Below are positions 1 through 64,000 of a stretch of DNA of 64,000 nucleotides, piece by piece. The translations under genes were made by a program, and so were the position numbers. The stretch comes from Bacteroidaceae bacterium (GTDB taxonomy: Bacteria; Bacteroidota; Bacteroidia; Bacteroidales; Bacteroidaceae), in the NCBI GenBank assembly GCA_017642425.1, contig JAGCPB010000064.1:25357-89356 (forward strand), written 5' to 3'. Under the pieces are notes generated by a model, which did no database searches, was not told the DNA's origin, and worked only from the letters and a program-made list of their open reading frames with translations. Within the stretch, counting starts at the first letter, position 1; each line of letters starts with the position of its first letter.

Positions 1-960
1 ATTCATGAGCCGTTCCAGATTCTTCCAGCAGTTTGTTATCGTGAGCTCCTGTCTGTTTTCCGGGTAGACTGGTTTGTCACGTTTGTCATCACCCTTTTCC
101 AGCATATGCCTTATATCATCAGCGCTATAGTCAATACTGAAAGCCATGACGGTGAGTGCCAGCTGGAAAATAAATGTGACAAGAATCAGAATCAGTTTCT
201 GGATTGTTATTTCCTGCTGATAGTCAGGTGATGCCTCACGGAGCAGGACTACCACCACACCCAATGCGGTGAGTACGGATATTATTCTGGATTGACTTAC
301 GGACTTTCCATAGTTTGATGAAAAATATTCGTTGACCGTATCCTCATATTTGTACATGCACCAACAGCACCACAGCAGCACACCGGCCTCAAACCAGAAT
401 GTGACGGTCCTGGCCATATGATAACAGAGGTACTTCAGGACGCTGGACGGGATGTCATTCTCTGAAAGGAACTTACCGCCCAGAATCACGTTCTCATGTA
501 TATTGTACAGCGTATTATGGCTGGCGCCAAGATATATGGCCAGAAACATTGCGGTAATGGCGGCTATAGGTATGAAAACCATGTAATCCTTACGCGTAAT
601 ACCCCTTATGTTTGTCAGTTCCGTAGTAAACATATAGAACAGAGGCGCGTAAGCCATACTGGAAATTATATATACCGGCCAGGTCCATATCATATGACAT
701 TTGTCAGGGTTGAACAGCTGCGCATAAATCAGCATTCTCACACTCCACACAATCTGGATGGCAACTAGGAACCAATGGCTTTTGTTCTTGTCCTGTTTGA
801 ACAATGCGATTGAGAGCGCACAGATAAAACTGAAAACGCCCAACAGAGTATAAAGCAGATGTACCGGTATGTTGCTCATGTTCTTGTCGCCGCTTGGTTT
901 CGGTTCACGAAAGTAATCAAAATGCCACAAAGTATAGTCCGACAGGGTTGTTTTATTCAT
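1..960 (-). CDS. Membrane-anchored (7TM-type) regulator, probable AraC-family, partial
   Basis: Reading the minus strand from an ATG at 960 gives 320 uninterrupted codons that run off the left edge, so the C-terminus is missing. The visible part begins MNKTTLSDYTLWHFDYFREP. It then has about six to seven hydrophobic segments, including LLYTLLGVFSFICALSIAL, FIPIAAITAMFLAIYLGA and LILILVTFIFQLALTVMAF, followed by a charged linker ending ENRQELTITNCWKNLERLMN. This layout matches Bacteroidales regulators that carry a multi-pass membrane domain in front of a cytoplasmic AraC-type helix-turn-helix. The helix-turn-helix would lie outside the window, so the family call is inferred from architecture. 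The gene is divergent from the acyl-CoA ligase, with only 40 bp between start codons. It could instead be another membrane sensor. Confidence 0.6.
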   Translation of the reverse strand, partial: MNKTTLSDYTLWHFDYFREPKPSGDKNMSNIPVHLLYTLLGVFSFICALSIALFKQDKNKSHWFLVAIQIVWSVRMLIYAQLFNPDKCHMIWTWPVYIISSMAYAPLFYMFTTELTNIRGITRKDYMVFIPIAAITAMFLAIYLGASHNTLYNIHENVILGGKFLSENDIPSSVLKYLCYHMARTVTFWFEAGVLLWCCWCMYKYEDTVNEYFSSNYGKSVSQSRIISVLTALGVVVVLLREASPDYQQEITIQKLILILVTFIFQLALTVMAFSIDYSADDIRHMLEKGDDKRDKPVYPENRQELTITNCWKNLERLMN

Positions 961-977
961 AATATGTGATAAATTTG
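947..977 (+). promoter_or_regulatory. Bacteroidetes-type promoter for the acyl-CoA ligase
   Basis: A -7 box TAAATTTG lies at 970-977, with a GTTG at 947-950 as -33 element and 19 nt between them. Transcription would start near 984, about 17 nt before the ATG at 1001. Confidence 0.55.
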
Positions 978-1000
978 CACAATCAATTCAAGAAAAATCT

Positions 1001-2647
1001 ATGGAAAAATATCCTCATTATCTGGAACGGCTTCAGGCAGCCACAAGAAAATTCTGGGATAAGCCCGCGTTGAACAACATCGGAGGTGAGACATTCACAT
1101 ACTCCCAGATGGCACGTTCAATTGCCCGTTTCCACATAGTATTTGAATATGCCGGCATAAAGAAAGGTGACCACATTGCGCTATGTGCGCAGAACGGAGC
1201 CCGCTGGGGATTCGCCTATCTTGCTGTAAATACATACGGGACGGTCATTGTCCCTATTCTTGCGGACTTCAAGCCCGACAGCGTGATGGGTCTTGTCAAC
1301 CACTCTGAAAGCATTATCCTGTTTACTGATGCAGGACGTTGGGCAAAGATGGACAGCGCAAAGATGCCAAAGGTCCGCGCTGTCTTTGACGTCAATGAAC
1401 TCAAGTTGATGTACTGCACTGATGAAAAGGTACAATACGCTTTTGAGCATCTGGATGAGCTGTTTGAAAAGAAATATCCCAATGGCTTTGGTCCTGACGA
1501 TGTCGTGTTCCCCACAGATAACTGGGACGATCTTTCAACCATCAACTATACATCCGGCTCAACAGGTGACCCTAAGGGTGTTATGCTTACCTACCGCAAC
1601 TTTTCATCTATTGTGGATTACAGTCAGCGCCATGTGCCGGCTGGCGATAAGATGGTATCCATGCTGCCTATGGCTCACATGTACGGACTTGTCATAGAAT
1701 TCCTTTATCCGTTAAGCAACGGAACATCCATTTACTGGCTTGGTGCCGCCCCCACTCCCGCAGCACTCATGAAAGCCTTTGCCGATGTCAAGCCCTACCT
1801 TCTCATTACCGTTCCATTGGTAATGGAAAAGATATACAAGTCCAAGATCAAACCTATGATTGACAAGCCGGCTATTAAGTTTGCACTTAAAGTACCTGGG
1901 CTTAACTCCATCATTTATAAGAAGATAAAAGACGGACTGATTGCGGCGTTCGGCGGTAACTGTGAGGAGTTTATCATGGGTGGAGCAGCCCTTAATCCTG
2001 AGGTGGAGCGCATTTTCAGGAAGATAAAGTTCCCGTATCTGGTGGGTTACGGAATGACCGAGGCCTGCCCTCTTCTGGCTTATGAGCATTGGACCAAATA
2101 TGTACCCGGTTCATGCGGCAAGCCGGTCGATGTAGCCCAGGTACGTATCGATTCTGATGATCCCCAGCATACTGTAGGTGAAATCCAGGCACGTGGTGAA
2201 AACATCACCATCGGATACTATAATAATCCAGAAGCAACAGCCAATGCATTCACAGATGACGGCTGGCTCAAGACCGGTGACCTTGGCATAATGGATGCAG
2301 ATGGTAACATATTCATCCGCGGACGCTCCAAAAACATGATTCTGGGTCCTTCGGGACAGAATATCTATCCCGAGGAGATAGAGGCTGTAGTCAACAATCA
2401 GGATTTTGTGGTGGAGTCTGTAGTGGTTGACCGTGGCGGCAAACTGGTTGCCCTGGTATATCTCGATGAACAGGCAATAGCAAAGGCTCTACTTGATCCC
2501 GAGGCTAAGGATGCCATTCCGGAGAACATACGTCTTACCTCCAACCGTGTCCTTCCTGTATATAGCCAGCTGGCAAAGGTTGAAATCCGGGCCGTTCCGT
2601 TTGAGAAGACTCCAAAAATGTCAATTCGCCGTTTCCTTTATAAATAA
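1001..2647 (+). CDS. AMP-binding long-chain acyl-CoA ligase
   Basis: This 548-residue protein is an ANL-superfamily adenylate-forming enzyme. It most likely activates fatty acids with ATP and CoA to give acyl-CoA. The P-loop motif YTSGSTGDPKGVML is at about residues 183-196. GYGMTEACP, at about 346, is the conserved adenine/acyl-binding segment. WLKTGDLG, near 421, and a C-terminal GRSKNMILGPSGQNIYPEEIE segment form the hinge and swinging lid. Length is typical for the long-chain (FadD15-like) branch. There is no signal peptide, so it is cytoplasmic. It has its own promoter and is divergent from the membrane regulator. Substrate chain length cannot be read from the sequence, and O-succinylbenzoate or other acyl substrates are less likely. 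Confidence 0.85.
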   Translation: MEKYPHYLERLQAATRKFWDKPALNNIGGETFTYSQMARSIARFHIVFEYAGIKKGDHIALCAQNGARWGFAYLAVNTYGTVIVPILADFKPDSVMGLVNHSESIILFTDAGRWAKMDSAKMPKVRAVFDVNELKLMYCTDEKVQYAFEHLDELFEKKYPNGFGPDDVVFPTDNWDDLSTINYTSGSTGDPKGVMLTYRNFSSIVDYSQRHVPAGDKMVSMLPMAHMYGLVIEFLYPLSNGTSIYWLGAAPTPAALMKAFADVKPYLLITVPLVMEKIYKSKIKPMIDKPAIKFALKVPGLNSIIYKKIKDGLIAAFGGNCEEFIMGGAALNPEVERIFRKIKFPYLVGYGMTEACPLLAYEHWTKYVPGSCGKPVDVAQVRIDSDDPQHTVGEIQARGENITIGYYNNPEATANAFTDDGWLKTGDLGIMDADGNIFIRGRSKNMILGPSGQNIYPEEIEAVVNNQDFVVESVVVDRGGKLVALVYLDEQAIAKALLDPEAKDAIPENIRLTSNRVLPVYSQLAKVEIRAVPFEKTPKMSIRRFLYK

Positions 2648-2672
2648 AGGCACATTATTTAAAATAAATGCT

Positions 2673-2680
2673 TAATTTTG
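2673..2680 (+). promoter_or_regulatory. -7 box TAATTTTG upstream of the GH10 xylanase
   Basis: TAATTTTG matches the Bacteroidetes -7 consensus TAnnTTTG and lies 53 nt before the xylanase ATG. No clear -33 TTTG is visible at the proper distance. The xylanase is therefore probably transcribed separately from the acyl-CoA ligase that ends at 2647. Confidence 0.45.
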
Positions 2681-2733
2681 AGGCGCAAAAAACGAAACAA
2701 CAATTATTAATCACATCTATAGATCATTAATTA

Positions 2734-4125
2734 ATGAAAAGAATTTCAACAATTGCTCTCGTTGCAACTATAGCACTGATGAGCGCATGCGGCCCCAAGG
2801 ATCCGGGCTTGAAGGATGCCTACAAGAATTATTTCAAGATTGGTGTAGCCGTTACCCCGCGTAACGTAACTGATTCACTTCAGGCATCAATCATCCTCAA
2901 GGAGTTCAACAGCATTACCGCTGAGAACTGCATGAAACCGGGTGAGATTCACCCCCAGCCTGGTGTATGGAACTTTGCACAGGCCGATGCCATAGCAGAC
3001 TTCTGCCGCAAGAACGGTATCAAGATGCGTGGTCACTGCCTTGTATGGCACAGCCAGTTTGCCAACTGGATGTTCAACAAGTATGATGAGAACGGCAATC
3101 AGGTTGTCGAGCGTGACGAGAACGGCGATACCATTTGGGTAGAGCAGGCTGCTCGTGGCGGATTCGGCGGCTTTGGCGGCGGTTTCGGTGGATTCGGTGG
3201 CGGTGCTCCTCAGGGCGGCCAGCGTCCGCAGGGTGCTCCCCAGCAGGGTGGTCAGAGACAAGGCGGCCAGCGTCCGCAAGGTGCCCCCCAGGGTGCTCCT
3301 CAGGGCGGATTCGGCGGTTTCGGTGGCTTTGGCGGCGGTGCTCCTCAGGGTGGCCAGCGCGCACAGGGTCAGGCTGCTCCTCAGGTAACAAAGGTTCCCA
3401 AGTATGCTAAGGCTACCAAGGAAGAGTTCTATGATTCACTCCGTGCCCACATCCACACTGTAATCAACCGTTACAAGGACGTTGTATACTGCTGGGATGT
3501 TGTAAACGAGGCTATGAGCGATGCCAACAATCCCGATGCTCCCTACGAGCAGTCATTCCGTCAGTCAACAGCTTATCAGCTCTGCGGTGACGAGTTCATC
3601 CTCAAGGCTTTCCAGTTTGCTCACGAGGCCGATCCTAACGCAGGTCTATTCTACAACGACTACAGCGCTTGGACTCCCGCCAAGAGAACTTACATCTACA
3701 ACATGGTTAAGAAGCTCCAGAGCGAGGGTGCTCCTATTACCGGTATCGGTATGCAGGGTCACTACAACATCTATGATAACCCCACCATCGAGGACTTTGA
3801 GAAGGCTATCCAGATGTACCTTGAGCTGGTTGACGATATCCAGATCACTGAGTTTGACGTTCGTATCAACCACGAGGCCGGCGGTCAGCTTCAGTTCAGC
3901 CGCGGCGAGGGTCAGACTCTCACCGACTCTATCGCTCAGCTCCAGATGGCCAAGTACGATGAGCTCTTCAAGGTTCTGCGCAAGTACAAGAAGAACTTCT
4001 CATGCGTAACATTCTGGAACCTCGGCGACCGCGATTCATGGCTGGGTGCCAACAACTTCCCGCTGCTGTTCGACAGCCAGTATCAGCGCAAGGAGGTTTA
4101 CTACACAGTCCGTGACTTCAAGTAA
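2734..4125 (+). CDS. GH10 endo-1,4-beta-xylanase lipoprotein with a Gly/Gln/Pro-rich insertion
   Basis: The protein of 463 residues starts with a lipoprotein signal peptide (lipobox LMSAC, Cys at about 19), so it is membrane-anchored in the periplasm or on the surface. The GH10 fold is evident from GHCLVWHSQ (residues 100-108), WDVVNEA with acid/base Glu259, and ITEFDVR with nucleophile Glu373. A final FWNLGDRDSWLG segment completes the barrel. The catalytic domain is split after WHSQFANWMF by about 100 residues. Residues 142-217 of this insertion are almost only Gly, Phe, Gln, Pro, Ala and Arg. In several Bacteroidetes GH10 enzymes, carbohydrate-binding modules are inserted at this same place. 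The expected reaction is hydrolysis of internal beta-1,4-xylosidic bonds. The strong preference for gct, ggt, cgt and aag codons suggests high expression. Confidence 0.9.
   Translation: MKRISTIALVATIALMSACGPKDPGLKDAYKNYFKIGVAVTPRNVTDSLQASIILKEFNSITAENCMKPGEIHPQPGVWNFAQADAIADFCRKNGIKMRGHCLVWHSQFANWMFNKYDENGNQVVERDENGDTIWVEQAARGGFGGFGGGFGGFGGGAPQGGQRPQGAPQQGGQRQGGQRPQGAPQGAPQGGFGGFGGFGGGAPQGGQRAQGQAAPQVTKVPKYAKATKEEFYDSLRAHIHTVINRYKDVVYCWDVVNEAMSDANNPDAPYEQSFRQSTAYQLCGDEFILKAFQFAHEADPNAGLFYNDYSAWTPAKRTYIYNMVKKLQSEGAPITGIGMQGHYNIYDNPTIEDFEKAIQMYLELVDDIQITEFDVRINHEAGGQLQFSRGEGQTLTDSIAQLQMAKYDELFKVLRKYKKNFSCVTFWNLGDRDSWLGANNFPLLFDSQYQRKEVYYTVRDFK
3157..3384 (+). repeat. Low-complexity GGFGG / APQGGQRPQG coding repeat inside GH10
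   Basis: About 228 bp encode repeated GGFGGFGG blocks and APQGGQRPQG blocks. The order is FG block, APQGGQRPQG, APQQGGQRQGGQRPQG, APQGAPQG, a second FG block, then APQGGQRAQG. The second half partly duplicates the first at the DNA level (GGCGGTGCTCCTCAGGG recurs). Other frames on both strands stay open here only because the sequence is repetitive and GC-rich. Confidence 0.9.
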
Positions 4126-4150
4126 TAATCAGGACTGCTTAATATGCAAA

Positions 4151-4185
4151 AAAGAAGACCGCCAAACAGCGGTCTTCTTTTTTTT
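4151..4185 (+). terminator. Intrinsic terminator after GH10
   Basis: A perfect 12-bp stem AAAGAAGACCGC / GCGGTCTTCTTT with a 6-nt loop is followed by a run of T. It ends the xylanase transcript 25 nt after its stop codon. The 177 bp after it, up to the next gene's stop at 4363, shows nothing that I recognise. Confidence 0.85.
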
Positions 4186-4362
4186 GTGTGCTGAGCATGT
4201 GGCCTCTTCTTGGAAACTTATGAAAATATGATTGCTGTTTACGTGAATTATATTATATTTGCAACTGCAAACAAGGAGAGAGAAAAAGTAACCATTAAAC
4301 GGTTAACCTTTTCGGGAGCATGAGTAGCTGAGACAGCTGCTCATTCTTTTTGCCGCATGGCT

Positions 4363-5094
4363 TTATCTGGCCAAGATACCTGAGTCCAAGCCGCGTACGG
4401 TCTTGAATCTCATGTTGCCGCTGGGATCTATGATGATGGCTATTCCGGCCAGATAGTTGATCCATTTGCGGTTAACCCAATAATGAAGATCCACCTGCTT
4501 ATCGGATGCATAGATGGCCATCGGAGTCACCATATAATCATGTGACACAAGTACGTTGATACGTTTCATGCCTGGCAGATTTGCCTTGAGTGAATCCAGC
4601 CATTCCTTGCTGCGCTCCTCAAGATTGTAGAAACCCTCTTCACGGCCTCCCTCATATGCCCATTGCGACAGGGATTCCCAGTTATCCCAGCCATTGCGTT
4701 TTAATGCGGGAATATCTTTTCTGTACCAGTCTCCGTTAAGGATACCCCACTCTTCATGAATGAATTCATCTCCACGGCCTATTGCAATGTTCTCGCAGGT
4801 CTGCTTGGTACGGTCATAATCAGAGTGCGCATAGAATGCAGCCTCTCCGTTCCTGATCTTTTCACCAACCATGCGGGCCTGTGCCTTGCCGTTCTCTGTA
4901 AGCAGTCCGGCCTTTGAGTAATCCCGGCCGCGCTCTCCGTGACGGAGCAGGAATACTACCGTCTCATTGGCTTTTACCTCTGCAAATACATCGGCTATAT
5001 CATTGAAACCTATGTCGGTATAGGTGGGTTGAGCGTTCAGGCTCATTGCGCCGCACAAGAGTATTGCGGCTGTCATTAGCATTATCTTTTTCAT
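4363..5094 (-). CDS. Exported histidine phosphatase family protein
   Basis: This 243-residue protein has a signal peptide (cleavage likely after SLNA, residue 21), so it is periplasmic. The histidine-phosphatase signature LLRHGER gives Arg51 and the phospho-accepting His52. A later LVSHDYMV carries the second catalytic His. The region AHSDYDRTKQTCENIA is the usual substrate-pocket Arg segment. The family removes phosphate from small molecules or proteins through a phosphohistidine intermediate. The substrate here is unknown; phytase-like or sugar-phosphate activity is possible. It is a single gene, with a -7 box TAAGTTTG on its own strand at 5128-5121. Confidence 0.75.
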   Translation of the reverse strand: MKKIMLMTAAILLCGAMSLNAQPTYTDIGFNDIADVFAEVKANETVVFLLRHGERGRDYSKAGLLTENGKAQARMVGEKIRNGEAAFYAHSDYDRTKQTCENIAIGRGDEFIHEEWGILNGDWYRKDIPALKRNGWDNWESLSQWAYEGGREEGFYNLEERSKEWLDSLKANLPGMKRINVLVSHDYMVTPMAIYASDKQVDLHYWVNRKWINYLAGIAIIIDPSGNMRFKTVRGLDSGILAR

Positions 5095-5120
5095 TTCCTG
5101 TTAGTTTTGGTTTGACTATG

Positions 5121-5128
5121 CAAACTTA
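5121..5128 (-). promoter_or_regulatory. -7 box TAAGTTTG for the histidine phosphatase
   Basis: TAAGTTTG on the minus strand fits TAnnTTTG and lies 26 nt upstream of the ATG at 5094. No convincing -33 element was found. Confidence 0.4.
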
Positions 5129-5213
5129 CAAAAAAGTACGCATTAGGAACTATTGTGAACCATCACTATTGCGGAATCAATTTTAGTGTTTTTAATGAAA
5201 AAAGTGCGTTAAT

Positions 5214-5247
5214 TTTGGTCTATATCCGAAAAATAGAAGTATCTTTG
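5214..5247 (+). promoter_or_regulatory. Promoter of tRNA-Arg
   Basis: TATCTTTG at 5240-5247 is preceded by TTTG at 5214-5217, with 22 nt between. The following CACCGCT is the same as at the tRNA-Ser promoter near 58566. A second box, TAATTTTG at 5210-5217, overlaps the -33 element. Confidence 0.6.
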
Positions 5248-5279
5248 CACCGCTTTAAGGCTAACCAAGCCATAGTGTT

Positions 5280-5353
5280 GGTTCCGTAGCTTAACTGAAT
5301 AGAGCATCTGACTACGGATCAGAAGGTTCCGAGTTTGAATCTCGGCGGAATCA
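5280..5353 (+). tRNA. tRNA-Arg (anticodon ACG)
   Basis: The 74-nt sequence folds as a cloverleaf. The acceptor stem GGTTCCG / CGGAATC has one G-U pair and the discriminator base is A at 5353. The anticodon stem TCTGA / TCAGA encloses CTACGGA, giving anticodon ACG. The T arm contains GTTTGAATC. The 3' CCA is not encoded. Confidence 0.93.
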
Positions 5354-5361
5354 CAAAAGCA

Positions 5362-5394
5362 AAAATGCCCTGGATCTTTGATTCAGGGCATTTT
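5362..5394. terminator. Bidirectional terminator between tRNA-Arg and the trp operon
   Basis: The stem AAAATGCCCTG / CAGGGCATTTT (11 bp) has T runs on both strands. It can end the tRNA transcript on the plus strand and the convergent trp operon on the minus strand. A second hairpin, GAGATAAA / TTTATCTC, is at 5413-5437 just past the trpA stop but lacks a T run. Confidence 0.8.
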
Positions 5395-5444
5395 CGTTTC
5401 CATGCTCCTGCCGAGATAAAACCGAAGAATTTATCTCTGCGAAA

Positions 5445-6218
5445 TCACTTTCCTAAAGCTTCCATAAGAGCACCATATGCCCCCTCGGCATCCCCTACCT
5501 TCTCCATCAGCTGAACGAACTTGCTGCCAATGATGCATCCGGCGGCATTGGCCTGAGCGCTCTCAAGAGTCTGCCTGTTGCTTATGCCAAAGCCAATCAT
5601 ACGGGGATGCTTGAGCCCCATCCCGTTCACGTGGTTAAAATACTCCTGCTTGCGGCGGTCAAACTCTTTCTGGGCTCCGGTTGTGGCGGCAGAACTCACC
5701 ATATATATGAATCCGTCTGTGCTGTCATCGATAAAACGGATGCGCTCATCGCTGGTCTCAGGGGTTATGAGCATGATAATGCGCACATCGTACTTATCGG
5801 CTATGGGTTTGACTGTTTCCAGATAGTCCTTGAACGGCAGATCCGGAATGATTACGCCGTCTATTCCTGTCTGGCTGCACTTTTTAAAGAAAGCTTCATA
5901 GCCGTACTGATAAACGGGATTAAGGTATCCCATCAGCACCAGTGGCATCTTTACGTCCCTACGGATGTCGGATAACTGCTCAAACAGCAGTCTGAGCGTC
6001 ATTCCGTTACGCAGGGCCTTGGTGGCGGCGTCCTGGATTACAGGACCGTCGGCCATAGGGTCACTGAAGGGTATTCCAACCTCAATCATGTCAACTCCTT
6101 TCTGCTCAAGAGTGCGTATTATCTGCGCGGTGCTGTCCAGTGTGGGATGTCCGGCGCAGAAATAGATTGAAAGTATGCCTTGTTTCTTGCTGGCAAACAA
6201 ATTATTTATTCTGTTCAT
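5445..6218 (-). CDS. trpA: Tryptophan synthase alpha subunit
   Basis: The 257-residue subunit cleaves indole-3-glycerol phosphate to indole and glyceraldehyde 3-phosphate and channels indole to TrpB. The motif MIEVGIPFSDPMADGPVIQ holds both catalytic acids, Glu in IEVG and Asp in MADGP. The glycine-rich phosphate-binding stretch GFGISN and the final GCIIGSKFV are also present. It is the last gene of the trp operon and its start overlaps the end of trpF by 17 bp, which implies translational coupling. Confidence 0.97.
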   Translation of the reverse strand: MNRINNLFASKKQGILSIYFCAGHPTLDSTAQIIRTLEQKGVDMIEVGIPFSDPMADGPVIQDAATKALRNGMTLRLLFEQLSDIRRDVKMPLVLMGYLNPVYQYGYEAFFKKCSQTGIDGVIIPDLPFKDYLETVKPIADKYDVRIIMLITPETSDERIRFIDDSTDGFIYMVSSAATTGAQKEFDRRKQEYFNHVNGMGLKHPRMIGFGISNRQTLESAQANAAGCIIGSKFVQLMEKVGDAEGAYGALMEALGK

Positions 6219-6831
6219 ATCTTCTTATATTATTGATAAATAGACTCAGTTTGTTAATCTCTTTAAGGGCTGGCTCTGTCTCAAACCGGCTGTTAAGGTC
6301 AATGCCGCGGAACTGCTTATGACGTATGCCAAATATCTTCTGTTCCATTCCGGGGCCGATACCTCCGGCCAGCAGGAACGGCTTGCTGCCCTTATAGCTG
6401 TCCAGCAGGCTCCAGTCAAACTCCCGGCCGCTGCCGCCCCACCCGCTGCATTTGGTGTCAAACAGAAACATATCAACGGCAGCTTCCTGTTCATACTCGC
6501 TGCACTGTCCAAAATCCTGCGCTGATTCAATAGAAATGGCTTTTATTACAGGTAATCCGGTAATTAGACGGATAGTGCGGCAGAATTCTGCCGTTTCATT
6601 GCCGTGAAGCTGAATACGGTTAAGACCATACTCTGCTGCTTTTACCTGAACATATTCCGGTTCAGGATTGACAAAAACCCCCACTCTGCACATATCAGGC
6701 AGATAATCCGGCTTACAGCTTACATAGCGCTTGCTTCCCGCCCAGAACATGAATCCCATCATATCAGAATGCAGAGCCTCTACATCACGGATATTACGGC
6801 TGTCACGCATTCCGCATACCTTGATAATCAT
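6202..6831 (-). CDS. trpF: Phosphoribosylanthranilate isomerase
   Basis: This 209-residue TIM-barrel enzyme isomerises N-(5-phosphoribosyl)anthranilate to the carboxyphenylamino-deoxyribulose phosphate. The catalytic Cys is in KVCGMRD at the N-terminus. FLLAGGIGPG near the C-terminus is the phosphate-binding loop, and GIDLNSRFET is the usual family ending. The start overlaps the trpC stop by 4 bp (ATGA). Confidence 0.96.
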   Translation of the reverse strand: MIIKVCGMRDSRNIRDVEALHSDMMGFMFWAGSKRYVSCKPDYLPDMCRVGVFVNPEPEYVQVKAAEYGLNRIQLHGNETAEFCRTIRLITGLPVIKAISIESAQDFGQCSEYEQEAAVDMFLFDTKCSGWGGSGREFDWSLLDSYKGSKPFLLAGGIGPGMEQKIFGIRHKQFRGIDLNSRFETEPALKEINKLSLFINNIRRYEQNK

Positions 6832-7619
6832 ATGGCTTCAATGAATTGTTTAAGGGCCAGCCCCGGGTCCGGTTCTTTCATAAAACACTCACCCATAAGG
6901 AATCCGCGGAATCCTGCCTCACGCAAATGGCGTACAGTTTCCGGGTTACTTATGCCGCTTTCGCTCACTTTAACGGCCTCTGTTGCCATTTTCTCTGCCA
7001 GACGGAATGAATTGGCCACATCGGTATGGAAAGTACCCAGATTGCGGTTGTTTATGCCGGCCATATCAGGGTTGCACTCCAGATAGTCAAGTTCAGCCTC
7101 AGAATGCATCTCAAGCAGCACCTCAAGCTTAAGTTCATGAGCTGTACGGGTAAGTGTGCGGCAATCCTCCTTTCTTAGGTCTGCGGCAATGAGCAAGACT
7201 GCATCGGCGCCCACTGAGCGCGCCTCAAACAGCTGATACTCATCAATAATGAACTCCTTGCGCAGAATAGGAATATTGACACATTCCCGCACCTGCATAA
7301 CAAACTCCAGCCTGCCGCCAAAATACTTGCTGTCTGTAAGTATACTCAGGGCCGATGCCCCCGCCGCCGCATACTTGGGTACTACGTCTGCGGGCTGAGC
7401 GTCCTCATGGATCCAACCTTTCGACGGGCTCTTGCGCTTAAACTCCGCAATGATGCCGTAAGGGCTGGCTGCCAGTGAGCGGCTCATGCTGCGGGTATTG
7501 ACTCCATCGGCCATAATACGTTCTACCCGGGCGTAGAGGTCACGGGGTGATACACGCTGTTTCTGCTGCTCCACCTCAACCCTCTTGAAGGCCACTATTT
7601 CCTGCAGTATGTCTTGCAT
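6828..7619 (-). CDS. trpC: Indole-3-glycerol-phosphate synthase
   Basis: The 263-residue enzyme closes the indole ring. FKRKSPSKGWI (catalytic Lys and substrate Ser), ILRKEFIIDEYQ, GINNRNLGTF and SESGISNPE are all conserved in order along a TIM barrel. It is a stand-alone protein, not fused to TrpF. It overlaps trpD by one base (TAATG) and trpF by four bases. Confidence 0.97.
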   Translation of the reverse strand: MQDILQEIVAFKRVEVEQQKQRVSPRDLYARVERIMADGVNTRSMSRSLAASPYGIIAEFKRKSPSKGWIHEDAQPADVVPKYAAAGASALSILTDSKYFGGRLEFVMQVRECVNIPILRKEFIIDEYQLFEARSVGADAVLLIAADLRKEDCRTLTRTAHELKLEVLLEMHSEAELDYLECNPDMAGINNRNLGTFHTDVANSFRLAEKMATEAVKVSESGISNPETVRHLREAGFRGFLMGECFMKEPDPGLALKQFIEAI

Positions 7620-8629
7620 TACTGATTGATTTCTACAAATTTACGGAATGCTGCCAGAGCGCGGCCGCTGTCCAGTGACTCACGTGCGGCAGCCACACTG
7701 TCCTCAACGCTTATGTTGCGGTCCAAGATACCAATACCGCACGCTGCGTTGGCTATTATTACGTTCTTCTGGGCTTGGGTTGCCTTGCCTTCCAGCACGT
7801 TGTCAAAAATGGCTTTGGCTTCACTTATGGTGTTTCCGCCGTAGATATCGGACGGCATTACATAATCCAGCCCCATATCTTTTGGAGTATACACCTTCTC
7901 GTAGAAGTTGGTTACCACCTTGAATCCGCTGGTGAGCGATATCTCGTCATATCCGTCATAGCTGGTAATGACGCCAAAGTTGTCACCTATACGCTGATGT
8001 ATGTTCACGTAGAGACGCAGCTGAGCCTGTGTGGCGGTTCCGTGCAGAGAATTCTTGGGGTGACAGGGATTTACAAGCGGTCCCAGCAGGTTGAAACATG
8101 TGGGAATGGCCAGAGCCTTGCGGGTGGGTCCTACAGACTTCATGCCGTAGGCAAAAAGCGGTGCATGGAAGTAACATACACCTGACTCGTCAAGCGAACG
8201 GCGAAGTTTGTCTATATCATCGGTAAAGTTCACACCGTGCTCCTGCAGTACGTTGCTGGCGCCGCTTACGCTGCTGCTGCCACCGTTTCCGTGCTTGGTT
8301 ACCTTGTATCCGGCTCCTGCAATAACGAATGCCGAGCAGGTACTGATGTTGAAGGTGTTCTTGCCATCACCGCCTGTACCAACAATGTCCAGGGTGTTTT
8401 CTGAGTCAAAATCCACACGTTTTCCAGTCTCCAGCAGTCCCTGGCGCAAGCCAAGCAGTTCATCCACAGTGACGCCGCGGGTTTGGATAGCCATCATAAG
8501 GGCGGCTATCTGCTGGTCATTGTACTTGCCGTCAATAATGTTCAGCATAATGCTGTGTGTCTCATCCTGTGTCAGTGTGGCACCGTCAATGAGTTTCAAA
8601 AGATACTGTTTCATATTAGCAATGTTCAT
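7619..8629 (-). CDS. trpD: Anthranilate phosphoribosyltransferase
   Basis: The 336-residue protein transfers phosphoribose from PRPP to anthranilate. The PRPP motif is VGTGGDGKNTFNIST. KHGNGGSSSVSG and ANVLQEHGV follow, and AIPTCFNLLGPLVNP is the anthranilate site. Two in-frame ATGs are possible, MNIANMKQ at 8629 and MKQYLLK at 8614. The first lies 7 nt after trpG and is taken here. It is separate from TrpG, unlike the enterobacterial fusion. Confidence 0.96.
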   Translation of the reverse strand: MNIANMKQYLLKLIDGATLTQDETHSIMLNIIDGKYNDQQIAALMMAIQTRGVTVDELLGLRQGLLETGKRVDFDSENTLDIVGTGGDGKNTFNISTCSAFVIAGAGYKVTKHGNGGSSSVSGASNVLQEHGVNFTDDIDKLRRSLDESGVCYFHAPLFAYGMKSVGPTRKALAIPTCFNLLGPLVNPCHPKNSLHGTATQAQLRLYVNIHQRIGDNFGVITSYDGYDEISLTSGFKVVTNFYEKVYTPKDMGLDYVMPSDIYGGNTISEAKAIFDNVLEGKATQAQKNVIIANAACGIGILDRNISVEDSVAAARESLDSGRALAAFRKFVEINQ

Positions 8630-8636
8630 TGATTAA

Positions 8637-9206
8637 TTATTTGTTATTCAACCAGTTATTGATTATATCCATACCGTTTGGAGTCAGCACGCTCTCGGGA
8701 TGGAACTGTATGCCGCGTATGTCATACTCACGATGCCTCAGTGACATTATGTAGCCGTCATCACTGCGTGAAGTTACCTCAAGACATTCGGGAAGGTCCG
8801 TGTCACTGACCACCCAAGAGTGGTAACGCCCCACCTCAATCTCTTTGGGTAGTCCCTCAAAGAGGTAGTCCTGAGCGGTAAGATGTGCCGGTTTAGCAAC
8901 TCCGTGAACCACATTACCTATGTTAAGCAGTTTTGCGCCGAATGCCTCGCCTATGGCCTGATGGCCCAGACAGATACCCAGAATGGGTTTACGGCCAGCA
9001 TAAGCCTTGATGGCATCGGGCATAAGACCAGCCTCGTTTGGTATACCGGGACCCGGTGAGAGCACAATCTTGTCATACTGCTCCAGATCCTCAATCCGGA
9101 ACTTGTCATTACGCACTACGGTCACATCGGCTCCAAGTTCCTTAAGCAGATGGCTGAGATTGTACGTAAACGAGTCGTAATTATCTATTATAATTATCTT
9201 TATCAT
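8637..9206 (-). CDS. trpG: Anthranilate synthase glutamine amidotransferase subunit
   Basis: This 189-residue class I amidotransferase supplies ammonia to TrpE. GICLGHQAIGEAFG carries the nucleophilic Cys, and IQFHPESVLTPNG carries the His and Glu of the triad. In many bacteria the same subunit also serves p-aminobenzoate synthesis; whether that holds here cannot be seen. The start overlaps trpE by 4 bp. Confidence 0.95.
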   Translation of the reverse strand: MIKIIIIDNYDSFTYNLSHLLKELGADVTVVRNDKFRIEDLEQYDKIVLSPGPGIPNEAGLMPDAIKAYAGRKPILGICLGHQAIGEAFGAKLLNIGNVVHGVAKPAHLTAQDYLFEGLPKEIEVGRYHSWVVSDTDLPECLEVTSRSDDGYIMSLRHREYDIRGIQFHPESVLTPNGMDIINNWLNNK

Positions 9207-10603
9207 AGTTTCTCTGCCATTGTTATAGCCTTGCGCAGGGCGCCCAGCTTGTTGTTAACCTCCTGTAATTCATACTCTACGTCGCTCTTGGCCACTATTC
9301 CGCCTCCGGCCTGGAACCAAAGCTCGCCGTTACGGCTCACAAAGGTGCGTATGGTTATAGCCTGATTTAGGTCACCGTTGAATCCTATAAAGCCGATGCA
9401 GCCGCCGTATGCGCCGCGGTTATGCGGCTCATACTGGCTGATCAGCTGCATGGCGCGTACCTTTGGGGCGCCGCTGAGTGTTCCGGCAGGGAAAGTGTCA
9501 ATGAATGCGCGTACAGGATCGGCATCACTGTCCAACTCTCCCTGAACCCGGCTCACCAGGTGAATTACATGGCTATAATATTGCATATCCTTATAGAATA
9601 CCACATGTACGTTATGGCAGTTGCGGCTCAGGTCGTTACGGGCCAGGTCCACCAGCATCACGTGCTCGGCATTTTCCTTGGGGTCATTTTTAAGGTAAAG
9701 GGCGTTCTCACGGTCCTGTTCGGCATTGCCTGTACGTTTTGTGGTTCCTGCAATGGGGTCAATGTATGCCTGCCGGCCCTGTATGCGGCAGTGAGTCTCC
9801 GGGCTTGAACCGAATATGCGGAATCCGCCAAAATCAAAATAGAACAGGTACGGGCTGGGATTGATGCTTCTCAGTGCGCGGTAAAGCTGGAAATCATCGC
9901 CTGTGTATGACTGCCTGAAACGGCGTGAGAGTACTATCTGGAATACATCTCCGCGTTTGCAGTGAGCAATGCCGCGACGTATGTTCTCACGGTGCTCGTC
10001 ATCGGTCAGGGTGCTGGTGCAATCACCTACGGCACGGAATCCAAAGGTTCTGAATGTATGAGAACTCAGGTTGTGCTCAAACTTGTCAAGTGAACTCTTC
10101 TCACCTTCACCCAACAACTCAATGAGTGTGAGTTCATTGCTGTAATGGTCAAATACCGCAATGCTCTTGAACAGGGTATATTGCATATCGGCCGCATCAT
10201 TCTCCTTCTGGGTCTCGTCCTTGATGCTTATGTTCTCAAAGTAGCGTACGGCATTGAATGTGGTGAACCCGTACAGGCCGCAGTAGTTGCTGCCCTCACC
10301 CTCTATGCTAAACTGGCTCAGGAAATCATTTATGAGCCTGGCAGCGTCATAATCGGCACTGATGGCGTGCTCCTGCGTGGTTCCGTCGGGCAGCAGCATG
10401 GTGCCTACGCCATGGGCAATGCTGACTGTGGCAATGGGATTGATGGCAATGAATGACTTGGAATTCTCAACGCCGTGGTAATCAGAACTCTCCATGAGTA
10501 CGCTCTGTGAGTAGAGGTCACGTACGTTAAGGTATGCCGTTACGGGGGTGAGCAGGTCACCTGCCACTTTACGGCTCGCTGTAAGGTATTTAAATTGCTT
10601 CAT
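9203..10603 (-). CDS. trpE: Anthranilate synthase component I
   Basis: This 466-residue chorismate-utilising enzyme makes anthranilate with TrpG. The N-terminal LMESSDYHG matches the LLES-type motif that binds tryptophan for feedback inhibition. The C-terminal catalytic part shows [40 protein letters not shown] and [15 protein letters not shown]. Its position within the trp operon supports TrpE over PabB. The start overlaps trpB by 14 bp. Confidence 0.96.
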
Positions 10604-11792
10604 AATCTATCTCGTCTTTATGTTTAAGGTATGTTGTAAGGTCTTTGTCGCCGCGGCCGCTTACGGTAAGCACAACCACATCGTCTTTGCGGAACTTCAT
10701 CTTGGGCAGCATGGCCAGCGCGTGGCTGCTCTCCAATGCCGGTATTATACCCTCCAACCTGGTCAGCTCAAATGCGGCCTGCAGAGCCTCATTGTCGTTT
10801 ATGGCCATCACCTGGGCGCGTCCGGTCTTGTACAAGTTACAGTGTATGGGTCCTGTGCCGGGATAATCCAGTCCGGCCGATATTGAATAAGGCTCTATAA
10901 TCTGGCCGTCGGGGGTCTGCATCACCATGATACGGCTTCCGTGCAGTATTCCGGGAGTTCCTATCTCCATTGATGCAGCCGTTTCAGGGGTATCTATACC
11001 CATTCCGCCAGCCTCTCCAAGAACTATCTTAACTCTCTCATCATCAATATAATGATATATTGTCCCTGCAGCATTGCTGCCGCCGCCTACGCAGGCCATG
11101 AGATAGTCGGGATAGTCCCTGCCCTCTTTCTCCAGCAACTGCTCCTTTATCTCTGCCGATATCACACTCTGCAATCTTGCCACCATATCCGGATAAGGGT
11201 GCGGACCTACAGTACTTCCTATTATATAGAAGGTATCGGACGGGTTGCAGCACCAGTCGCGTATGGCCTCGTTTGTGGCATCCTTCAAGGTTTTGTTACC
11301 GCTGTATACCGGCATTACCTCGGCGCCAAGCATACGTATGCGCTCCACGTTCACAGCCTGACGCTCTACATCAAGGGCACCCATATAAACCCTGCAGGGC
11401 ATATTCATAAGGGCGCAAACGGTTGCCGTGGCCACACCGTGCTGGCCTGCACCGGTCTCTGCAATGATGCGCGTCTTGCCCATACGCTTGGCCAGCAGGA
11501 TCTGTCCTATGGAGTTGTTTATCTTATGGGCTCCTGTATGGTTCAGGTCCTCACGCTTAAGGTAGAGCCTGCAACCGTACTTGGCGCTCATGCGCGCTGC
11601 GTAATAAAGAGGACTGGGTCGGCCTACATAGTCACGCAGCAGTGTGTGATACTCTTGCTTGAACTCCCGGCTCTCTATTATGGGCAGGTAATTCTCTTTT
11701 AGTGTCTCTACGGTCTTATAGAGTATCTCGGGGATGTATGCACCTCCAAACTCTCCGTAGTAACCGTTGCTGTCAATCTGATAAGTATTCAT
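10590..11792 (-). CDS. trpB: Tryptophan synthase beta subunit
   Basis: The 400-residue PLP enzyme condenses indole with serine. [13 protein letters not shown] contains the Schiff-base Lys, [12 protein letters not shown] is the substrate carboxylate loop, and [10 protein letters not shown] binds the PLP phosphate. It is the first structural gene of the operon, an order (B-E-G-D-C-F-A) characteristic of Bacteroidetes. It follows directly after the attenuator, so all seven genes are under its control. Confidence 0.97.
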
Positions 11793-11818
11793 ATATGTTA
11801 TTTTGATTATTTTGGCAT

Positions 11819-11895
11819 AAAAAAAAAAGCTCTTCGTGAGTACCGAAGAGCCTTTGTATGTTGTTCATTTATGGATATATGGCCTCTTTCTCACG
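11819..11895 (-). promoter_or_regulatory. trp operon attenuator (terminator and antiterminator)
   Basis: On the minus strand, GCTCTTCG (11851-11844) pairs with CGAAGAGC (11836-11829) and is followed by about ten T, an intrinsic terminator ahead of trpB. Upstream, CGTGAG (11895-11890) and AAGAGGCC (11888-11881) can pair instead with CTCACG (11840-11835) and GGCTCT (11852-11847), which removes the 5' arm of the terminator. The stop codon of the leader peptide lies inside the CGTGAG arm. This is the classic ribosome-stalling arrangement. Pairings were found by eye. Confidence 0.85.
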
Positions 11896-11947
11896 ATTGT
11901 TTTAATCCTGAGTCAAGCCACCACCAGAATGAAAGATGCATTGTCAT
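11891..11947 (-). CDS. trpL: trp leader peptide with three consecutive Trp codons
   Basis: A short reading frame on the minus strand, ATG at 11947 to TGA at 11891, encodes MTMHLSFWWWLDSGLKQS. Three TGG codons in a row (11926-11918) in an 18-residue peptide are the hallmark of a Trp-sensing leader peptide. It starts about 13-20 nt after the predicted transcription start, in an A-rich context with no Shine-Dalgarno sequence. The third Trp codon is 22 nt upstream of the antiterminator arm, so a ribosome stalled there would leave that arm free, while one at the stop codon would cover it. A second in-frame ATG is two codons downstream. Confidence 0.87.
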   Translation of the reverse strand: MTMHLSFWWWLDSGLKQS

Positions 11948-11966
11948 TTTTTTGCTTTTCTGTGTG

Positions 11967-11996
11967 CAAAGGTATACAAAAGTCTAAAAAAACAAA
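11967..11996 (-). promoter_or_regulatory. trp operon promoter
   Basis: On the minus strand TTTG (11996-11993) and TACCTTTG (11974-11967) are separated by 18 nt, close to the Bacteroidetes consensus spacing. Transcription would start near 11960, just before the leader peptide. Confidence 0.7.
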
Positions 11997-12003
11997 TAAA
12001 ATG

Positions 12004-12035
12004 ATTGTATTTTATCGCAAAAAAACATAAATTTG
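12004..12035 (+). promoter_or_regulatory. Promoter for the fasciclin-domain lipoprotein
   Basis: TAAATTTG at 12028-12035 has ATTG at 12004-12007, 20 nt upstream. It is divergent from and adjacent to the trp promoter. The downstream ATG is at 12073. Confidence 0.45.
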
Positions 12036-12072
12036 ACTATTACTTACATGACTACTGATTATTTGACCGATT

Positions 12073-14139
12073 ATGATAAAAAAGGACTTATCTGCTTTTG
12101 GGGCAATTGTATGCCTGTCTGTATTATCTTTAATTAATCTCACAAGTTGCTGGGATGAATATCACCCCGGTACATATTACACCTTCCAGGGAAAGACTGT
12201 AGCATCAGATCTGATGGATAATCCCAACTACAGTGACTTCGTCAGGATTCTTGAAAGAGCCAATGTGCTGAATGACCTGAAGGTGTATGGAAACAATACC
12301 TGTTTCGCACCTGACAACAAAGCCATAGCCGATTTCCTTAAAGAACGTGAGGCGATTGCACGTAGAGAGGGAAAGGACGTGACTTATAACACGGTCGATG
12401 ATCTCCCCCAGGAGGACTGTGACACCCTGGCCTGGACCCATCTGCTTGATATCACATGCTATGTCAATGATCTGGAACCAGGCCTGTTGCCAAAAGTCAA
12501 CCTTAATGACCGTTTTCTCACTTTCACTCTTGACTCCACACTTGTCGAGCAATTGGGAGATTCTGTGTACGCACTTGAAAGACATTTGAATAATGCCATT
12601 ATCATTGCTAAAGATGACTCTTGCGAAAACGGTGTGGTACATTACATAGACCGTTGCATTGATTTTAGCGGTAACTACGTTTATGATTTGGTTGACAATG
12701 ACCCCAAGACCATGCTGTTCAGCGAGGCACTCAAGTTATGCGGATTACACAAAAAGCTGAGCGAGTGGTATGATTATAGCTACACTATAGGTGAGGATTC
12801 AGTTCTTAAGGGCGTCTCATTGATGCAGGTGACCAATGAATATTCCGTTTTCTATTGGGCCAAAAGAAAAACCGGTTTCACGCTTCTTGTCCCCGTTGAC
12901 TCCATATTCCATGCAAACGGCGTCAACAATGTCATTCCCGATATGTTTGAACTTGCCAAGAGCATCTATGGAGAGACTGATGATGCCGAAATCATGTCAG
13001 ATTACGCCAATCCCAAAAACCCGTTATACAAGTTCATTTCATACCACATACTTCCGTTTGTTACAGACCTGTCCAGGATAAACGGCCGCAGTGATGTCAT
13101 GCAGACTCATAATGCCGGCAAAACCGATCCTGAAGATTATTTTGAGACATTCCTTCCCAAGAGCCTTGTCAGAATCTCAACCAAACTCAAGAACGGTGTT
13201 ATGGATATGGATCAGATATACATAAACAGCCGCGGCAATGAGGGCAACGGAACCGTAGGTTTCAAGGGAGCCAAAGAAAGGGGTATAAGAATACTCAACA
13301 CACAGGAAATGCGCGAATTGGGAGTATCAAACAATACTGCATTGAATGGCGTTTACCATTATGTGGACAGGATCATGAAATATGACACCTATGTTCGGGA
13401 AGAAATTCTTGACCGCCGTATGAGAATTGACTGCACTACACTGTCGCCAGACTTTATCACATCGGGAGCACGTCAGTTCGATTCCAGCATAACCGGAGTC
13501 AAATACTATGGCAGCGGTTTCAAGGATCCTAAGAATTTTGCTTCATATCATACTGATTACACTCTTTCCGTACGTTCAACCGCAGCCGATAAGAGTTATG
13601 CATATGAAGGTGACGGTATTGATATTGAAGGACAGTTTGATATATATGTCAAACTACCTCCCGTTCCCCATGACGGCACCTGGCAACTCAGGTTGTCATA
13701 CCGTGGCAACAAACGTTGCGGTATTATACAGAACTATCTGGCATGTGTGCCTGTAGGACAGGAAGTAAGCCGTTCTGACTGGAAACCGCTGGGTATTCCG
13801 GTCGACCTGCGATTTGATAATCTGAATGAGACCCCCGCCGTAGGTTGGATTAAGGATGAAGACCTGGAGAATGCAGCTGCAGTTGAGGCTCTGGACAAAT
13901 CAATGAAGAACCGTGGTTGGCTGAAAGGCTCTATAGCCCAGAGGACTGACGATGGTGATTTGCATCGTGATGTCAGATCTATGGGACGTATGATACTTAC
14001 AACTGATTACATGAAGAGTAACATGGACTATTATCTCAGAATCAAGCAGATACTTGACAACAACAAGGCACAGTTCCTGTTTGACTTCATAGAACTGGTT
14101 CCCAAATCAGTTTATGATGGGCATGAGGACAAGAACTGA
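12073..14139 (+). CDS. Fasciclin (FAS1) domain lipoprotein
   Basis: This 688-residue protein has a lipoprotein signal peptide ending in the lipobox LTSC, followed by WDEYHPG. Residues about 45-195 form a FAS1 domain with the typical NTCFAPDNKAIADFL and a closing NGVVHYIDRCI. A second divergent FAS1 region covers about 215-440, with FTLLVPVDSIFHANG and NGVYHYVDRIM. The C-terminal 200 residues form a beta-rich domain (GQFDIYVKLPPVPHDGTWQLRLSYRG) with no catalytic motif. FAS1 domains mediate adhesion; a surface or periplasmic binding role is inferred. No SusC/SusD-like gene is beside it. The last 33 bp overlap the convergent HAD gene. Confidence 0.72.
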   Translation: MIKKDLSAFGAIVCLSVLSLINLTSCWDEYHPGTYYTFQGKTVASDLMDNPNYSDFVRILERANVLNDLKVYGNNTCFAPDNKAIADFLKEREAIARREGKDVTYNTVDDLPQEDCDTLAWTHLLDITCYVNDLEPGLLPKVNLNDRFLTFTLDSTLVEQLGDSVYALERHLNNAIIIAKDDSCENGVVHYIDRCIDFSGNYVYDLVDNDPKTMLFSEALKLCGLHKKLSEWYDYSYTIGEDSVLKGVSLMQVTNEYSVFYWAKRKTGFTLLVPVDSIFHANGVNNVIPDMFELAKSIYGETDDAEIMSDYANPKNPLYKFISYHILPFVTDLSRINGRSDVMQTHNAGKTDPEDYFETFLPKSLVRISTKLKNGVMDMDQIYINSRGNEGNGTVGFKGAKERGIRILNTQEMRELGVSNNTALNGVYHYVDRIMKYDTYVREEILDRRMRIDCTTLSPDFITSGARQFDSSITGVKYYGSGFKDPKNFASYHTDYTLSVRSTAADKSYAYEGDGIDIEGQFDIYVKLPPVPHDGTWQLRLSYRGNKRCGIIQNYLACVPVGQEVSRSDWKPLGIPVDLRFDNLNETPAVGWIKDEDLENAAAVEALDKSMKNRGWLKGSIAQRTDDGDLHRDVRSMGRMILTTDYMKSNMDYYLRIKQILDNNKAQFLFDFIELVPKSVYDGHEDKN

Positions 14140-14718
14140 TTGAAGCTTGTCTGCACTGCCTGGATATACAATGCCGCTCATTCCTAACCGGATGGCGGCA
14201 TTTACATTATCCTCACGGTCATCAATGAAAAGACACTCCTCGGGCTTTAGACTGTATTTTGAAAGCAGTAGCCTGTATACGGCCGGATCCGGTTTTACCA
14301 GTCTGACCGAGCTGGAAACCACATAGTTTTCAATACTACCTATGGTTCTGAAACGGCATCGTGCTTCAGTGAATGTTTCGGCCGGCCAGTTGGTCAGGCC
14401 ATAGACCCCTACTCCTCTGTTTTTCAGGTCCTGTACCAGTTCATACATACCTGGAATTTCACCATGGCACATGTCAAACCAGCGGTCACGGAACAATGCT
14501 ATGGCATCGGCATAATCGGGATGAACAGCCTGAAGCTCAGCTACGCACACGTCCATACTCTCGCCACGGTCCATACGGGTAAACCATTCCCGGTTACAGA
14601 CATGCTCGGTAAAGAACCTGCATTTCTGTTCATCACCGCCAAATACGGGCAGGAAAAGATATGCCGGATTCCAGTCGACAAGGACGTTGCCGTAGTCAAA
14701 TATTATGTTTTTAATCAT
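14107..14718 (-). CDS. HAD-superfamily phosphatase (subfamily IA, YihX-like)
   Basis: The 203-residue cytoplasmic protein begins MIKNIIFDYGNVLVDWNP. Asp8 is the nucleophile, and Gly stands where many HADs have the second Asp, as in YihX-type sugar phosphatases. TNWPAETF is motif II, LVKPDPAVYRLLL carries the motif III Lys, and CLFIDDREDNVNAA is motif IV. It probably dephosphorylates a small metabolite. It is the last gene of the ligA-dapA-M23-HAD operon and its start overlaps the M23 gene by 8 bp. Its 3' end overlaps the convergent fasciclin gene by 33 bp. Confidence 0.82.
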   Translation of the reverse strand: MIKNIIFDYGNVLVDWNPAYLFLPVFGGDEQKCRFFTEHVCNREWFTRMDRGESMDVCVAELQAVHPDYADAIALFRDRWFDMCHGEIPGMYELVQDLKNRGVGVYGLTNWPAETFTEARCRFRTIGSIENYVVSSSVRLVKPDPAVYRLLLSKYSLKPEECLFIDDREDNVNAAIRLGMSGIVYPGSADKLQSVLVLMPIIN

Positions 14719-15999
14719 TTGAATCAGTGATACTTATGGAATCAGATAATAGTATTGACCGCAAACTGTCCGGCAGAGAGAGCCCCACCTTGTCCATATA
14801 TCCGCTTACAGTTCTCAAATATGCGGGCATATCCTCGTCCTTGATAGGATCTACTGCCGGCAGGTCCATACGCAGCGGATCTATTGCCGTTCCGTTCTTG
14901 AACACGCGATAGTCCAGATGAGGACCTGTGGCCACTCCGGTTGCCCCCACATAGCCTATCAGCTGGCCTTGCGACACATGTGTTCCCTGGTTGATTCCTG
15001 CGGCAAAGCCACGCAGGTGCATATACTCGGTTGTATAGGTGGAGTTGTGCTTAATCTTAAGATAATTGCCTCCGCCTTTGCTGTCCCATGCCTTGGTTAT
15101 CACCACTCCGTCACCTACTGAATAAACAGGTGTGCCCGATGGTGCTGCATAATCAACGCCGTGATGGGCGCGAACCACCTTTGTTACAGGATGTACACGG
15201 GCGTTTGAGAACTTGGAGCTGATACGTGAATAACTCAAGGGAGCCTTAAGGAAAGCCCGCCTGAGACTGGTGCCGTTCTCGTCAAAATACTCACCGCGCT
15301 CATTATGATAGATGTATCGGAAAGCGTAGTGATTGCTGCCTCCGGTAATGAAATTGGCAGCCAGGATGTTACCTGTGGCAACCTTTATGCTGTCGGCATA
15401 CAGTTCCTGATAATATACCGCAAATGAGTCATTCTTCTGGATTCCAAAGAAATCTATGGTCCATGAATAGACATCGGCCAGCATTCCAGCCAGGTCAGGC
15501 GCAGCCCCCTGCTCTATCATGGCGTTCCATAAAGAAGACTGAATGCTTCCGCTTATATAATTGTCAACTGTATCTACAGGCAGTGTTCCACGATAACTGA
15601 AAATGCTGTCAGTCAATGAATAGACCACATAATCGGTCTTGTTTATGTCATATACGAAATAACGGGCGGTTGCAACAGAGTCATGGTCACGGATTACGTG
15701 ATATGACTTGCCCTGCTGAATCTTGCGTACACTCCAGGTGCTGTCTGATGACTTATCCAGATAGTAAATGGTCTGAGCTGATACACCGTATTTGAACAGT
15801 ATGTTTGACAGCAACTCATTGCGGCCTATAATGCCGTCGGTGATATCCATGCTGTCAATGCATACTCCCCAGCGATATACCGGCTGGGGAACAGTATCGG
15901 TAATCTCCTCCTGTTCTTGTACAGCCGGCTGCCCGTTCTGTTTGCACGATGCAATGAACGGAATAACGGTCAAAATGACAAGACGCAGCAGTTTTCTCA

Positions 16000-16000
<1 letters not shown>
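14711..16000 (-). CDS. M23-family (LytM) metallopeptidase lipoprotein
   Basis: This 429-residue protein has a lipoprotein signal (lipobox FIASC) and is predicted to act on cell-wall peptides. The C-terminal LytM domain shows HHGVDYAAPSGTPV (HxxxD zinc ligands), GNYLKIKH, YMHLRGFAAGI and GPHLDYRVFKNG. The last motif is HxD, not the usual HxH, so the third zinc ligand would be Asp. The N-terminal half contains a beta-rich region without a clear LysM domain. The start codon overlaps the dapA stop (TAATG). Grouping with dapA, which makes the diaminopimelate precursor, fits a peptidoglycan role. Confidence 0.85.
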
Positions 16001-18949
<2,949 letters not shown>

Positions 18950-18964
18950 TTACGCATAATTTTG

Positions 18965-18972
18965 TAATTTTG
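18965..18972 (+). promoter_or_regulatory. -7 box TAATTTTG for trmD
   Basis: TAATTTTG lies 23 nt upstream of the trmD ATG at 18995 and matches the Bacteroidetes -7 consensus. A clear -33 element is not seen. Confidence 0.5.
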
Positions 18973-18994
18973 CAGGCGATTATAGTACATATTT

Positions 18995-19666
18995 ATGCGT
19001 ATAGATATACTTACAGTATTTCCCGATATGCTTGAGGGTTTCTTTAACTGCTCAATGATGGCACGTGCCCAGAAAGCCGGTCTTGCCGATATCCATCTGC
19101 ATGACATAAGGGACTACACCACCGATAAGCACCACAAGACCGATGACTACCCATTTGGAGGCTGTGCCGGCCTTGTAATGAAGATAGAACCCATTGACCG
19201 CCTCATTACCGACCTCAAGTCACAGCGTGAATACGATGAGGTAATATACACTTCACCCGACGGCGAGCAGTTCAATCAGAAAGCCGCCAACAGCCTATCC
19301 CTGCTAAACAACATAATCATTCTGTGCGGTCACTACAAAGGAATCGATTACCGCATCCGTGAGCATCTGATAACCCGCGAGATAAGCATCGGCGACTACG
19401 TCCTCACAGGAGGAGAACTTGCAGCCGCCGTAATGACCGACAGCATAGTACGTTTGATTCCCGGCGTCCTCTCCGACGAGCAGTCCGCCCTCTCCGACTG
19501 CTTCCAGGACAACCTCCTGGCTCCACCCGTCTACACCCGTCCCGCCGACTACAAAGGCTGGAAGGTTCCCGATGTCCTATTATCAGGAAATCAAGCTTTA
19601 ATAGATGATTGGGAATTCCAACAATCCCTGGAAAGAACCAAAAGGTTGCGCCCAGACTTACTCTAA
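18995..19666 (+). CDS. trmD: tRNA (guanine37-N1)-methyltransferase
   Basis: The 223-residue SPOUT methyltransferase uses S-adenosylmethionine to methylate G37 next to the anticodon. [44 protein letters not shown] and [15 protein letters not shown] (the knot) are diagnostic, and [12 protein letters not shown]...[16 protein letters not shown] ends the protein. It is monocistronic. Its last 9 bp overlap the convergent pyrD. Confidence 0.98.
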
Positions 19667-20566
19667 GGCTCCGATGATATCCTGAACGGAATTGAAACCG
19701 TGACGTGAAAGGTAATCTTCGATTCCGTCAACAACTTTCTCAGAGATAGAAGGGTCAATAAAGTTTGCCGTACCTATTTGAATGGCTGAAGCACCAGCCA
19801 AAAGGAATTCAATTGCATCGGTAGCAGAGCAGATGCCGCCTAAGCCTATTACGGGAATCTTGACAGCTTTTGCAGTCTGCCAAACCATACGCAAAGCCAC
19901 AGGTTTGACTGCCGGCCCGCTCATGCCGCCGGTAACAGTTGACAGGATAGGTTTGCGCTTCTCGGCATCAATAGCCATACCAAGCATGGTGTTGATGAGC
20001 GATACGCTATCGGCCCCAGCCCCCTCAACCGCCCGGGCAATCTCAGTAATATCAGTCACATTAGGTGAAAGCTTCACAATCAAAGTCTTATCATAAGCTT
20101 TGCGCACAGCACTCACAACCTGAGCAGCGCTTTCAGGCTTGACACCAAACGCCATTCCGCCCTGCTTTACATTAGGGCAAGAGATATTAAGCTCAATGGC
20201 CGGTATGTCATCAAGAGTATTAATTATGCTTGCACACTGCACATAATCCTCAATAGATGAACCCGATACATTCACAATCACGTTAGTCTGGAACTTCCGT
20301 ACCTCAGGATAGATATGATCCACAAAGTAGTCAACACCCTTGTTCTGCAGACCTACGGCATTGAGCATCCCTGCCGGAGTCTCGGCCATACGGGGATAAG
20401 GATTACCCTGGCGCGGATTGAGCGTAGTACCTTTTACTATTATGGCGCCAAGACGGTTGATATCCATAAAATCAGCGTACTCAGTGCCGTAACCGAATGT
20501 GCCCGATGCCGTCATGACCGGGTTCTTGAACTCCAGTGAGCCTATCTTAGTGCTTAATTGAACCAT
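19658..20566 (-). CDS. pyrD: Dihydroorotate dehydrogenase, catalytic subunit (class 1B)
   Basis: The 302-residue FMN enzyme oxidises dihydroorotate to orotate in pyrimidine synthesis. [24 protein letters not shown]-like [22 protein letters not shown] (catalytic Cys), [12 protein letters not shown] and [15 protein letters not shown] are visible. The Cys base and the partner PyrK identify the NAD-linked class 1B type. It overlaps pyrK by 13 bp and trmD by 9 bp on the opposite strand. Confidence 0.96.
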
Positions 20567-21333
20567 TTCAGTCTATCTATATTGAATACCGGACCCTCTT
20601 TACAAACACACACGTTGCCCTCATCGGCAGTATCCTCAACGCAGCACAGACATGCGCCTATTCCGCAAGCCATACGGTGCTCCAGAGACACCTCACAGGC
20701 CATCTCATGCTCCTTTGCCCACTTGGCCACAGCCTTGAGCATAGGCGTAGGACCACAGGCATAGATGCGGTCAAATGACTCGCTGTCCATAAGCAGGCTG
20801 TGATTAGTCACAAAACCCTTCTCTCCGGCCGATCCGTCCTCGGTCGTCATGAACAGGTCACCGTACTTCATAAACTCCTCCTTACGCAGAATAAGGCTCT
20901 CTGTCCGTCCTCCAAAAAGGAATACAGGCCTTATGCCATGTTCTGCCAATTCCTGACCAAGAAACAGCAACGGAGCAACACCCACTCCGCCACCAATAAG
21001 CAAGGGCCTTGAAACATGTGTAGTGCGGTAACTGAAACCGTTGCCGAGCGGCAAAAGGACATTAACCTTATCACCCTGCTTAAGCTCTGCAAGCGATGAT
21101 GTTCCTTCCCCGACAATCTGGATAAGAAACTCAACCAGGTTTCTTGCACGGTCAATGGAATGAATTGAAATGGGCCTGCGCAGCAGCACCTTGGCCGATG
21201 GCACCTGCAATTCGGCAAACTGCCCGGCCACCATATCCGGCAATTCTCCGGGATATTGCAATGTCAGCAGTGTGGCACAAGGACCGACCAAGCGGTTATC
21301 GGCCACAACCATATCTGATTGGAATTTCTTCAT
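20554..21333 (-). CDS. pyrK: Dihydroorotate dehydrogenase electron-transfer subunit
   Basis: The subunit of 259 residues passes electrons from PyrD to NAD+. The N-terminal half is a ferredoxin-reductase-like FAD domain ([10 protein letters not shown]). [16 protein letters not shown] is the nucleotide site. The C-terminus has the [2Fe-2S] cysteines in [15 protein letters not shown] and [10 protein letters not shown] start at MKKFQSDM (21333). The longer reading to 21381 would run through the promoter-like TACCTTCG at 21360-21353 and a terminator hairpin. Confidence 0.95.
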
Positions 21334-21361
21334 ACGTAGTAAAATAGCACTGCGAAGGTAC

Positions 21362-21392
21362 AAAAAAAGGTGCAACCCCAAAAGGCTGCACC
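21362..21392 (-). terminator. Terminator of the LRR lipoprotein gene
   Basis: On the minus strand GGTGCA (21392-21387) pairs with TGCACC (21374-21369) around a CCTTTTGG-containing loop and is followed by seven T. It lies 25 nt after the stop at 21417. Confidence 0.75.
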
Positions 21393-21416
21393 AGGTTAGT
21401 TATAGGTGTAATTGAA

Positions 21417-22340
21417 TTAGTATTCCTGCACGTTCTTGAAATCGCGCCATTCCAGACGTCTCCTATAGTTCATTATCTGGCCTCTTGGCACATACAACTT
21501 GGCATTCTGTTTGGTCTCATCATCAAACACTGTGGGGCTGTTGTGCGGCGGGAATATGCCATGAGAGTTAATCAGAGCCAGTTTTGGACAGTTCTTGAAT
21601 GAATCAACACCCAATATTCTAACGTTTCCTCCCAACTCAACTTCCTCAAGAGCAGTGCAGTTCTTGAATGCATAGTCGCTGACTGCAGTAACAAAGTTAC
21701 CAATATTGACCTTTCTCAGGAAAGAGTTGTTTATGAATGCCTCGGTGCAGATCAAAGATACCTCCTCAGATATGACATAATCTGTCAGAGCCTTCTTGTC
21801 CGGATATTTAATGAGCATTCTGTTGTCCTTGCTGAACAGAACGCCGTCAACATCCTTATATGACTGGTTGTTCTCATTGACCGTGTATCTCTTTACACCG
21901 GTACAGCCTTTGAATGCGTCATTGACAATACGTATTACACTGTAAGGGATATCGATAGAATTAACCTCTGCATTATAGAAGGCATTCTGGTCTATCTCCA
22001 TTACACGGAATGTGAAATCATCATTCTCACCTGTTACGATAAATGAAGGTATGCTGATGTCACCCTTGTAATTACTGGGACCATCGTCAAAATTCTTACG
22101 GCCGTTGGTATGATCCCATGTAAGAGTCACATTGCCAAAGTTATCCAGAATCCTGTAGCAGAGAGTAGTACCGTTATTGTACTTTACGGTAATAATCTGA
22201 TCCTGCACCTGAGCGTCAAGTTGTTTTACAAGCAGGGTCTGCCATACCTCATTCTGGTTTGTTTTTGATGCTTCTTTACTGCTACGGCAACCGCAGAGAG
22301 CAAACACCGCGATAGCCAAAACAAATAGATATTTTTTCAT
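21417..22340 (-). CDS. BspA-type leucine-rich-repeat lipoprotein
   Basis: This is a 307-residue lipoprotein (lipobox ALCGC). Residues about 110-280 carry BspA-like (LRR_5) repeats such as IPYSVIRIVNDAFKGCTGV and VSDYAFKNCTALEEVELGG. These form a surface solenoid used for binding or adhesion. The start is set at MKKYLFVLAI because a good promoter (TTTG, 20 nt, TATTTTTG at 22401-22370) lies just upstream, leaving the earlier in-frame ATG at 22385 untranscribed. Its ligand is unknown. Confidence 0.8.
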   Translation of the reverse strand: MKKYLFVLAIAVFALCGCRSSKEASKTNQNEVWQTLLVKQLDAQVQDQIITVKYNNGTTLCYRILDNFGNVTLTWDHTNGRKNFDDGPSNYKGDISIPSFIVTGENDDFTFRVMEIDQNAFYNAEVNSIDIPYSVIRIVNDAFKGCTGVKRYTVNENNQSYKDVDGVLFSKDNRMLIKYPDKKALTDYVISEEVSLICTEAFINNSFLRKVNIGNFVTAVSDYAFKNCTALEEVELGGNVRILGVDSFKNCPKLALINSHGIFPPHNSPTVFDDETKQNAKLYVPRGQIMNYRRRLEWRDFKNVQEY

Positions 22341-22369
22341 AGCTTTAATTGGTTTATTCTTGTTATCAG

Positions 22370-22401
22370 CAAAAATAAACATCAAATTCTAAAAAATCAA
22401 A
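22370..22401 (-). promoter_or_regulatory. Promoter of the LRR lipoprotein gene
   Basis: On the minus strand TTTG (22401-22398), 20 nt, then TATTTTTG (22377-22370) is a textbook Bacteroidetes promoter. It starts 10 bp from the end of the regulator gene. Confidence 0.75.
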
Positions 22402-22410
22402 AAATCCGTA

Positions 22411-22887
22411 TTATTTTTTTAATTCCGATGAAAATTTCTGATATGTACCATCATCAAAGAAAACCATGACCTCTTTAATTGTCTTTTCCTTTAATGGTTT
22501 TGGGATATCTGTGAGGGGCGTATCTTCCTTATTATTACGTTTTTTTCGTTGTTTCTGAAGCGAATCTTCCTCTCTGAGACTTGAAAAATCCGGAGTTTTC
22601 CGTACATCATCCAGGAATATCGAATCCATACCGGGCAAAAGAGGATAATCCGGTTCCTGACGCACATTATCCTGTAGTCCGGGAATTGCCGATCCTTTTC
22701 CGTCCAGAAGCCATTCAAGTTCAATATCAGGATAGGCCTTATGGATTGCCATCATAAATTTAAGGCTGGGTTCGTTTCTGCCGTTTAATATATGCTGCAG
22801 CGTAGCCCTTTGTACATTTATTGCATTTGCAAACTGTGTTGGAGTAAGATGCAACAGTTCCATTAATTCTATCAACCTCTCTTTCAT
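22411..22887 (-). CDS. XRE-family helix-turn-helix regulator
   Basis: The 158-residue protein begins MKERLIELMELLHLTPTQFA. The helix-turn-helix covers about residues 10-50 (FANAINVQRATLQHILNGRNEPSLKFMMAIHKAYP), followed by LEWLLDGKGS, a common ending of this Bacteroidetes domain. The remaining 90 residues are charged and of low complexity, with a final segment MVFFDDGTYQKF. The start is fixed by the box TACATTTG at 22927-22920; the earlier ATG at 22965 lies upstream of it. The promoter box coincides with one of several TACAAATGTA motifs nearby, which suggests autoregulation, but this is inference. Its target genes are unknown. Confidence 0.75.
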   Translation of the reverse strand: MKERLIELMELLHLTPTQFANAINVQRATLQHILNGRNEPSLKFMMAIHKAYPDIELEWLLDGKGSAIPGLQDNVRQEPDYPLLPGMDSIFLDDVRKTPDFSSLREEDSLQKQRKKRNNKEDTPLTDIPKPLKEKTIKEVMVFFDDGTYQKFSSELKK

Positions 22888-22916
22888 AGCTGAAAATGAC
22901 ACATTTTTCGTTATTG

Positions 22917-23385
22917 TTACAAATGTATCAAAATTAATTTGGTTTCGCAACATCCAAATGTACACAACATTTGTAGTTTACAAATGTATAATCAAACATA
23001 TGTTGCAATGATCTTTGAATATTCAATCAGATTGATAGCGGAATTGATGAATCAAAGGTTGAATAAGGTTTGGATATCTTTATTAAATTATTGATTAATA
23101 AGACATTATTATATGCATAATATCACTATGGCCAGTATTTTGGACCGTTTTGCATAATGAAACCGGTAGATTTGTTGAAAAACTTTAGAGTTAATCATAT
23201 AAATAAACTGATTTAAAGCATATTATTATTTATTATAAATCATGTATACACTTTTGCATAAGCCGACCATCTGGTCTTTTCCTATTATCTCAAGGTCTCA
23301 GAAATGTATACATTTGTGTTGTTGATGTACTGCAAAATAGGCTTGCGGCATTTGCGTTTGCAGCGCTTTTAATACAAATGTATAT
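22917..23385. repeat. Scattered TACAAATGTA motif array in gene-free DNA
   Basis: Copies or near copies of TACAAATGTA occur at 22918-22927, 22954-22963 (CCAAATGTAC), 22967-22975 (inverted), 22979-22990, 23302-23315 (perfect palindrome AAATGTATACATTT) and 23372-23385 (ATACAAATGTATAT). A related CATGTATACA is at 23241-23250. Several contain TACATTTG, which also fits a -7 box. They may be operators, promoters, or both. The stretch from 22888 to 23490 holds no convincing gene and is strongly AT-rich. Confidence 0.6.
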
Positions 23386-23399
23386 GTTAAATATAATTA

Positions 23400-23422
23400 A
23401 AGGCCACCCATCGGGCAGCCTT
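23400..23422 (-). terminator. Probable terminator of holA
   Basis: On the minus strand AAGGCTGCCC and GGGTGGCCTT pair over 10 bp with two G-U pairs around GAT, followed by a T-rich stretch TAATTATATTT. It lies 70 nt after the holA stop. Confidence 0.55.
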
Positions 23423-23491
23423 AAAAACAAATAATCAGCGAGATTTCAAAATTTGAAACAAATCCCTACTGTTATCCGAAATATTCAATTG

Positions 23492-24538
23492 TCAGTGCAG
23501 TATCAGGAACAGCAATTCTTTCAAAAGTCCCTCCCCTGTATTGGCTGTAGCGTCAACACCTTTGGATTTGGCATCATATCTGCGTATGGTATTTATAATC
23601 TTCATGGTTTGTGTCGCCGTATAATTACGCATACCGGTTGTGTAGTCCCCGACTCCCCAGGTACTCTTAAGATCCAACTGGTCTGCTATACCCCGGTCTG
23701 TTTTGTCCGGTGCGTAGAAAGCCAGCATAAGATTGGCAAAATACGGGAAAATGGCAGCCGTCACCAACTGGATGGGATACATTTTTGGATTACTCTCATA
23801 ATATGCTGCAATCTTGTTGGCTTTCTGAACATTCTTGTTTATGATAGCGTCCCTGAACTCAAATATATTGTAGTCCTTGCTTATGCCAACATGTTCTTCA
23901 ATAAATTCCGGGGTTATCTCCTTTACTCCATCAGGCATTGCCGTGACAAGTTTCTCAAGTTCTCCGTTCATACGGCTCAGGTCTGCGCCTACAAATTCGC
24001 TCATCATGGACATTCCTTTAGGAGACATCTTGAGCCCATGTTCATTTAGGAATTCGCCTATAAAATCCGGCAGCGCATCATCCTTAACCTTCTTGGACTC
24101 AAACAGAACACCGGCTTTCTCAATGGCAGCTACAATCTTCTTGCGCTTATCCAACGAGCCATTCTTATGACAGAACACAAGTATGGTGCTGTTCTGCGGA
24201 TGCAGCAGATATGCGCCTAATATATCCGATACACTTCCGCCCGATTCAGAATCACGTTTCATAAGGTGTTGCGCCTCCTTGACAATGATCACCTGGCGGT
24301 CAGCCCCCATGGGATAAGCTCTAGCGCGCTGAATAACCTCATTCATTGAAGTTTCGTTGCCATAGAGCACCAACTGGTTGAAATCTCTTGCCTCCTCCGG
24401 CAGAGCATGTTCCCTTATATAGTCCGATATGGAATCAATGAAGAACGGTTCGTCCCCCATCAGGTAATATACCGGCTGGTATACCCCTTTTTCAAGTTCC
24501 TTAAGAACCTGACGGTATGCGGTTCCCGATGTTGCCAT
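23492..24538 (-). CDS. holA: DNA polymerase III delta subunit
   Basis: The 348-residue clamp-loader subunit opens the sliding clamp. It has the family N-terminus VYYLMGDEPFFIDSISDYI, ARDFNQLVLYG, RAYPMGADRQVIIVKEAQHL and a helical C-terminal collar ending with DATANTGEGLLKELLFLIL. The overall length and order fit HolA, which is poorly conserved in sequence. It is divergent from the HsdR_N-like gene and its predicted 5' leader contains a large inverted repeat. Confidence 0.93.
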   Translation of the reverse strand: MATSGTAYRQVLKELEKGVYQPVYYLMGDEPFFIDSISDYIREHALPEEARDFNQLVLYGNETSMNEVIQRARAYPMGADRQVIIVKEAQHLMKRDSESGGSVSDILGAYLLHPQNSTILVFCHKNGSLDKRKKIVAAIEKAGVLFESKKVKDDALPDFIGEFLNEHGLKMSPKGMSMMSEFVGADLSRMNGELEKLVTAMPDGVKEITPEFIEEHVGISKDYNIFEFRDAIINKNVQKANKIAAYYESNPKMYPIQLVTAAIFPYFANLMLAFYAPDKTDRGIADQLDLKSTWGVGDYTTGMRNYTATQTMKIINTIRRYDAKSKGVDATANTGEGLLKELLFLILH

Positions 24539-24561
24539 TTCAAATCCTTTTAGTAAATTCG

Positions 24562-24594
24562 CAACTCAAGAGTATGAATACTCATTTTGAGTTG
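24562..24594. repeat. 33-bp inverted repeat between holA and the HsdR_N-like gene
   Basis: Outer arms CAACTCAA (24562-24569) / TTGAGTTG (24587-24594) enclose inner arms GAGTAT (24570-24575) / ATACTC (24578-24583). Only a 2-nt loop and a 3-nt bulge interrupt the pairing. It lies just downstream of the predicted holA transcription start, so it would be at the 5' end of that mRNA, or it could be an operator for both genes. Confidence 0.7.
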
Positions 24595-24598
24595 TTTA

Positions 24599-24606
24599 CA
24601 AAGATA
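24599..24606 (-). promoter_or_regulatory. -7 box TATCTTTG of holA
   Basis: TATCTTTG on the minus strand overlaps the first base of the divergent gene's start codon at 24606. Transcription would begin near 24592 and enter the inverted repeat. Confidence 0.55.
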
Positions 24607-25058
24607 TGACTGATAATTTGAATTTGCCACCATTTGAGCCGAAAATATCCGAACAGGGCGGAAAATTATCCATTTGGGACCCTATTCGCATGATTTGGAC
24701 ACCCCTTACCCCCGAGGAAAACGTACGTCAGGCATTCGTTTCATATCTAATCAACTACAAAGGATTCCCCGCATCACATATCGCCAATGAGCAGGCCATT
24801 GAACTGAACTCAATGTCCCGTCGCTGCGACAGTGTCATCTATGACAAGGCCGGCGCGCCAAAAGTCATAGTGGAGTACAAACGCCCATCGGTAGCAATCA
24901 CCCAGAAAGTCTTTGACCAGATAGCCAGATACAATTTAGTACTCCATGTAGACTACCTCATAGTCAGCAACGGCCTAAAGCACTACTGTGTAAAAATGGA
25001 ATATCCTGCAGGAAAATACGTTTTCCTACAGGATATTCCTGATTATACTGAGATTTGA
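24606..25058 (+). CDS. HsdR N-terminal-like (PD-(D/E)XK fold) protein
   Basis: This small protein of 150 residues matches the type I restriction HsdR_N domain. RRCDSVIYDKAGAPKVIVEYKRPS gives the Asp...Glu-x-Lys nuclease core, and VFDQIARYNLVLHVDYLIVSNGLKHYC follows as in HsdR_N. No HsdM, HsdS or helicase part is nearby, so this is not a restriction system. Stand-alone proteins of this type are common in Bacteroidetes and their role is not known to me. It is divergent from holA and convergent with the zinc-ribbon gene, with a single base between their stop codons. Confidence 0.75.
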   Translation: MTDNLNLPPFEPKISEQGGKLSIWDPIRMIWTPLTPEENVRQAFVSYLINYKGFPASHIANEQAIELNSMSRRCDSVIYDKAGAPKVIVEYKRPSVAITQKVFDQIARYNLVLHVDYLIVSNGLKHYCVKMEYPAGKYVFLQDIPDYTEI

Positions 25059-25059
25059 A

Positions 25060-25887
25060 TCAATCTTCTTCGGCAGCAGCCTTACGGGTGCGACGCTTGG
25101 GAGCCTCAACGTGCTTGACTTCCTCCTTTACACCTGCCAGCTCTGGATCAATCATGATACGTCCGCAGTACTCGCAAACTATGATTTTCTTGCGCATGCG
25201 GATATCAAGCTGACGCTGTGGCGGAATCTTGTTAAAGCAACCGCCGCATGACTCACGCTGTACATAAACGATACCCAGACCGTTGCGGGTGTTGTTGCGG
25301 ATACGCTTGAATGACTGCAGCAGACGGGGCTCGATATTCATTTCAAGAGCCTTGCATCTGTCACGCAATCTCTCCTCTTCCTGTCGGTTTTCCTCAATAA
25401 TCTCATGCAGCTCTGACTTCTTGACCTCAAGGTCCTGCTGTTTCTCAGCAACGATAGCCCTGTTTGTCTCAATCTCCTCCTTCTTGGTGCTGATAGCGTT
25501 TGTGAACTCACGGATACGCTTATCGGCCAGCTCAATCTCCAGGTTCTTGAACTCAATCTCCTTGTTCAGTGAATCAAACTCACGGTTGTTGCTTACGTGG
25601 TCCTGCTGCTCCTGATACTTGGCAATGGCAGCTTTTGAAACCTCAATTGTGTTCTTGTTCTCTGCAACGCCCTTGCTCATCTCGACTACATCGGCACTGG
25701 CCTTCTCGATACGTGTGGTCAGACCGGCAATCTCATCCTCAAGGTCCTGAACCTCAAGAGGCAGTTCGCCGCGCAGTGTCTTGATCTTGTCAATCTCGGT
25801 CAGCATGGTCTGCAGCTGATACAGTGACTGGAGTTTCTCCTCAACAGAGTACTCGCTCGGGTCTTTCTTTACTTCTTTTGTTGCCAT
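25060..25887 (-). CDS. C4-type zinc-ribbon, coiled-coil protein (DUF164-like)
   Basis: The 275-residue protein is mostly a long antiparallel coiled coil (about residues 15-185, rich in Glu, Lys and Leu). After it comes a zinc ribbon with two Cys pairs, CGGCFNKIP and CEYCGRIM. A Lys/Arg tail KRRTRKAAA closes it. Such proteins are thought to bind nucleic acid or act in translation-related processes, but no specific function is assigned here. It starts 2 nt after nif3-like stop and is clearly co-transcribed with it. Confidence 0.8.
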   Translation of the reverse strand: MATKEVKKDPSEYSVEEKLQSLYQLQTMLTEIDKIKTLRGELPLEVQDLEDEIAGLTTRIEKASADVVEMSKGVAENKNTIEVSKAAIAKYQEQQDHVSNNREFDSLNKEIEFKNLEIELADKRIREFTNAISTKKEEIETNRAIVAEKQQDLEVKKSELHEIIEENRQEEERLRDRCKALEMNIEPRLLQSFKRIRNNTRNGLGIVYVQRESCGGCFNKIPPQRQLDIRMRKKIIVCEYCGRIMIDPELAGVKEEVKHVEAPKRRTRKAAAEED

Positions 25888-25889
25888 AG

Positions 25890-26666
25890 TTATATGTAAT
25901 AATTTATCGGATTCGTCTTGTTTGCGGTCTTTAGCACTCTCAGTTCCGGGAATGCCTCCTTCAGGATGTCGGCAATCAGGTCAACCGTGAACTGCTCGCT
26001 CTCAAAATGACCGGCCTCAATCAGCTTGATGGTGCCGTCATATCCAAAGAACCTATGATACCCTATCTCACCGGTCATGAATGCATCGGCCCCCGCAGCA
26101 ACAGCCTTGTCTGTCAGAAACGCACCTGAACCTCCGCATACAGCCATACGCTTGATTGGTCTGCCCAGTTCTCCGTTATGCCTTATGCAGGTTACACCAA
26201 ACTTCTCTTTGACAAGAGCCAGCAACTGCTGCTCGGTCATGGATTTAGGGAATCGGCCGATAATACCGGCACCGTTTCCATCAGGTTGCTCATCAAGAGG
26301 TCTAACATCGGTCAGTCCAAGAACGTTTGCGATGCGCATATTCACGCCCTTGTAAGCGTTGTCCAGATTGGTGTGGCTTGCGTAGATGGTTATTCCCACG
26401 CGTACGGCGCTCATCACGATGCTTCCTATGCTGTCATCGGTAAGACGTTTGAGCGGGCGGAACAGCAGCGGATGGTGCGAAATGATCATATTGCATCCGT
26501 TGTTGATGGCCTCGTCAACAACCTGACGGGTCACGTCCAGACACAATAAAACCCCTGAAACTTCGGTCTCTGTAGTTCCAACCTGCAAGCCTGAATTATC
26601 GTAATCATCCTGCAGTGGCAGAGGCGCGAAACTCTCAAGGGCATCAATTACCTCCCTGATTTTCAT
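25890..26666 (-). CDS. Nif3-like dinuclear metal-centre protein
   Basis: This 258-residue YbgI/YqfO family protein carries the metal-binding motifs IISHHPLLF, ASHTNLDNA, GEIGYHRF and GHFESEQF. The family forms a hexameric toroid with two metals per subunit; the reaction is debated (GTP cyclohydrolase-like or NMN-related). The start MKIREVIDALE at 26666 is preferred because TACCTTTG at 26695-26688 is a strong -7 box that overlaps the alternative ATG at 26690. Confidence 0.88.
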   Translation of the reverse strand: MKIREVIDALESFAPLPLQDDYDNSGLQVGTTETEVSGVLLCLDVTRQVVDEAINNGCNMIISHHPLLFRPLKRLTDDSIGSIVMSAVRVGITIYASHTNLDNAYKGVNMRIANVLGLTDVRPLDEQPDGNGAGIIGRFPKSMTEQQLLALVKEKFGVTCIRHNGELGRPIKRMAVCGGSGAFLTDKAVAAGADAFMTGEIGYHRFFGYDGTIKLIEAGHFESEQFTVDLIADILKEAFPELRVLKTANKTNPINYYI

Positions 26667-26687
26667 CACCTTTATCTTTCTGTGCTG

Positions 26688-26695
26688 CAAAGGTA
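26688..26695 (-). promoter_or_regulatory. -7 box TACCTTTG for the nif3-like operon
   Basis: TACCTTTG on the minus strand is followed by GCAGCACAG, with the start codon 21 nt downstream at 26666. Confidence 0.6.
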
Positions 26696-26714
26696 ATAAA
26701 AATTTGTGAATACG

Positions 26715-28316
26715 TTACTTTTTCTTCATTGTGATAATGAATCTCTCACCTTCAATCTTGTGCCGGATATCGGCATAGCCTTCACAACTTATGTGCAGGA
26801 TGTTCTGGGGATTGACGGAATCAAACCTGAACTCGCCGTTAGCGCCGGTTCTTGTCTCGGATATGATATTACCCTTTGGGTCCCGCTCAGTTATGACTGC
26901 ATCCTTAAGTGGTCCGATGGCATTCATCACCACTCCTGTGAAAGCGGAATCTGTTGTGGGTTTCCTACCCGTCACCACAACTACTTTCTGCTTTGAAAAC
27001 CGAGGCCGTCTGGTGACTTTGACATCGTTCAGGTTAAAATAATTCCATACATTATCGATTGTATACCAAAAAGAAGAATATTCCTCATCAATCTCCTTTT
27101 CAGCAATTTTCTTCACGACAGGTTCATATTTCAAGAACTTGCCCCTTTCCTCATCATAGCGCGTAAGAGAGGCCTTGAGCATCAGGACATCCGGATCCTT
27201 TACTTGCAGGTAGAAGAAACCGCGCTCATCGGTACATGTGGCATTAACCAGTCTTCCTTTGCTGTCAGTCTCCTTTACGATGCATCCGCCGCTGCCCCAG
27301 TAATCTACAAATACATTGCCGATTATGTAATCATTGTAATGTCTGACCATTTCGTAATTGCTCAAATCATTGGAGCTTATCCAGTGATATGATTCATATG
27401 CTGTCTCCGATGGATTATAGTAAGGTGTAACCTCCCATCGGTTGGCATTAGCCATCGGCTCCGGCCCCAGTTGACTCTTAAAATCATAATACACATTACA
27501 CCAGGGGATATTCAGAAGTATCTCTTTCCAATGTTCGGCAGCCTTACCATCCATCAAGACCTTAACCACATTGAAATCCCGGGCAATATCCACTTTGGGA
27601 CCCTTCTGATACACTTTTGCACGGTCAATATCTCTCTTTGCCGCCTCAATCAGATTGCCGGCCTCCCATTCACTCTTCTCCATAACGGCAGTTGACATTA
27701 CATCGTCAATCCTGTCCCTGTCATATTTATAGTAATTAAGGACAACGCGGTAACCTGCGCTGTCTTTCTGCAGGAACATACCATAGGGCTTATAACCGTA
27801 CGGGCTGAATGTATATCCGCATATAAAACTGTCAGGAACCACCTCAATCAGGCTCTCCTCATAATCACATACAATGAATCTCTCCTCATTCTCAGACGCA
27901 TCATATGCAGGAACCATATCACTAAGGTCGGGCTCCGGTTCAGGCTCGGGTTCAGGCTCCGGCTCTGGCTTATCTCTCAATGATATCTGATAATATAACC
28001 GGTTGATTGAAACAACCGTATCCCGGTACCCTCTTTTGGAAAACCTGATACTGTCCTTAGGATTTATCAGCATGAAATTGAAAACGCCCTTGCTGTCAGT
28101 AGGCACTTCCTTCAAGGTGTCACCAGCCGCATTCAGTTCAATTACACTGACTCTGTCAATATAATGTCCCAGGCTATCAGTGACTAAGCCTCTGACCCAA
28201 TCGCCGGCCACCGGCTTATTCTGTGCCGTTACCGATAATACAGCCGATTCAAGCAACAGCTGTACCAGAATTACGTAAATGGAAAGGGCCTTTCTCATAT
28301 TTGTTTTATTGATCAT
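26715..28316 (-). CDS. Exported protein with repeated carboxypeptidase-regulatory-like beta-sandwiches and a PE linker
   Basis: A signal peptide (cleavage likely after SVTAQ) leads a protein of 533 residues. A first CarboxypepD_reg-like beta-sandwich is at about residues 38-115 (VRGLVTDSLGHYIDRVSV...SKGVFNFML). Then comes a PEPEPEPEPEPEP linker at about 118-130, a middle region of unknown fold, and two more regulatory-like sandwiches with DERGFFYLQVKD and ANGEFRFDSVNP. In Bacteroidetes such domains often precede TonB receptors, but here no barrel or TonB box follows. It is probably a periplasmic or surface structural protein. The start could also be MRKALS at 28298. Confidence 0.6.
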   Translation of the reverse strand: MINKTNMRKALSIYVILVQLLLESAVLSVTAQNKPVAGDWVRGLVTDSLGHYIDRVSVIELNAAGDTLKEVPTDSKGVFNFMLINPKDSIRFSKRGYRDTVVSINRLYYQISLRDKPEPEPEPEPEPEPDLSDMVPAYDASENEERFIVCDYEESLIEVVPDSFICGYTFSPYGYKPYGMFLQKDSAGYRVVLNYYKYDRDRIDDVMSTAVMEKSEWEAGNLIEAAKRDIDRAKVYQKGPKVDIARDFNVVKVLMDGKAAEHWKEILLNIPWCNVYYDFKSQLGPEPMANANRWEVTPYYNPSETAYESYHWISSNDLSNYEMVRHYNDYIIGNVFVDYWGSGGCIVKETDSKGRLVNATCTDERGFFYLQVKDPDVLMLKASLTRYDEERGKFLKYEPVVKKIAEKEIDEEYSSFWYTIDNVWNYFNLNDVKVTRRPRFSKQKVVVVTGRKPTTDSAFTGVVMNAIGPLKDAVITERDPKGNIISETRTGANGEFRFDSVNPQNILHISCEGYADIRHKIEGERFIITMKKK

Positions 28317-28383
28317 CGGGTAATAACGTCAAGCGCCCCGTTAATTCCCCACACAAACCATTCGATTTCCCACCTGGGTTTTT

Positions 28384-28425
28384 AAAAAATCCCACCTGGG
28401 AAATATATTTTTCTCAGGTGGGATT
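28384..28425 (-). terminator. Terminator of the nicotinamide salvage operon
   Basis: On the minus strand AATCCCACCTG (28425-28415) pairs with CAGGTGGGATT (28398-28388) and is followed by a T run. A third copy of the decamer, CCCACCTGGG, lies at 28369-28378. Confidence 0.8.
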
Positions 28426-28433
28426 GTACTTTA

Positions 28434-29630
28434 TTAAATCAAGCCAAGGATAACTTTGTAGGAGTGAACCTCATCGGGATCACCCAGCTCCTTGCCCGGG
28501 GTGTCGGACAGTTTTACGCAGCGGTAGACGTGCTGGCGGGGGTTGACCTGGAAGGTCTTGAGTTTCATTACGATGTTTAACGGATCTACAGTGCCTACAT
28601 CGTTAGTGAGGTTTGTGCCGATGCCGAACGATACCTTTATCCTACCCTCAAAGTACTTCTGGATGGCCAGGGCACGGTCAAAGTCAAGGGCGTCACTGAA
28701 CACTATTGACTTGGTCATGGGGTCTATGTGGTATGACTCGTATTTGGCTATGATCTTGTCGCCGAACTCAAACGGATCGCCGCTGTCGTGACGTACGCCG
28801 TCATATAGTTTGGCCATATCGAGCGAGAAATTGCGAAGGAACACGCGCGTTGTAAAGCAGTCAGGCAGCATCGTACCCATGTTTCCGCCGAATATCTGAG
28901 CCCAGTTGCGCATAACGTAATAGTTAGCCTCCTTGGGTCCCATGAATGCGGCAGTTGCCATCATAAGCTCGTGAGCCATAGTGCCGATAGGCTTCAGGTC
29001 CGGACGGATTGACTGGTATTTCATTGCGAAATATACGGTCGATGAGCCGATGAAATACTTGGCGTGGCGTGTCAGATACTCGGTTACATGATCCTCAACC
29101 TCACGTGAGTAGCGGCGGCGCATACCAAAGTTTGCAAACTTGAGCTTGTTCTCGTTTGATATTGCAACCTTCTTCTCCAGATGGCTGTCTATGTATGCCC
29201 AGTCCGGCTCGGTTTTCTCATATATCTTGTAATATACCTCCGATACCGTACTCAGAATGGGGATTTCATACAGTGTGACCTTGTAGATAAGGTCTTTTGC
29301 CTCAATGTGCAGGTGGCCCTCCTCATCAAGCGATATGTCGATTATATCGGCATTGAACCTGAAGCCTTTGAGCCACTCAAAATAGCACTGAGGTATGAAA
29401 TAGATATTGGAGAGGCACCATTTGAACTCCTCATCGGTCAGGGCCAGTGTCTCCAGTTTCTTGAACTCCTTACGTAAGAGATTCACAAACTCCGGCGTGA
29501 ACTTCATGCCGTTGCGGTCATTGAAACTGAATGTGCCTATACCATCGGGAGTAGTCCGCTGGTAATAGTATGACATGGAGAATTTATAGAGGTCATTCTC
29601 CAACACACTCTTTACTATAGTGCTCTCCAT
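28434..29630 (-). CDS. pncB: Nicotinate phosphoribosyltransferase
   Basis: The 398-residue enzyme makes nicotinate mononucleotide from nicotinate and PRPP with ATP. SVLENDLYKFSMSYYY at the N-terminus, FGMRRRYSREVED, SSTVYFAMKYQ, GTMAHELMMA, YDGVRHDSGDPFEFGD (phosphorylated His) and SFGIGTNLTNDVG are family hallmarks. It starts 7 nt after the nicotinamidase gene, so the two form a deamidating NAD salvage operon (nicotinamide to nicotinate to NaMN). Confidence 0.97.
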   Translation of the reverse strand: MESTIVKSVLENDLYKFSMSYYYQRTTPDGIGTFSFNDRNGMKFTPEFVNLLRKEFKKLETLALTDEEFKWCLSNIYFIPQCYFEWLKGFRFNADIIDISLDEEGHLHIEAKDLIYKVTLYEIPILSTVSEVYYKIYEKTEPDWAYIDSHLEKKVAISNENKLKFANFGMRRRYSREVEDHVTEYLTRHAKYFIGSSTVYFAMKYQSIRPDLKPIGTMAHELMMATAAFMGPKEANYYVMRNWAQIFGGNMGTMLPDCFTTRVFLRNFSLDMAKLYDGVRHDSGDPFEFGDKIIAKYESYHIDPMTKSIVFSDALDFDRALAIQKYFEGRIKVSFGIGTNLTNDVGTVDPLNIVMKLKTFQVNPRQHVYRCVKLSDTPGKELGDPDEVHSYKVILGLI

Positions 29631-29637
29631 AAAATCC

Positions 29638-30276
29638 TTATTTATAAATCTTTATCTTATTCTCGTTCATGTAGGTAACCAGAGGCTCGTTGCTCTCGAT
29701 GGATGCTACGCCCTCCAGGTAGACTGAGAGTTCAAAACCTACCTCCTTGCTAAGACGAACCAGGTTCTTGAGTGTCTCCAGGACGCAGTACTCGGCAGCT
29801 ATACCGCATACAACAACCTTGTCACCCTTTACAAACAGGTCCTGGTCATTACCCTTGGTGTTCTCAAACTGACCGTACTCCTCCTTATCCTGAGCCTGGC
29901 CCTTGGGCAGGAAACGTACGTTATTGATATCCAGATTGTCCAGAATACCGTCAGGCAGAGCTGCGCCAACAGTGTAGCGTACGCAGTGCTGAGGCCAGAT
30001 ACCGCCGTTTGCCTTGAATGAGCAGTGGTTCCATGGATGCCAGTCAAGGGTAAAATATACCTTGTCAAACTTGGTAAGGACGCTCTTTACAGGCTCCACA
30101 ACGCGTGTGCCGTCGGTAGCAGGCAGGTTTCCGTCAATGAAATCCTTCTGAAGGTCAACCACTACCATAATGTTTGCGGGTTCACGGTTTGTCATAACTG
30201 TCTGTTTTTTGTTTCCTGTGCAAGCCACCACAGCCAAGAATGCGACAGCAGCGGCAAAAATCCTGATTGCTTTCAT
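29638..30276 (-). CDS. pncA: Nicotinamidase-like isochorismatase-fold hydrolase, predicted lipoprotein
   Basis: The 212-residue protein matches nicotinamidase PncA. VVVDLQKDFIDGNLP holds the catalytic Asp, TLDWHPWNHCSF the metal-binding residues, and CGIAAEYCVLETLKNL the nucleophilic Cys. It has an N-terminal MKAIRIFAAAVAFLAVVAC with a lipobox, so it should be exported and lipid-anchored, which is unusual for this enzyme. The start is MKAIRIF at 30276; the longer reading begins with TTG inside the promoter. Coupling with pncB supports nicotinamide as the substrate. Confidence 0.87.
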   Translation of the reverse strand: MKAIRIFAAAVAFLAVVACTGNKKQTVMTNREPANIMVVVDLQKDFIDGNLPATDGTRVVEPVKSVLTKFDKVYFTLDWHPWNHCSFKANGGIWPQHCVRYTVGAALPDGILDNLDINNVRFLPKGQAQDKEEYGQFENTKGNDQDLFVKGDKVVVCGIAAEYCVLETLKNLVRLSKEVGFELSVYLEGVASIESNEPLVTYMNENKIKIYK

Positions 30277-30300
30277 TACAACAATTGTTATTTGAATGTG

Positions 30301-30308
30301 CAAATTTA
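30301..30308 (-). promoter_or_regulatory. -7 box TAAATTTG of the pncA-pncB operon
   Basis: TAAATTTG followed by CACAT on the minus strand lies 24 nt upstream of the pncA ATG at 30276. Confidence 0.55.
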
Positions 30309-30320
30309 GTGATTTCTTTC

Positions 30321-30328
30321 TATTTTTG
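30321..30328 (+). promoter_or_regulatory. -7 box TATTTTTG for the EEP-family lipoprotein
   Basis: TATTTTTG on the plus strand lies 32 nt before the ATG at 30361 and 12 bp from the divergent pncA box. Confidence 0.45.
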
Positions 30329-30360
30329 TTATTCTATTTGACAAAGCAACTGATAATAAC

Positions 30361-31431
30361 ATGTTTAGAAAGGATATTAAACTCTTACAGGCCGCTATCC
30401 TATTCTTAAGTATGGCTTTTATAACATCGTGCAATAATAATGACGCCGATGACAACACCCCTCAAGGTGAACCGGTTGATGTTCAGGAAGAGTTCTCTAT
30501 CGTAACTCTCAATGTAGATGGCCTGCCCAATACCATAAAAATCCTGGGAACGGTTCAGATAACCATAAATGAAGATGGTCCCGGTCAGGAACTGACACCC
30601 CAGATAAGCCGATATCTGGCAGATCATAGTTATGATTTCATAGCCGTTCAGGAAAACTTTGACTTCAATGAGCAACTCAGTTCAGCACTTAAGTCAGATT
30701 ACAATCAGGATTCCTGGTATTGCGGTATTGATGTAAGCAAGATGGTCAATGCCCGTTTCCCTTGCGATGGAATCAATGGTTTCTGGAAAAAGGATATTGA
30801 TGCAAAGTGTTCAGACAGTGTCAGTTGGACAACAGCCTACGGTAAATTCAACCATGCATGGGATGATATTGTGACCAAAGGTTTCCGCAGGTATGATGTA
30901 AAGCTAAAGGAAGGTTCCGAACTGGTAATATACAATATGCACATGGATGCTGGTGATGATGCCGATGAATTTGCAGGCAATGATGGTCCGGACCGTCGTG
31001 CACGAATGGTCCAGTGGCGCCAGCTGCGGGATTACATTCTCAAGCATCTGGACAAACGCCCCGTAATAGTTGTCGGAGACCTGAACACCTGGTATGCCCG
31101 AGACAGTGTAAAGACCCAATTCATAGACTATATCGCACAAACCGGACGCGCCACCGTAAGCGATGTGTGGATAGAAATGGAACGTGGAGGCGTATACCCT
31201 GATATTGTGGATGGCATAGTCACCAGGGATCCCGGTTCAAAGGATTGCAGCCGTAACGGTGAGGTTCTTGACAAGATTATCTATCTGAATCCCAAGAATG
31301 GTGGCAAGCTGACTCCCGTAAACGTAAACATTGATGAAACCGGCTATGTAAGAAGTGACGATTCAATGCCTTTGGGTGATCATTTCCCCCTTTCCGCCAC
31401 CTTCATCGTTAATTCAACCGTATACAGATAA
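30361..31431 (+). CDS. Endonuclease/exonuclease/phosphatase (EEP) family lipoprotein
   Basis: The 356-residue protein starts with a lipoprotein signal (lipobox FITSC). The EEP fold is shown by FSIVTLNVDGLPN, DFIAVQENFDF (metal-binding Glu), YNMHMDAGDDADE, VIVVGDLNTWYA (Asp-x-Asn) and the final LGDHFPLSATF (Asp-His). In exported Bacteroidetes proteins this fold is often a sphingomyelinase-like phosphodiesterase or a nuclease; the substrate cannot be told. The catalytic set looks complete. It is followed after 35 bp by an M3 peptidase with its own -7 box. Confidence 0.75.
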   Translation: MFRKDIKLLQAAILFLSMAFITSCNNNDADDNTPQGEPVDVQEEFSIVTLNVDGLPNTIKILGTVQITINEDGPGQELTPQISRYLADHSYDFIAVQENFDFNEQLSSALKSDYNQDSWYCGIDVSKMVNARFPCDGINGFWKKDIDAKCSDSVSWTTAYGKFNHAWDDIVTKGFRRYDVKLKEGSELVIYNMHMDAGDDADEFAGNDGPDRRARMVQWRQLRDYILKHLDKRPVIVVGDLNTWYARDSVKTQFIDYIAQTGRATVSDVWIEMERGGVYPDIVDGIVTRDPGSKDCSRNGEVLDKIIYLNPKNGGKLTPVNVNIDETGYVRSDDSMPLGDHFPLSATFIVNSTVYR

Positions 31432-31438
31432 AAGATGT

Positions 31439-31446
31439 TATTTTTG
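31439..31446 (+). promoter_or_regulatory. -7 box TATTTTTG for the M3 peptidase
   Basis: TATTTTTG sits 8 nt after the EEP stop and 21 nt before the M3 peptidase ATG, so the peptidase can be transcribed separately. Confidence 0.5.
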
Positions 31447-31466
31447 CAGTCAAATAACCCTATTAT

Positions 31467-33566
31467 ATGAACAAATCAACAATAATCGTAACCGCATTTG
31501 CGGCCATGCTAACTATGTCATGCAGTGAAAAGAGGACAAATCCGTTCTTTGAGGAGAGTAAAGCGCCCTATGGTGCAGTTGAGTTTGACAAAATCCAGTC
31601 CAGTGACTATATGCCCGCCTTTGAGGAGGGTTTCCGCCAGTTCAAGGCCGATATAGACGCTGTAGCAGCCTGCACAGACACACCTACTTTTGAGAATACC
31701 ATCGAGGCTCTTGAGGCCAGCGGCCAGCTGCTCAACAAAGTAGGCGCAGTATTCTTCAACCTCATGGAAACCGATGCCGATGACATCATGAAAGAGACCG
31801 AGGAGAAGGTCATACCCATGCAGACAGAGGCCGATTCCTATCTTTACATGAATGAGGTTATATTCAAGAGAATCAAAACATTATACGACAAGAAAGACAA
31901 CAGCGGACTCACCACAGAGCAGATAAAGGTGTTGGAGAAATACTACCGCCGTTTCGTCAAGGGCGGTGCCCTTCTGGATGACAAGGCAAAGGCCCGTTTC
32001 GTTGAGATCCAGAACCGTCTGGGAGAGCTCCGTGTCAAGTTTGCCAACAACAATCTGGATGAGAGCAACGCCTACGTGCTCAATGTGAATGATATCAACC
32101 GCCTGAAAGGCCTGCCTCAGGACCAACTTGACGCCGCAGCCACACGTGCCCGGGAGAAAGGTCTGGACGGATGGGCGTTCAACGTACAGAAGCCCTGCTG
32201 GATACCCTTCCTGCAGAACTGCAAGGACCGCGACCTCCGTGAGCAGATGTACAAGGCCTATTACAGCCGCGGAAACAACAATAACCAGTATGACAACAAG
32301 GCCATAATCAAGGAGATGCTCACCCTGCGTCTGGAAATGGCCAATCTGCTTGGATATGAGACGTTTGCTGATTACAAGCTGGTGGACCGCATGGCCAAGA
32401 CGCCTGAGGCAGCCTATAACCTGCTTATGGAGATCTGGAAGTATGCCGTTCCACAGGCCAAGCGCGAGCGTGACGAGATGCAGAAGATAATTGATGCCGA
32501 GGGCGGCCGTTTCAAACTGGCAGCTTGGGACTGGTGGTATTATGCCGAGAAACTGCGCAAGCAGAAATATGACCTGGACGAGTCACAACTGATGCCCTAC
32601 TTCAGCCTGGACAACGTACGCAAGGGCTCATTCATGGTTGCCGAGACCCTGTTTGGCATCAAGTTCAAGAAGGTAGAAAACCTGCCCGTCTATAATCCCA
32701 CAGTTGAGACCTGGGAGTGCCTGGATGCCGACGGCAGCCATCTGGCATACTTCTACACCGACTGTTTTGTACGCGCCACCAAGCGTCAGGGAGCGTGGAT
32801 GAACGATATCACACCGCAGTTCAACTATGGCGGACGCAGCCAGCGCCCCACTACTATAAACGTATGCAATTTCTCAGTGCCTACCGACACCCTGCCCTGC
32901 CTGCTTTCCATAGACGATGCCCGCACCGTATTCCACGAGTTCGGTCATGCGCTGCACGGAATGCTCACACAGTGTCACTATCCTACTGTAAGCGGTACCG
33001 CCACGCCGAATGACTTTGTTGAGATGTGTTCACAGATTATGGAACACTGGGCCATAGATCCCTCAATATTAAAGCAATACGCATTCCATTACAAGACTGG
33101 CCAGGCTATCCCCGACGCTCTGATTGAGAAGATGCAGAATGCCGGCCATTTCAATACCGGATTTGAGACCGTGGAGCTTGTTGGAGCCGCCCTTCTGGAT
33201 ATGGAGTACCACATGCTCAAGGATTACAGTAACTTCGATGACCAGAAGTTTGAGGATGAGATATCGGCCAAACTGGGCATGATACCGGAGATTGAGTACC
33301 GTTACCGCGGCACATTCTTCAACCACATATTCAATAATGACTATTGCGCAGGCTATTACAGTTATCTCTGGGCCGAGGTGCTGGACTGCGACGCTTTCCA
33401 GTGCTTCCAGGAGGAGGGCCTGCTTAACAAAGAGACCGGAATGCGCTACCGCAAGAACATACTGGAGAAAGGCGGCAGCGATGACCTTATGAAACTGTAC
33501 CGCCAGTTCCGTGGCAGCGACCCCAAGACCGAGGCTATGTTACGAAACCGTGGACTAATTGATTAA
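31467..33566 (+). CDS. M3-family peptidyl-dipeptidase (Dcp-like) lipoprotein
   Basis: This zinc peptidase of 699 residues removes C-terminal dipeptides from short peptides. VFHEFGHALHG gives zinc ligands His490 and His494 with catalytic Glu491; the third ligand Glu lies in TPNDFVEMCSQIMEHW. NYGGRSQRPTTINVCNF and the His/Tyr-rich C-terminus also fit Dcp. An N-terminal lipobox (LTMSC) indicates export and lipid anchoring, as is common for Bacteroidetes M3 enzymes. It probably serves peptide nutrition. The DMT transporter follows after 12 bp. Confidence 0.92.
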   Translation: MNKSTIIVTAFAAMLTMSCSEKRTNPFFEESKAPYGAVEFDKIQSSDYMPAFEEGFRQFKADIDAVAACTDTPTFENTIEALEASGQLLNKVGAVFFNLMETDADDIMKETEEKVIPMQTEADSYLYMNEVIFKRIKTLYDKKDNSGLTTEQIKVLEKYYRRFVKGGALLDDKAKARFVEIQNRLGELRVKFANNNLDESNAYVLNVNDINRLKGLPQDQLDAAATRAREKGLDGWAFNVQKPCWIPFLQNCKDRDLREQMYKAYYSRGNNNNQYDNKAIIKEMLTLRLEMANLLGYETFADYKLVDRMAKTPEAAYNLLMEIWKYAVPQAKRERDEMQKIIDAEGGRFKLAAWDWWYYAEKLRKQKYDLDESQLMPYFSLDNVRKGSFMVAETLFGIKFKKVENLPVYNPTVETWECLDADGSHLAYFYTDCFVRATKRQGAWMNDITPQFNYGGRSQRPTTINVCNFSVPTDTLPCLLSIDDARTVFHEFGHALHGMLTQCHYPTVSGTATPNDFVEMCSQIMEHWAIDPSILKQYAFHYKTGQAIPDALIEKMQNAGHFNTGFETVELVGAALLDMEYHMLKDYSNFDDQKFEDEISAKLGMIPEIEYRYRGTFFNHIFNNDYCAGYYSYLWAEVLDCDAFQCFQEEGLLNKETGMRYRKNILEKGGSDDLMKLYRQFRGSDPKTEAMLRNRGLID

Positions 33567-33578
33567 AAGACTATAGAC

Positions 33579-34493
33579 ATGACACTTACAGGAATCCTGT
33601 TTCTCATCATTGCGACCATCCTGACCGCAATGTTCTCTATCGTATTCAAGATATTTCACCGTAAGGATATCGACGCCAACCAGGCAATATTCTTCAATTA
33701 CCTGACCGCATTCGTACTTGGAGTGCTGTTCTCACTGAATGGTGAAGCGGTTGTAAACCCATTGAAAGCCGATTGGCTGGTTGACGTAATAATACTGGGA
33801 TTCATATTCATGGCCGGAATGGTCATGCTGTCGGCCTCCACCCGCCGCGTAGGTGTGGCCATATCGACCGTATGCAGCCGCGCATCGATGGTAATCCCTA
33901 TCATAGTATCATATCTGCTGATTGAGGGCAGTGCAAAACCCAAATGGCTGCTTATCTGCCTTGTACTGGTGGCTATGACCCTTACCATCTGGACCGATAA
34001 GCCCCAGGGCGGACACAAATACACTCTGCTGGATATTCTGGCACCTGTCACAGTGTTCCTTATGTTCGGCGCCAGCAACGCATACCTTAAGGTTCTGCAG
34101 CACCGTGTGACCGTAAACGACACCGCAGCCGGACTATCGGAGCAGGTAATCAACAGCGAGATATCACTTGTAACCGCATCCGTGTTCTTTGTGGCAATGC
34201 TTATGTGCATATACTCGTTCTTCAAGAAGGGAGAGGACGGCAAGCGCTCCCCTCTGCTTCTTAAGAACGTATTAGGAGGTGTAGTTCTTGGTTTTGTGAA
34301 CTATTTCTGCACCTACACCCTGATGCTCTCAATGAAGACCATAGACTCATCGTTCCTATTCCCGGTCCACAACATCGGAATCGTGGCAATAGGAGCAATC
34401 GTAGGCTGGCTGGCCTTCAATGAAAAACTAAGACCGCACCAAGTACTCGGTATCGTACTTGCTGCGGTCTCAATAGCCCTACTCTGTATTTAA
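33579..34493 (+). CDS. DMT/EamA-family membrane transporter
   Basis: The 304-residue protein has about ten hydrophobic segments in two related halves, as in the drug/metabolite transporter superfamily. The first half contains AIFFNYLTAFVLGVLFSL and ISTVCSRASMVIPIIVSYLL. The second has VLGGVVLGFVNYFCTYTLML and a final VLGIVLAAVSIALLCI. It lies 12 bp after the M3 peptidase and is probably co-transcribed with it. Its substrate is unknown. Some DMT proteins carry riboflavin, but here the riboswitch-controlled gene is on the other strand, so no link is claimed. Its last 4 bp overlap the TonB receptor gene. Confidence 0.82.
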   Translation: MTLTGILFLIIATILTAMFSIVFKIFHRKDIDANQAIFFNYLTAFVLGVLFSLNGEAVVNPLKADWLVDVIILGFIFMAGMVMLSASTRRVGVAISTVCSRASMVIPIIVSYLLIEGSAKPKWLLICLVLVAMTLTIWTDKPQGGHKYTLLDILAPVTVFLMFGASNAYLKVLQHRVTVNDTAAGLSEQVINSEISLVTASVFFVAMLMCIYSFFKKGEDGKRSPLLLKNVLGGVVLGFVNYFCTYTLMLSMKTIDSSFLFPVHNIGIVAIGAIVGWLAFNEKLRPHQVLGIVLAAVSIALLCI

Positions 34494-37400
34494 TCGAATA
34501 TCAGTTTTACGCCCAGCTGGAGGTACCAGCAGTTGGAGTTGGATTTATCCATATCGAAGGTCTTGGAAACAAGGCCTTCTTTGTTTGTTGCCATTGTGAA
34601 TTGCGGATAACCGTCGGCATCAGTGCCCTTGTACTCAAGCAGTTTGGCGTTGTTGCAGGCTGCGGGAGTCTGCATGACACCCCATTTGCTGTTAATCATA
34701 TTGCCTACATTCATGATATCCAGTGACAGCTGCAGAGTCTCGTTGTTACGTTTGGAGCCTCTCAGGGCGCCTACATTGAAGTTTTGTGCCAGATGCAAGT
34801 CAAAACGGTTCAGCCACGGCATACGTGCAGCGTTTGCATCGGCATACTCACCCTTGTGACGGCTAAGGTACTTGTCCTGGTTTACAAAGTCCCAAAATGC
34901 CTGCTGCTGCTCTGCGGCGGTGATTGTTCCGTTGTCCACAAACCTGACCTCTTCCTTGGCGGCAGGTATGTACAACAGGTCATTTGAGATACCGTCACCA
35001 TTCATATCATTTGTATGGGTGTAACTGTAGGTACCTGCAGTGTAACCTGTGTAGAACACTCCAACCTCAGTACTCATGAACTTTTTGCTTGCATAACCAA
35101 TGCGGTATGTAGCCATAGCCGACAGTTTATCCGGTATGACATAGGCCGATGGGCGCAGAACCACCTCGTTGGGACTGTTTACATTGGGGGTATTGCCCCA
35201 CGCGGAGTTCAGAGCCGAACCTTTCATATCCTGAACGGACATTGAGGCTTGATGTATGTACGAAATTTCCGTCTTGAGTCCGTATACAGGCTCAGCCTTG
35301 AGAGTACCGCCCAGAGACCAGCTGTAACCCTTATCGGTATTGCTTATAACCATAGCGCCACCCGACTTTGATACTGTTGAATAAACCGGAGCTACGGTGT
35401 TGTAATTCACTCTGTTATCGGCTCCGCTGAAACGTCCTGCGGCACCGTCATGAACCTGATTGTAGTTCTCAATATAGACGGCGTTGATATCCTTGTTATA
35501 GATACCCTCAACCGATATTGCCAGCGGGAATGCCAGGTCATCGGGCTCATAGTCTATGGCCAGGGATGTCTTGAATACCTGCGGGAGCTTGAAATCACTC
35601 CTGATGCCGGTTATTGATGCGCCCTTTAACACCGGATTGGGGTTGGCTGTCATAGGCAGACCCTGCTGAACAAGATAGTTCCTCAAATCGGCCTCGGTAT
35701 AGAGGAAATTGCCCTGCAGACCCGTCAGGAAGGCATCACCTGCCGTGGGGAACATCACGGTGTTCTGCAGCATACCGCTGCTGTTGGGTATTGTGGCAAA
35801 GAAAACCAGAGGGATACGGCCCGTAAACAGACCTGCACCACCGTGAACCGTCAGCGTGCGGGCATCGTCCACATCCCAATTGAATCCTATGCGCGGCGAT
35901 AACTGCACGTTTGCCTTGGGCCACTTGCCGTTGTCAATAACGGGAGACTTATAGCCTGCAGGAGCCTGTCCTGCTGCATAGAAGTGATTTGTCCAGTCAA
36001 GAGCCTTGAATGACTCATTGGTCTGGAGGGGCTCATAATACTGCATATGGTCTGCCCTGAGTCCGTATGTAACAGTAAACTTGTCTGTTATATGTGACTC
36101 AGCCTGCAGGAAAGCGGCGGTCTGACCAAATGATGTACGTGATGCAGGATCATCAATCCCGTCATAGGTGTAAGTCATTCCGAATGCCGCAGGAGCAGCC
36201 TGATTGATAAAATCCTCGAGTGAGTTGTATCGGTAGTAACCCGTTCCGTACATGCGGTAGTTGGTGGCACCCTTCTGGTACTGATAGCTCAGACCGGCCG
36301 TAATGGTGCTGTGAGCCAGTGTCCAGCGTATATGGTCACTGAAACTGTATGTACGCACGTAGTTTCCGGTACCGTTTGAGAATGCCTCATAACCTGCGCT
36401 CATAAACGCGTCACCGTCCTTGCGGATATCGATATGCGGGAACCACTCCGAATCGGATCCACGCAGATTGCTTACGTCCGATACGCTGGCCGACAGCTTA
36501 TTGCTCATCTTGCCGCTCAGACGGCTGTTGAGTTCGGCCACGGCTGACCATGCGTTATCATTGATACTGAAGCAGTTATTAAGGAATGCATATGAATTCT
36601 TTGATATACGTTCCGATGCGGCCTTGGCGCCAACTGTACTCTTGGCATTGGGAGTGCTCCACTGCTTGTTTCCGGTCCAGTTGTAACGCAGCATCAGGTT
36701 GTGGTTGTTGTTGATGTTCCAGTCAATACGTGCCAGCACCTTGGTGTTTGTCTGATCACCTTTGGTAAGGTCATAACCGCCTGCATCATAACCATATGTC
36801 TTAAGTGCAGTTGCAAACTGTTCCATATCGGCTGTGGTAACACGACTTATCTTGGCGGCATCATCACCAATTCCATCCTGGGACAGCTTATACTCGGTAA
36901 TCGGGCCTGGAGTGGTAACATACTCAGCATTAACAAAATAGAACAGCTTGTCCTTAAGTATCGGACCACCCAGAGTGAATCCAACCGTAGTATGGCTGTT
37001 GCTTACCCTATCGCCCAGATCCACGCCGTCAATACGGTTACCGCGCATCTTCTCATTATGGTAATAGGTGTATGCAGTACCTTTCAGCGTGTTTGTACCC
37101 GACTTGGTTATTACATTGATGCCACCGCCGGTAAAGTTGCTCTGACGTACATCGTAAGGCGCAATTGCCACCTGCATCTCATCGACCGCATCAATAGAAA
37201 TAGGTGTTCCGCCGCCGGGCAGATCGGCCGAAAGACCAAAACTGTTGTTCAGAACGGCACCGTCGATTGTGAGTGTGGTTCCGCGTCCGTCACGACCAGC
37301 CATAGTGTTCTCAATGCCGCTGTAAGGCGATAAACGAGTGTAATCCAGCATGCTACGGTTTACTGACGGCAGCATGGACATGCTCTCCCTGTCAATATGG

Positions 37401-37855
37401 TAGGTCTGACCGGTACGGGTCTCGTTGAAATGTGTGCTCTCACCGCGTATGGTCACGGTCGGGATATTCTTGGTCTCCTCCTTAAGGACGACATTGAAAT
37501 TGTAATCCTTACCCATAGAGAGCACCACGTTGTCATAAGCCACATCCTGATAACCCAGGAACGATACCGTCACCAGATACTTGCCGGGCTTGAGTCCCGA
37601 CAGGGAAAAGATGCCGTACTTATTGGCAACCGCGCCATAGAATGCGCCGGTCTCATTGTTGGTAACTACCACTGCAGCAGCCTGGAGAGGCTCACCGTCG
37701 GAATCTTTCACGGATCCGCTAATGGATGCGGTAGTGTTCTGTGCCGATGCACCAACGCTGGCAAACAACAACACGAACAGGCATGCAAACCTGATGAGTC
37801 TGAATGACAAACTGTCGGCAATAGCCGAAAAACTGAACTCGGATGTCTTGTTCAT
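34490..37855 (-). CDS. Oar-like TonB-dependent receptor under FMN riboswitch control
   Basis: This is an outer-membrane receptor of about 1121 residues. A signal peptide (LIRFACLFVLLFASVGASAQ) is followed by a CarboxypepD_reg domain (ISGSVKDSDGEPLQAAAVVV). Next is an Oar-type plug (RDGRGTTLTIDGAVLNNSF, VDEMQVAIAPYDVRQSNFTG, GGINVITKSGTN) and a long beta-barrel ending in an aromatic-rich strand WYLQLGVKLIFD. I choose the ATG at 37855. Two earlier in-frame ATGs are at 37918 and 37933; the second is inside the riboswitch helix P1. Control by an FMN riboswitch suggests uptake of riboflavin or a flavin compound across the outer membrane, which is inference. There is no adjacent SusD gene. Confidence 0.85.
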   Translation of the reverse strand: MNKTSEFSFSAIADSLSFRLIRFACLFVLLFASVGASAQNTTASISGSVKDSDGEPLQAAAVVVTNNETGAFYGAVANKYGIFSLSGLKPGKYLVTVSFLGYQDVAYDNVVLSMGKDYNFNVVLKEETKNIPTVTIRGESTHFNETRTGQTYHIDRESMSMLPSVNRSMLDYTRLSPYSGIENTMAGRDGRGTTLTIDGAVLNNSFGLSADLPGGGTPISIDAVDEMQVAIAPYDVRQSNFTGGGINVITKSGTNTLKGTAYTYYHNEKMRGNRIDGVDLGDRVSNSHTTVGFTLGGPILKDKLFYFVNAEYVTTPGPITEYKLSQDGIGDDAAKISRVTTADMEQFATALKTYGYDAGGYDLTKGDQTNTKVLARIDWNINNNHNLMLRYNWTGNKQWSTPNAKSTVGAKAASERISKNSYAFLNNCFSINDNAWSAVAELNSRLSGKMSNKLSASVSDVSNLRGSDSEWFPHIDIRKDGDAFMSAGYEAFSNGTGNYVRTYSFSDHIRWTLAHSTITAGLSYQYQKGATNYRMYGTGYYRYNSLEDFINQAAPAAFGMTYTYDGIDDPASRTSFGQTAAFLQAESHITDKFTVTYGLRADHMQYYEPLQTNESFKALDWTNHFYAAGQAPAGYKSPVIDNGKWPKANVQLSPRIGFNWDVDDARTLTVHGGAGLFTGRIPLVFFATIPNSSGMLQNTVMFPTAGDAFLTGLQGNFLYTEADLRNYLVQQGLPMTANPNPVLKGASITGIRSDFKLPQVFKTSLAIDYEPDDLAFPLAISVEGIYNKDINAVYIENYNQVHDGAAGRFSGADNRVNYNTVAPVYSTVSKSGGAMVISNTDKGYSWSLGGTLKAEPVYGLKTEISYIHQASMSVQDMKGSALNSAWGNTPNVNSPNEVVLRPSAYVIPDKLSAMATYRIGYASKKFMSTEVGVFYTGYTAGTYSYTHTNDMNGDGISNDLLYIPAAKEEVRFVDNGTITAAEQQQAFWDFVNQDKYLSRHKGEYADANAARMPWLNRFDLHLAQNFNVGALRGSKRNNETLQLSLDIMNVGNMINSKWGVMQTPAACNNAKLLEYKGTDADGYPQFTMATNKEGLVSKTFDMDKSNSNCWYLQLGVKLIFD

Positions 37856-37921
37856 GCCCTTGGCACAAACAAGTTTTGCAGGCGCGATAACGCCTGACAG
37901 GACTGTTTTGATACTCATAAA

Positions 37922-38027
37922 TTCTTCTTCCATCCAGACTATACTGTCGGTACCGTAGTTGCAACGGTTCGGCCTTTCGGCTCGCGGACTTTACCGCCGG
38001 TCGGGGAATTTCGCCCCACCCTGAAGT
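37922..38027 (-). promoter_or_regulatory. FMN riboswitch (RFN element)
   Basis: The minus strand shows the conserved RFN core. CTTCAGGG begins P1, and GGGGCGAAATTCCCC is P2. GACCGGCGGTAAAGTCCGC (P3), GCCGAAAGGC (P4), CCGTTGCAACTACGG (P5) and CCGACAGTATAGTCTGGATG (P6 and return strand) follow. GAAGAAG closes P1. All six helices can be drawn. It lies directly upstream of the TonB receptor. The family binds FMN and lowers expression when FMN is abundant. The expression platform is uncertain: a hairpin CAGGCG / CGCCTG follows at 37896-37879 but lacks a strong U run. Confidence 0.93.
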
Positions 38028-38037
38028 TTTACGCCTG

Positions 38038-38045
38038 CAAATTTC
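38038..38045 (-). promoter_or_regulatory. Possible -7 box GAAATTTG for the riboswitch transcript
   Basis: GAAATTTG on the minus strand, with TTGG about 20 nt upstream, would start RNA just before riboswitch helix P1. An alternative TACCTTTT is at 38090-38083. Confidence 0.35.
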
Positions 38046-38187
38046 CGCTTTCTACCCCATTCCACCAAGCATTTTCTGCTAAAAAAGGTAAAGTTTATGA
38101 TAAATGGTAAGGCCGGTTTCCTCCAACGGGATACCGGAATGCCACGCTCACATAGGCTCCTTTCTGCAGAAGGTTTTATTTTGCACG

Positions 38188-38430
38188 GAGCCGGACTATA
38201 CCTTTGGGGACCATCAGTGCAGCGACGTAAGCGTAGCCCCCTGGAGGATCCCGTTAAGAACGCCGCTTGTTCGAGGAACGTTAGGCCCCGAAGGGGACTA
38301 TGAGGACGAGTTCGGCGTTTAGGGTCCGTAAGGGAGGCGGAGTAGTCGCGGAACGTTGCGTCCCCAAAGGTATAGTCTGGTGTAGTGTAAAAGAAAACCG
38401 CTCCTCAATAACGAGAAGCGGCTTTTTCTT
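38188..38430 (+). ncRNA. Candidate rod-shaped structured RNA (6S-like architecture)
   Basis: No protein gene is convincing here, yet the plus strand folds into one long rod. GACTATACCTTTGGGGAC (38194-38211) pairs perfectly with 38360-38377, extended by three pairs including a G-U. Inside lie GCGAC/GTCGC (38222, 38345), GCCCCCT/AGGGAGGC (38236, 38331), GGATCCC/GGGTCC (38246, 38322), AACGCCG/CGGCGTT (38259, 38313), CTTGTTC/GGACGAG with two U-G pairs (38266, 38304), and CCCC GAA GGGG at the tip (38286-38296). The G-U pairs fit only the plus strand. TTATTTTGCAC at 38176-38186 resembles a -7 box that would start RNA at about 38190, and a terminator follows at 38398. A paired-ends rod with a middle bubble recalls 6S RNA. 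An intergenic palindromic repeat is the main alternative. Confidence 0.45.
38398..38429. terminator. Bidirectional terminator (aspS and the candidate RNA)
   Basis: CCGCTCCTC (38398-38406) pairs with GAGAAGCGG (38413-38421) with one C-A mismatch. The plus strand continues CTTTTTCTT and the minus strand TTTTCTTTT, so it can stop both the candidate RNA and the aspS transcript. Confidence 0.7.
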
Positions 38431-40186
38431 ATGCTTTCAAGTCAACCTTAAGTTGAAGCTCATCAAGCTGTGACTGGTCAAGAGGACCCGGAGCATCCAG
38501 CATGACATCGCGGCCTGAGTTGTTCTTGGGGAACGCTATGCAGTCACGGATGCTGTCCAGCTTGGCAAAGATGCTGACAAAGCGGTCCAGACCGAATGCC
38601 AGACCACCGTGAGGAGGAGCACCGAACTTGAATGCGTTCATCAGGAAGCCGAACTTGGCCTGAGCCTGCTCTGGAGTAAAGCCCAGGATCCTGAATATGG
38701 TAGCCTGCAGCTTGCTGTCGTGGATACGGATAGAACCGCCACCAACTTCAATACCGTTGATTACCATATCATATGCATTGGCGCGAACGCTTGCCGGATC
38801 AGTGTCAAGCAAAGGAACATCCTCAGGCTTGGGGCTGGTGAACGGATGATGCATAGCCATGAGGCGGTTCTCCTCATCACTCCATTCGTACATCGGGAAG
38901 TCAATCACCCACAGGCACTTGAACTGGTTCTTGTCGCGCAGACCAAGCTCATCGGCCACCTTAAGACGCAGTTCAGAGAGTTGCTTGCGAGTCTTCATAG
39001 CATCATCACCGCTAAGGATAAGGATAAGGTCACCGGCCTCAGCATTCATGGCAGCCTTAAGCTGCTGCAGAACCTCCTGGCTGTAGAACTTATCGACCGA
39101 TGACTTGACGCTGCCGTCAGCCTCAACGCGGGCATAAACCATACCCTTGGCACCAATCTGAGGACGCTTTACATACTCAGTTAGAGCGTCAATCTGCTTG
39201 CGGGTATAAGTAGCGGCACCCTTTGCGCAGATACCGCCTATGTAAGCGGCACCGTCAAACACGCCGAATCCGTAGCCCTTGAGAACATCCATAAGTTCCA
39301 CAAAGTGCATATCAAAACGCAGGTCCGGTTTGTCGCTGCCATAGTATTTCATAGCATCCTGCCAGGTCATACGCTGGAAAGGATCCTTCATCTCAATGCC
39401 AAGGATGCTCTTGAACAGATGCTTGGCCATAGCCTCAAATATCTGCAGGATATCTTCCTGCTCCACAAATGACATCTCGCAGTCAATCTGTGTGAACTCA
39501 GGCTGACGGTCGGCACGCAGGTCCTCGTCACGGAAGCACTTGGCTATCTGGAAGTAACGGTCAAAACCTGATACCATAAGCAGCTGCTTGAGTATTTGGG
39601 GGCTCTGAGGCAGAGCGTAGAACTGACCGGGATTCATGCGTGAAGGAACCACAAAGTCACGTGCGCCCTCGGGAGTTGAATTGATAAGGATCGGTGTCTC
39701 AACCTCCATGAAGCCCAGGTCATCCAGGAACTTGCGTATCTCCATGACCATCTTGTGGCGCAGTTCCAGGTTTTTGCGTACGCACTGGCGGCGCAGGTCA
39801 AGATAGCGGTATTTCATACGCAGGTCATCACCGCCGTCGGTATCGTCCTCGATTGTAAAGGGAGGCGTATCGGCCGCATTGATGACATTAAGTGTGCTTA
39901 CCAATATTTCAATATCACCTGTGGGAATCTTGGAGTTCTTGCTGGAACGCTCGCTCACCTTACCGGTAATCTGAATCACGAATTCGCGTCCCAGACGACT
40001 TGCCTGCTCGCAAAGGGCGGCATCGGTTGCATCGTCAAACACAAGCTGGGTAATACCGTAGCGGTCACGCAGGTCAACAAAGACCATACCACCCATTTTA
40101 CGTACTCTCTGCACCCATCCGGCCAGCGTGACTACGGTGCCGGCATCGGTCAGGCGTAACTCTCCACAAGTTCTTGTTCTGAACAT
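38429..40186 (-). CDS. aspS: Aspartate--tRNA ligase
   Basis: The 585-residue class II synthetase charges tRNA-Asp. The N-terminal OB anticodon-binding domain starts [11 protein letters not shown]. The catalytic core shows RYLDLRR (motif 1 region), [51 protein letters not shown] in shorter conserved blocks, and the motif 3 [10 protein letters not shown]. The bacterial GAD insert lies between. The length is typical of bacterial AspS. It has its own promoter (TAAATTTG at 40219-40212) and is monocistronic. Confidence 0.97.
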
Positions 40187-40211
40187 AATCCTTATACCTT
40201 AAAAAGACTTG

Positions 40212-40219
40212 CAAATTTA
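40212..40219 (-). promoter_or_regulatory. -7 box TAAATTTG for aspS
   Basis: TAAATTTG followed by CAAG on the minus strand lies 25 nt upstream of the aspS ATG at 40186. Confidence 0.55.
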
Positions 40220-40344
40220 CTTTTTTTGTTTGATAACCGTATAATAATCCTATTTGATTTGTTCTTTGAGTCCTTCATATAAGGATATATGTAAAATTTG
40301 CTTAACTTCGCCCTGTTTTATCTATATTATAGGTACACGTAAAC

Positions 40345-40716
40345 ATGAGAATGCTTATGAAAAAGAGATTATTCAGGTTGTCATTGGTATTGGCAACAGT
40401 TCTTATCCTTTTTGCCGGTTGCGGCAAGGATGATTTTGATGAGGACATGCTTATCGGTACATGGAAAACAAACACATGGACATATCATTTCCTGGACGAT
40501 TATTCCGGAAGCCGTGACAGAGGCGGCATAACCCAGAATTTTACATGGGATCTCTATGGCGACGAGCTGGAACTGCGCGTTACCCAATATGATGAATCAG
40601 AATCAAGTATTACCACATATGTCACATTTATCATAGAGTCACTCTCTGAAACCAAGATGGAGGCCTATGACAAGAATGACAGCAGTAAGTCCACAATCAC
40701 ATTTACAAAACTGTAA
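40345..40716 (+). CDS. Small lipocalin-like lipoprotein
   Basis: This protein of 123 residues has a lipobox (LFAGC) and a short mature part of about 95 residues. The sequence MLIGTWKTNTWTYHFLDD and the later ELELRVTQYDE and STITFTKL resemble the lipocalin-like domains frequent in Bacteroidetes lipoproteins, with the GTW motif near the N-terminus. The start may be the ATG at 40345 or MKKRLF at 40357. Its stop overlaps the next start by one base (TAATG), so it is translated together with the AsmA-like protein. Its function is unknown; an envelope role is likely by context. Confidence 0.6.
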   Translation: MRMLMKKRLFRLSLVLATVLILFAGCGKDDFDEDMLIGTWKTNTWTYHFLDDYSGSRDRGGITQNFTWDLYGDELELRVTQYDESESSITTYVTFIIESLSETKMEAYDKNDSSKSTITFTKL

Positions 40717-43700
40717 TGAACAAAAAACTTAAGAAAACCCTTAAAATATCAGGTATCACACTGGGTTCTCTGATAGGACTGGTGCTGATTCTTGTCGGAG
40801 TGGTATGTTGGCTGGTATTCACATCTTCCGGCCTGACCAATGTCGCCCAGAAAGCCATAAACCGATACTCCCCTGCCCGCGCAAAAGTTGACTATGTGGA
40901 CCTTAAACTGGTAAAGACATATCCGTTCCTGGGATTCCGCCTGAACGGTCTTGTCGTTTATGACGATATGGAGGACTCCCCGTCCGATACCCTGGCCGCC
41001 ATTGATGATTTTACCGTAACTGTAGATTTCAAGACTCTCTACAAGGAGAAAAAGATAATCCTGACCAATCTGTTCGTAGATGGTGTAAGCGCAAACCTGT
41101 TCACCGCAGTTGACGGCCGGTCCAATCTGGATGTATTCGGAACGTCAGAGCCCAAGGAGGAGGTCAAGGATGACAGCGGCATGGATGTATATGCAGATCT
41201 GCAGAAGATATTCATTAAAGACGTTAATGCCACTTACAAGGACATGTCATCGGGCACCGATGCCGCAATCAGCCAGTTGGGCATAGAACTTAAAGGCCTG
41301 CTCAACTATGACAGTCTCGAGGCGCGGACCGATATCAGGATTGCCTCTGTTAACGCAGCCATCAAAAATGATTCTACCGATGTGGCGGCAAATCTGGACG
41401 ATATCAGGATAAAAGGAGATATTGCAAAATACGGTGATGACATTAACAGTTCTCTTGATCTGAGCCTCAAGGAGACATCGGCTGCGGCCGGAACTATGAA
41501 AGCCAACCTGAATGACCTTAAACTCATACTTGACGGTATCAGTTTCTCTATGGGACAGGAGGGCATCAAAGACCTCATGGCCGGAATACGTATGGATGCC
41601 GCTGATTTGAGTTTTGAGAATGACGGCATGTCAACCACCACAGGCGCCATCACTATGAAAGCTGCAAAAGCCGTGTTCACCGGCGACAGCATCAATGTCG
41701 ATGACTTTACGTTCAGTTCCAACACCATCGGACTGGAACTTGAGGATTCTGCCGGAAACATATCAAAAGCCGGCGTTGACAAGTTCGTGATAGGAATTGA
41801 CGGTGGAATCAAGCTGGATCTGTCAAACGTGAATACGGGAATGAATGTTGAGATTGACGGTGGTCAGTTTGAGACAGGCGGTGAGAATCCCATGAAGGCC
41901 CGTACTGAAAAGGTTCTGTTTGCTGCCGACGGAATGATTCACGGCGATGACATAGCGCTCAACTCTGATTTCTCCACACCTAGTCTGGAACTGACGTTGG
42001 GTGATGACGTTTATATACCCGGTTGGTCACTCGGTCTTACCGTACCGTTGGAGACCAACAGGAACGTAGACCGTTTTGTAATAAAGGACGGAGCCAACGC
42101 CAATATTGACGGCCAGCAGATTGGTTTCAGTGCAAGCGGCACATTGGGCGGCCAGCAGGCAGTTGCCGGCAAAGCCCGTGTAAAGACCGTACGTGACATG
42201 GATATTGACCGCCTCGTATCAATGATCCCTGATCCGTTCAAGGATGCGCTTGACGGCATAGACATACATGGCATTGTTGGTTTTGACATAAACGTAAAAG
42301 GTGCCGTAAACGATAACGGTCCCGTCGTGGATGATGCCAGAGTACAGTTGTCACTGCAGGATCTTGATGCTCTGCTGAATGATTCGCTCAAGGCTTTATC
42401 GGACAAACTTGCTGCCGATATCACCTACCCCAGCCGTATTGCAATTGACAAGGACCGTCAGACTGCCGATATCGTGTTGACTGCCGCAGACCTTGCGGTA
42501 TCCATAATTGATTCCACCACAATCAATGCATCATTTGACAATCTCGCCCTTAATGCATCTGTGGCCGGTTTTGACGAAGAGACTGACAAGATGAACATAC
42601 TGCTTGACCTTCAGGCCGAGGAACTTAAGGCAGACATGGATACCATATCGGGAGCTTTGGACAACGCAGACATCAGCATAACAGTCATCCCTGCAGAGGT
42701 CGGTACTGCAATGATGGCAAATGTGGCATTCACCGGCCTGTCGGCAGCAATGGGCAGTACGCTCAGCGCAACCTTGGGCAAGACCACATTGCTTGCCATG
42801 GCTCAGCATGACGAAACCAAGGATGACCTTCTGCTCCAGTGGGATCCCCGCATCAAGGTTACCCTTGAGGACGGTGAAATAGAGATGCTTGAAGAACCTA
42901 TATTCCTTCCCGCATTGGACATGGACTTCTCTCTGGGCCGATTCAATATAAATGACTGTCGTGTAGAGTTGGACAACTCGGACATAATGCTTTGGGGCGA
43001 TGTCTATAACATAGGCGCCTATCTGGACGGCACCGGATTGCTTACCGGTGAGTTGTTCCTTGAATCGGATTATGTTGATGTCAACAAACTGATGAGCCTT
43101 GCCGGAGCCGATGAGGAAAGCGCAGCAGCAGCCCAGGAGACAGCCGGTAAGATTGAAGCCGGACAGGATACTATTGACGGAGGTCCGTTCATTGTCCCCA
43201 AGGGCATAGACCTGACCCTGTACACCAATCTGTCAGAGGTTAATTTCAATGACCATATCTTCACTGACGTAGGTGGTGACGTGACTATGCGTGACGGAGT
43301 TGTGATACTAAAGGAGCTTGGATTCTCATCGAATGCAGCCGAGATGCAGCTCACCGCCATTTACAAGACCCCGTCTTTGGAACGCAGATACATGGAACTT
43401 GACTTCCACCTGCTGGATATTGAGATTGATGAGCTGATTGACCTGATTCCTGCAGTTGATTCGGTAGTACCCATGCTGAAGGCATTATCGGGTAAGGCAC
43501 AGTTCCATCTTGCAGCAGAGACATTCCTGGAGCCCGATACCAAAAAGTACGGTGACTACTATCCTATAATGTACTCTCTGATGGGTGCTGCCGCCATAGA
43601 AGGTCAGGATCTTGTTGTCCTGGATAATGATGTGTTTAACAGCATCAAGAAAAAGCTACTTATGAGCAAGGATGCCAGGAACGTGATTGACAGCCTTGAC

Positions 43701-44036
43701 GTGGAACTCCAGATACTTGACGAGAAGGTTGACCTCTATCCCACCCGCGTCAAGATGGACAGATATGAAGCCATCATAAGCGGACGTCACAATATTGACA
43801 AGGACCTGAACTGCAACTACAACATATCACTGGTGGATTGCCCGTTGCCACTGCGCCTGGGTGTAACCTTGGACGGTCCCATCAATGGCATTGCAGAGTT
43901 CCCGCTCAGACACATCAAGGTAGGACGCGCCAAATATGACAAACTCTACAAGCCCGGTAAACAGGGTGTTGCAGAGCAGTCAATTCTGCGCATCAAGAAT
44001 GATATCCTGAATACGTTGCGCAGCAACGTAAGATAA
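40716..44036 (+). CDS. Large AsmA-like envelope protein
   Basis: This 1106-residue protein has a single N-terminal membrane segment (residues about 12-35, ISGITLGSLIGLVLILVGVV) followed by a very long beta-rich periplasmic part. The early VDYVDLKLVKTYPFLGFRLNGLVVYDD and the late VPMLKALSGKAQFHLAAETFL and RHIKVGRAKYDKL are typical of AsmA-family proteins. These form elongated hydrophobic grooves and are linked to lipid transport to the outer membrane. No catalytic motif is seen. It is coupled to the small lipoprotein upstream and ends at a 38-bp palindrome. Confidence 0.8.
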   Translation: MNKKLKKTLKISGITLGSLIGLVLILVGVVCWLVFTSSGLTNVAQKAINRYSPARAKVDYVDLKLVKTYPFLGFRLNGLVVYDDMEDSPSDTLAAIDDFTVTVDFKTLYKEKKIILTNLFVDGVSANLFTAVDGRSNLDVFGTSEPKEEVKDDSGMDVYADLQKIFIKDVNATYKDMSSGTDAAISQLGIELKGLLNYDSLEARTDIRIASVNAAIKNDSTDVAANLDDIRIKGDIAKYGDDINSSLDLSLKETSAAAGTMKANLNDLKLILDGISFSMGQEGIKDLMAGIRMDAADLSFENDGMSTTTGAITMKAAKAVFTGDSINVDDFTFSSNTIGLELEDSAGNISKAGVDKFVIGIDGGIKLDLSNVNTGMNVEIDGGQFETGGENPMKARTEKVLFAADGMIHGDDIALNSDFSTPSLELTLGDDVYIPGWSLGLTVPLETNRNVDRFVIKDGANANIDGQQIGFSASGTLGGQQAVAGKARVKTVRDMDIDRLVSMIPDPFKDALDGIDIHGIVGFDINVKGAVNDNGPVVDDARVQLSLQDLDALLNDSLKALSDKLAADITYPSRIAIDKDRQTADIVLTAADLAVSIIDSTTINASFDNLALNASVAGFDEETDKMNILLDLQAEELKADMDTISGALDNADISITVIPAEVGTAMMANVAFTGLSAAMGSTLSATLGKTTLLAMAQHDETKDDLLLQWDPRIKVTLEDGEIEMLEEPIFLPALDMDFSLGRFNINDCRVELDNSDIMLWGDVYNIGAYLDGTGLLTGELFLESDYVDVNKLMSLAGADEESAAAAQETAGKIEAGQDTIDGGPFIVPKGIDLTLYTNLSEVNFNDHIFTDVGGDVTMRDGVVILKELGFSSNAAEMQLTAIYKTPSLERRYMELDFHLLDIEIDELIDLIPAVDSVVPMLKALSGKAQFHLAAETFLEPDTKKYGDYYPIMYSLMGAAAIEGQDLVVLDNDVFNSIKKKLLMSKDARNVIDSLDVELQILDEKVDLYPTRVKMDRYEAIISGRHNIDKDLNCNYNISLVDCPLPLRLGVTLDGPINGIAEFPLRHIKVGRAKYDKLYKPGKQGVAEQSILRIKNDILNTLRSNVR

Positions 44037-44074
44037 AACAAAAGGTCTTCGGGACGTCCCGAAGACCTTTTGTT
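44037..44074. terminator. Bidirectional terminator, 38-bp perfect palindrome
   Basis: The arms AACAAAAGGTCTTCGGGAC and its exact complement meet without a loop at 44055/44056. T-rich ends on both strands allow it to terminate the AsmA-like gene and the convergent Na/Pi transporter gene. Confidence 0.8.
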
Positions 44075-44090
44075 ATCTTGATAATATTGG

Positions 44091-45848
44091 TTAGATGTTC
44101 AAACCGACCAGGGCCTGGGAGATATTGATCATGAAGTCTCCCATGGTCTCAAACTCCTGGATAAGATCAAAGTAATAAACGCCTGCAGTATAGTCATATG
44201 ACTTCTGCTCCATATTCTTAAGGTGCTCCTCACGCAAGCGGTCACGCATGTTGTTGATTGCATCCTCGGCCTCATATGCATTGGATATATCCGTCAGCAT
44301 CGGAGTCTTGAGGTTCTGGTTCATTACGTCATACGCGTGCTGCATGGTGTCAAGCATCTCATGGATGCGCTCCATCATAAGCTTGTCAAACTTCTTCTCG
44401 TGGTCTTTCTTGCGCTGCAGAAGACGTGAAATGGCTTCACCCGAATCACCACGCGACTCCAACTCGCCTATAATCTTGAAATAGGCCTTGACCTGCATAC
44501 GAGCCTGCTCGGAGATATCGTTCTGGCTAACCTGGTTCAGGTATGTGGCTATCTCATACTCTATACGGTCAGTAATCTCCTCATACTTGACCAGTTTCTG
44601 GCGGAACTCCTCAAAATCATCGGTCTCACATGTGTCAACAGCCTGACGCACATAACCGAATCCCTTGGTGCATATCTCACTGTAGTGGTTTATCTCCTTA
44701 CGGGCCTCGGTGATGGACAACTCGGCCAGATTGGCGTTACCCTTGCCGATATAGACCAGATGGAACTTCTCCTTCTCACTGTCCTCCTTGGCGGGAACCA
44801 TCTTCATCACAAGCTTTTCAAGCTGCGGAATGAACCATACCAGAATCAGGGTGGTGACGATATTGAACAGCGAGTGAACTATTGCAACGCTGTACGGAAG
44901 GCTGCTGGAAAGCAGTTGCTGCTGTGCAAGAGCCTCACCGGTGGCGTTCTCAAGTGACAGGACGCTGAAATCGGCCGTTAAAGGATTGGGGAATCCGAAC
45001 AGCTCTACGATATGCGCATTCAGCCTCATATACGGCTGGAACAATGCAATAACAAGTATAGATCCGAACAGGTTGAACACCAGGTGGGCACGTGCGGTGC
45101 GCTTTGAACTGGTATTGGTGGATGTAGCAGCCAGGTTTGATGTGATTGTTGTACCTATGTTCTCACCCAGAATGAATGCAACGGCATTGGGGAACGTGAT
45201 CACACCGCAAGCCAACAGCAACATGGTGATACTTGTTGCGGCTGCCGATGACTGCAGGCAGAATGTCATCACTGCACCTATTAATATAAACAGTACGGTG
45301 CTCATGCCCATATCGGTGATAGGTGCCAGGAAATTGCGTACGCCCTCGCTTGAAAGTAGCGGATATGATGTATCCTTAAGCATGCTCAAGCCTAAGAACA
45401 GGAATGCAAATCCTATCAGGAATGCGCCAAAGTCCTTGACCTTCTGTTTCTTGGAGAATGAGGACAATACAAATCCCACAAACACAAGCGGGATTGCAAT
45501 CGCTCCCAGACTGAAGGAGCCGTCCATACTGACTGCAAACAGCCAGGCCGTAACCGTTGTACCGATATTGGCACCCATGATAACGCCTATTGCGCTGCGC
45601 AGCGTCATTAGACCGGCGTTCACAAAGCTCACAAGCATGAGCGTGGTGGCTGTTGATGACTGTACAAGCACGGTCACAATGAATCCGGTAAACAGGCACT
45701 TGCCTGTGTTGGATGTCATTTTTTCAATAAAAGAACGGAGACCGTTACCTGCGAATTTCTGTAACGAGCTGCTCATCAGATTCATGCCCCAAAGGAAAAG
45801 GGCAAGGCAGCCAAGCATCGTAAGAATCTGATAAAATAATGAATCCAC
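44091..45848 (-). CDS. Na/Pi cotransporter family protein with PhoU-like C-terminus
   Basis: The 585-residue protein has two NptA-type repeats in the first 350 residues. These are recognisable from GNGLRSFIEKMTSNTGKCLFTGF, LVQSSTATTLMLVSFV and the second QSSAAATSITMLLL, each with the QSS signature of the sodium/phosphate family. The last 200 residues are helical and PhoU-like. It probably moves phosphate with sodium, or regulates phosphate movement. It is monocistronic with -7 box TACCTTTG at 45880-45873. Confidence 0.9.
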   Translation of the reverse strand: MDSLFYQILTMLGCLALFLWGMNLMSSSLQKFAGNGLRSFIEKMTSNTGKCLFTGFIVTVLVQSSTATTLMLVSFVNAGLMTLRSAIGVIMGANIGTTVTAWLFAVSMDGSFSLGAIAIPLVFVGFVLSSFSKKQKVKDFGAFLIGFAFLFLGLSMLKDTSYPLLSSEGVRNFLAPITDMGMSTVLFILIGAVMTFCLQSSAAATSITMLLLACGVITFPNAVAFILGENIGTTITSNLAATSTNTSSKRTARAHLVFNLFGSILVIALFQPYMRLNAHIVELFGFPNPLTADFSVLSLENATGEALAQQQLLSSSLPYSVAIVHSLFNIVTTLILVWFIPQLEKLVMKMVPAKEDSEKEKFHLVYIGKGNANLAELSITEARKEINHYSEICTKGFGYVRQAVDTCETDDFEEFRQKLVKYEEITDRIEYEIATYLNQVSQNDISEQARMQVKAYFKIIGELESRGDSGEAISRLLQRKKDHEKKFDKLMMERIHEMLDTMQHAYDVMNQNLKTPMLTDISNAYEAEDAINNMRDRLREEHLKNMEQKSYDYTAGVYYFDLIQEFETMGDFMINISQALVGLNI

Positions 45849-45872
45849 CTTTGTAGTCTGTCAATTGTGGTA

Positions 45873-45880
45873 CAAAGGTA
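45873..45880 (-). promoter_or_regulatory. -7 box TACCTTTG for the Na/Pi transporter
   Basis: TACCTTTG on the minus strand lies 24 nt upstream of the ATG at 45848. A TTTG lies about 23 nt further upstream, slightly beyond the usual spacing. Confidence 0.5.
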
Positions 45881-45928
45881 ACAATATTTCAAATGGACCT
45901 TAACAAAATCTTAACAGATTTGTAACAA

Positions 45929-46690
45929 TCAGAAAAACTCCACACAGAGCCCGTCATACGCAAACTGCATGTGTGGCGGGAACTTGGCATTCATTATGGC
46001 GTGCATTCCTGCCCGATGGCTCATGTGTACGAAATAGGTCTCGCGGGCGCCCACTCTCTGGGCAAACAGTACAGCCTGACGTACATTCTGATGTGTGGGA
46101 TGCTCCTTGGTATGCAGGGCGTTCACCACAAGAGTCTCAGTGCCTTCCAGCAGTCTGAAAGACTCATTATCCATGCTTTTCATATCGGTAATGTATGTCA
46201 GGTTTCCAATTCTGAAACCCAGAATGGGCAGATTGCCGTGCATCACACGTATGGGCAGTATCTCCAGGTCACCCACCTTGAACTTATTGCCCGGTTGGAT
46301 CTCACAAAGTTCCATATGAGGCACACGAGGGTTGATTACCTGATTGAAACAGTACGGCATGCTCTGCACTATATGACCTATCACGTTCTTCTCGGCATAA
46401 ATGGGAATGGTGGTGGTCGTGCAGTAAGGACGAAGGTCATCAAGGCCTCCTATGTGATCATAATGCTCATGCGTAATAATCACAGCATCAAGCTGTTCTA
46501 TACAGGCTCTTAAAGCCTGTTGACGGAAGTCCGGACCGCAGTCTATGATGATTTTGGTGGTATCGGTTTCTATCAGGGCCGATGTGCGCAGACGCTTGTC
46601 ATGCGGATCTGCCGACATGCATGTCTGACAGTGGCAGCGCATCTCGGGTACGCCTATTGATGTTCCTGTTCCAAGGAATGTGAGTTTCAT
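45929..46690 (-). CDS. MBL-fold metallohydrolase (PhnP-like)
   Basis: This 253-residue metallo-beta-lactamase fold protein has THEHYDHIGGLDDLRPY (HxHxDH), VMHGNLPILGFRIGNLTYITD and a final YFVHMSHRAGMHA. MRCHCQTCMSADPHDKRLRTS near the N-terminus is a Cys-containing segment also present in PhnP-type phosphoribosyl cyclic phosphodiesterases. The physiological substrate is unknown. Its start overlaps the murB stop by 4 bp, so it is co-translated with murB. Confidence 0.85.
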   Translation of the reverse strand: MKLTFLGTGTSIGVPEMRCHCQTCMSADPHDKRLRTSALIETDTTKIIIDCGPDFRQQALRACIEQLDAVIITHEHYDHIGGLDDLRPYCTTTTIPIYAEKNVIGHIVQSMPYCFNQVINPRVPHMELCEIQPGNKFKVGDLEILPIRVMHGNLPILGFRIGNLTYITDMKSMDNESFRLLEGTETLVVNALHTKEHPTHQNVRQAVLFAQRVGARETYFVHMSHRAGMHAIMNAKFPPHMQFAYDGLCVEFF

Positions 46691-47688
46691 ATATAGTTTA
46701 CCTCCGTTGAAAGGGTTATTCCGAATTTCTGTCTTACATCTTCAATTATGGTGTCAGCCAGACGCTTTATATCCGCACCGGTGGCTCCACCCTTGTTCAC
46801 CAGCACCAAAGCCTGCTTCTCATAAACCGCCGCAGGCCCCAGTGAGCGGCCTTTCCATCCGGTTTTCTCAATCAGCCAGCCGGCAGGCACCTTTATCAGA
46901 CCGCCGGCAGCGGGATATGACGGAACATCAGGATAACTGCTCCTTATTATATTGAAATCCTGCTCCGTAATGACCGGATTCATGAAAAAACTGCCTGCAT
47001 TGCCCAGCACATCGGGATCCGGAAGTTTGCTGTCGCGTATGGAAATGACCGCCTGGCGGATGTTTTCAAGTGACGGACCGCCCAGACGCTCAACCTCCTG
47101 CTCCAGAGCCCCGTAACCCAGCCTGGGCTCAGGTTTCCTAGAGAGGGTGAATATCACGTATGCAACGGCATATTGGCCTTTCAGTTCATTCTTGAATATA
47201 CTCTGGCGGTATCCGTAACGGCACTCTGCATTGATGAAATCACGCTCGCTGCCATCGGCCAGGCAAATGGTCTGGACTGTATCAATGACATCCTTCGCCT
47301 CAACGCCGTATGCGCCTATGTTCTGGACTGCGCTGGCCCCTACTTCACCGGGAATGGCCGACAGGTTCTCAACGCCCCAATATCCGTTCACTGCACACCA
47401 TGCCACAAAGTCATCCCAAACCACACCGGAACCAACCCTGACATGTACATGGTCATTGGTGATACCCAGTATGTCAATCGTTGTGACCGATGAGTGCAGC
47501 ACAGTCCCCTTGAAATCAGACATGAACAGCAGGTTGCTGCCGCCGCCCATCATAAGGACAGGCCTCTCCAGGTCTGCCAGGATGCCTTTCAGCTCATCGG
47601 GAGTAGACCAGTCAACCATACGGTCGGACTTTACGTCCATACCGAAAGTGTTGTGGTCTTTGAGCGAACAGTTTTCTCTAATTGTCAT
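46687..47688 (-). CDS. murB: UDP-N-acetylmuramate dehydrogenase
   Basis: The 333-residue FAD enzyme reduces UDP-GlcNAc-enolpyruvate to UDP-MurNAc in peptidoglycan synthesis. NTFGMDVKSD, VLMMGGGSNLLF, GIPGEVGASAVQNIGAYG (seen as AIPGEVGASAVQNIGAYG), CRYGYRQSIFK and DVLGNAGSFFMNPV (catalytic Ser) mark the type I MurB of bacterial length. The -7 box TAATTTTG ends only 4 nt before the ATG, so the mRNA may be leaderless. The MBL hydrolase follows in the same operon. Confidence 0.97.
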   Translation of the reverse strand: MTIRENCSLKDHNTFGMDVKSDRMVDWSTPDELKGILADLERPVLMMGGGSNLLFMSDFKGTVLHSSVTTIDILGITNDHVHVRVGSGVVWDDFVAWCAVNGYWGVENLSAIPGEVGASAVQNIGAYGVEAKDVIDTVQTICLADGSERDFINAECRYGYRQSIFKNELKGQYAVAYVIFTLSRKPEPRLGYGALEQEVERLGGPSLENIRQAVISIRDSKLPDPDVLGNAGSFFMNPVITEQDFNIIRSSYPDVPSYPAAGGLIKVPAGWLIEKTGWKGRSLGPAAVYEKQALVLVNKGGATGADIKRLADTIIEDVRQKFGITLSTEVNYI

Positions 47689-47692
47689 GCTG

Positions 47693-47700
47693 CAAAATTA
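47693..47700 (-). promoter_or_regulatory. -7 box TAATTTTG for murB
   Basis: TAATTTTG on the minus strand is separated from the murB ATG by four bases (CAGC). No -33 TTTG is found at normal spacing. Confidence 0.45.
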
Positions 47701-47710
47701 CAGAATCTAA

Positions 47711-47741
47711 TTTGTGTTCCGCATGTTTTTTGCTAATTTTG
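47711..47741 (+). promoter_or_regulatory. Promoter of pheS-nth
   Basis: TTTG at 47711-47714, 19 nt, then TAATTTTG at 47734-47741 is a complete Bacteroidetes promoter. RNA would start near 47748, 16 nt before the pheS ATG. Confidence 0.75.
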
Positions 47742-47763
47742 CGCCTTGTAAAAAAGTATCGTG

Positions 47764-48783
47764 ATGATAGAGAAAATAGAACAACTTATCAGCGAGATTA
47801 AAGAGCTTAAGGCATCATCGGCCGAAGAGCTTGAATCACTGCGTCTTAAATATCTGAGCAAGAAAGGTGCCATAAATGACCTCATGGCCGATTTCCGTAA
47901 TGTCCCTGCCGACCAGAAACGTGAGGTGGGCCAGAAGCTCAATGAGCTCAAGAATATGGCTCAGGACAAGATAAACGCCCTCAAGGAGTATTTTGATGCC
48001 CAGAAAGCAGAGGCCGACAAACCCGACCTTACCCGCACAGCCTACCCCGTAGAGCTTGGCACACGCCACCCGCTCACCATTGTCAAGAATGAGATAATTG
48101 AGATATTCTCACGTCTTGGCTTTGTTTTGGCCGACGGCCCCGAGGTTGAGGATGACTGGCATGTCTTCTCATCCATGAACTTTGCCGAGGATCACCCCGC
48201 ACGCGATATGCAGGACACCTTCTTTGTAGAGGCACATCCCGATATCATACTGCGCACACATACATCGTCCGTACAGAGCCGCGTGATGGAGGTCTCAGAG
48301 CCCCCTATCCGCATCATCTGCCCGGGCCGCGTATACCGTAACGAGGCCATCAGCTACCGCGCACACTGCTTCTTCCATCAGGTTGAGGCTCTGTACGTTG
48401 ACAAGCACGTCAGCTTTGCAGACCTTAAGCAGGTTCTCCTGTACTTTGCACAGCAGATGTTCGGTCCCGACACCAAGATCCGTCTGCGTCCCAGCTACTT
48501 CCCCTTCACAGAGCCGTCGGCTGAGATGGATATCAGCTGCAACATATGCGGCGGTAAGGGTTGCCCCTTCTGCAAGGGTACCGGTTGGGTTGAGATCCTG
48601 GGTTGCGGAATGGTAGATCCCAACGTGCTGGAACTGAACGGTATAAACAGCAAGGAGTATTCAGGATTCGCTCTTGGTATGGGTATTGAGCGCATCACAA
48701 ACCTCAAATATCAGGTCAAGGACCTCCGTATGTTCTCAGAGAACGATGTACGGTTCCTCCGTGAGTTTGAGGCAGCAAACTGA
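47764..48783 (+). CDS. pheS: Phenylalanine--tRNA ligase alpha subunit
   Basis: The 339-residue catalytic subunit charges tRNA-Phe together with PheT. A coiled-coil N-terminus (residues 1-90) precedes the class II core, with HPLTIVKNEIIEIFSRLGF, FHQVEALYVD, LRPSYFPFTEPSAEMDI and a terminal GFALGMGIERI. A cysteine-rich insertion CNICGGKGCPFCKGTGW lies before the last motif, as in several bacterial PheS. The ATG at 47764 is preferred to the GTG one codon earlier. pheT is not in the window. Confidence 0.97.
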   Translation: MIEKIEQLISEIKELKASSAEELESLRLKYLSKKGAINDLMADFRNVPADQKREVGQKLNELKNMAQDKINALKEYFDAQKAEADKPDLTRTAYPVELGTRHPLTIVKNEIIEIFSRLGFVLADGPEVEDDWHVFSSMNFAEDHPARDMQDTFFVEAHPDIILRTHTSSVQSRVMEVSEPPIRIICPGRVYRNEAISYRAHCFFHQVEALYVDKHVSFADLKQVLLYFAQQMFGPDTKIRLRPSYFPFTEPSAEMDISCNICGGKGCPFCKGTGWVEILGCGMVDPNVLELNGINSKEYSGFALGMGIERITNLKYQVKDLRMFSENDVRFLREFEAAN

Positions 48784-48796
48784 TAATTAGCCTCTT

Positions 48797-49432
48797 ATGA
48801 AAAAGAGGGAACTATACGATTTATGCAGCGAGAGACTCTCTCAGGCATTTCCTGAGGCAGCAACCGAGCTGCATTTTTCATCTCCCTACCAGCTTCTGGT
48901 AGCGGTCATGCTTTCGGCCCAGTGCACTGATAAGCGTGTCAACATGGTTACCCCAGCCCTATTTGAGGCATTCCCCACCGTTCAGGATATGGCGGCAGCC
49001 ACCCCTGAACAGATATTTCCCTATGTAAAGAGCGTATCGTACCCAAATACCAAGTCCGAGCATCTGGCACAGATGGCACACATGGTCTGTGACAGGTTCG
49101 GCGGTGAAATCCCGCAGGATATGGACAGCATGACACAGCTGCCCGGCGTAGGCCGCAAGACCGCAAACGTGATGCTGGCAGTAGCTTTTGGAGGCAACGC
49201 AATGCCTGTCGATACACACGTTTTCCGCGTAAGCCATCGCATAGGTCTTGTTCCCCAGCGCTGCACCACTCCATTGAGCGTTGAGAAGGAACTTGTTAAG
49301 TATTTCCCCGAAGAACTGCTTTCACGCGCTCACCACTGGCTCATTCTCCATGGCCGCTACGTATGCACCGCACGCGCCCCGAAATGTGCAAATTGCTGTC
49401 TTAATGACATATGTCATTACTGTAGCAAATAA
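48797..49432 (+). CDS. nth: Endonuclease III
   Basis: The 211-residue DNA glycosylase/AP lyase removes oxidised pyrimidines. The helix-hairpin-helix LPGVGRKTANVML contains the catalytic Lys, VDTHVFRVSHR contains the Asp, and the C-terminal CTARAPKCANCCLNDIC gives the four Cys that hold a [4Fe-4S] cluster. It starts 13 nt after pheS and is probably co-transcribed. Confidence 0.96.
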   Translation: MKKRELYDLCSERLSQAFPEAATELHFSSPYQLLVAVMLSAQCTDKRVNMVTPALFEAFPTVQDMAAATPEQIFPYVKSVSYPNTKSEHLAQMAHMVCDRFGGEIPQDMDSMTQLPGVGRKTANVMLAVAFGGNAMPVDTHVFRVSHRIGLVPQRCTTPLSVEKELVKYFPEELLSRAHHWLILHGRYVCTARAPKCANCCLNDICHYCSK

Positions 49433-49471
49433 TAATCGGCCTTTATAAACCTTTTTTTGTGTGAATTTGAT

Positions 49472-49479
49472 TAATTTTG
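49472..49479 (+). promoter_or_regulatory. -7 box TAATTTTG for serine acetyltransferase
   Basis: TAATTTTG lies 20 nt upstream of the ATG at 49500. The nearest TTTG is only 12 nt upstream of it, too close to serve as a normal -33 element. Confidence 0.45.
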
Positions 49480-49499
49480 CGGTCTGTTACCAGTAGGCA

Positions 49500-50327
49500 A
49501 TGGAAAAGAAAGACATTTTTGAAAGTATCAGGGACGTTAAAAAGTCCTTGCAGAAAGCCGATAAGTACATCCCCAAGGTTGAGGAGCGCTCCATTGACCG
49601 TGCCGAGATAAAGGAGGCGGTCAAGCTTTTCCGCCATGTGGTATTCGGCAATTTCTTTGGAGCGGTTGACCTCTCCACGTCTTTAAGCCGCCTGTATACC
49701 ATTCTGTCACACCAGATTGACTATATAAGCCGTATTTTCCATGAGTCGATGCCCTGTTGTGCCGAGGAGATTTCACAGCAGTTCATTGAGAGCATACCGG
49801 AGCTTCGCCGCCTGCTTGGTACCGATGTCAAGGCCATCTTTGACGGTGACCCCGCAGCCGTAAGCCATGAGGAGGTAATTCTGTGCTATCCGTCACTGGT
49901 TGCAATGTACCACTACCGTATGGCACACCGCCTGCTGGAGCTTGGCGTGCCTATCCTGCCCCGTATAATCACTGAACTTGCTCACTCGCTTACCGGCATA
50001 GACATCCATCCCGGAGCCCGCATAGGTGAGTTCTTCAGCATTGATCACGGTACCGGAGTCGTTATCGGCGAGACTGCAATCATAGGCAATCATGTCCAAC
50101 TCTATCAGGGAGTTACGCTTGGTGCCAAGAGCTTCAAGTTTGATGAGAACGGCAATCCCATCAATGTTCCGCGCCATCCTATCATAGAGGACAATGTGGT
50201 CATCTACTCCAACACCTCCGTACTTGGCCGCGTGACCATCGGACATGACACGATAATAGGCGGTAACGTATGGCTTACCCAGGACTTGCCGCCCTACTCC
50301 AAGTTTTTTCAGAACAGAGAGAAATAA
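49500..50327 (+). CDS. cysE: Serine O-acetyltransferase (EpsC/CysE type)
   Basis: The 275-residue enzyme makes O-acetylserine from serine and acetyl-CoA, the first step of cysteine synthesis. The N-terminal helical region (residues 1-150) is followed by a left-handed beta-helix of hexapeptide repeats. DIHPGARIGEFFSIDHGTGVVIGETAIIG carries the catalytic Asp-His pair, and YQGVTLGA and NVVIYSNTSVLGRVTIG follow. The extended N-terminus places it in the longer EpsC-like branch. pgk follows after 24 bp. Confidence 0.93.
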   Translation: MEKKDIFESIRDVKKSLQKADKYIPKVEERSIDRAEIKEAVKLFRHVVFGNFFGAVDLSTSLSRLYTILSHQIDYISRIFHESMPCCAEEISQQFIESIPELRRLLGTDVKAIFDGDPAAVSHEEVILCYPSLVAMYHYRMAHRLLELGVPILPRIITELAHSLTGIDIHPGARIGEFFSIDHGTGVVIGETAIIGNHVQLYQGVTLGAKSFKFDENGNPINVPRHPIIEDNVVIYSNTSVLGRVTIGHDTIIGGNVWLTQDLPPYSKFFQNREK

Positions 50328-50351
50328 TTTAACCATAAACAAACAGTAATT

Positions 50352-51602
50352 ATGACAATTGATCAATTCAACTTCGCTGGAAAGAAGACTTTCGTACGCG
50401 TAGACTTCAACGTTCCTGTTGATGAGAACTTCAACATTACAGACGATACCCGTATCGTAGCTGCAATGCCTACCCTCAAGAAGATCATCGCCGATGGCGG
50501 TCGTCTTATCATCGCTTCACACATGGGCCGTCCCAAGAAGAACCCGGATCCCAAGTACTCACTCAAGCACATCCTCAAGCACGTTTCAGAGTGCCTTGGT
50601 GTTGACGTGAAGTTTGCCGATGACTGCGCAAAGGCACAGGAGCAGGTTGCCGCTCTTAAGGACGGTGAGGCTCTGCTGCTTGAGAACGTCCGTTTCTACG
50701 CAGAGGAGGAAGGCAAGCCCCGTGGCATTGAGAAGGAGGATCCCGCTTACGATGCTGCCAAGAAGGAGCTCAAGGCTGCTCAGAAGGAGTTCGCCAAGAC
50801 TCTTGCCGGCTATGCTGACGTTTATGTAAACGATGCATTCGGTACCGCTCACCGCAAGCACGCCACTACAGCCGTTATGGCTGATTTCTTTGATGCTGAC
50901 CACAAGATGTTCGGTTATCTCATGGAGAAGGAGGTTGTAGCAGTTGAGAAGGTTCTCAACAACTCAGTAAAGCCCGTAACCGCTATCATCGGTGGTTCAA
51001 AGGTTTCTTCAAAGATCACCATCATTGAGAACCTGCTGCAGAAGGTTGACAATTTGGTTATCATAGGCGGTATGGCTTACACATTCGTTCTGGCCAAGGG
51101 CGGTAAGGTTGGTAACTCACTCTGCGAGCCTGATCAGGTTGACGTTGCCCTGGCAGTCCTCAAGAAGGCCGAGGAGCTGGGCGTAAAGATCGTCCTGCCC
51201 GTTGACTGCCTTGCAGCCGATAAGTTTGACAACAACGCCAACACCCAGGTGGTTGACAACAACAACGTACCCGATGGTTGGGAAGGTATGGATATAGGCC
51301 CTGCTTCAGCCAAGGCAATGGCCGGAATCATCGAGAGCTCCAAGACCATCCTCTGGAACGGTCCTGCAGGCGTATTCGAGTTCAGCAACTTCCAGGCCGG
51401 TACAAAGGCTATCGCTACTGCCGTTGCCAACGCAACTGCCAATAACGGTGCTTTCTCACTGGTAGGTGGCGGTGACTCCGTAAGCGCTGTAAAGCAGTTC
51501 GGTTTTGCCGATAAGGTATCTTACGTATCAACCGGTGGCGGTGCCCTGCTTGAGGCTATCGAGGGTAAGATTCTGCCCGGTATCGCTGCAATCAAGGGAT
51601 AA
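50352..51602 (+). CDS. pgk: Phosphoglycerate kinase
   Basis: The 416-residue glycolytic enzyme transfers phosphate between 1,3-bisphosphoglycerate and [66 protein letters not shown] and [13 protein letters not shown] are all present. Codon choice (ggt, gct, aag, cgt) is strongly biased, as expected for a highly expressed gene. It lies just after cysE and ends at a hairpin at 51628-51656. Confidence 0.98.
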
Positions 51603-51618
51603 TTTTCCCGGATTTTTT

Positions 51619-51656
51619 ATATCTTTGAAACCGCTGGAGCCATTCTCCGGCGGTTT
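51619..51656 (+). promoter_or_regulatory. Combined pgk terminator hairpin and TPR-gene promoter
   Basis: TATCTTTG at 51619-51626 is a -7 box for the TPR gene. Directly after it, AAACCGCTGGAG and CTCCGGCGGTTT form a 12-bp stem with a 5-nt loop. The hairpin could end pgk transcripts, although the T run is weak, and would form the 5' end of the TPR mRNA. Confidence 0.5.
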
Positions 51657-51664
51657 CATTGTTT

Positions 51665-53797
51665 ATGGGTGTAGATGAGGATTTGAAAAGACGTGCCGCA
51701 CAGATCAGGAATCTGCTGTTGTCATCACGTCTCAAGGAAGCGCTGGAGCAGATCCAGATGCAGATGGCGGGTGTATCGGACTGGTCTGTTACATCCAGAT
51801 ATGAGGATATAGACCGTTCCTACCACTATATGCTGCAGTATTTTGGTCAGGGTTCGCCCGATGAACACCGCACCGAACTTTACCGTCAGCTGGTGCGTCG
51901 CGCCCTGTTGCTCAATGACGATGTCCTCCAGGCACGCATGCAGCCTCAGTCCATGCTGCTCTACTACCAGCACCTGCGCTCAAGACTGTCCGGGACCGCC
52001 AATATTGAGGGTCTCCGCATGTCACTTGAATCCTTTGTTGAGATTGGCGGTGTTGACGCTCACGAACGTAATCTGGGATTGCTGTTTGACCTGATATGGA
52101 CCAACGGGCAATGGAACTCAGAGGATTCAGCATCACTGCTTGAACTCATTGATTCTCCGCTTGTTATGGAAGATGATTCAGCTCTGGCCATAAGTGCTGT
52201 CACCCTGTCGCTCATGGAGCGGTTTGACCCTCTCAAGTGCCTGTTCCTATGCCAGGCCGCACAGAACCTGAGTACGTCTGTATCCATCCGTGCGTTGACC
52301 GGTCTTGCCGTAACACTGGGCGGCTACACTGAAATCCTGCCCTACTTCCCTGAGATAAAAGACCGCATCGCACTCCTGCAGGACGTACCGGGCATAAAGG
52401 AGCGTATGCTAAAGGTCCAGATGGCTCTGCTACTGTGCCGTGAGACCAAGGAGATAGACCGCCGCATGCGTGAGGAGTTCATCCCAACCATGCTGCGTAA
52501 CCCCAAGCTGGGTGACCTTATGCGTGAGGAACTGGAACGAGATGACGTAAGCCCTGACTGGAACGAGTGGATAGAGAAACCTGAGATAAAGGACAAACTT
52601 ATGCAGATGACAGAGCTCCAGATGGAGGGAGCCGATGTCTATATGAGCACATTCTCCAACCTCAAGAACTATCCCTTCTTCCGCGAGATACATAACTGGT
52701 TCCGCGTATTCAGCATGGAACAGCCCGATGTCATGAAAGCCTTCGGCAGTGATGGCGTGGCTTCGGCCATAGGCAAATCCATGCTCTCCAGCAGCGTGTT
52801 CTGCAATTCTGACAAATATTCGTTTGCACTCACATTCAGCCAGATTCCGCGTGAACAGCGTGAGATGCTTTCCGGACAGCTTACTGACGAGGCTCTTGAG
52901 GCAATAGATGAGGCCAAATCACATCCTTCACCCACCGGTGTACAGGAATCCAACCTGGCTCGCCAGTACGCCCATGACCTGTACCGTTTCTTCAACCTCT
53001 TCAGCCGCCGCCACGAGTTCCGCAACCCGTTTGACAGCAATCTTAACCTACTAATAAACAGCCCGTTGTCACCATTGCTTCAAAGTGATGATTCGGAGCA
53101 GGCAATCGCCTCGTGGCTGTTAGGCAAGAACTATTATGATGAGGCTGCACAGGCATACCGTCTCATGGAGCGCAGCGCCCATCCCTCTTCAACTGACTAC
53201 CGTTTCTATCAGCAGATGGGATATGCCCAGCAGCGCACGCAACAATATGCCGATGCCCTGGAATCATACCGCCGCGCTGATATCCTGCAACCGGACAACG
53301 GCTGGACCCTGCGCCACACGGCTCAGTGCTACCGCCTTACAGGCAATCCTGATGCGGCCCTGGAACTGCTTCTGCAAGCCGAAAAACGCAGTACCGACAA
53401 CCTGTCGCTCCAGATCCAGATAGGAGATTGCCTTGTGGACCTAAAGCGTTATGACGATGCTCTGATGCGTTTCTTCAAAGTTGATTATCTCAAGCCTGAC
53501 TATCCAAAAGCATGGCGGGCCATAGCCTGGTGCGCCTTCCTGGCTAGCCGCAGGGATAAGGCCATAGAATACTATGACAAGCTCATCAAAGCCAAACCTA
53601 CAGGCAATGACTACCTCAACGCCGGTCATGCCTATCTGGCAGACGGCAACATACAGATGGCCGTATCAATGTACCGTCAGAGCCGAAAGATGCTTGGAGC
53701 AGAGCAGTTTGACAAGGAATTCCATAAAGACGAACCCTTGCTCACAGAGCGTGGAATATCAGGAACGGACATTCCTCTGCTACTGGACCTTATTTGA
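51665..53797 (+). CDS. Tetratricopeptide-repeat protein
   Basis: The 710-residue protein has no signal peptide or membrane segment and appears cytoplasmic. The first 480 residues are helical with no recognised motif. From about 495 to 680, TPR units occur (YRFYQQMGYAQQRTQQYADALESYRRA, LSLQIQIGDCLVDLKRYDDALMRFFKVDYL and KAWRAIAWCAFLASRRDKAIEYYDK). TPRs act as protein-binding scaffolds; the partner is unknown. The ATG at 51665 is used; an upstream TTG at 51659 is unlikely. GH3 follows after 22 bp without a visible promoter, so they may share a transcript. Confidence 0.8.
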   Translation: MGVDEDLKRRAAQIRNLLLSSRLKEALEQIQMQMAGVSDWSVTSRYEDIDRSYHYMLQYFGQGSPDEHRTELYRQLVRRALLLNDDVLQARMQPQSMLLYYQHLRSRLSGTANIEGLRMSLESFVEIGGVDAHERNLGLLFDLIWTNGQWNSEDSASLLELIDSPLVMEDDSALAISAVTLSLMERFDPLKCLFLCQAAQNLSTSVSIRALTGLAVTLGGYTEILPYFPEIKDRIALLQDVPGIKERMLKVQMALLLCRETKEIDRRMREEFIPTMLRNPKLGDLMREELERDDVSPDWNEWIEKPEIKDKLMQMTELQMEGADVYMSTFSNLKNYPFFREIHNWFRVFSMEQPDVMKAFGSDGVASAIGKSMLSSSVFCNSDKYSFALTFSQIPREQREMLSGQLTDEALEAIDEAKSHPSPTGVQESNLARQYAHDLYRFFNLFSRRHEFRNPFDSNLNLLINSPLSPLLQSDDSEQAIASWLLGKNYYDEAAQAYRLMERSAHPSSTDYRFYQQMGYAQQRTQQYADALESYRRADILQPDNGWTLRHTAQCYRLTGNPDAALELLLQAEKRSTDNLSLQIQIGDCLVDLKRYDDALMRFFKVDYLKPDYPKAWRAIAWCAFLASRRDKAIEYYDKLIKAKPTGNDYLNAGHAYLADGNIQMAVSMYRQSRKMLGAEQFDKEFHKDEPLLTERGISGTDIPLLLDLI

Positions 53798-53819
53798 ATA
53801 AAAAACAACATTTACCTAT

Positions 53820-56195
53820 ATGAAGAGAACTATCCTGTATCCTGCCCTGGCAGTCATGCTGCTGGTCTCATGCGGCAGAAAGACTGACAATTCCAAGTTA
53901 AGCTGGTGTTATGACAGCCAGATTGAAAAGCAAGTAGAGGCCACCCTCAAAAAGATGACTCTGGACGAGAAGATTGGCCAGATGCTGCAGCTTAACATGC
54001 CACAGGTAGGTCACACTGACCGCAGCGGCAAATTCGTGGTTGATGATGACAAACTTGACGAGGTAATAGGCAAATACAAGGTAGGTTCGCTGCTCAACAA
54101 TCCCCAGAACATACCTCCCACGCCTCAGGAATGGGCTGTAATTATTGAGAAAATCCAGAAGAAATCCATGGAGGTTATGGGTATCCCCTGCCTCATCGGC
54201 CTTGACCAGAACCACGGCACCACATATACATCGGAAGGAACGCTGTTCCCGCAGAATATCAACATAGGTGCTACGTTCAATACTCAAACAGCATTTGAAG
54301 CCGCTCAGATTACAGCTTATGAGACACGTGCCAGCAATGTGCCATGGACATTCTGCCCCACTCTTGACCTTAGCCGCAACCAGTTGTGGCCGCGTTGCTG
54401 GGAGAATTTCGGTGAAGACGCGTACGTGAACTCAGCAATGGCCGAATCCGCAGTTATGGGATTCCAGGGCATACAACCCAATAAAATAGACCAACAGCAT
54501 ATTTCAGTATCGCTCAAGCACTACATAGGTTATGGCGTACCGGTATCGGGCAAGGACCGCACTCCGGCAGTCATCAGCCCCATGGAACTGCGTGAAAAAT
54601 ACTTTGCCCCCTATCTGGCAGGCATACGCGCCGGAGCGCTCAACATAATGGTAAACTCCGGCATGGTGAACGGAGTCATGACTCACGCCAACCATGAACT
54701 ACTTACCGTATGGCTCAAGGATGAACCTGGCTGGGACGGCATGATACTGACTGACTGGGCCGATATAGACAACCTCTACACACGTGACAAGGTGGCCAAG
54801 GACAAGAAAGAGGCCATCAAGATGGCCATCAACGCCGGCATAGACATGTCCATGGACCCCTACAGCCTGCAGTTCTGTGACCTGCTCAAGGAACTGGTCA
54901 ATGAAGGAGAGGTTCCCATGAGCCGCATTGACGATGCCGTACGCCGTATCCTGCGCATGAAATACCGTCTGGGACTGTTTGAGACACCTGTTGTCAACCC
55001 CAATGACTATCCTGACTTTGCCAGCCAAAAGCACGCGGATGTAGCACTGCACGCTGCCGAGGAGAGCATGGTCCTGCTCAAGAATGACGGAACCCTGCCC
55101 CTTAAGAAAGGAGCCAGGATACTCCTTACCGGCCCCAACGCCAACAGCATGCGCTGCCTTGACGGCGGCTGGAGCTACTCATGGCAGGGTGACATAGCCG
55201 ATGTATGCGCCGCACAGTACAACACCATCTATGAGGCATTGGTAAACAAGTTCGGCGCAGACAATGTAATCCTGGAACAAGGTGTCAAATACACCCGCGG
55301 AGCAACATTCCAGGCCGAGGCTAAACCCGAGATAGAGAAAGCCGTGGCAGCCGCCCGCAAGGCCGATGTCATTGTAGCCTGCATCGGTGAGAACTCCTAC
55401 TGCGAGACTCCAGGTAACATAACGGACCTGACCCTGTCCAAGAATCAGCGTGACCTGGTCAAGGCCCTGGCAACCACAGGCAAACCTATAGTCCTGATAC
55501 TCAATGAGGGACGTCCCCGCATTATTGCCGATATCGAGCCTCTGGCAAACGCAATAACTGACATAATGCTGCCGGGCAACTACGGCGGTGACGCGCTGGC
55601 CAACCTGCTGGCCGGTGATGCAAACTTCAGCGGCCGCCTGCCGTTCACCTATCCCAAGGAGGTCCATTCACTCATCACATATGACTACAAGCCCTGTCAG
55701 GAGGTTGACAAAATGGCCGGAGCATATGACTATGATGCAGTGGTATCGGTCCAGTGGGCATTCGGATTCGGCAAGAGCTATACCACCTTCAATTATTCCA
55801 ACCTTAAGTATGACAGGATGGTCAACAAGCCGGATTACCCGCCCTATCCGCCTGAATTCACCGCCGGTGACCTGCTCAGTTTCTCGGTCGATGTAACCAA
55901 CACAGGTTCCGTAGCCGGTAAGGAGAGCGTTCTGCTGTTCAGCAGTGACCTCGTGGCCAGCGTTTCACCCGATGTCCGCCGCCTGCGTGCATTCACCAAG
56001 ATAGAGCTTGCTCCGGGTGAGACAAAGAACGTTCAGATTGTCATTCCGGCCAGCGACCTGGCATTTGTAGGCCCTGACGGCAAATGGATTCTTGAGGAGG
56101 GAGAGTTCCGTATCCAGGTAGGCACAGAGACCGTAACCGTCAACTGCAGCGAGACCCATAAATGGGATACTCCAAATATTCCCGTTATTCCTTGA
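53820..56195 (+). CDS. GH3 beta-glycosidase lipoprotein
   Basis: This glycoside hydrolase of 791 residues has a lipobox (LLVSC) after [12 protein letters not shown]. The GH3 N-terminal barrel shows [12 protein letters not shown]-like [26 protein letters not shown], and [13 protein letters not shown] with the nucleophile Asp312. The second alpha/beta domain begins near [16 protein letters not shown], and a fibronectin-III-like domain ([18 protein letters not shown]) closes it. It is predicted to release terminal beta-glucose or beta-xylose from oligosaccharides in the periplasm. Exact specificity is not readable. It sits directly before a GH43 gene. Confidence 0.93.
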
Positions 56196-56226
56196 AGATT
56201 GATGGAAAAGGCGTTTAACTTTTTAT

Positions 56227-56234
56227 TATTTTTG
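56227..56234 (+). promoter_or_regulatory. -7 box TATTTTTG for the GH43 gene
   Basis: TATTTTTG lies 53 nt before the GH43 ATG and 31 nt after the GH3 stop, so the GH43 gene may be expressed separately. Confidence 0.5.
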
Positions 56235-56287
56235 CAATCTAATATAGAAAGCTGAAACTATAACCAAATAACCAATTATACATAAAA

Positions 56288-58441
56288 ATGACAGCCAATA
56301 GACTTTTCAGAAGCATCATGCTGCTCTTGGCATGTGCTTTGGTTCTGTCCACACAGAACTCTTTCGCTGCGAAAAAAGACAAGGATGCCGGCCAGGTAAA
56401 GGCCTCACAGCGTTTTGTACACAACTACGGCGGACGCGGTAACCCCTACCTTCCCCTCTGGGAGCATGTACCCGATGGTGAGCCTAAGGTATTTGAGGAC
56501 CCGGACCGTAAAGGACATTATCGTGCATATATTATCGGTTCACACGATGTAAGCGCCAACCGTTATTGCGGTCCCGATATCCGTATCTGGTCAGCCCCCA
56601 TCGAGAACCTTAACGAGTGGCGTGATGAAGGTCCCGTATTCACCTATCAGGCCGCAAACGGCCGCTGGGACGTAATGTATGCCCCTGATCTGGTAGAGGT
56701 AATTGAGAAGGATGAGAAAGGCAAGGACAAGAAGGTCTATTATCTGTATCCGCACAGCCGTGGTCCACGTCGTGAGGCAATGGTCTGCAAGGGTGACCGT
56801 CCCGACGGCCCCTTCACTCCGCTCAACCTTGATGAGAATGGCGCAGCCATCCCCGGCAGCTGCATAGGATTCGACCCCTCAGTGTTTATCGAGAACATAA
56901 CTGATAAGAATGATCCCGACTACGCAAAGGGCTTCCGCGCTTACGGTTACTGGGGTTTCCAGGGCTCTACAGCCGCTCAGCTTGACCAGGAGACAATGTA
57001 CTCCGTACGTCCCGGCACCGAGCCTATTACCCCGTTCCTGCCCGCCAGCTCAAGCTACGGCCGCGTACGTGACCGTCAGGGTACAGTCTATACCGCTCTC
57101 GTAGAGGGTCAGGATCCCGGCGAATTCAACTTCTTTGAGGCATCATCAATCCGCCAGGTCGGTAACAAGTACGTCATGATATTCTCAGGTTACTCAGGTC
57201 CTGACTACGGTTTGGGTTCAACCAACTCAGCTCTGCGTTACTGCTATGCAGACTCTCCTCTGGGTCCCTGGAAGAGCGGTGGTGTAGCTGTAGACTCACG
57301 TGGCGTTACCCTGAATGAGGACGGCACCAAGCTTATGACCAGCAACTTTGCCCACAACACACACGGCAGTATCCAGCAGATTGGTGACCAGTGGTACATA
57401 TTCTATCATCGTCCACCGAGAGGCAACGGAAACGCCCGTCAGGCTATGGTTGCTCCCATCAAGATTGAGTGGGATGAGAAACCCGTATCAGAAGGCGGTA
57501 AGGTTAAGATTCACGGTTATGACCCCTATGCTCCCGATGAGATCTGGGAGGCCAAGGCTTCAAACGGTGACTGCTACAGCGGCGCCGAGGTTACATCCGA
57601 GGGCTTCAACATCTACGGTCTGCCCCCCTATGCATACTATTCAGCAGGTTACGCTTGCGTATTCATGAACAAGGACGGCGGCCAGAACCGCAACTCACTG
57701 CAGGACAACTGGGATATCTGGAACAACGAGCAGGTCTGCAATGTTGACGCCGGCGATATCATCGGTTACAAATACTTCGGTCTGGGCGGTCTCAAGAAGG
57801 ACAGCAAGGGCGTTGAGGCATTTGACGGAACCACCTCCAAGCAGCATTCATCATTCAACGTATGGTTCAAGCGTACCGCCGGTGAGGGTGGTATCAACAT
57901 CAAGGTCATGATGGACGGTCCCTGGAAGAATGATGTCTGGAACGGTAAGGAGATCGGTAAGATCAAGATTCCTGCAAACTCACAGATTGACAAACTTGAG
58001 AAATATACTATTGATGTATCAGAGTTCGTTGATGATGTAGAAGGCAAGCACGCCATCTATCTGGTGTTCGATGCTGCCATTGACGGTCCTCTGGGCCAGT
58101 TCTACGGCTGCGGATTCAACAACAAGACCACATCACTCAAGCGTCCCGTACCTCCCACCCTTAACGTAACTATCGGTGGTAAGGAAGTTGAGCTTCCCGC
58201 AGAGCCCGTTCACTCAAATGACAACAACGGTTATACCGATAACACTCATTATGAGATGGACTACAAGCTGGAGCCCGGTCAGAAGTCAAAGGTTGCTGTA
58301 GAGTGCCTCTGGTCAACAATGCAGTTCTGGGTAGAGCAGATCAAGGGTGATGAAGGCACCGCTGTCATCACTGCCGAATACCTCTTCCCCGGCACCACCA
58401 GCAAGCAGACCAAAGTCTACAAAATCAACATCTCAAAGTAA
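56288..58441 (+). CDS. GH43-family glycosidase with C-terminal carbohydrate-binding region
   Basis: The 717-residue protein has a signal peptide (cleavage near NSFAA). Its five-bladed GH43 domain spans about residues 45-400. Asp71 in VFEDPD is the likely base, Asp196 in GFDPSVF the pKa modulator and Glu284 in FFEASSIR the acid; the later AHNTHGSI also fits. The region 430-620 is a CBM6-like beta-sandwich (FNVWFKRTAGEGGINIKVMMDG), and a further beta domain ends the protein. The family includes arabinofuranosidases and xylosidases, so a role in arabinoxylan or arabinan breakdown is inferred. Codon bias suggests strong expression. Confidence 0.82.
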   Translation: MTANRLFRSIMLLLACALVLSTQNSFAAKKDKDAGQVKASQRFVHNYGGRGNPYLPLWEHVPDGEPKVFEDPDRKGHYRAYIIGSHDVSANRYCGPDIRIWSAPIENLNEWRDEGPVFTYQAANGRWDVMYAPDLVEVIEKDEKGKDKKVYYLYPHSRGPRREAMVCKGDRPDGPFTPLNLDENGAAIPGSCIGFDPSVFIENITDKNDPDYAKGFRAYGYWGFQGSTAAQLDQETMYSVRPGTEPITPFLPASSSYGRVRDRQGTVYTALVEGQDPGEFNFFEASSIRQVGNKYVMIFSGYSGPDYGLGSTNSALRYCYADSPLGPWKSGGVAVDSRGVTLNEDGTKLMTSNFAHNTHGSIQQIGDQWYIFYHRPPRGNGNARQAMVAPIKIEWDEKPVSEGGKVKIHGYDPYAPDEIWEAKASNGDCYSGAEVTSEGFNIYGLPPYAYYSAGYACVFMNKDGGQNRNSLQDNWDIWNNEQVCNVDAGDIIGYKYFGLGGLKKDSKGVEAFDGTTSKQHSSFNVWFKRTAGEGGINIKVMMDGPWKNDVWNGKEIGKIKIPANSQIDKLEKYTIDVSEFVDDVEGKHAIYLVFDAAIDGPLGQFYGCGFNNKTTSLKRPVPPTLNVTIGGKEVELPAEPVHSNDNNGYTDNTHYEMDYKLEPGQKSKVAVECLWSTMQFWVEQIKGDEGTAVITAEYLFPGTTSKQTKVYKINISK

Positions 58442-58465
58442 ATTGAGAATTGAGAATTGAGAATT
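58442..58465 (+). repeat. Heptamer tandem repeat (ATTGAGA)3
   Basis: Three copies of ATTGAGA plus ATT follow directly after the GH43 stop codon, ahead of the terminator hairpin. Confidence 0.85.
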
Positions 58466-58466
58466 A

Positions 58467-58507
58467 AAAAAGGTGCCAAAGGGGACGGTTCCATTTGGTA
58501 CCTTTTT
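58467..58507 (+). terminator. Terminator after GH43
   Basis: AAAAAGGTGCCAAA and TTTGGTACCTTTTT pair over 14 bp with one G-T pair and a 13-nt loop. The right arm ends in five T. Confidence 0.8.
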
Positions 58508-58534
58508 ATTTTCTCTTTAAAAAACCGATATATA

Positions 58535-58566
58535 TTTGCTCGTCACAAAAAAAATTCTCACCTTTG
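58535..58566 (+). promoter_or_regulatory. Promoter of tRNA-Ser
   Basis: TTTG at 58535-58538, 20 nt, then CACCTTTG at 58559-58566 (one or two differences from TAnnTTTG). The sequence CTTTGCACCGCT is identical to that at the tRNA-Arg promoter. Confidence 0.6.
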
Positions 58567-58603
58567 CACCGCTCTAACGGAGATGTAAAGCCGTGGTGAG
58601 TAT

Positions 58604-58688
58604 GGAAGGATGGCAGAGTGGTCGAATGCGGCGGTCTTGAAAACCGTTGACCTTCACGGGTCCGGGGGTTCGAATCCCTCTTCTTCCG
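58604..58688 (+). tRNA. tRNA-Ser (anticodon TGA)
   Basis: The 85-nt sequence has acceptor arms GGAAGGA / TTCTTCC with one G-T pair and discriminator G. The anticodon loop CTTGAAA gives anticodon TGA. A long variable arm and T arm GGGGG TTCGAAT CCCTC are as expected for tRNA-Ser. CCA is not encoded. Confidence 0.94.
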
Positions 58689-58697
58689 CAAAAATTT

Positions 58698-58723
58698 GGG
58701 TCGCTGAACGCGGCCCTTTTTTT
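58698..58723 (+). terminator. Terminator of tRNA-Ser
   Basis: GGGTCGC / GCGGCCC (7 bp with one T-G pair, loop TGAAC) is followed by seven T, 10 nt after the tRNA. Confidence 0.85.
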
Positions 58724-58762
58724 GCTCCAGAAGAGGGATTCGGTTCCTACCTAAAAAAATAT

Positions 58763-58770
58763 TATCTTTG
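58763..58770 (+). promoter_or_regulatory. -7 box TATCTTTG for the DUF389 gene
   Basis: TATCTTTG lies 19 nt before the ATG at 58790. Confidence 0.55.
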
Positions 58771-58789
58771 TGGGACATAGATTTTTAAA

Positions 58790-60148
58790 ATGGACAAGAA
58801 TAAGGTTATTCAATTTTTGAGGCATAGGGTGCTGGAGAGATTTGCGCTGGGAGCTGATGCCGCTACGCAAGAGGAGATAAACTCCAATGTACACAAGGGA
58901 ATTATGATCAAGGGCACAAACCTCTGGGTCCTGATATTCGCCATATTCATTGCTTCTCTGGGTCTTAACACCAACTCAACCGCCGTTATTATAGGCGCCA
59001 TGCTTATATCCCCACTCATGGGACCTATCATAGGCATGGGTTATTCAATGGGAGTGTATGATTTCAACCTGCTCAAGGAATCACTGCGTAACTTCCTGTT
59101 TATGATTGTGGTAAGCCTTATCACATCGGCAGTATTCTTTACGCTTCCGCTTATCACTTCCACCCAGAGCGAGTTGCTGGCACGTACGCAGCCCACCACA
59201 TATGATATACTGATAGCCCTCTTCGGCGGTCTGGCAGGTATGGTTGCCCAGACACGTAAGGACCGCACCGGAACCGTTATTCCGGGTGTGGCCATTGCAA
59301 CCGCCCTTATGCCACCACTCTGCACCGTCGGTTACGGACTGGCCACTTTCCAGTTCCGCTTTATGCTTGGTGCACTGTATCTCTTTACCATTAACTCCAT
59401 TTTCATTGCACTGGCATCGTTCATAGTAACCCGTGTAATGAAATTCAAGATGATCGGAGAGTTGGAGCCCGACAAACTGAAAAGACTTAAACGTGCAATG
59501 GTTGCAGTAATTATTATTGTAACCCTGCCTAGCGTGCTGATAGCAATATCCATCATACAGAGGTCATCGTTTGAGACCAATTACCGCAACTTTGTAGCCG
59601 AGGCATTCAAGTATGACAACACTTTTGTCGTAGAATCAAGCTATGAGTACAAACCTGGATTCAAGAAACAGTCAATCATAGAGGTACGCCTGTTTGGAGA
59701 ACCACTTGCCGAGAATGTGATAAACAACATACGCGGTCAGATGTCAAGCGTATATCATCTTCCCAAGGCTGACCTTGTAGTGCGTCAGTCCAACCAAGAG
59801 GACGGCGGAATAGCCATCACCGCACTGCAGAGCAACTACACCGAGATGCTCAACGAGAAGAACCGCCAGATATCACATCTGCAGGAGCAGCTCTCATCCA
59901 TACGTACGGCCGATACGCTTGCCGTGAGCAACATGACCCGCGAGCTTGGCATATTCGTGCCCGAGATTAACGACATGTCGCTGCAGCGCCATATTTCATA
60001 CAATACCGACGGTGCGGCCACCGATACTGCATATATCTGCATCATCTCATTCCGGGATGAGACCGATATACAGCCCAAGATCGATCTGATAAAAGACTGG
60101 CTCACCAAACGGGCCGGTGCCACCAACATTAACATTCTTGTCAAGTAA
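58790..60148 (+). CDS. DUF389-family membrane protein
   Basis: The 452-residue protein has about seven membrane segments in the first 270 residues. The DUF389 signature is visible in LNTNSTAVIIGAMLISPLMGPIIGMGYSMG and DRTGTVIPGVAIATALMPPLCTVGYGLA. A soluble C-terminal part follows, containing a coiled coil near LNEKNRQISHLQEQLSSI. The function of this family is not established; transport is often suggested. mutS2 begins 1 nt after its stop, so the two are probably co-transcribed. Confidence 0.85.
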   Translation: MDKNKVIQFLRHRVLERFALGADAATQEEINSNVHKGIMIKGTNLWVLIFAIFIASLGLNTNSTAVIIGAMLISPLMGPIIGMGYSMGVYDFNLLKESLRNFLFMIVVSLITSAVFFTLPLITSTQSELLARTQPTTYDILIALFGGLAGMVAQTRKDRTGTVIPGVAIATALMPPLCTVGYGLATFQFRFMLGALYLFTINSIFIALASFIVTRVMKFKMIGELEPDKLKRLKRAMVAVIIIVTLPSVLIAISIIQRSSFETNYRNFVAEAFKYDNTFVVESSYEYKPGFKKQSIIEVRLFGEPLAENVINNIRGQMSSVYHLPKADLVVRQSNQEDGGIAITALQSNYTEMLNEKNRQISHLQEQLSSIRTADTLAVSNMTRELGIFVPEINDMSLQRHISYNTDGAATDTAYICIISFRDETDIQPKIDLIKDWLTKRAGATNINILVK

Positions 60149-60149
60149 G

Positions 60150-62687
60150 ATGATATATCCTGACAATTTTGAACATAAGACCGGTTTTGACGAGATCAGA
60201 CAGATGCTCGCCGACCGCTGCATATGCCCGCTGGGTGTCCAGTTGGTTGACGATATGCAGTTCATGACTGATTTCCAGCCCATTGAGAAGGCCCTGGACC
60301 AGACCATGGAATTTGTCAGGATACTAACCGAGGGCAAATCTTTCCCGGACCAGAATTATCATGACCTGCGTGAGGCCCTGGCCCGCATAAAAGTGGTAGG
60401 CACATGGCTTGATGAGGCCGAACTTCTGGGCCTGTGGCGCTCGCTTGAGACCATAAGCGGGATAGTTGATTTCCTAAACAAGGAAGAGAATCAGGGACTC
60501 TACCCCAACCTTTCAGAACTGGCTGCAAGCGTAGCTGTATTCCCGTCTATCACACAGGGTATCAGTCGTATACTTACCAAGTTCGGCAAACTCAAGGACA
60601 ATGCATCGCCTGAACTCTACCGCATACGCATGGACCTGGCCAACACCTCTTTCAGCATATCCCGTATCCTGAACGGCATCCTAAAGCAGGCACAGGCAGA
60701 CGGATATGTGGATAAAGATGCCGCTCCAACCATGCGTGACGGCCGATTGGTACTGCCCGTAGCCCCCGGACTCAAGCGCAAGATACGCGGTATTGTACAT
60801 GATGAGTCTGCATCGGGCAAGACCGTATTCATCGAACCCGAGGAGGTGGTCGAGGCCAACAACCGCATTCGCGAGCTTGAGGCCGATGAGAAACGTGAAG
60901 TCACACGCATCCTGATAGCATTTACAGACAGCATACGCCCGGAAATTCCGTCCATACTTGAATCTTACGCATTCATGGCACAGATAGACTTTATTCGTGC
61001 CAAAGCCCGCCTCACGATAGATTTTGACGGCTGCAAGCCCATACTGGAGCGCAAACCTATGGTTGACTGGGTGCAGGCCATACATCCGCTGCTAAAGCAG
61101 TCGCTTGCCAAACATGACAAGACGGTCGTGCCGCTTGATATAGACCTGGATTCCAAGAACAGCATACTGCTCATATCGGGCCCCAACGCAGGCGGTAAGT
61201 CTGTGTGCCTCAAGACAGTAGGCCTATTGCAATACATGCTTCAGTGCGGAATCCCCGTGCCCATGCGCCCCAACAGCCACGCCGGCATATTCAAGAGCAT
61301 ATTCATAGATATAGGTGACGAGCAGAGCATAGACGATGACCTCTCAACCTACTCCAGCCACCTGCTCAACATGAAGAACATGATGAAATATGCCGATAAC
61401 CGCAGTCTCATCCTCATTGATGAGTTCGGAAGCGGCACGGAGCCTAACATAGGCGGCGCAATAGCAGAATCAGTCCTGATGCGTTTTAACCGCAATCACG
61501 TATTCGGCATCATAACCACACACTATCAGAACCTTAAGCATTACGCCGATGGCAACGACGGCATCCGCAACGGCGCCATGCTCTATGACCGTCATCTCAT
61601 GCAGCCTCTATACATACTCCAGATAGGCAATCCCGGCAGCTCGTTTGCCGTCGAGATAGCCCGCAAGATAGGTCTGCCAGAGGATGTCATTGAGGATGCC
61701 ACACAGATCGTAGGCCGTGACTACGTGAATGCCGACAAATATCTGCAGGATATCGTGCGTGACAAGCGTTACTGGGAGAACAAGCGCCAGAACGTGCATC
61801 AACTTGAAAAACAGCTTGACCAGCAGATAGAGCAGCACCGTCAGGAACTTGAATCACTGCAGAAAGAGCGCAAATCAATCATACGTGAGGCCCGCGAGAA
61901 AGCAGATCAGCTTATCCAGGACTCCAACGCCATGATTGAGAACACCATACGCACCATCAAGGAGGCCCAGGCCGACAAGGAACTTACCCGTCTGGCACGT
62001 CAGGAACTCACTGATTTCAAGGATACTATCCAGGAGCGTCAGGCCAACAGCGAGGATGAACTCAAGATACAGCGCAAGATGGAGCGCATCCGCCAGAGCC
62101 AGGAGCGCCGCGACCAGCGAAAGCGTGACAAACTCAAGGAACGCAGCCAAAAGCCCGCTCCCAACGCACCGGATGGCAGCCAAAAGCTAATAGCCAATAG
62201 CCAACAGCTGAACGCAAAGCGTTCATTTAAAGTTGGTGATTCGGTACGTCTGGCCGGTCAGACACAGATAGGTGAAGTCATAGCTGTAAACAAAAACGAT
62301 ATAACAGTTGCGTTCGGGCTCATTAAGACGTCGGTCAAGGCTAACCGTCTGGAGCCTGCCGAGCCTGTAAAGGTTCAGGATGTACGCACAGCCACATACG
62401 TTAGCAAGCAGACCCACGATGACATCTACAACCGCAAACTGGCTTTCAAACCGGATATTGATGTTCGTGGCATGCGCGGTGACGAGGCAATACAGACTGT
62501 AATGCACTTTATTGATGACGCCACACTGATTGGAATGAGCCGCGTGCGTATCCTGCATGGCACGGGCAACGGCATACTGCGCAACCTCATCCGGCAGTAT
62601 CTGCACACCGTTCCTGCTGTCAAGGATTATCACGATGAGCATATTCAGTTTGGCGGGCATGGTATTACAGTAGTAGACTTAGGTTAA
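60150..62687 (+). CDS. mutS2: MutS2 family ATPase/endonuclease
   Basis: The 845-residue protein combines a MutS core and clamp with the ATPase motifs ISGPNAGGKSVCLKTVG (Walker A) and SLILIDEFGSGTEPNIGG (Walker B). A long coiled coil (about 505-680) and a C-terminal Smr domain (DVRGMRGDEAIQTVMHFID, RILHGTGNGILRNLIRQYL) follow. MutS2 acts in recombination control or ribosome rescue rather than mismatch repair. The start is MIYPDNFEHK at 60150, just after the DUF389 stop; a longer reading would overlap that gene by 32 bp. The linker before the KOW-like region contains a heptamer DNA repeat. Confidence 0.96.
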   Translation: MIYPDNFEHKTGFDEIRQMLADRCICPLGVQLVDDMQFMTDFQPIEKALDQTMEFVRILTEGKSFPDQNYHDLREALARIKVVGTWLDEAELLGLWRSLETISGIVDFLNKEENQGLYPNLSELAASVAVFPSITQGISRILTKFGKLKDNASPELYRIRMDLANTSFSISRILNGILKQAQADGYVDKDAAPTMRDGRLVLPVAPGLKRKIRGIVHDESASGKTVFIEPEEVVEANNRIRELEADEKREVTRILIAFTDSIRPEIPSILESYAFMAQIDFIRAKARLTIDFDGCKPILERKPMVDWVQAIHPLLKQSLAKHDKTVVPLDIDLDSKNSILLISGPNAGGKSVCLKTVGLLQYMLQCGIPVPMRPNSHAGIFKSIFIDIGDEQSIDDDLSTYSSHLLNMKNMMKYADNRSLILIDEFGSGTEPNIGGAIAESVLMRFNRNHVFGIITTHYQNLKHYADGNDGIRNGAMLYDRHLMQPLYILQIGNPGSSFAVEIARKIGLPEDVIEDATQIVGRDYVNADKYLQDIVRDKRYWENKRQNVHQLEKQLDQQIEQHRQELESLQKERKSIIREAREKADQLIQDSNAMIENTIRTIKEAQADKELTRLARQELTDFKDTIQERQANSEDELKIQRKMERIRQSQERRDQRKRDKLKERSQKPAPNAPDGSQKLIANSQQLNAKRSFKVGDSVRLAGQTQIGEVIAVNKNDITVAFGLIKTSVKANRLEPAEPVKVQDVRTATYVSKQTHDDIYNRKLAFKPDIDVRGMRGDEAIQTVMHFIDDATLIGMSRVRILHGTGNGILRNLIRQYLHTVPAVKDYHDEHIQFGGHGITVVDLG
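62181..62208 (+). repeat. Heptamer repeat inside the mutS2 linker
   Basis: Four related heptamers CAAAAGC TAATAGC CAATAGC CAACAGC encode QKLIANSQQ within a Pro/Ala/Ser-rich linker between the coiled coil and the Smr part. Confidence 0.7.
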
Positions 62688-62704
62688 CAGATTATTATAA
62701 CACC

Positions 62705-62837
62705 GGAAAAATGGGGTATTGACGTAAAAACTACGGGCCTAAAGGCCCTATCCCTCCCACGCCCTTTGGGCGCGGGCCCCTCCCGTTCACAAGCCCACGG
62801 GCGGCCATGGTTTTTCCTGCCAATACCCCATTTTTCC
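62705..62837. repeat. Palindromic element with 17-bp perfect terminal inverted repeats
   Basis: GGAAAAATGGGGTATTG (62705-62721) and CAATACCCCATTTTTCC (62821-62837) are exact inverted copies. After a short mismatch AAAAACTA pairs with TGGTTTTT. The interior is a chain of small GC-rich palindromes, GGGCC TAAA GGCCC and CGCCC TTT GGGCG. It lies in the 187 bp between mutS2 and nfo. It may be a short non-coding repeat element, a structured RNA, or an elaborate terminator. Confidence 0.75.
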
Positions 62838-62874
62838 TCGGCTCACTTAGAAGAGTCTATCATATTATTTTAAG

Positions 62875-63714
62875 ATGAAAAAGATTGGTCCACACGTTTC
62901 AGCCTCAGGAGGTGTTTTTAATGCTCCTATCAACGCGATGGCTGTTGGCGCATCAGCTTTTGCCCTGTTCACTAAAAATCAGCGCCAATGGTTTAGCTCG
63001 CCATTACAACAAACTGAAATAGAAAGGTTTAAGACTGAAGTATTAAAGTCGGAAATTGAGGCAAAATACATACTGCCGCATGACAGTTACCTCATTAATC
63101 TGGGCAGTCCGGATGCTGAGGGGTTGGAGAAATCACGCGCTTCGTTCCTGGATGAGATGCAGCGCTGCGAGCAGTTGGGACTGACCATGCTCAACTTCCA
63201 TCCCGGCAGCCATCTCAAGCAGATCACCCCCGATGAGTGCATGGACCGAATTGCTGAAAGCATCAACCTTGCTCTTGAAAAGACCACCGGCGTTACTGCA
63301 GTAATTGAAAACACCGCCGGTCAGGGCTCCAACATCGGTTTTGCATTCTGGCATATCAAACGAATCATTGACGGCGTGAATGACAAGAGTCGCGTAGGAG
63401 TCTGCATCGACACCTGCCACACCTACACCGCCGGCTACGACCTCAAAAACGAGTATGAACGCGTATGGCAGGAGTTTGATGACGAAATCGGTATGAATTA
63501 CCTGCGTGCCATCCACCTCAACGACAGCAAGAAAGAGCTAGGCTCACGAGTAGACCGCCATGACTCCATCGGCAAAGGTTTCCTTGGCATTGATTTCTTT
63601 AAAAAGATAATGCAGGACCGCAATCTTGATCACATCCCCTTCATCCTTGAAACCCCCGACGAATCCCTCTGGCCCCAAGAAATCACCCTACTCAAGGAAT
63701 TCTCATCTTTATAA
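62875..63714 (+). CDS. nfo: Deoxyribonuclease IV (AP endonuclease)
   Basis: The 279-residue TIM-barrel enzyme cuts DNA at abasic sites using three zinc ions. [74 protein letters not shown] and FILETPDE are the conserved metal-binding blocks. The size is typical. It is followed by a strong terminator at 63743. Confidence 0.97.
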
Positions 63715-63742
63715 TTACTATAAAGGTTTCCAGTTGCACCCA

Positions 63743-63788
63743 GTAAAAACAAACCCTGACAGCGAAGCCCGTCAGGGTTTGTTTTTAC
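63743..63788. terminator. Bidirectional terminator after nfo
   Basis: GTAAAAACAAACCCTGAC (63743-63760) and its exact complement (63771-63788) form an 18-bp stem with a 10-nt loop. T/A-rich ends are present on both strands. Confidence 0.88.
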
Positions 63789-63862
63789 CCGGCCTGGAAG
63801 GCCGGCAGAGTGGAATGGAACGTAGTGGAATGGAACGGGTTTGGGGCGTCGCCGCCCCAAAC
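63789..63862. repeat. Cluster of GC-rich palindromes and a 13-bp tandem repeat
   Basis: CCGGCC / GGCCGG (63789-63805) is followed by GTGGAATGGAACG twice (63810-63822, 63825-63837) and the hairpin GTTTGGGGCG TCGC CGCCCCAAAC (63839-63862). A further hairpin GAGCCC TGTC GGGCTC is at 63898-63913. From 63863 to 64000 I see no gene. Confidence 0.7.
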
Positions 63863-64000
63863 TAGTATTTATGTTTGAAATCCAAATAAAATTGGAAGAG
63901 CCCTGTCGGGCTCAAAGTGGTTTGTGTTTTTCATAGTATTGAATTGAAAAAAATTAAGCTACTAAGTTTTTGGTTATTTTTATATCACCACAATAACAAA

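Follow-up and report, generated by a model that had tools for sequence, protein, structure and literature searches.

FMN riboswitches ahead of outer-membrane receptors in Bacteroidales that appear unable to make riboflavin

What would an Oar-like outer-membrane receptor be doing behind an FMN riboswitch? The question is raised by a locus in a 64,000-nucleotide stretch of a Bacteroidaceae genome (assembly GCA_017642425.1, contig JAGCPB010000064.1), the whole of which is called the window here and which comes from a genus of uncultured ruminant-gut Bacteroidales. According to excerpts of PMC4418817, the FMN riboswitch precedes the riboflavin transporters RibU, RibM, RibN, ImpX, RibXY, RibZ and RibV, and loci of the RibU/RibM/RibN type share with the window both the aptamer family and an adjoining uptake gene, several having been found by identical logic. 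These transporters are inner-membrane or solute-binding components (partly from PMC4418817, partly general background), whereas the window receptor is an outer-membrane protein; the words TonB, outer membrane and Bacteroid are absent from the main text of that paper, and no outer-membrane riboflavin receptor was found in the literature surveyed, which included papers in excerpt. The cobalamin riboswitch controls translation initiation of Escherichia coli btuB, as described in an excerpt of PMC11162775. There, as in the window, a vitamin-cofactor riboswitch acts on an outer-membrane receptor, but its aptamer and ligand differ from those of the window. The btuB receptor also belongs to a different family. 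Our answer, drawn from comparative sequence analysis, is that the Oar-like receptor is probably (about 75%) an FMN-repressed flavin importer, with which a riboflavin auxotroph scavenges the vitamin.

The riboswitch and its receptor gene

The sequence-only reading had placed an FMN riboswitch ahead of the receptor and proposed a covariance-model score as a check. An Rfam scan of the whole window confirms this placement with a full-length match to RF00050 (model positions 1-138 of 138; E 4.1e-22), whose score (Table 1) is well above the gathering score of 66.2 bits; the end given earlier, 38045, was 13 bases too long. The aptamer has two non-standard pairs, both in outer P1, and is the only FMN riboswitch found in this genome (114 contigs, 87% complete). 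Its final base is the A of the likely start codon, and the longer open reading frame (34490-37933, minus strand) overlaps the aptamer, with an in-frame ATG at 37933 inside it. Since a riboswitch is followed by an Oar-like gene at 21 of the 26 riboswitch loci of the genus, window included (one contig, G145, holds the first codons only), the arrangement is neither an assembly accident nor a chance match.

Table 1. Features of the receptor locus, in window coordinates
Feature	Position	Strand	Basis or remark
EamA-family permease, convergent with the receptor	33579..34493	+	PF00892 53.7 bits, 2 stretches
Proposed flavin importer: Oar-like outer-membrane receptor of 1142 aa	34490..37918	-	ORF; CarboxypepD_reg, OMP_b-brl_4; 31/37 genus genomes
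Second hydrophobic stretch, LIRFACLFVLLFASVGASAQ	37739..37798	-	hydropathy maximum 2.79 in window
Leader, ~40 codons, ahead of the receptor's own hydrophobic stretch	37799..37918	-	start resembles small receptor's signal peptide region
Hairpin H2, coding region, 12 pairs	37847..37873	-	86.3% of cells paired; 9/12 pairs changed on both sides
Hairpin H1, coding region, 7 pairs	37879..37896	-	98.2% of cells paired; 4/7 pairs changed on both sides
Likely ATG start codon of the Oar-like receptor	37916..37918	-	sequence
FMN riboswitch aptamer (RFN element)	37918..38032	-	RF00050, 100.4 bits
Inverted-repeat-flanked element between aspS and riboswitch	38172..38399		55-nt arms, 75% complementary
aspS-like class II tRNA synthetase with GAD domain	38429..40186	-	PF00152 412.6 bits, PF02938

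The window protein is an Oar-like receptor as judged by its domain pair, an N-terminal CarboxypepD_reg (72.1 bits) and a large OMP_b-brl_4 barrel (150.3 bits; Pfam), which is the make-up of Oar-like receptors; the TonB_dep_Rec barrel model scored 28.8 against a cut-off of 27, and the Plug model PF07715 gave no match in the protein at E 0.001. To our knowledge, no flavin link is known for Oar-like receptors. Oar work in the literature surveyed concerns protein secretion or signalling. The convergent EamA permease, which has the domains expected of a RibN-type riboflavin importer, is a possible inner-membrane partner, and a similar gene was seen at 24 of 35 genus loci searched, some of them too short to show one. 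EamA is a broad family, and the gene may adjoin the receptor simply through synteny with NAD-salvage genes; in genera g2 and g7 the receptor-type riboswitches have no such neighbour, as judged by eye from the starts of the ORFs, and in the synthesis-type genome G054 a different EamA gene lies close to the operon. The inverted-repeat element is probably unrelated to the riboswitch unit.

Receptors and riboflavin genes in the genus and beyond

RibH was found in none of 37 genus genomes, the search detecting it in 14 of 14 controls, while RibF was present in 36 of 37; by gene content, members of the genus seem to be riboflavin auxotrophs. At E 1e-20, 31 of the 37 carry the Oar-like receptor, 5 an unrelated small receptor, none both and one neither, and the small-receptor query gave no match in G000. 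The chance of zero overlap is about 1.4e-5 assuming independent genomes, which those of one genus are not. The riboswitch is not consistently missing from the Oar orthologues, an outcome that the sequence-only reading had set against its own proposal: it stands ahead of 21, is absent from 7, and a contig end truncates the other 3. It still precedes Oar genes sharing as little as about 54% identity with that of the window, and the genomes of the riboswitch-less orthologues are also RibH-negative, none with the small receptor.

Of 89 Bacteroidales riboswitch loci outside the genus, 47 stand ahead of riboflavin-synthesis genes, 41 ahead of TonB-dependent receptors from a smaller family, and one ahead of an Oar-like N-terminus. 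The comparative study PMC3766115, as excerpted, had found no FMN riboswitches in Bacteroidaceae. RibH was searched for in 80 of the 88 riboswitch-carrying genomes and was found in 38 of 38 synthesis-type genomes versus 0 of 41 receptor-type ones, the one remaining genome having both locus types together with RibH. Both types occur within each of the genera g2, g38, g105 and g146, tracking RibH. A riboswitch sensing a B2-derived cofactor thus fronts receptors in apparent B2 auxotrophs, and both receptors are therefore probably vitamin importers. The survey for upstream RFN elements supports the outer-membrane route for riboflavin or a related flavin proposed from the window alone, and widens it, as receptor-type riboswitches were seen only without RibH apart from the one genome of both types. 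Riboflavin could in principle cross the outer membrane through porins, which counts against a dedicated importer.

The more general riboswitch-linked receptor is, nonetheless, not Oar-like; it belongs to a different, smaller family (about 750-900 aa, with a Plug domain), which shares with the Oar-like receptor the riboswitch, the genus locus and a RibH-minus background. Among genomes of the taxonomic family, the small receptor (at least 57% identity) occurs in 6 of 22 RibH-negative versus 0 of 99 RibH-positive genomes, and Oar homologues of at least 500 bits outside the genus in 5 of 15 versus 14 of 99 (p 0.13). Eleven RibH-negative family genomes, most of them incomplete, are neither genus members nor carriers of the small receptor. 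Oar relatives with about 36-48% identity (at least 500 bits) lie in RibH-positive genomes with no FMN riboswitch ahead of them, so that a flavin ligand, which had been offered for Oar-like receptors as such, can be proposed for the clade of this genus and is rejected at family level for the class as a whole.

RNA structure in the coding region and exchange of receptors

Two hairpins, H1 and H2, lie within the first codons of the receptor gene and covary. Together they have 90.7% of cells paired and changes on both sides in 13 of 19 pairs; none of 500 shuffles reached the observed value (mean 6.6), and slid controls were 29-47% paired with 6-11 such pairs. The region folds with a mean of -24.9 kcal/mol at 25 riboswitch loci, compared with -8.0 to -12.6 kcal/mol in all seven riboswitch-less orthologues. 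Both hairpins are kept in most riboswitch-linked Oar genes; G137 departs from them, and in G119, G137 and G124 the hairpin folding does not stand out, unlike elsewhere. G-U pairs, read on the mRNA strand, make up 75 of about 410 paired cells, so RNA structure is a better fit than a DNA palindrome, which is disfavoured. In family f9 (G275, G452, G372) the start codon also adjoins the aptamer, and folding is not clearly stronger than in other parts of the gene.

An intrinsic terminator after the FMN aptamer is common outside the genus, where a rough pattern marked one at 49 of 89 loci. H2 was rejected as such a terminator: no T run directly follows H1 or H2 in the window, the T run lying 14 nt past H2, and the sole terminator-like site detected (37778-37793) is within chance. 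Control would instead be at translation. When cell FMN is low, the closing helix P1 would be open and the ribosome could reach the start codon adjoining it, so that the receptor would be made and would carry riboflavin or a different flavin through the outer membrane; at high FMN, P1 would be held closed by the bound cofactor over the bases adjoining the start codon, and closed P1 together with the two coding hairpins would leave too little free RNA for initiation. Forcing P1 raised the mean predicted pairing of bases -12 to -1 across 26 genus loci, partly by construction. The predicted energies of folds with P1 and of folds lacking it lie close together, the difference taking either sign, and no single conserved anti-P1 helix was found across five predicted structures, the P1-blocked folds varying by species.

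Both receptor classes occupy one site behind one riboswitch in the genus, with the aspS-like gene as common upstream flank. They share no BLASTP match at E 0.001 beyond the leader region, and the window protein gave none against the small riboswitch-linked family. The small-receptor genome G024 resembles the window in DNA on both flanks and through the riboswitch as far as 37899, with no similarity from there to 34477, and at least three changes of receptor type are required on a tree of the flanks. In G379, G170 and G416 an Oar-like gene lies about 290-680 nt downstream of the small receptor, and in G482 it begins about 1.1 kb downstream. An ancestral operon of both genes that lost the first was rejected as the main account because these downstream proteins have 30-32% identity to that of the window and form a long separate branch, and because the two types alternate at one site.

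The leader may bear traces of the exchange. A 46-residue match between the Oar frame of G104 and the small-receptor frame of G024 runs from the aptamer into the leader, whose hydropathy maximum over the first 24 residues is 1.70 in the window versus 2.2-2.56 in all five small receptors. The second hydrophobic stretch, with a maximum of 2.5-3.3 in all but one (G137) of 20 Oar proteins from the genus, is by hydropathy the probable working signal peptide. As the regulatory RNA extends into the coding sequence, an incoming Oar-like gene would keep the first codons of the old gene. The broader picture, which we hold likely with slightly less assurance than the importer role itself, is that Bacteroidales lacking riboflavin synthesis gate flavin uptake by receptors under FMN riboswitches, and that this ruminant-gut genus has repeatedly swapped two unrelated classes behind one riboswitch, the Oar-like gene retaining those codons as an RNA leader.

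Other readings of the locus and what it means

Could the control region simply have been inherited, an Oar-like gene for some other substrate having entered the riboswitch locus of the small receptor and come under FMN control by accident? This is unlikely, though it is the most serious of the alternatives: the similar leaders, the seven riboswitch-less orthologues and the unswitched Oar relatives in RibH-positive genomes all fit it. Against it, the aptamer persists ahead of Oar genes as divergent as noted above, as do H1 and H2 in most of them, G137 departing. Nor does any Oar genome, riboswitch-less and RibH-negative ones included, retain the small receptor elsewhere, so that in an auxotroph the job of that receptor would go undone if the Oar-like protein carried something else. 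Less probable still is that FMN serves as a proxy for another nutrient linked to flavin status, such as iron, haem or a flavin-bound protein or peptide. Oar-like proteins are tied to large substrates, Oar of Myxococcus being needed for PopC secretion (PMC6434023, in excerpt), but the vitamin is favoured by the exact link, in the genomes checked, of receptor-type riboswitches with the absence of RibH, and by exchange with a family of receptors whose larger kin obey the same rule.

That riboswitch and receptor are separate units, the receptor being expressed from its own downstream promoter or with aspS, is very improbable. The Oar gene does begin within about 60 nt after aspS in five genomes without the riboswitch; in the window, however, the last aptamer base falls on the start codon, and a scan for sigma-70-type sites found no promoter-like site on the strand of the gene between 37700 and 38450.

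With flavin import as the preferred reading, the pattern would assign a ligand to two receptor classes, and the gene that follows the riboswitch may serve as a predictor of riboflavin auxotrophy in Bacteroidales. Unrelated receptors replacing each other at one site amount to a natural experiment, and at this locus riboswitch control with conserved RNA structure inside an open reading frame could be put to the test.

Riboswitch and receptor gene

The Rfam scan finds one FMN riboswitch in the window, with the whole model aligned and a score of 100.4 bits (cut-off 66.2), and no second one was found in the window's genome (2.62 Mb, 114 contigs, 87% complete). The aptamer match ends on the A of an ATG, from which a frame of 1142 codons runs. 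The encoded protein combines a CarboxypepD_reg domain with an OMP_b-brl_4 barrel, the domain composition of the Oar-like class, as the sequence-only reading named it. The Plug model has no match in this protein, and its barrel resembles PF00593 weakly (28.8 bits, cut-off 27), so the label 'TonB-dependent' rests on that weak similarity and on the receptor's class. The sequence-only reading had placed an FMN riboswitch directly before an Oar-like receptor, and this is borne out by the full covariance-model match and by the aptamer ending on the start codon; two known parts are joined here in a new way.

Features of the window around the riboswitch
Feature	Coordinates	Strand	Remark
FMN riboswitch	37918-38032	-	
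Start codon	37918-37916	-	
Oar-like receptor gene	34490-37918	-	
Hairpin H1	37879-37896	-	in coding region
Hairpin H2	37847-37873	-	in coding region
228-bp element	38172-38399		between aspS and riboswitch
aspS-like gene			upstream of riboswitch-receptor unit
EamA permease			downstream of receptor, convergent
Peptidase M3 gene			past EamA permease
Isochorismatase-domain and nicotinate phosphoribosyltransferase genes	28434-30303		beyond peptidase M3

In the available text of Sun et al. (2013, PMC3766115), FMN regulons are reported for all studied groups but Bacteroidaceae, Mycobacteriaceae and Cyanobacteria. Gutierrez-Preciado et al. (2015, PMC4418817) catalogue 842 FMN riboswitches across 1133 genomes; nowhere in their main text do the terms TonB, outer membrane or Bacteroid appear. 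Within the openly licensed literature, the accessible parts of PMC6041382, PMC5756330 and PMC12405394 make no connection between a receptor and the FMN element, and the riboflavin transporters in a gut vitamin-need survey (PMC6593275, likewise in part) include none of the outer membrane.

The 228-bp element has 55-nt inverted arms, 75% complementary; its end motif occurs within the window at its two ends only, and the exact motif is absent from the fetched loci of other genomes (L001-L186). Near the receptor lie two NAD salvage genes (isochorismatase-domain and nicotinate phosphoribosyltransferase), with similar genes in several genus loci by eye, possibly a vitamin-salvage neighbourhood. Public contigs that carry an Oar gene sharing 85-95% identity with that of the window are recorded as uncultured Bacteroidales, Bacteroidaceae or Prevotellaceae; four of their titles, from three genomes, mention water buffalo, sheep or reindeer, and further such contigs are RUG isolates, presumably rumen genomes.

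Two receptors at one site and a predicted loss of riboflavin synthesis

The riboswitch is present in 26 of the 37 genomes of the genus, preceding the Oar-like gene at 21 of these loci. At the other five it precedes another kind of receptor, about 750 aa long and with a Plug domain, here called the small receptor. Searched at E 1e-20, 31 of the 37 genomes hold the Oar-like receptor, five the small one (its gene interrupted in the assembly of G149), none both and one neither (G144, 86% complete). The Oar proteins of the genus form one clade (support 100). In seven orthologues whose upstream DNA can be seen there is no riboswitch, five lying no more than about 60 nt behind aspS and two (G050, G088) elsewhere; some may thus have lost the element or never gained it, which counts against a strict need, and orthologues divide into 21 with the element and these seven without. 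Three more (G121, G128, G136) are truncated by the end of their contig.

Between G024, a small-receptor genome, and the window, DNA identity is 82-93% on both flanks (97% in one 32-base piece); similarity spans the riboswitch to 37899 and resumes only at 34477, where the EamA gene match begins. The two receptors share no BLASTP similarity at E 0.001 outside the leader region. In flanking-gene trees (35 genomes as input) the small-receptor rows do not group as one clade. Well-supported branches require a minimum of three receptor changes in the EamA tree, where 4 of the 22 rows have the small receptor, and of two in the aspS tree, where 2 of the 18 rows do, counts that are provisional as flanking genes may themselves have moved. 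All five small receptors have a signal-peptide hydrophobic core within their first 24 residues (maxima 2.2-2.56); of 21 Oar genes, 20 have lower hydrophobicity there (0.23-1.73), and 19 of the 20 scorable ones show a further hydrophobic stretch after it (2.5-3.3), G137 being the exception to both.

RibH is needed for riboflavin synthesis, and RibF turns riboflavin into FMN and FAD. RibF was found in 36 of the 37 genus genomes and RibH in none, by a search positive in 14/14 control genomes; genome incompleteness weakens any single absence, not all 37 together. The genus is therefore predicted to depend on riboflavin from outside.

Across Bacteroidales, 84 of 393 genomes have an FMN riboswitch match, 83 above the cut-off; the set excludes the window's genome along with G412, which a contig end truncates, and G434, a cut match below the cut-off, was retained. 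With six extra carriers from the family draw, the outside-genus set comprises 88 genomes and 89 loci, classed by best match to seeds of confirmed family (RibD, RibE, RibB, RibBA, RibH; small receptors; Oar, where seed Oar379 was assigned through its match to the window protein). Riboflavin-synthesis genes follow at 47, small receptors at 41, and at one (G297) the first 168 residues of an Oar-like protein, where the contig stops. The 46 small-receptor loci, counting those of the genus, supplied 32 proteins for alignment; they form one family, all with a Plug domain, and those outside family grouping f1 are 31-46% identical to the G119 protein. The RibH search covered 80 of the 88 genomes (the eight left out are all synthesis-type) and found RibH in 38/38 synthesis-type versus 0/41 receptor-type genomes, a comparison in which p-values mislead because the genomes are related by descent; four genera (g2, g38, g105, g146) each hold both locus types, each time tracking RibH. 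Among the 121 genomes drawn from the family, the small receptor, at no less than 57% identity, occurs in 6/22 RibH-negative versus 0/99 RibH-positive ones.

One genome, G364, has both locus types and RibH; its two riboswitches (L134) precede ribD and a small receptor. The assembly breaks the frame of this small receptor, and a related 858-aa receptor follows. In G054 (L012, L168) the riboswitch lies between a ribE-like gene and ribBA-ribH, not at the run's head; a few kb downstream, the opposite strand carries an Oar-like gene.

RNA structure at the gene start

By a rough pattern, a terminator-like hairpin and T run follow the aptamer at 49 of the 89 outside-genus loci. Genus loci instead have the start codon in contact, or almost in contact, with the aptamer, and no T run immediately follows the hairpins next to it. 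H1 and H2 lie within the gene's first 75 nt and, scored on 24 loci (the 26 minus G125 and G145), are 98.2% and 86.3% paired, with 13 of 19 pairs changed on both sides versus 6.6 in shuffles; slid control structures have 29-47% of cells paired and 6-11 such pairs. G137 is misaligned here and has another hairpin. The 60 nt from ATG+15 fold at a mean of -24.9 kcal/mol (25 loci) versus means of -7.9 to -18.8 in following windows; some later windows fold just as strongly in G119 (18 windows), G137 (3) and G124 (1). The seven riboswitch-less orthologues reach only -8.0 to -12.6 kcal/mol. That the RNA structure persists where the peptide varies suggests selection acting on the RNA. Forcing P1, the aptamer's closing helix, raises mean pairing just upstream of the start codon, partly by construction. 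In the proposed mechanism, FMN would shut off translation of the receptor.

A proposed flavin ligand for the genus clade

Outside the genus, Oar homologues of at least 500 bits occur in 5/15 RibH-negative versus 14/99 RibH-positive genomes (p 0.13). A simple pattern finds FMN aptamer motifs in 11 of 79 loci from public genomes, and in all 11 the Oar protein is 85-95% identical to the window's, making them genus members by identity. The flavin ligand that the sequence-only reading predicted for an Oar-like receptor is therefore proposed for the genus clade and not for such homologues at large.

Two further observations concern Oar-like genes elsewhere. Another genus of the family, g30, has an Oar-like homologue of about 39-43% identity in RibH-negative G030, G089 and G120 and none at E 1e-20 in RibH-positive G053, G072 and G105, a comparison of three with three only; no FMN riboswitch was found there. 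In G379, G170, G416 and G482 (L159-L162) an Oar-like gene lies on the same strand 0.3-1.1 kb after the riboswitch-linked small receptor.

The predicted outer-membrane route for riboflavin or a flavin derivative is thus supported and widened, and we propose from genome comparison that the Oar-like receptor of the genus clade takes a flavin ligand, on the grounds of its riboswitch, the auxotrophy and the exchange with the small receptor.
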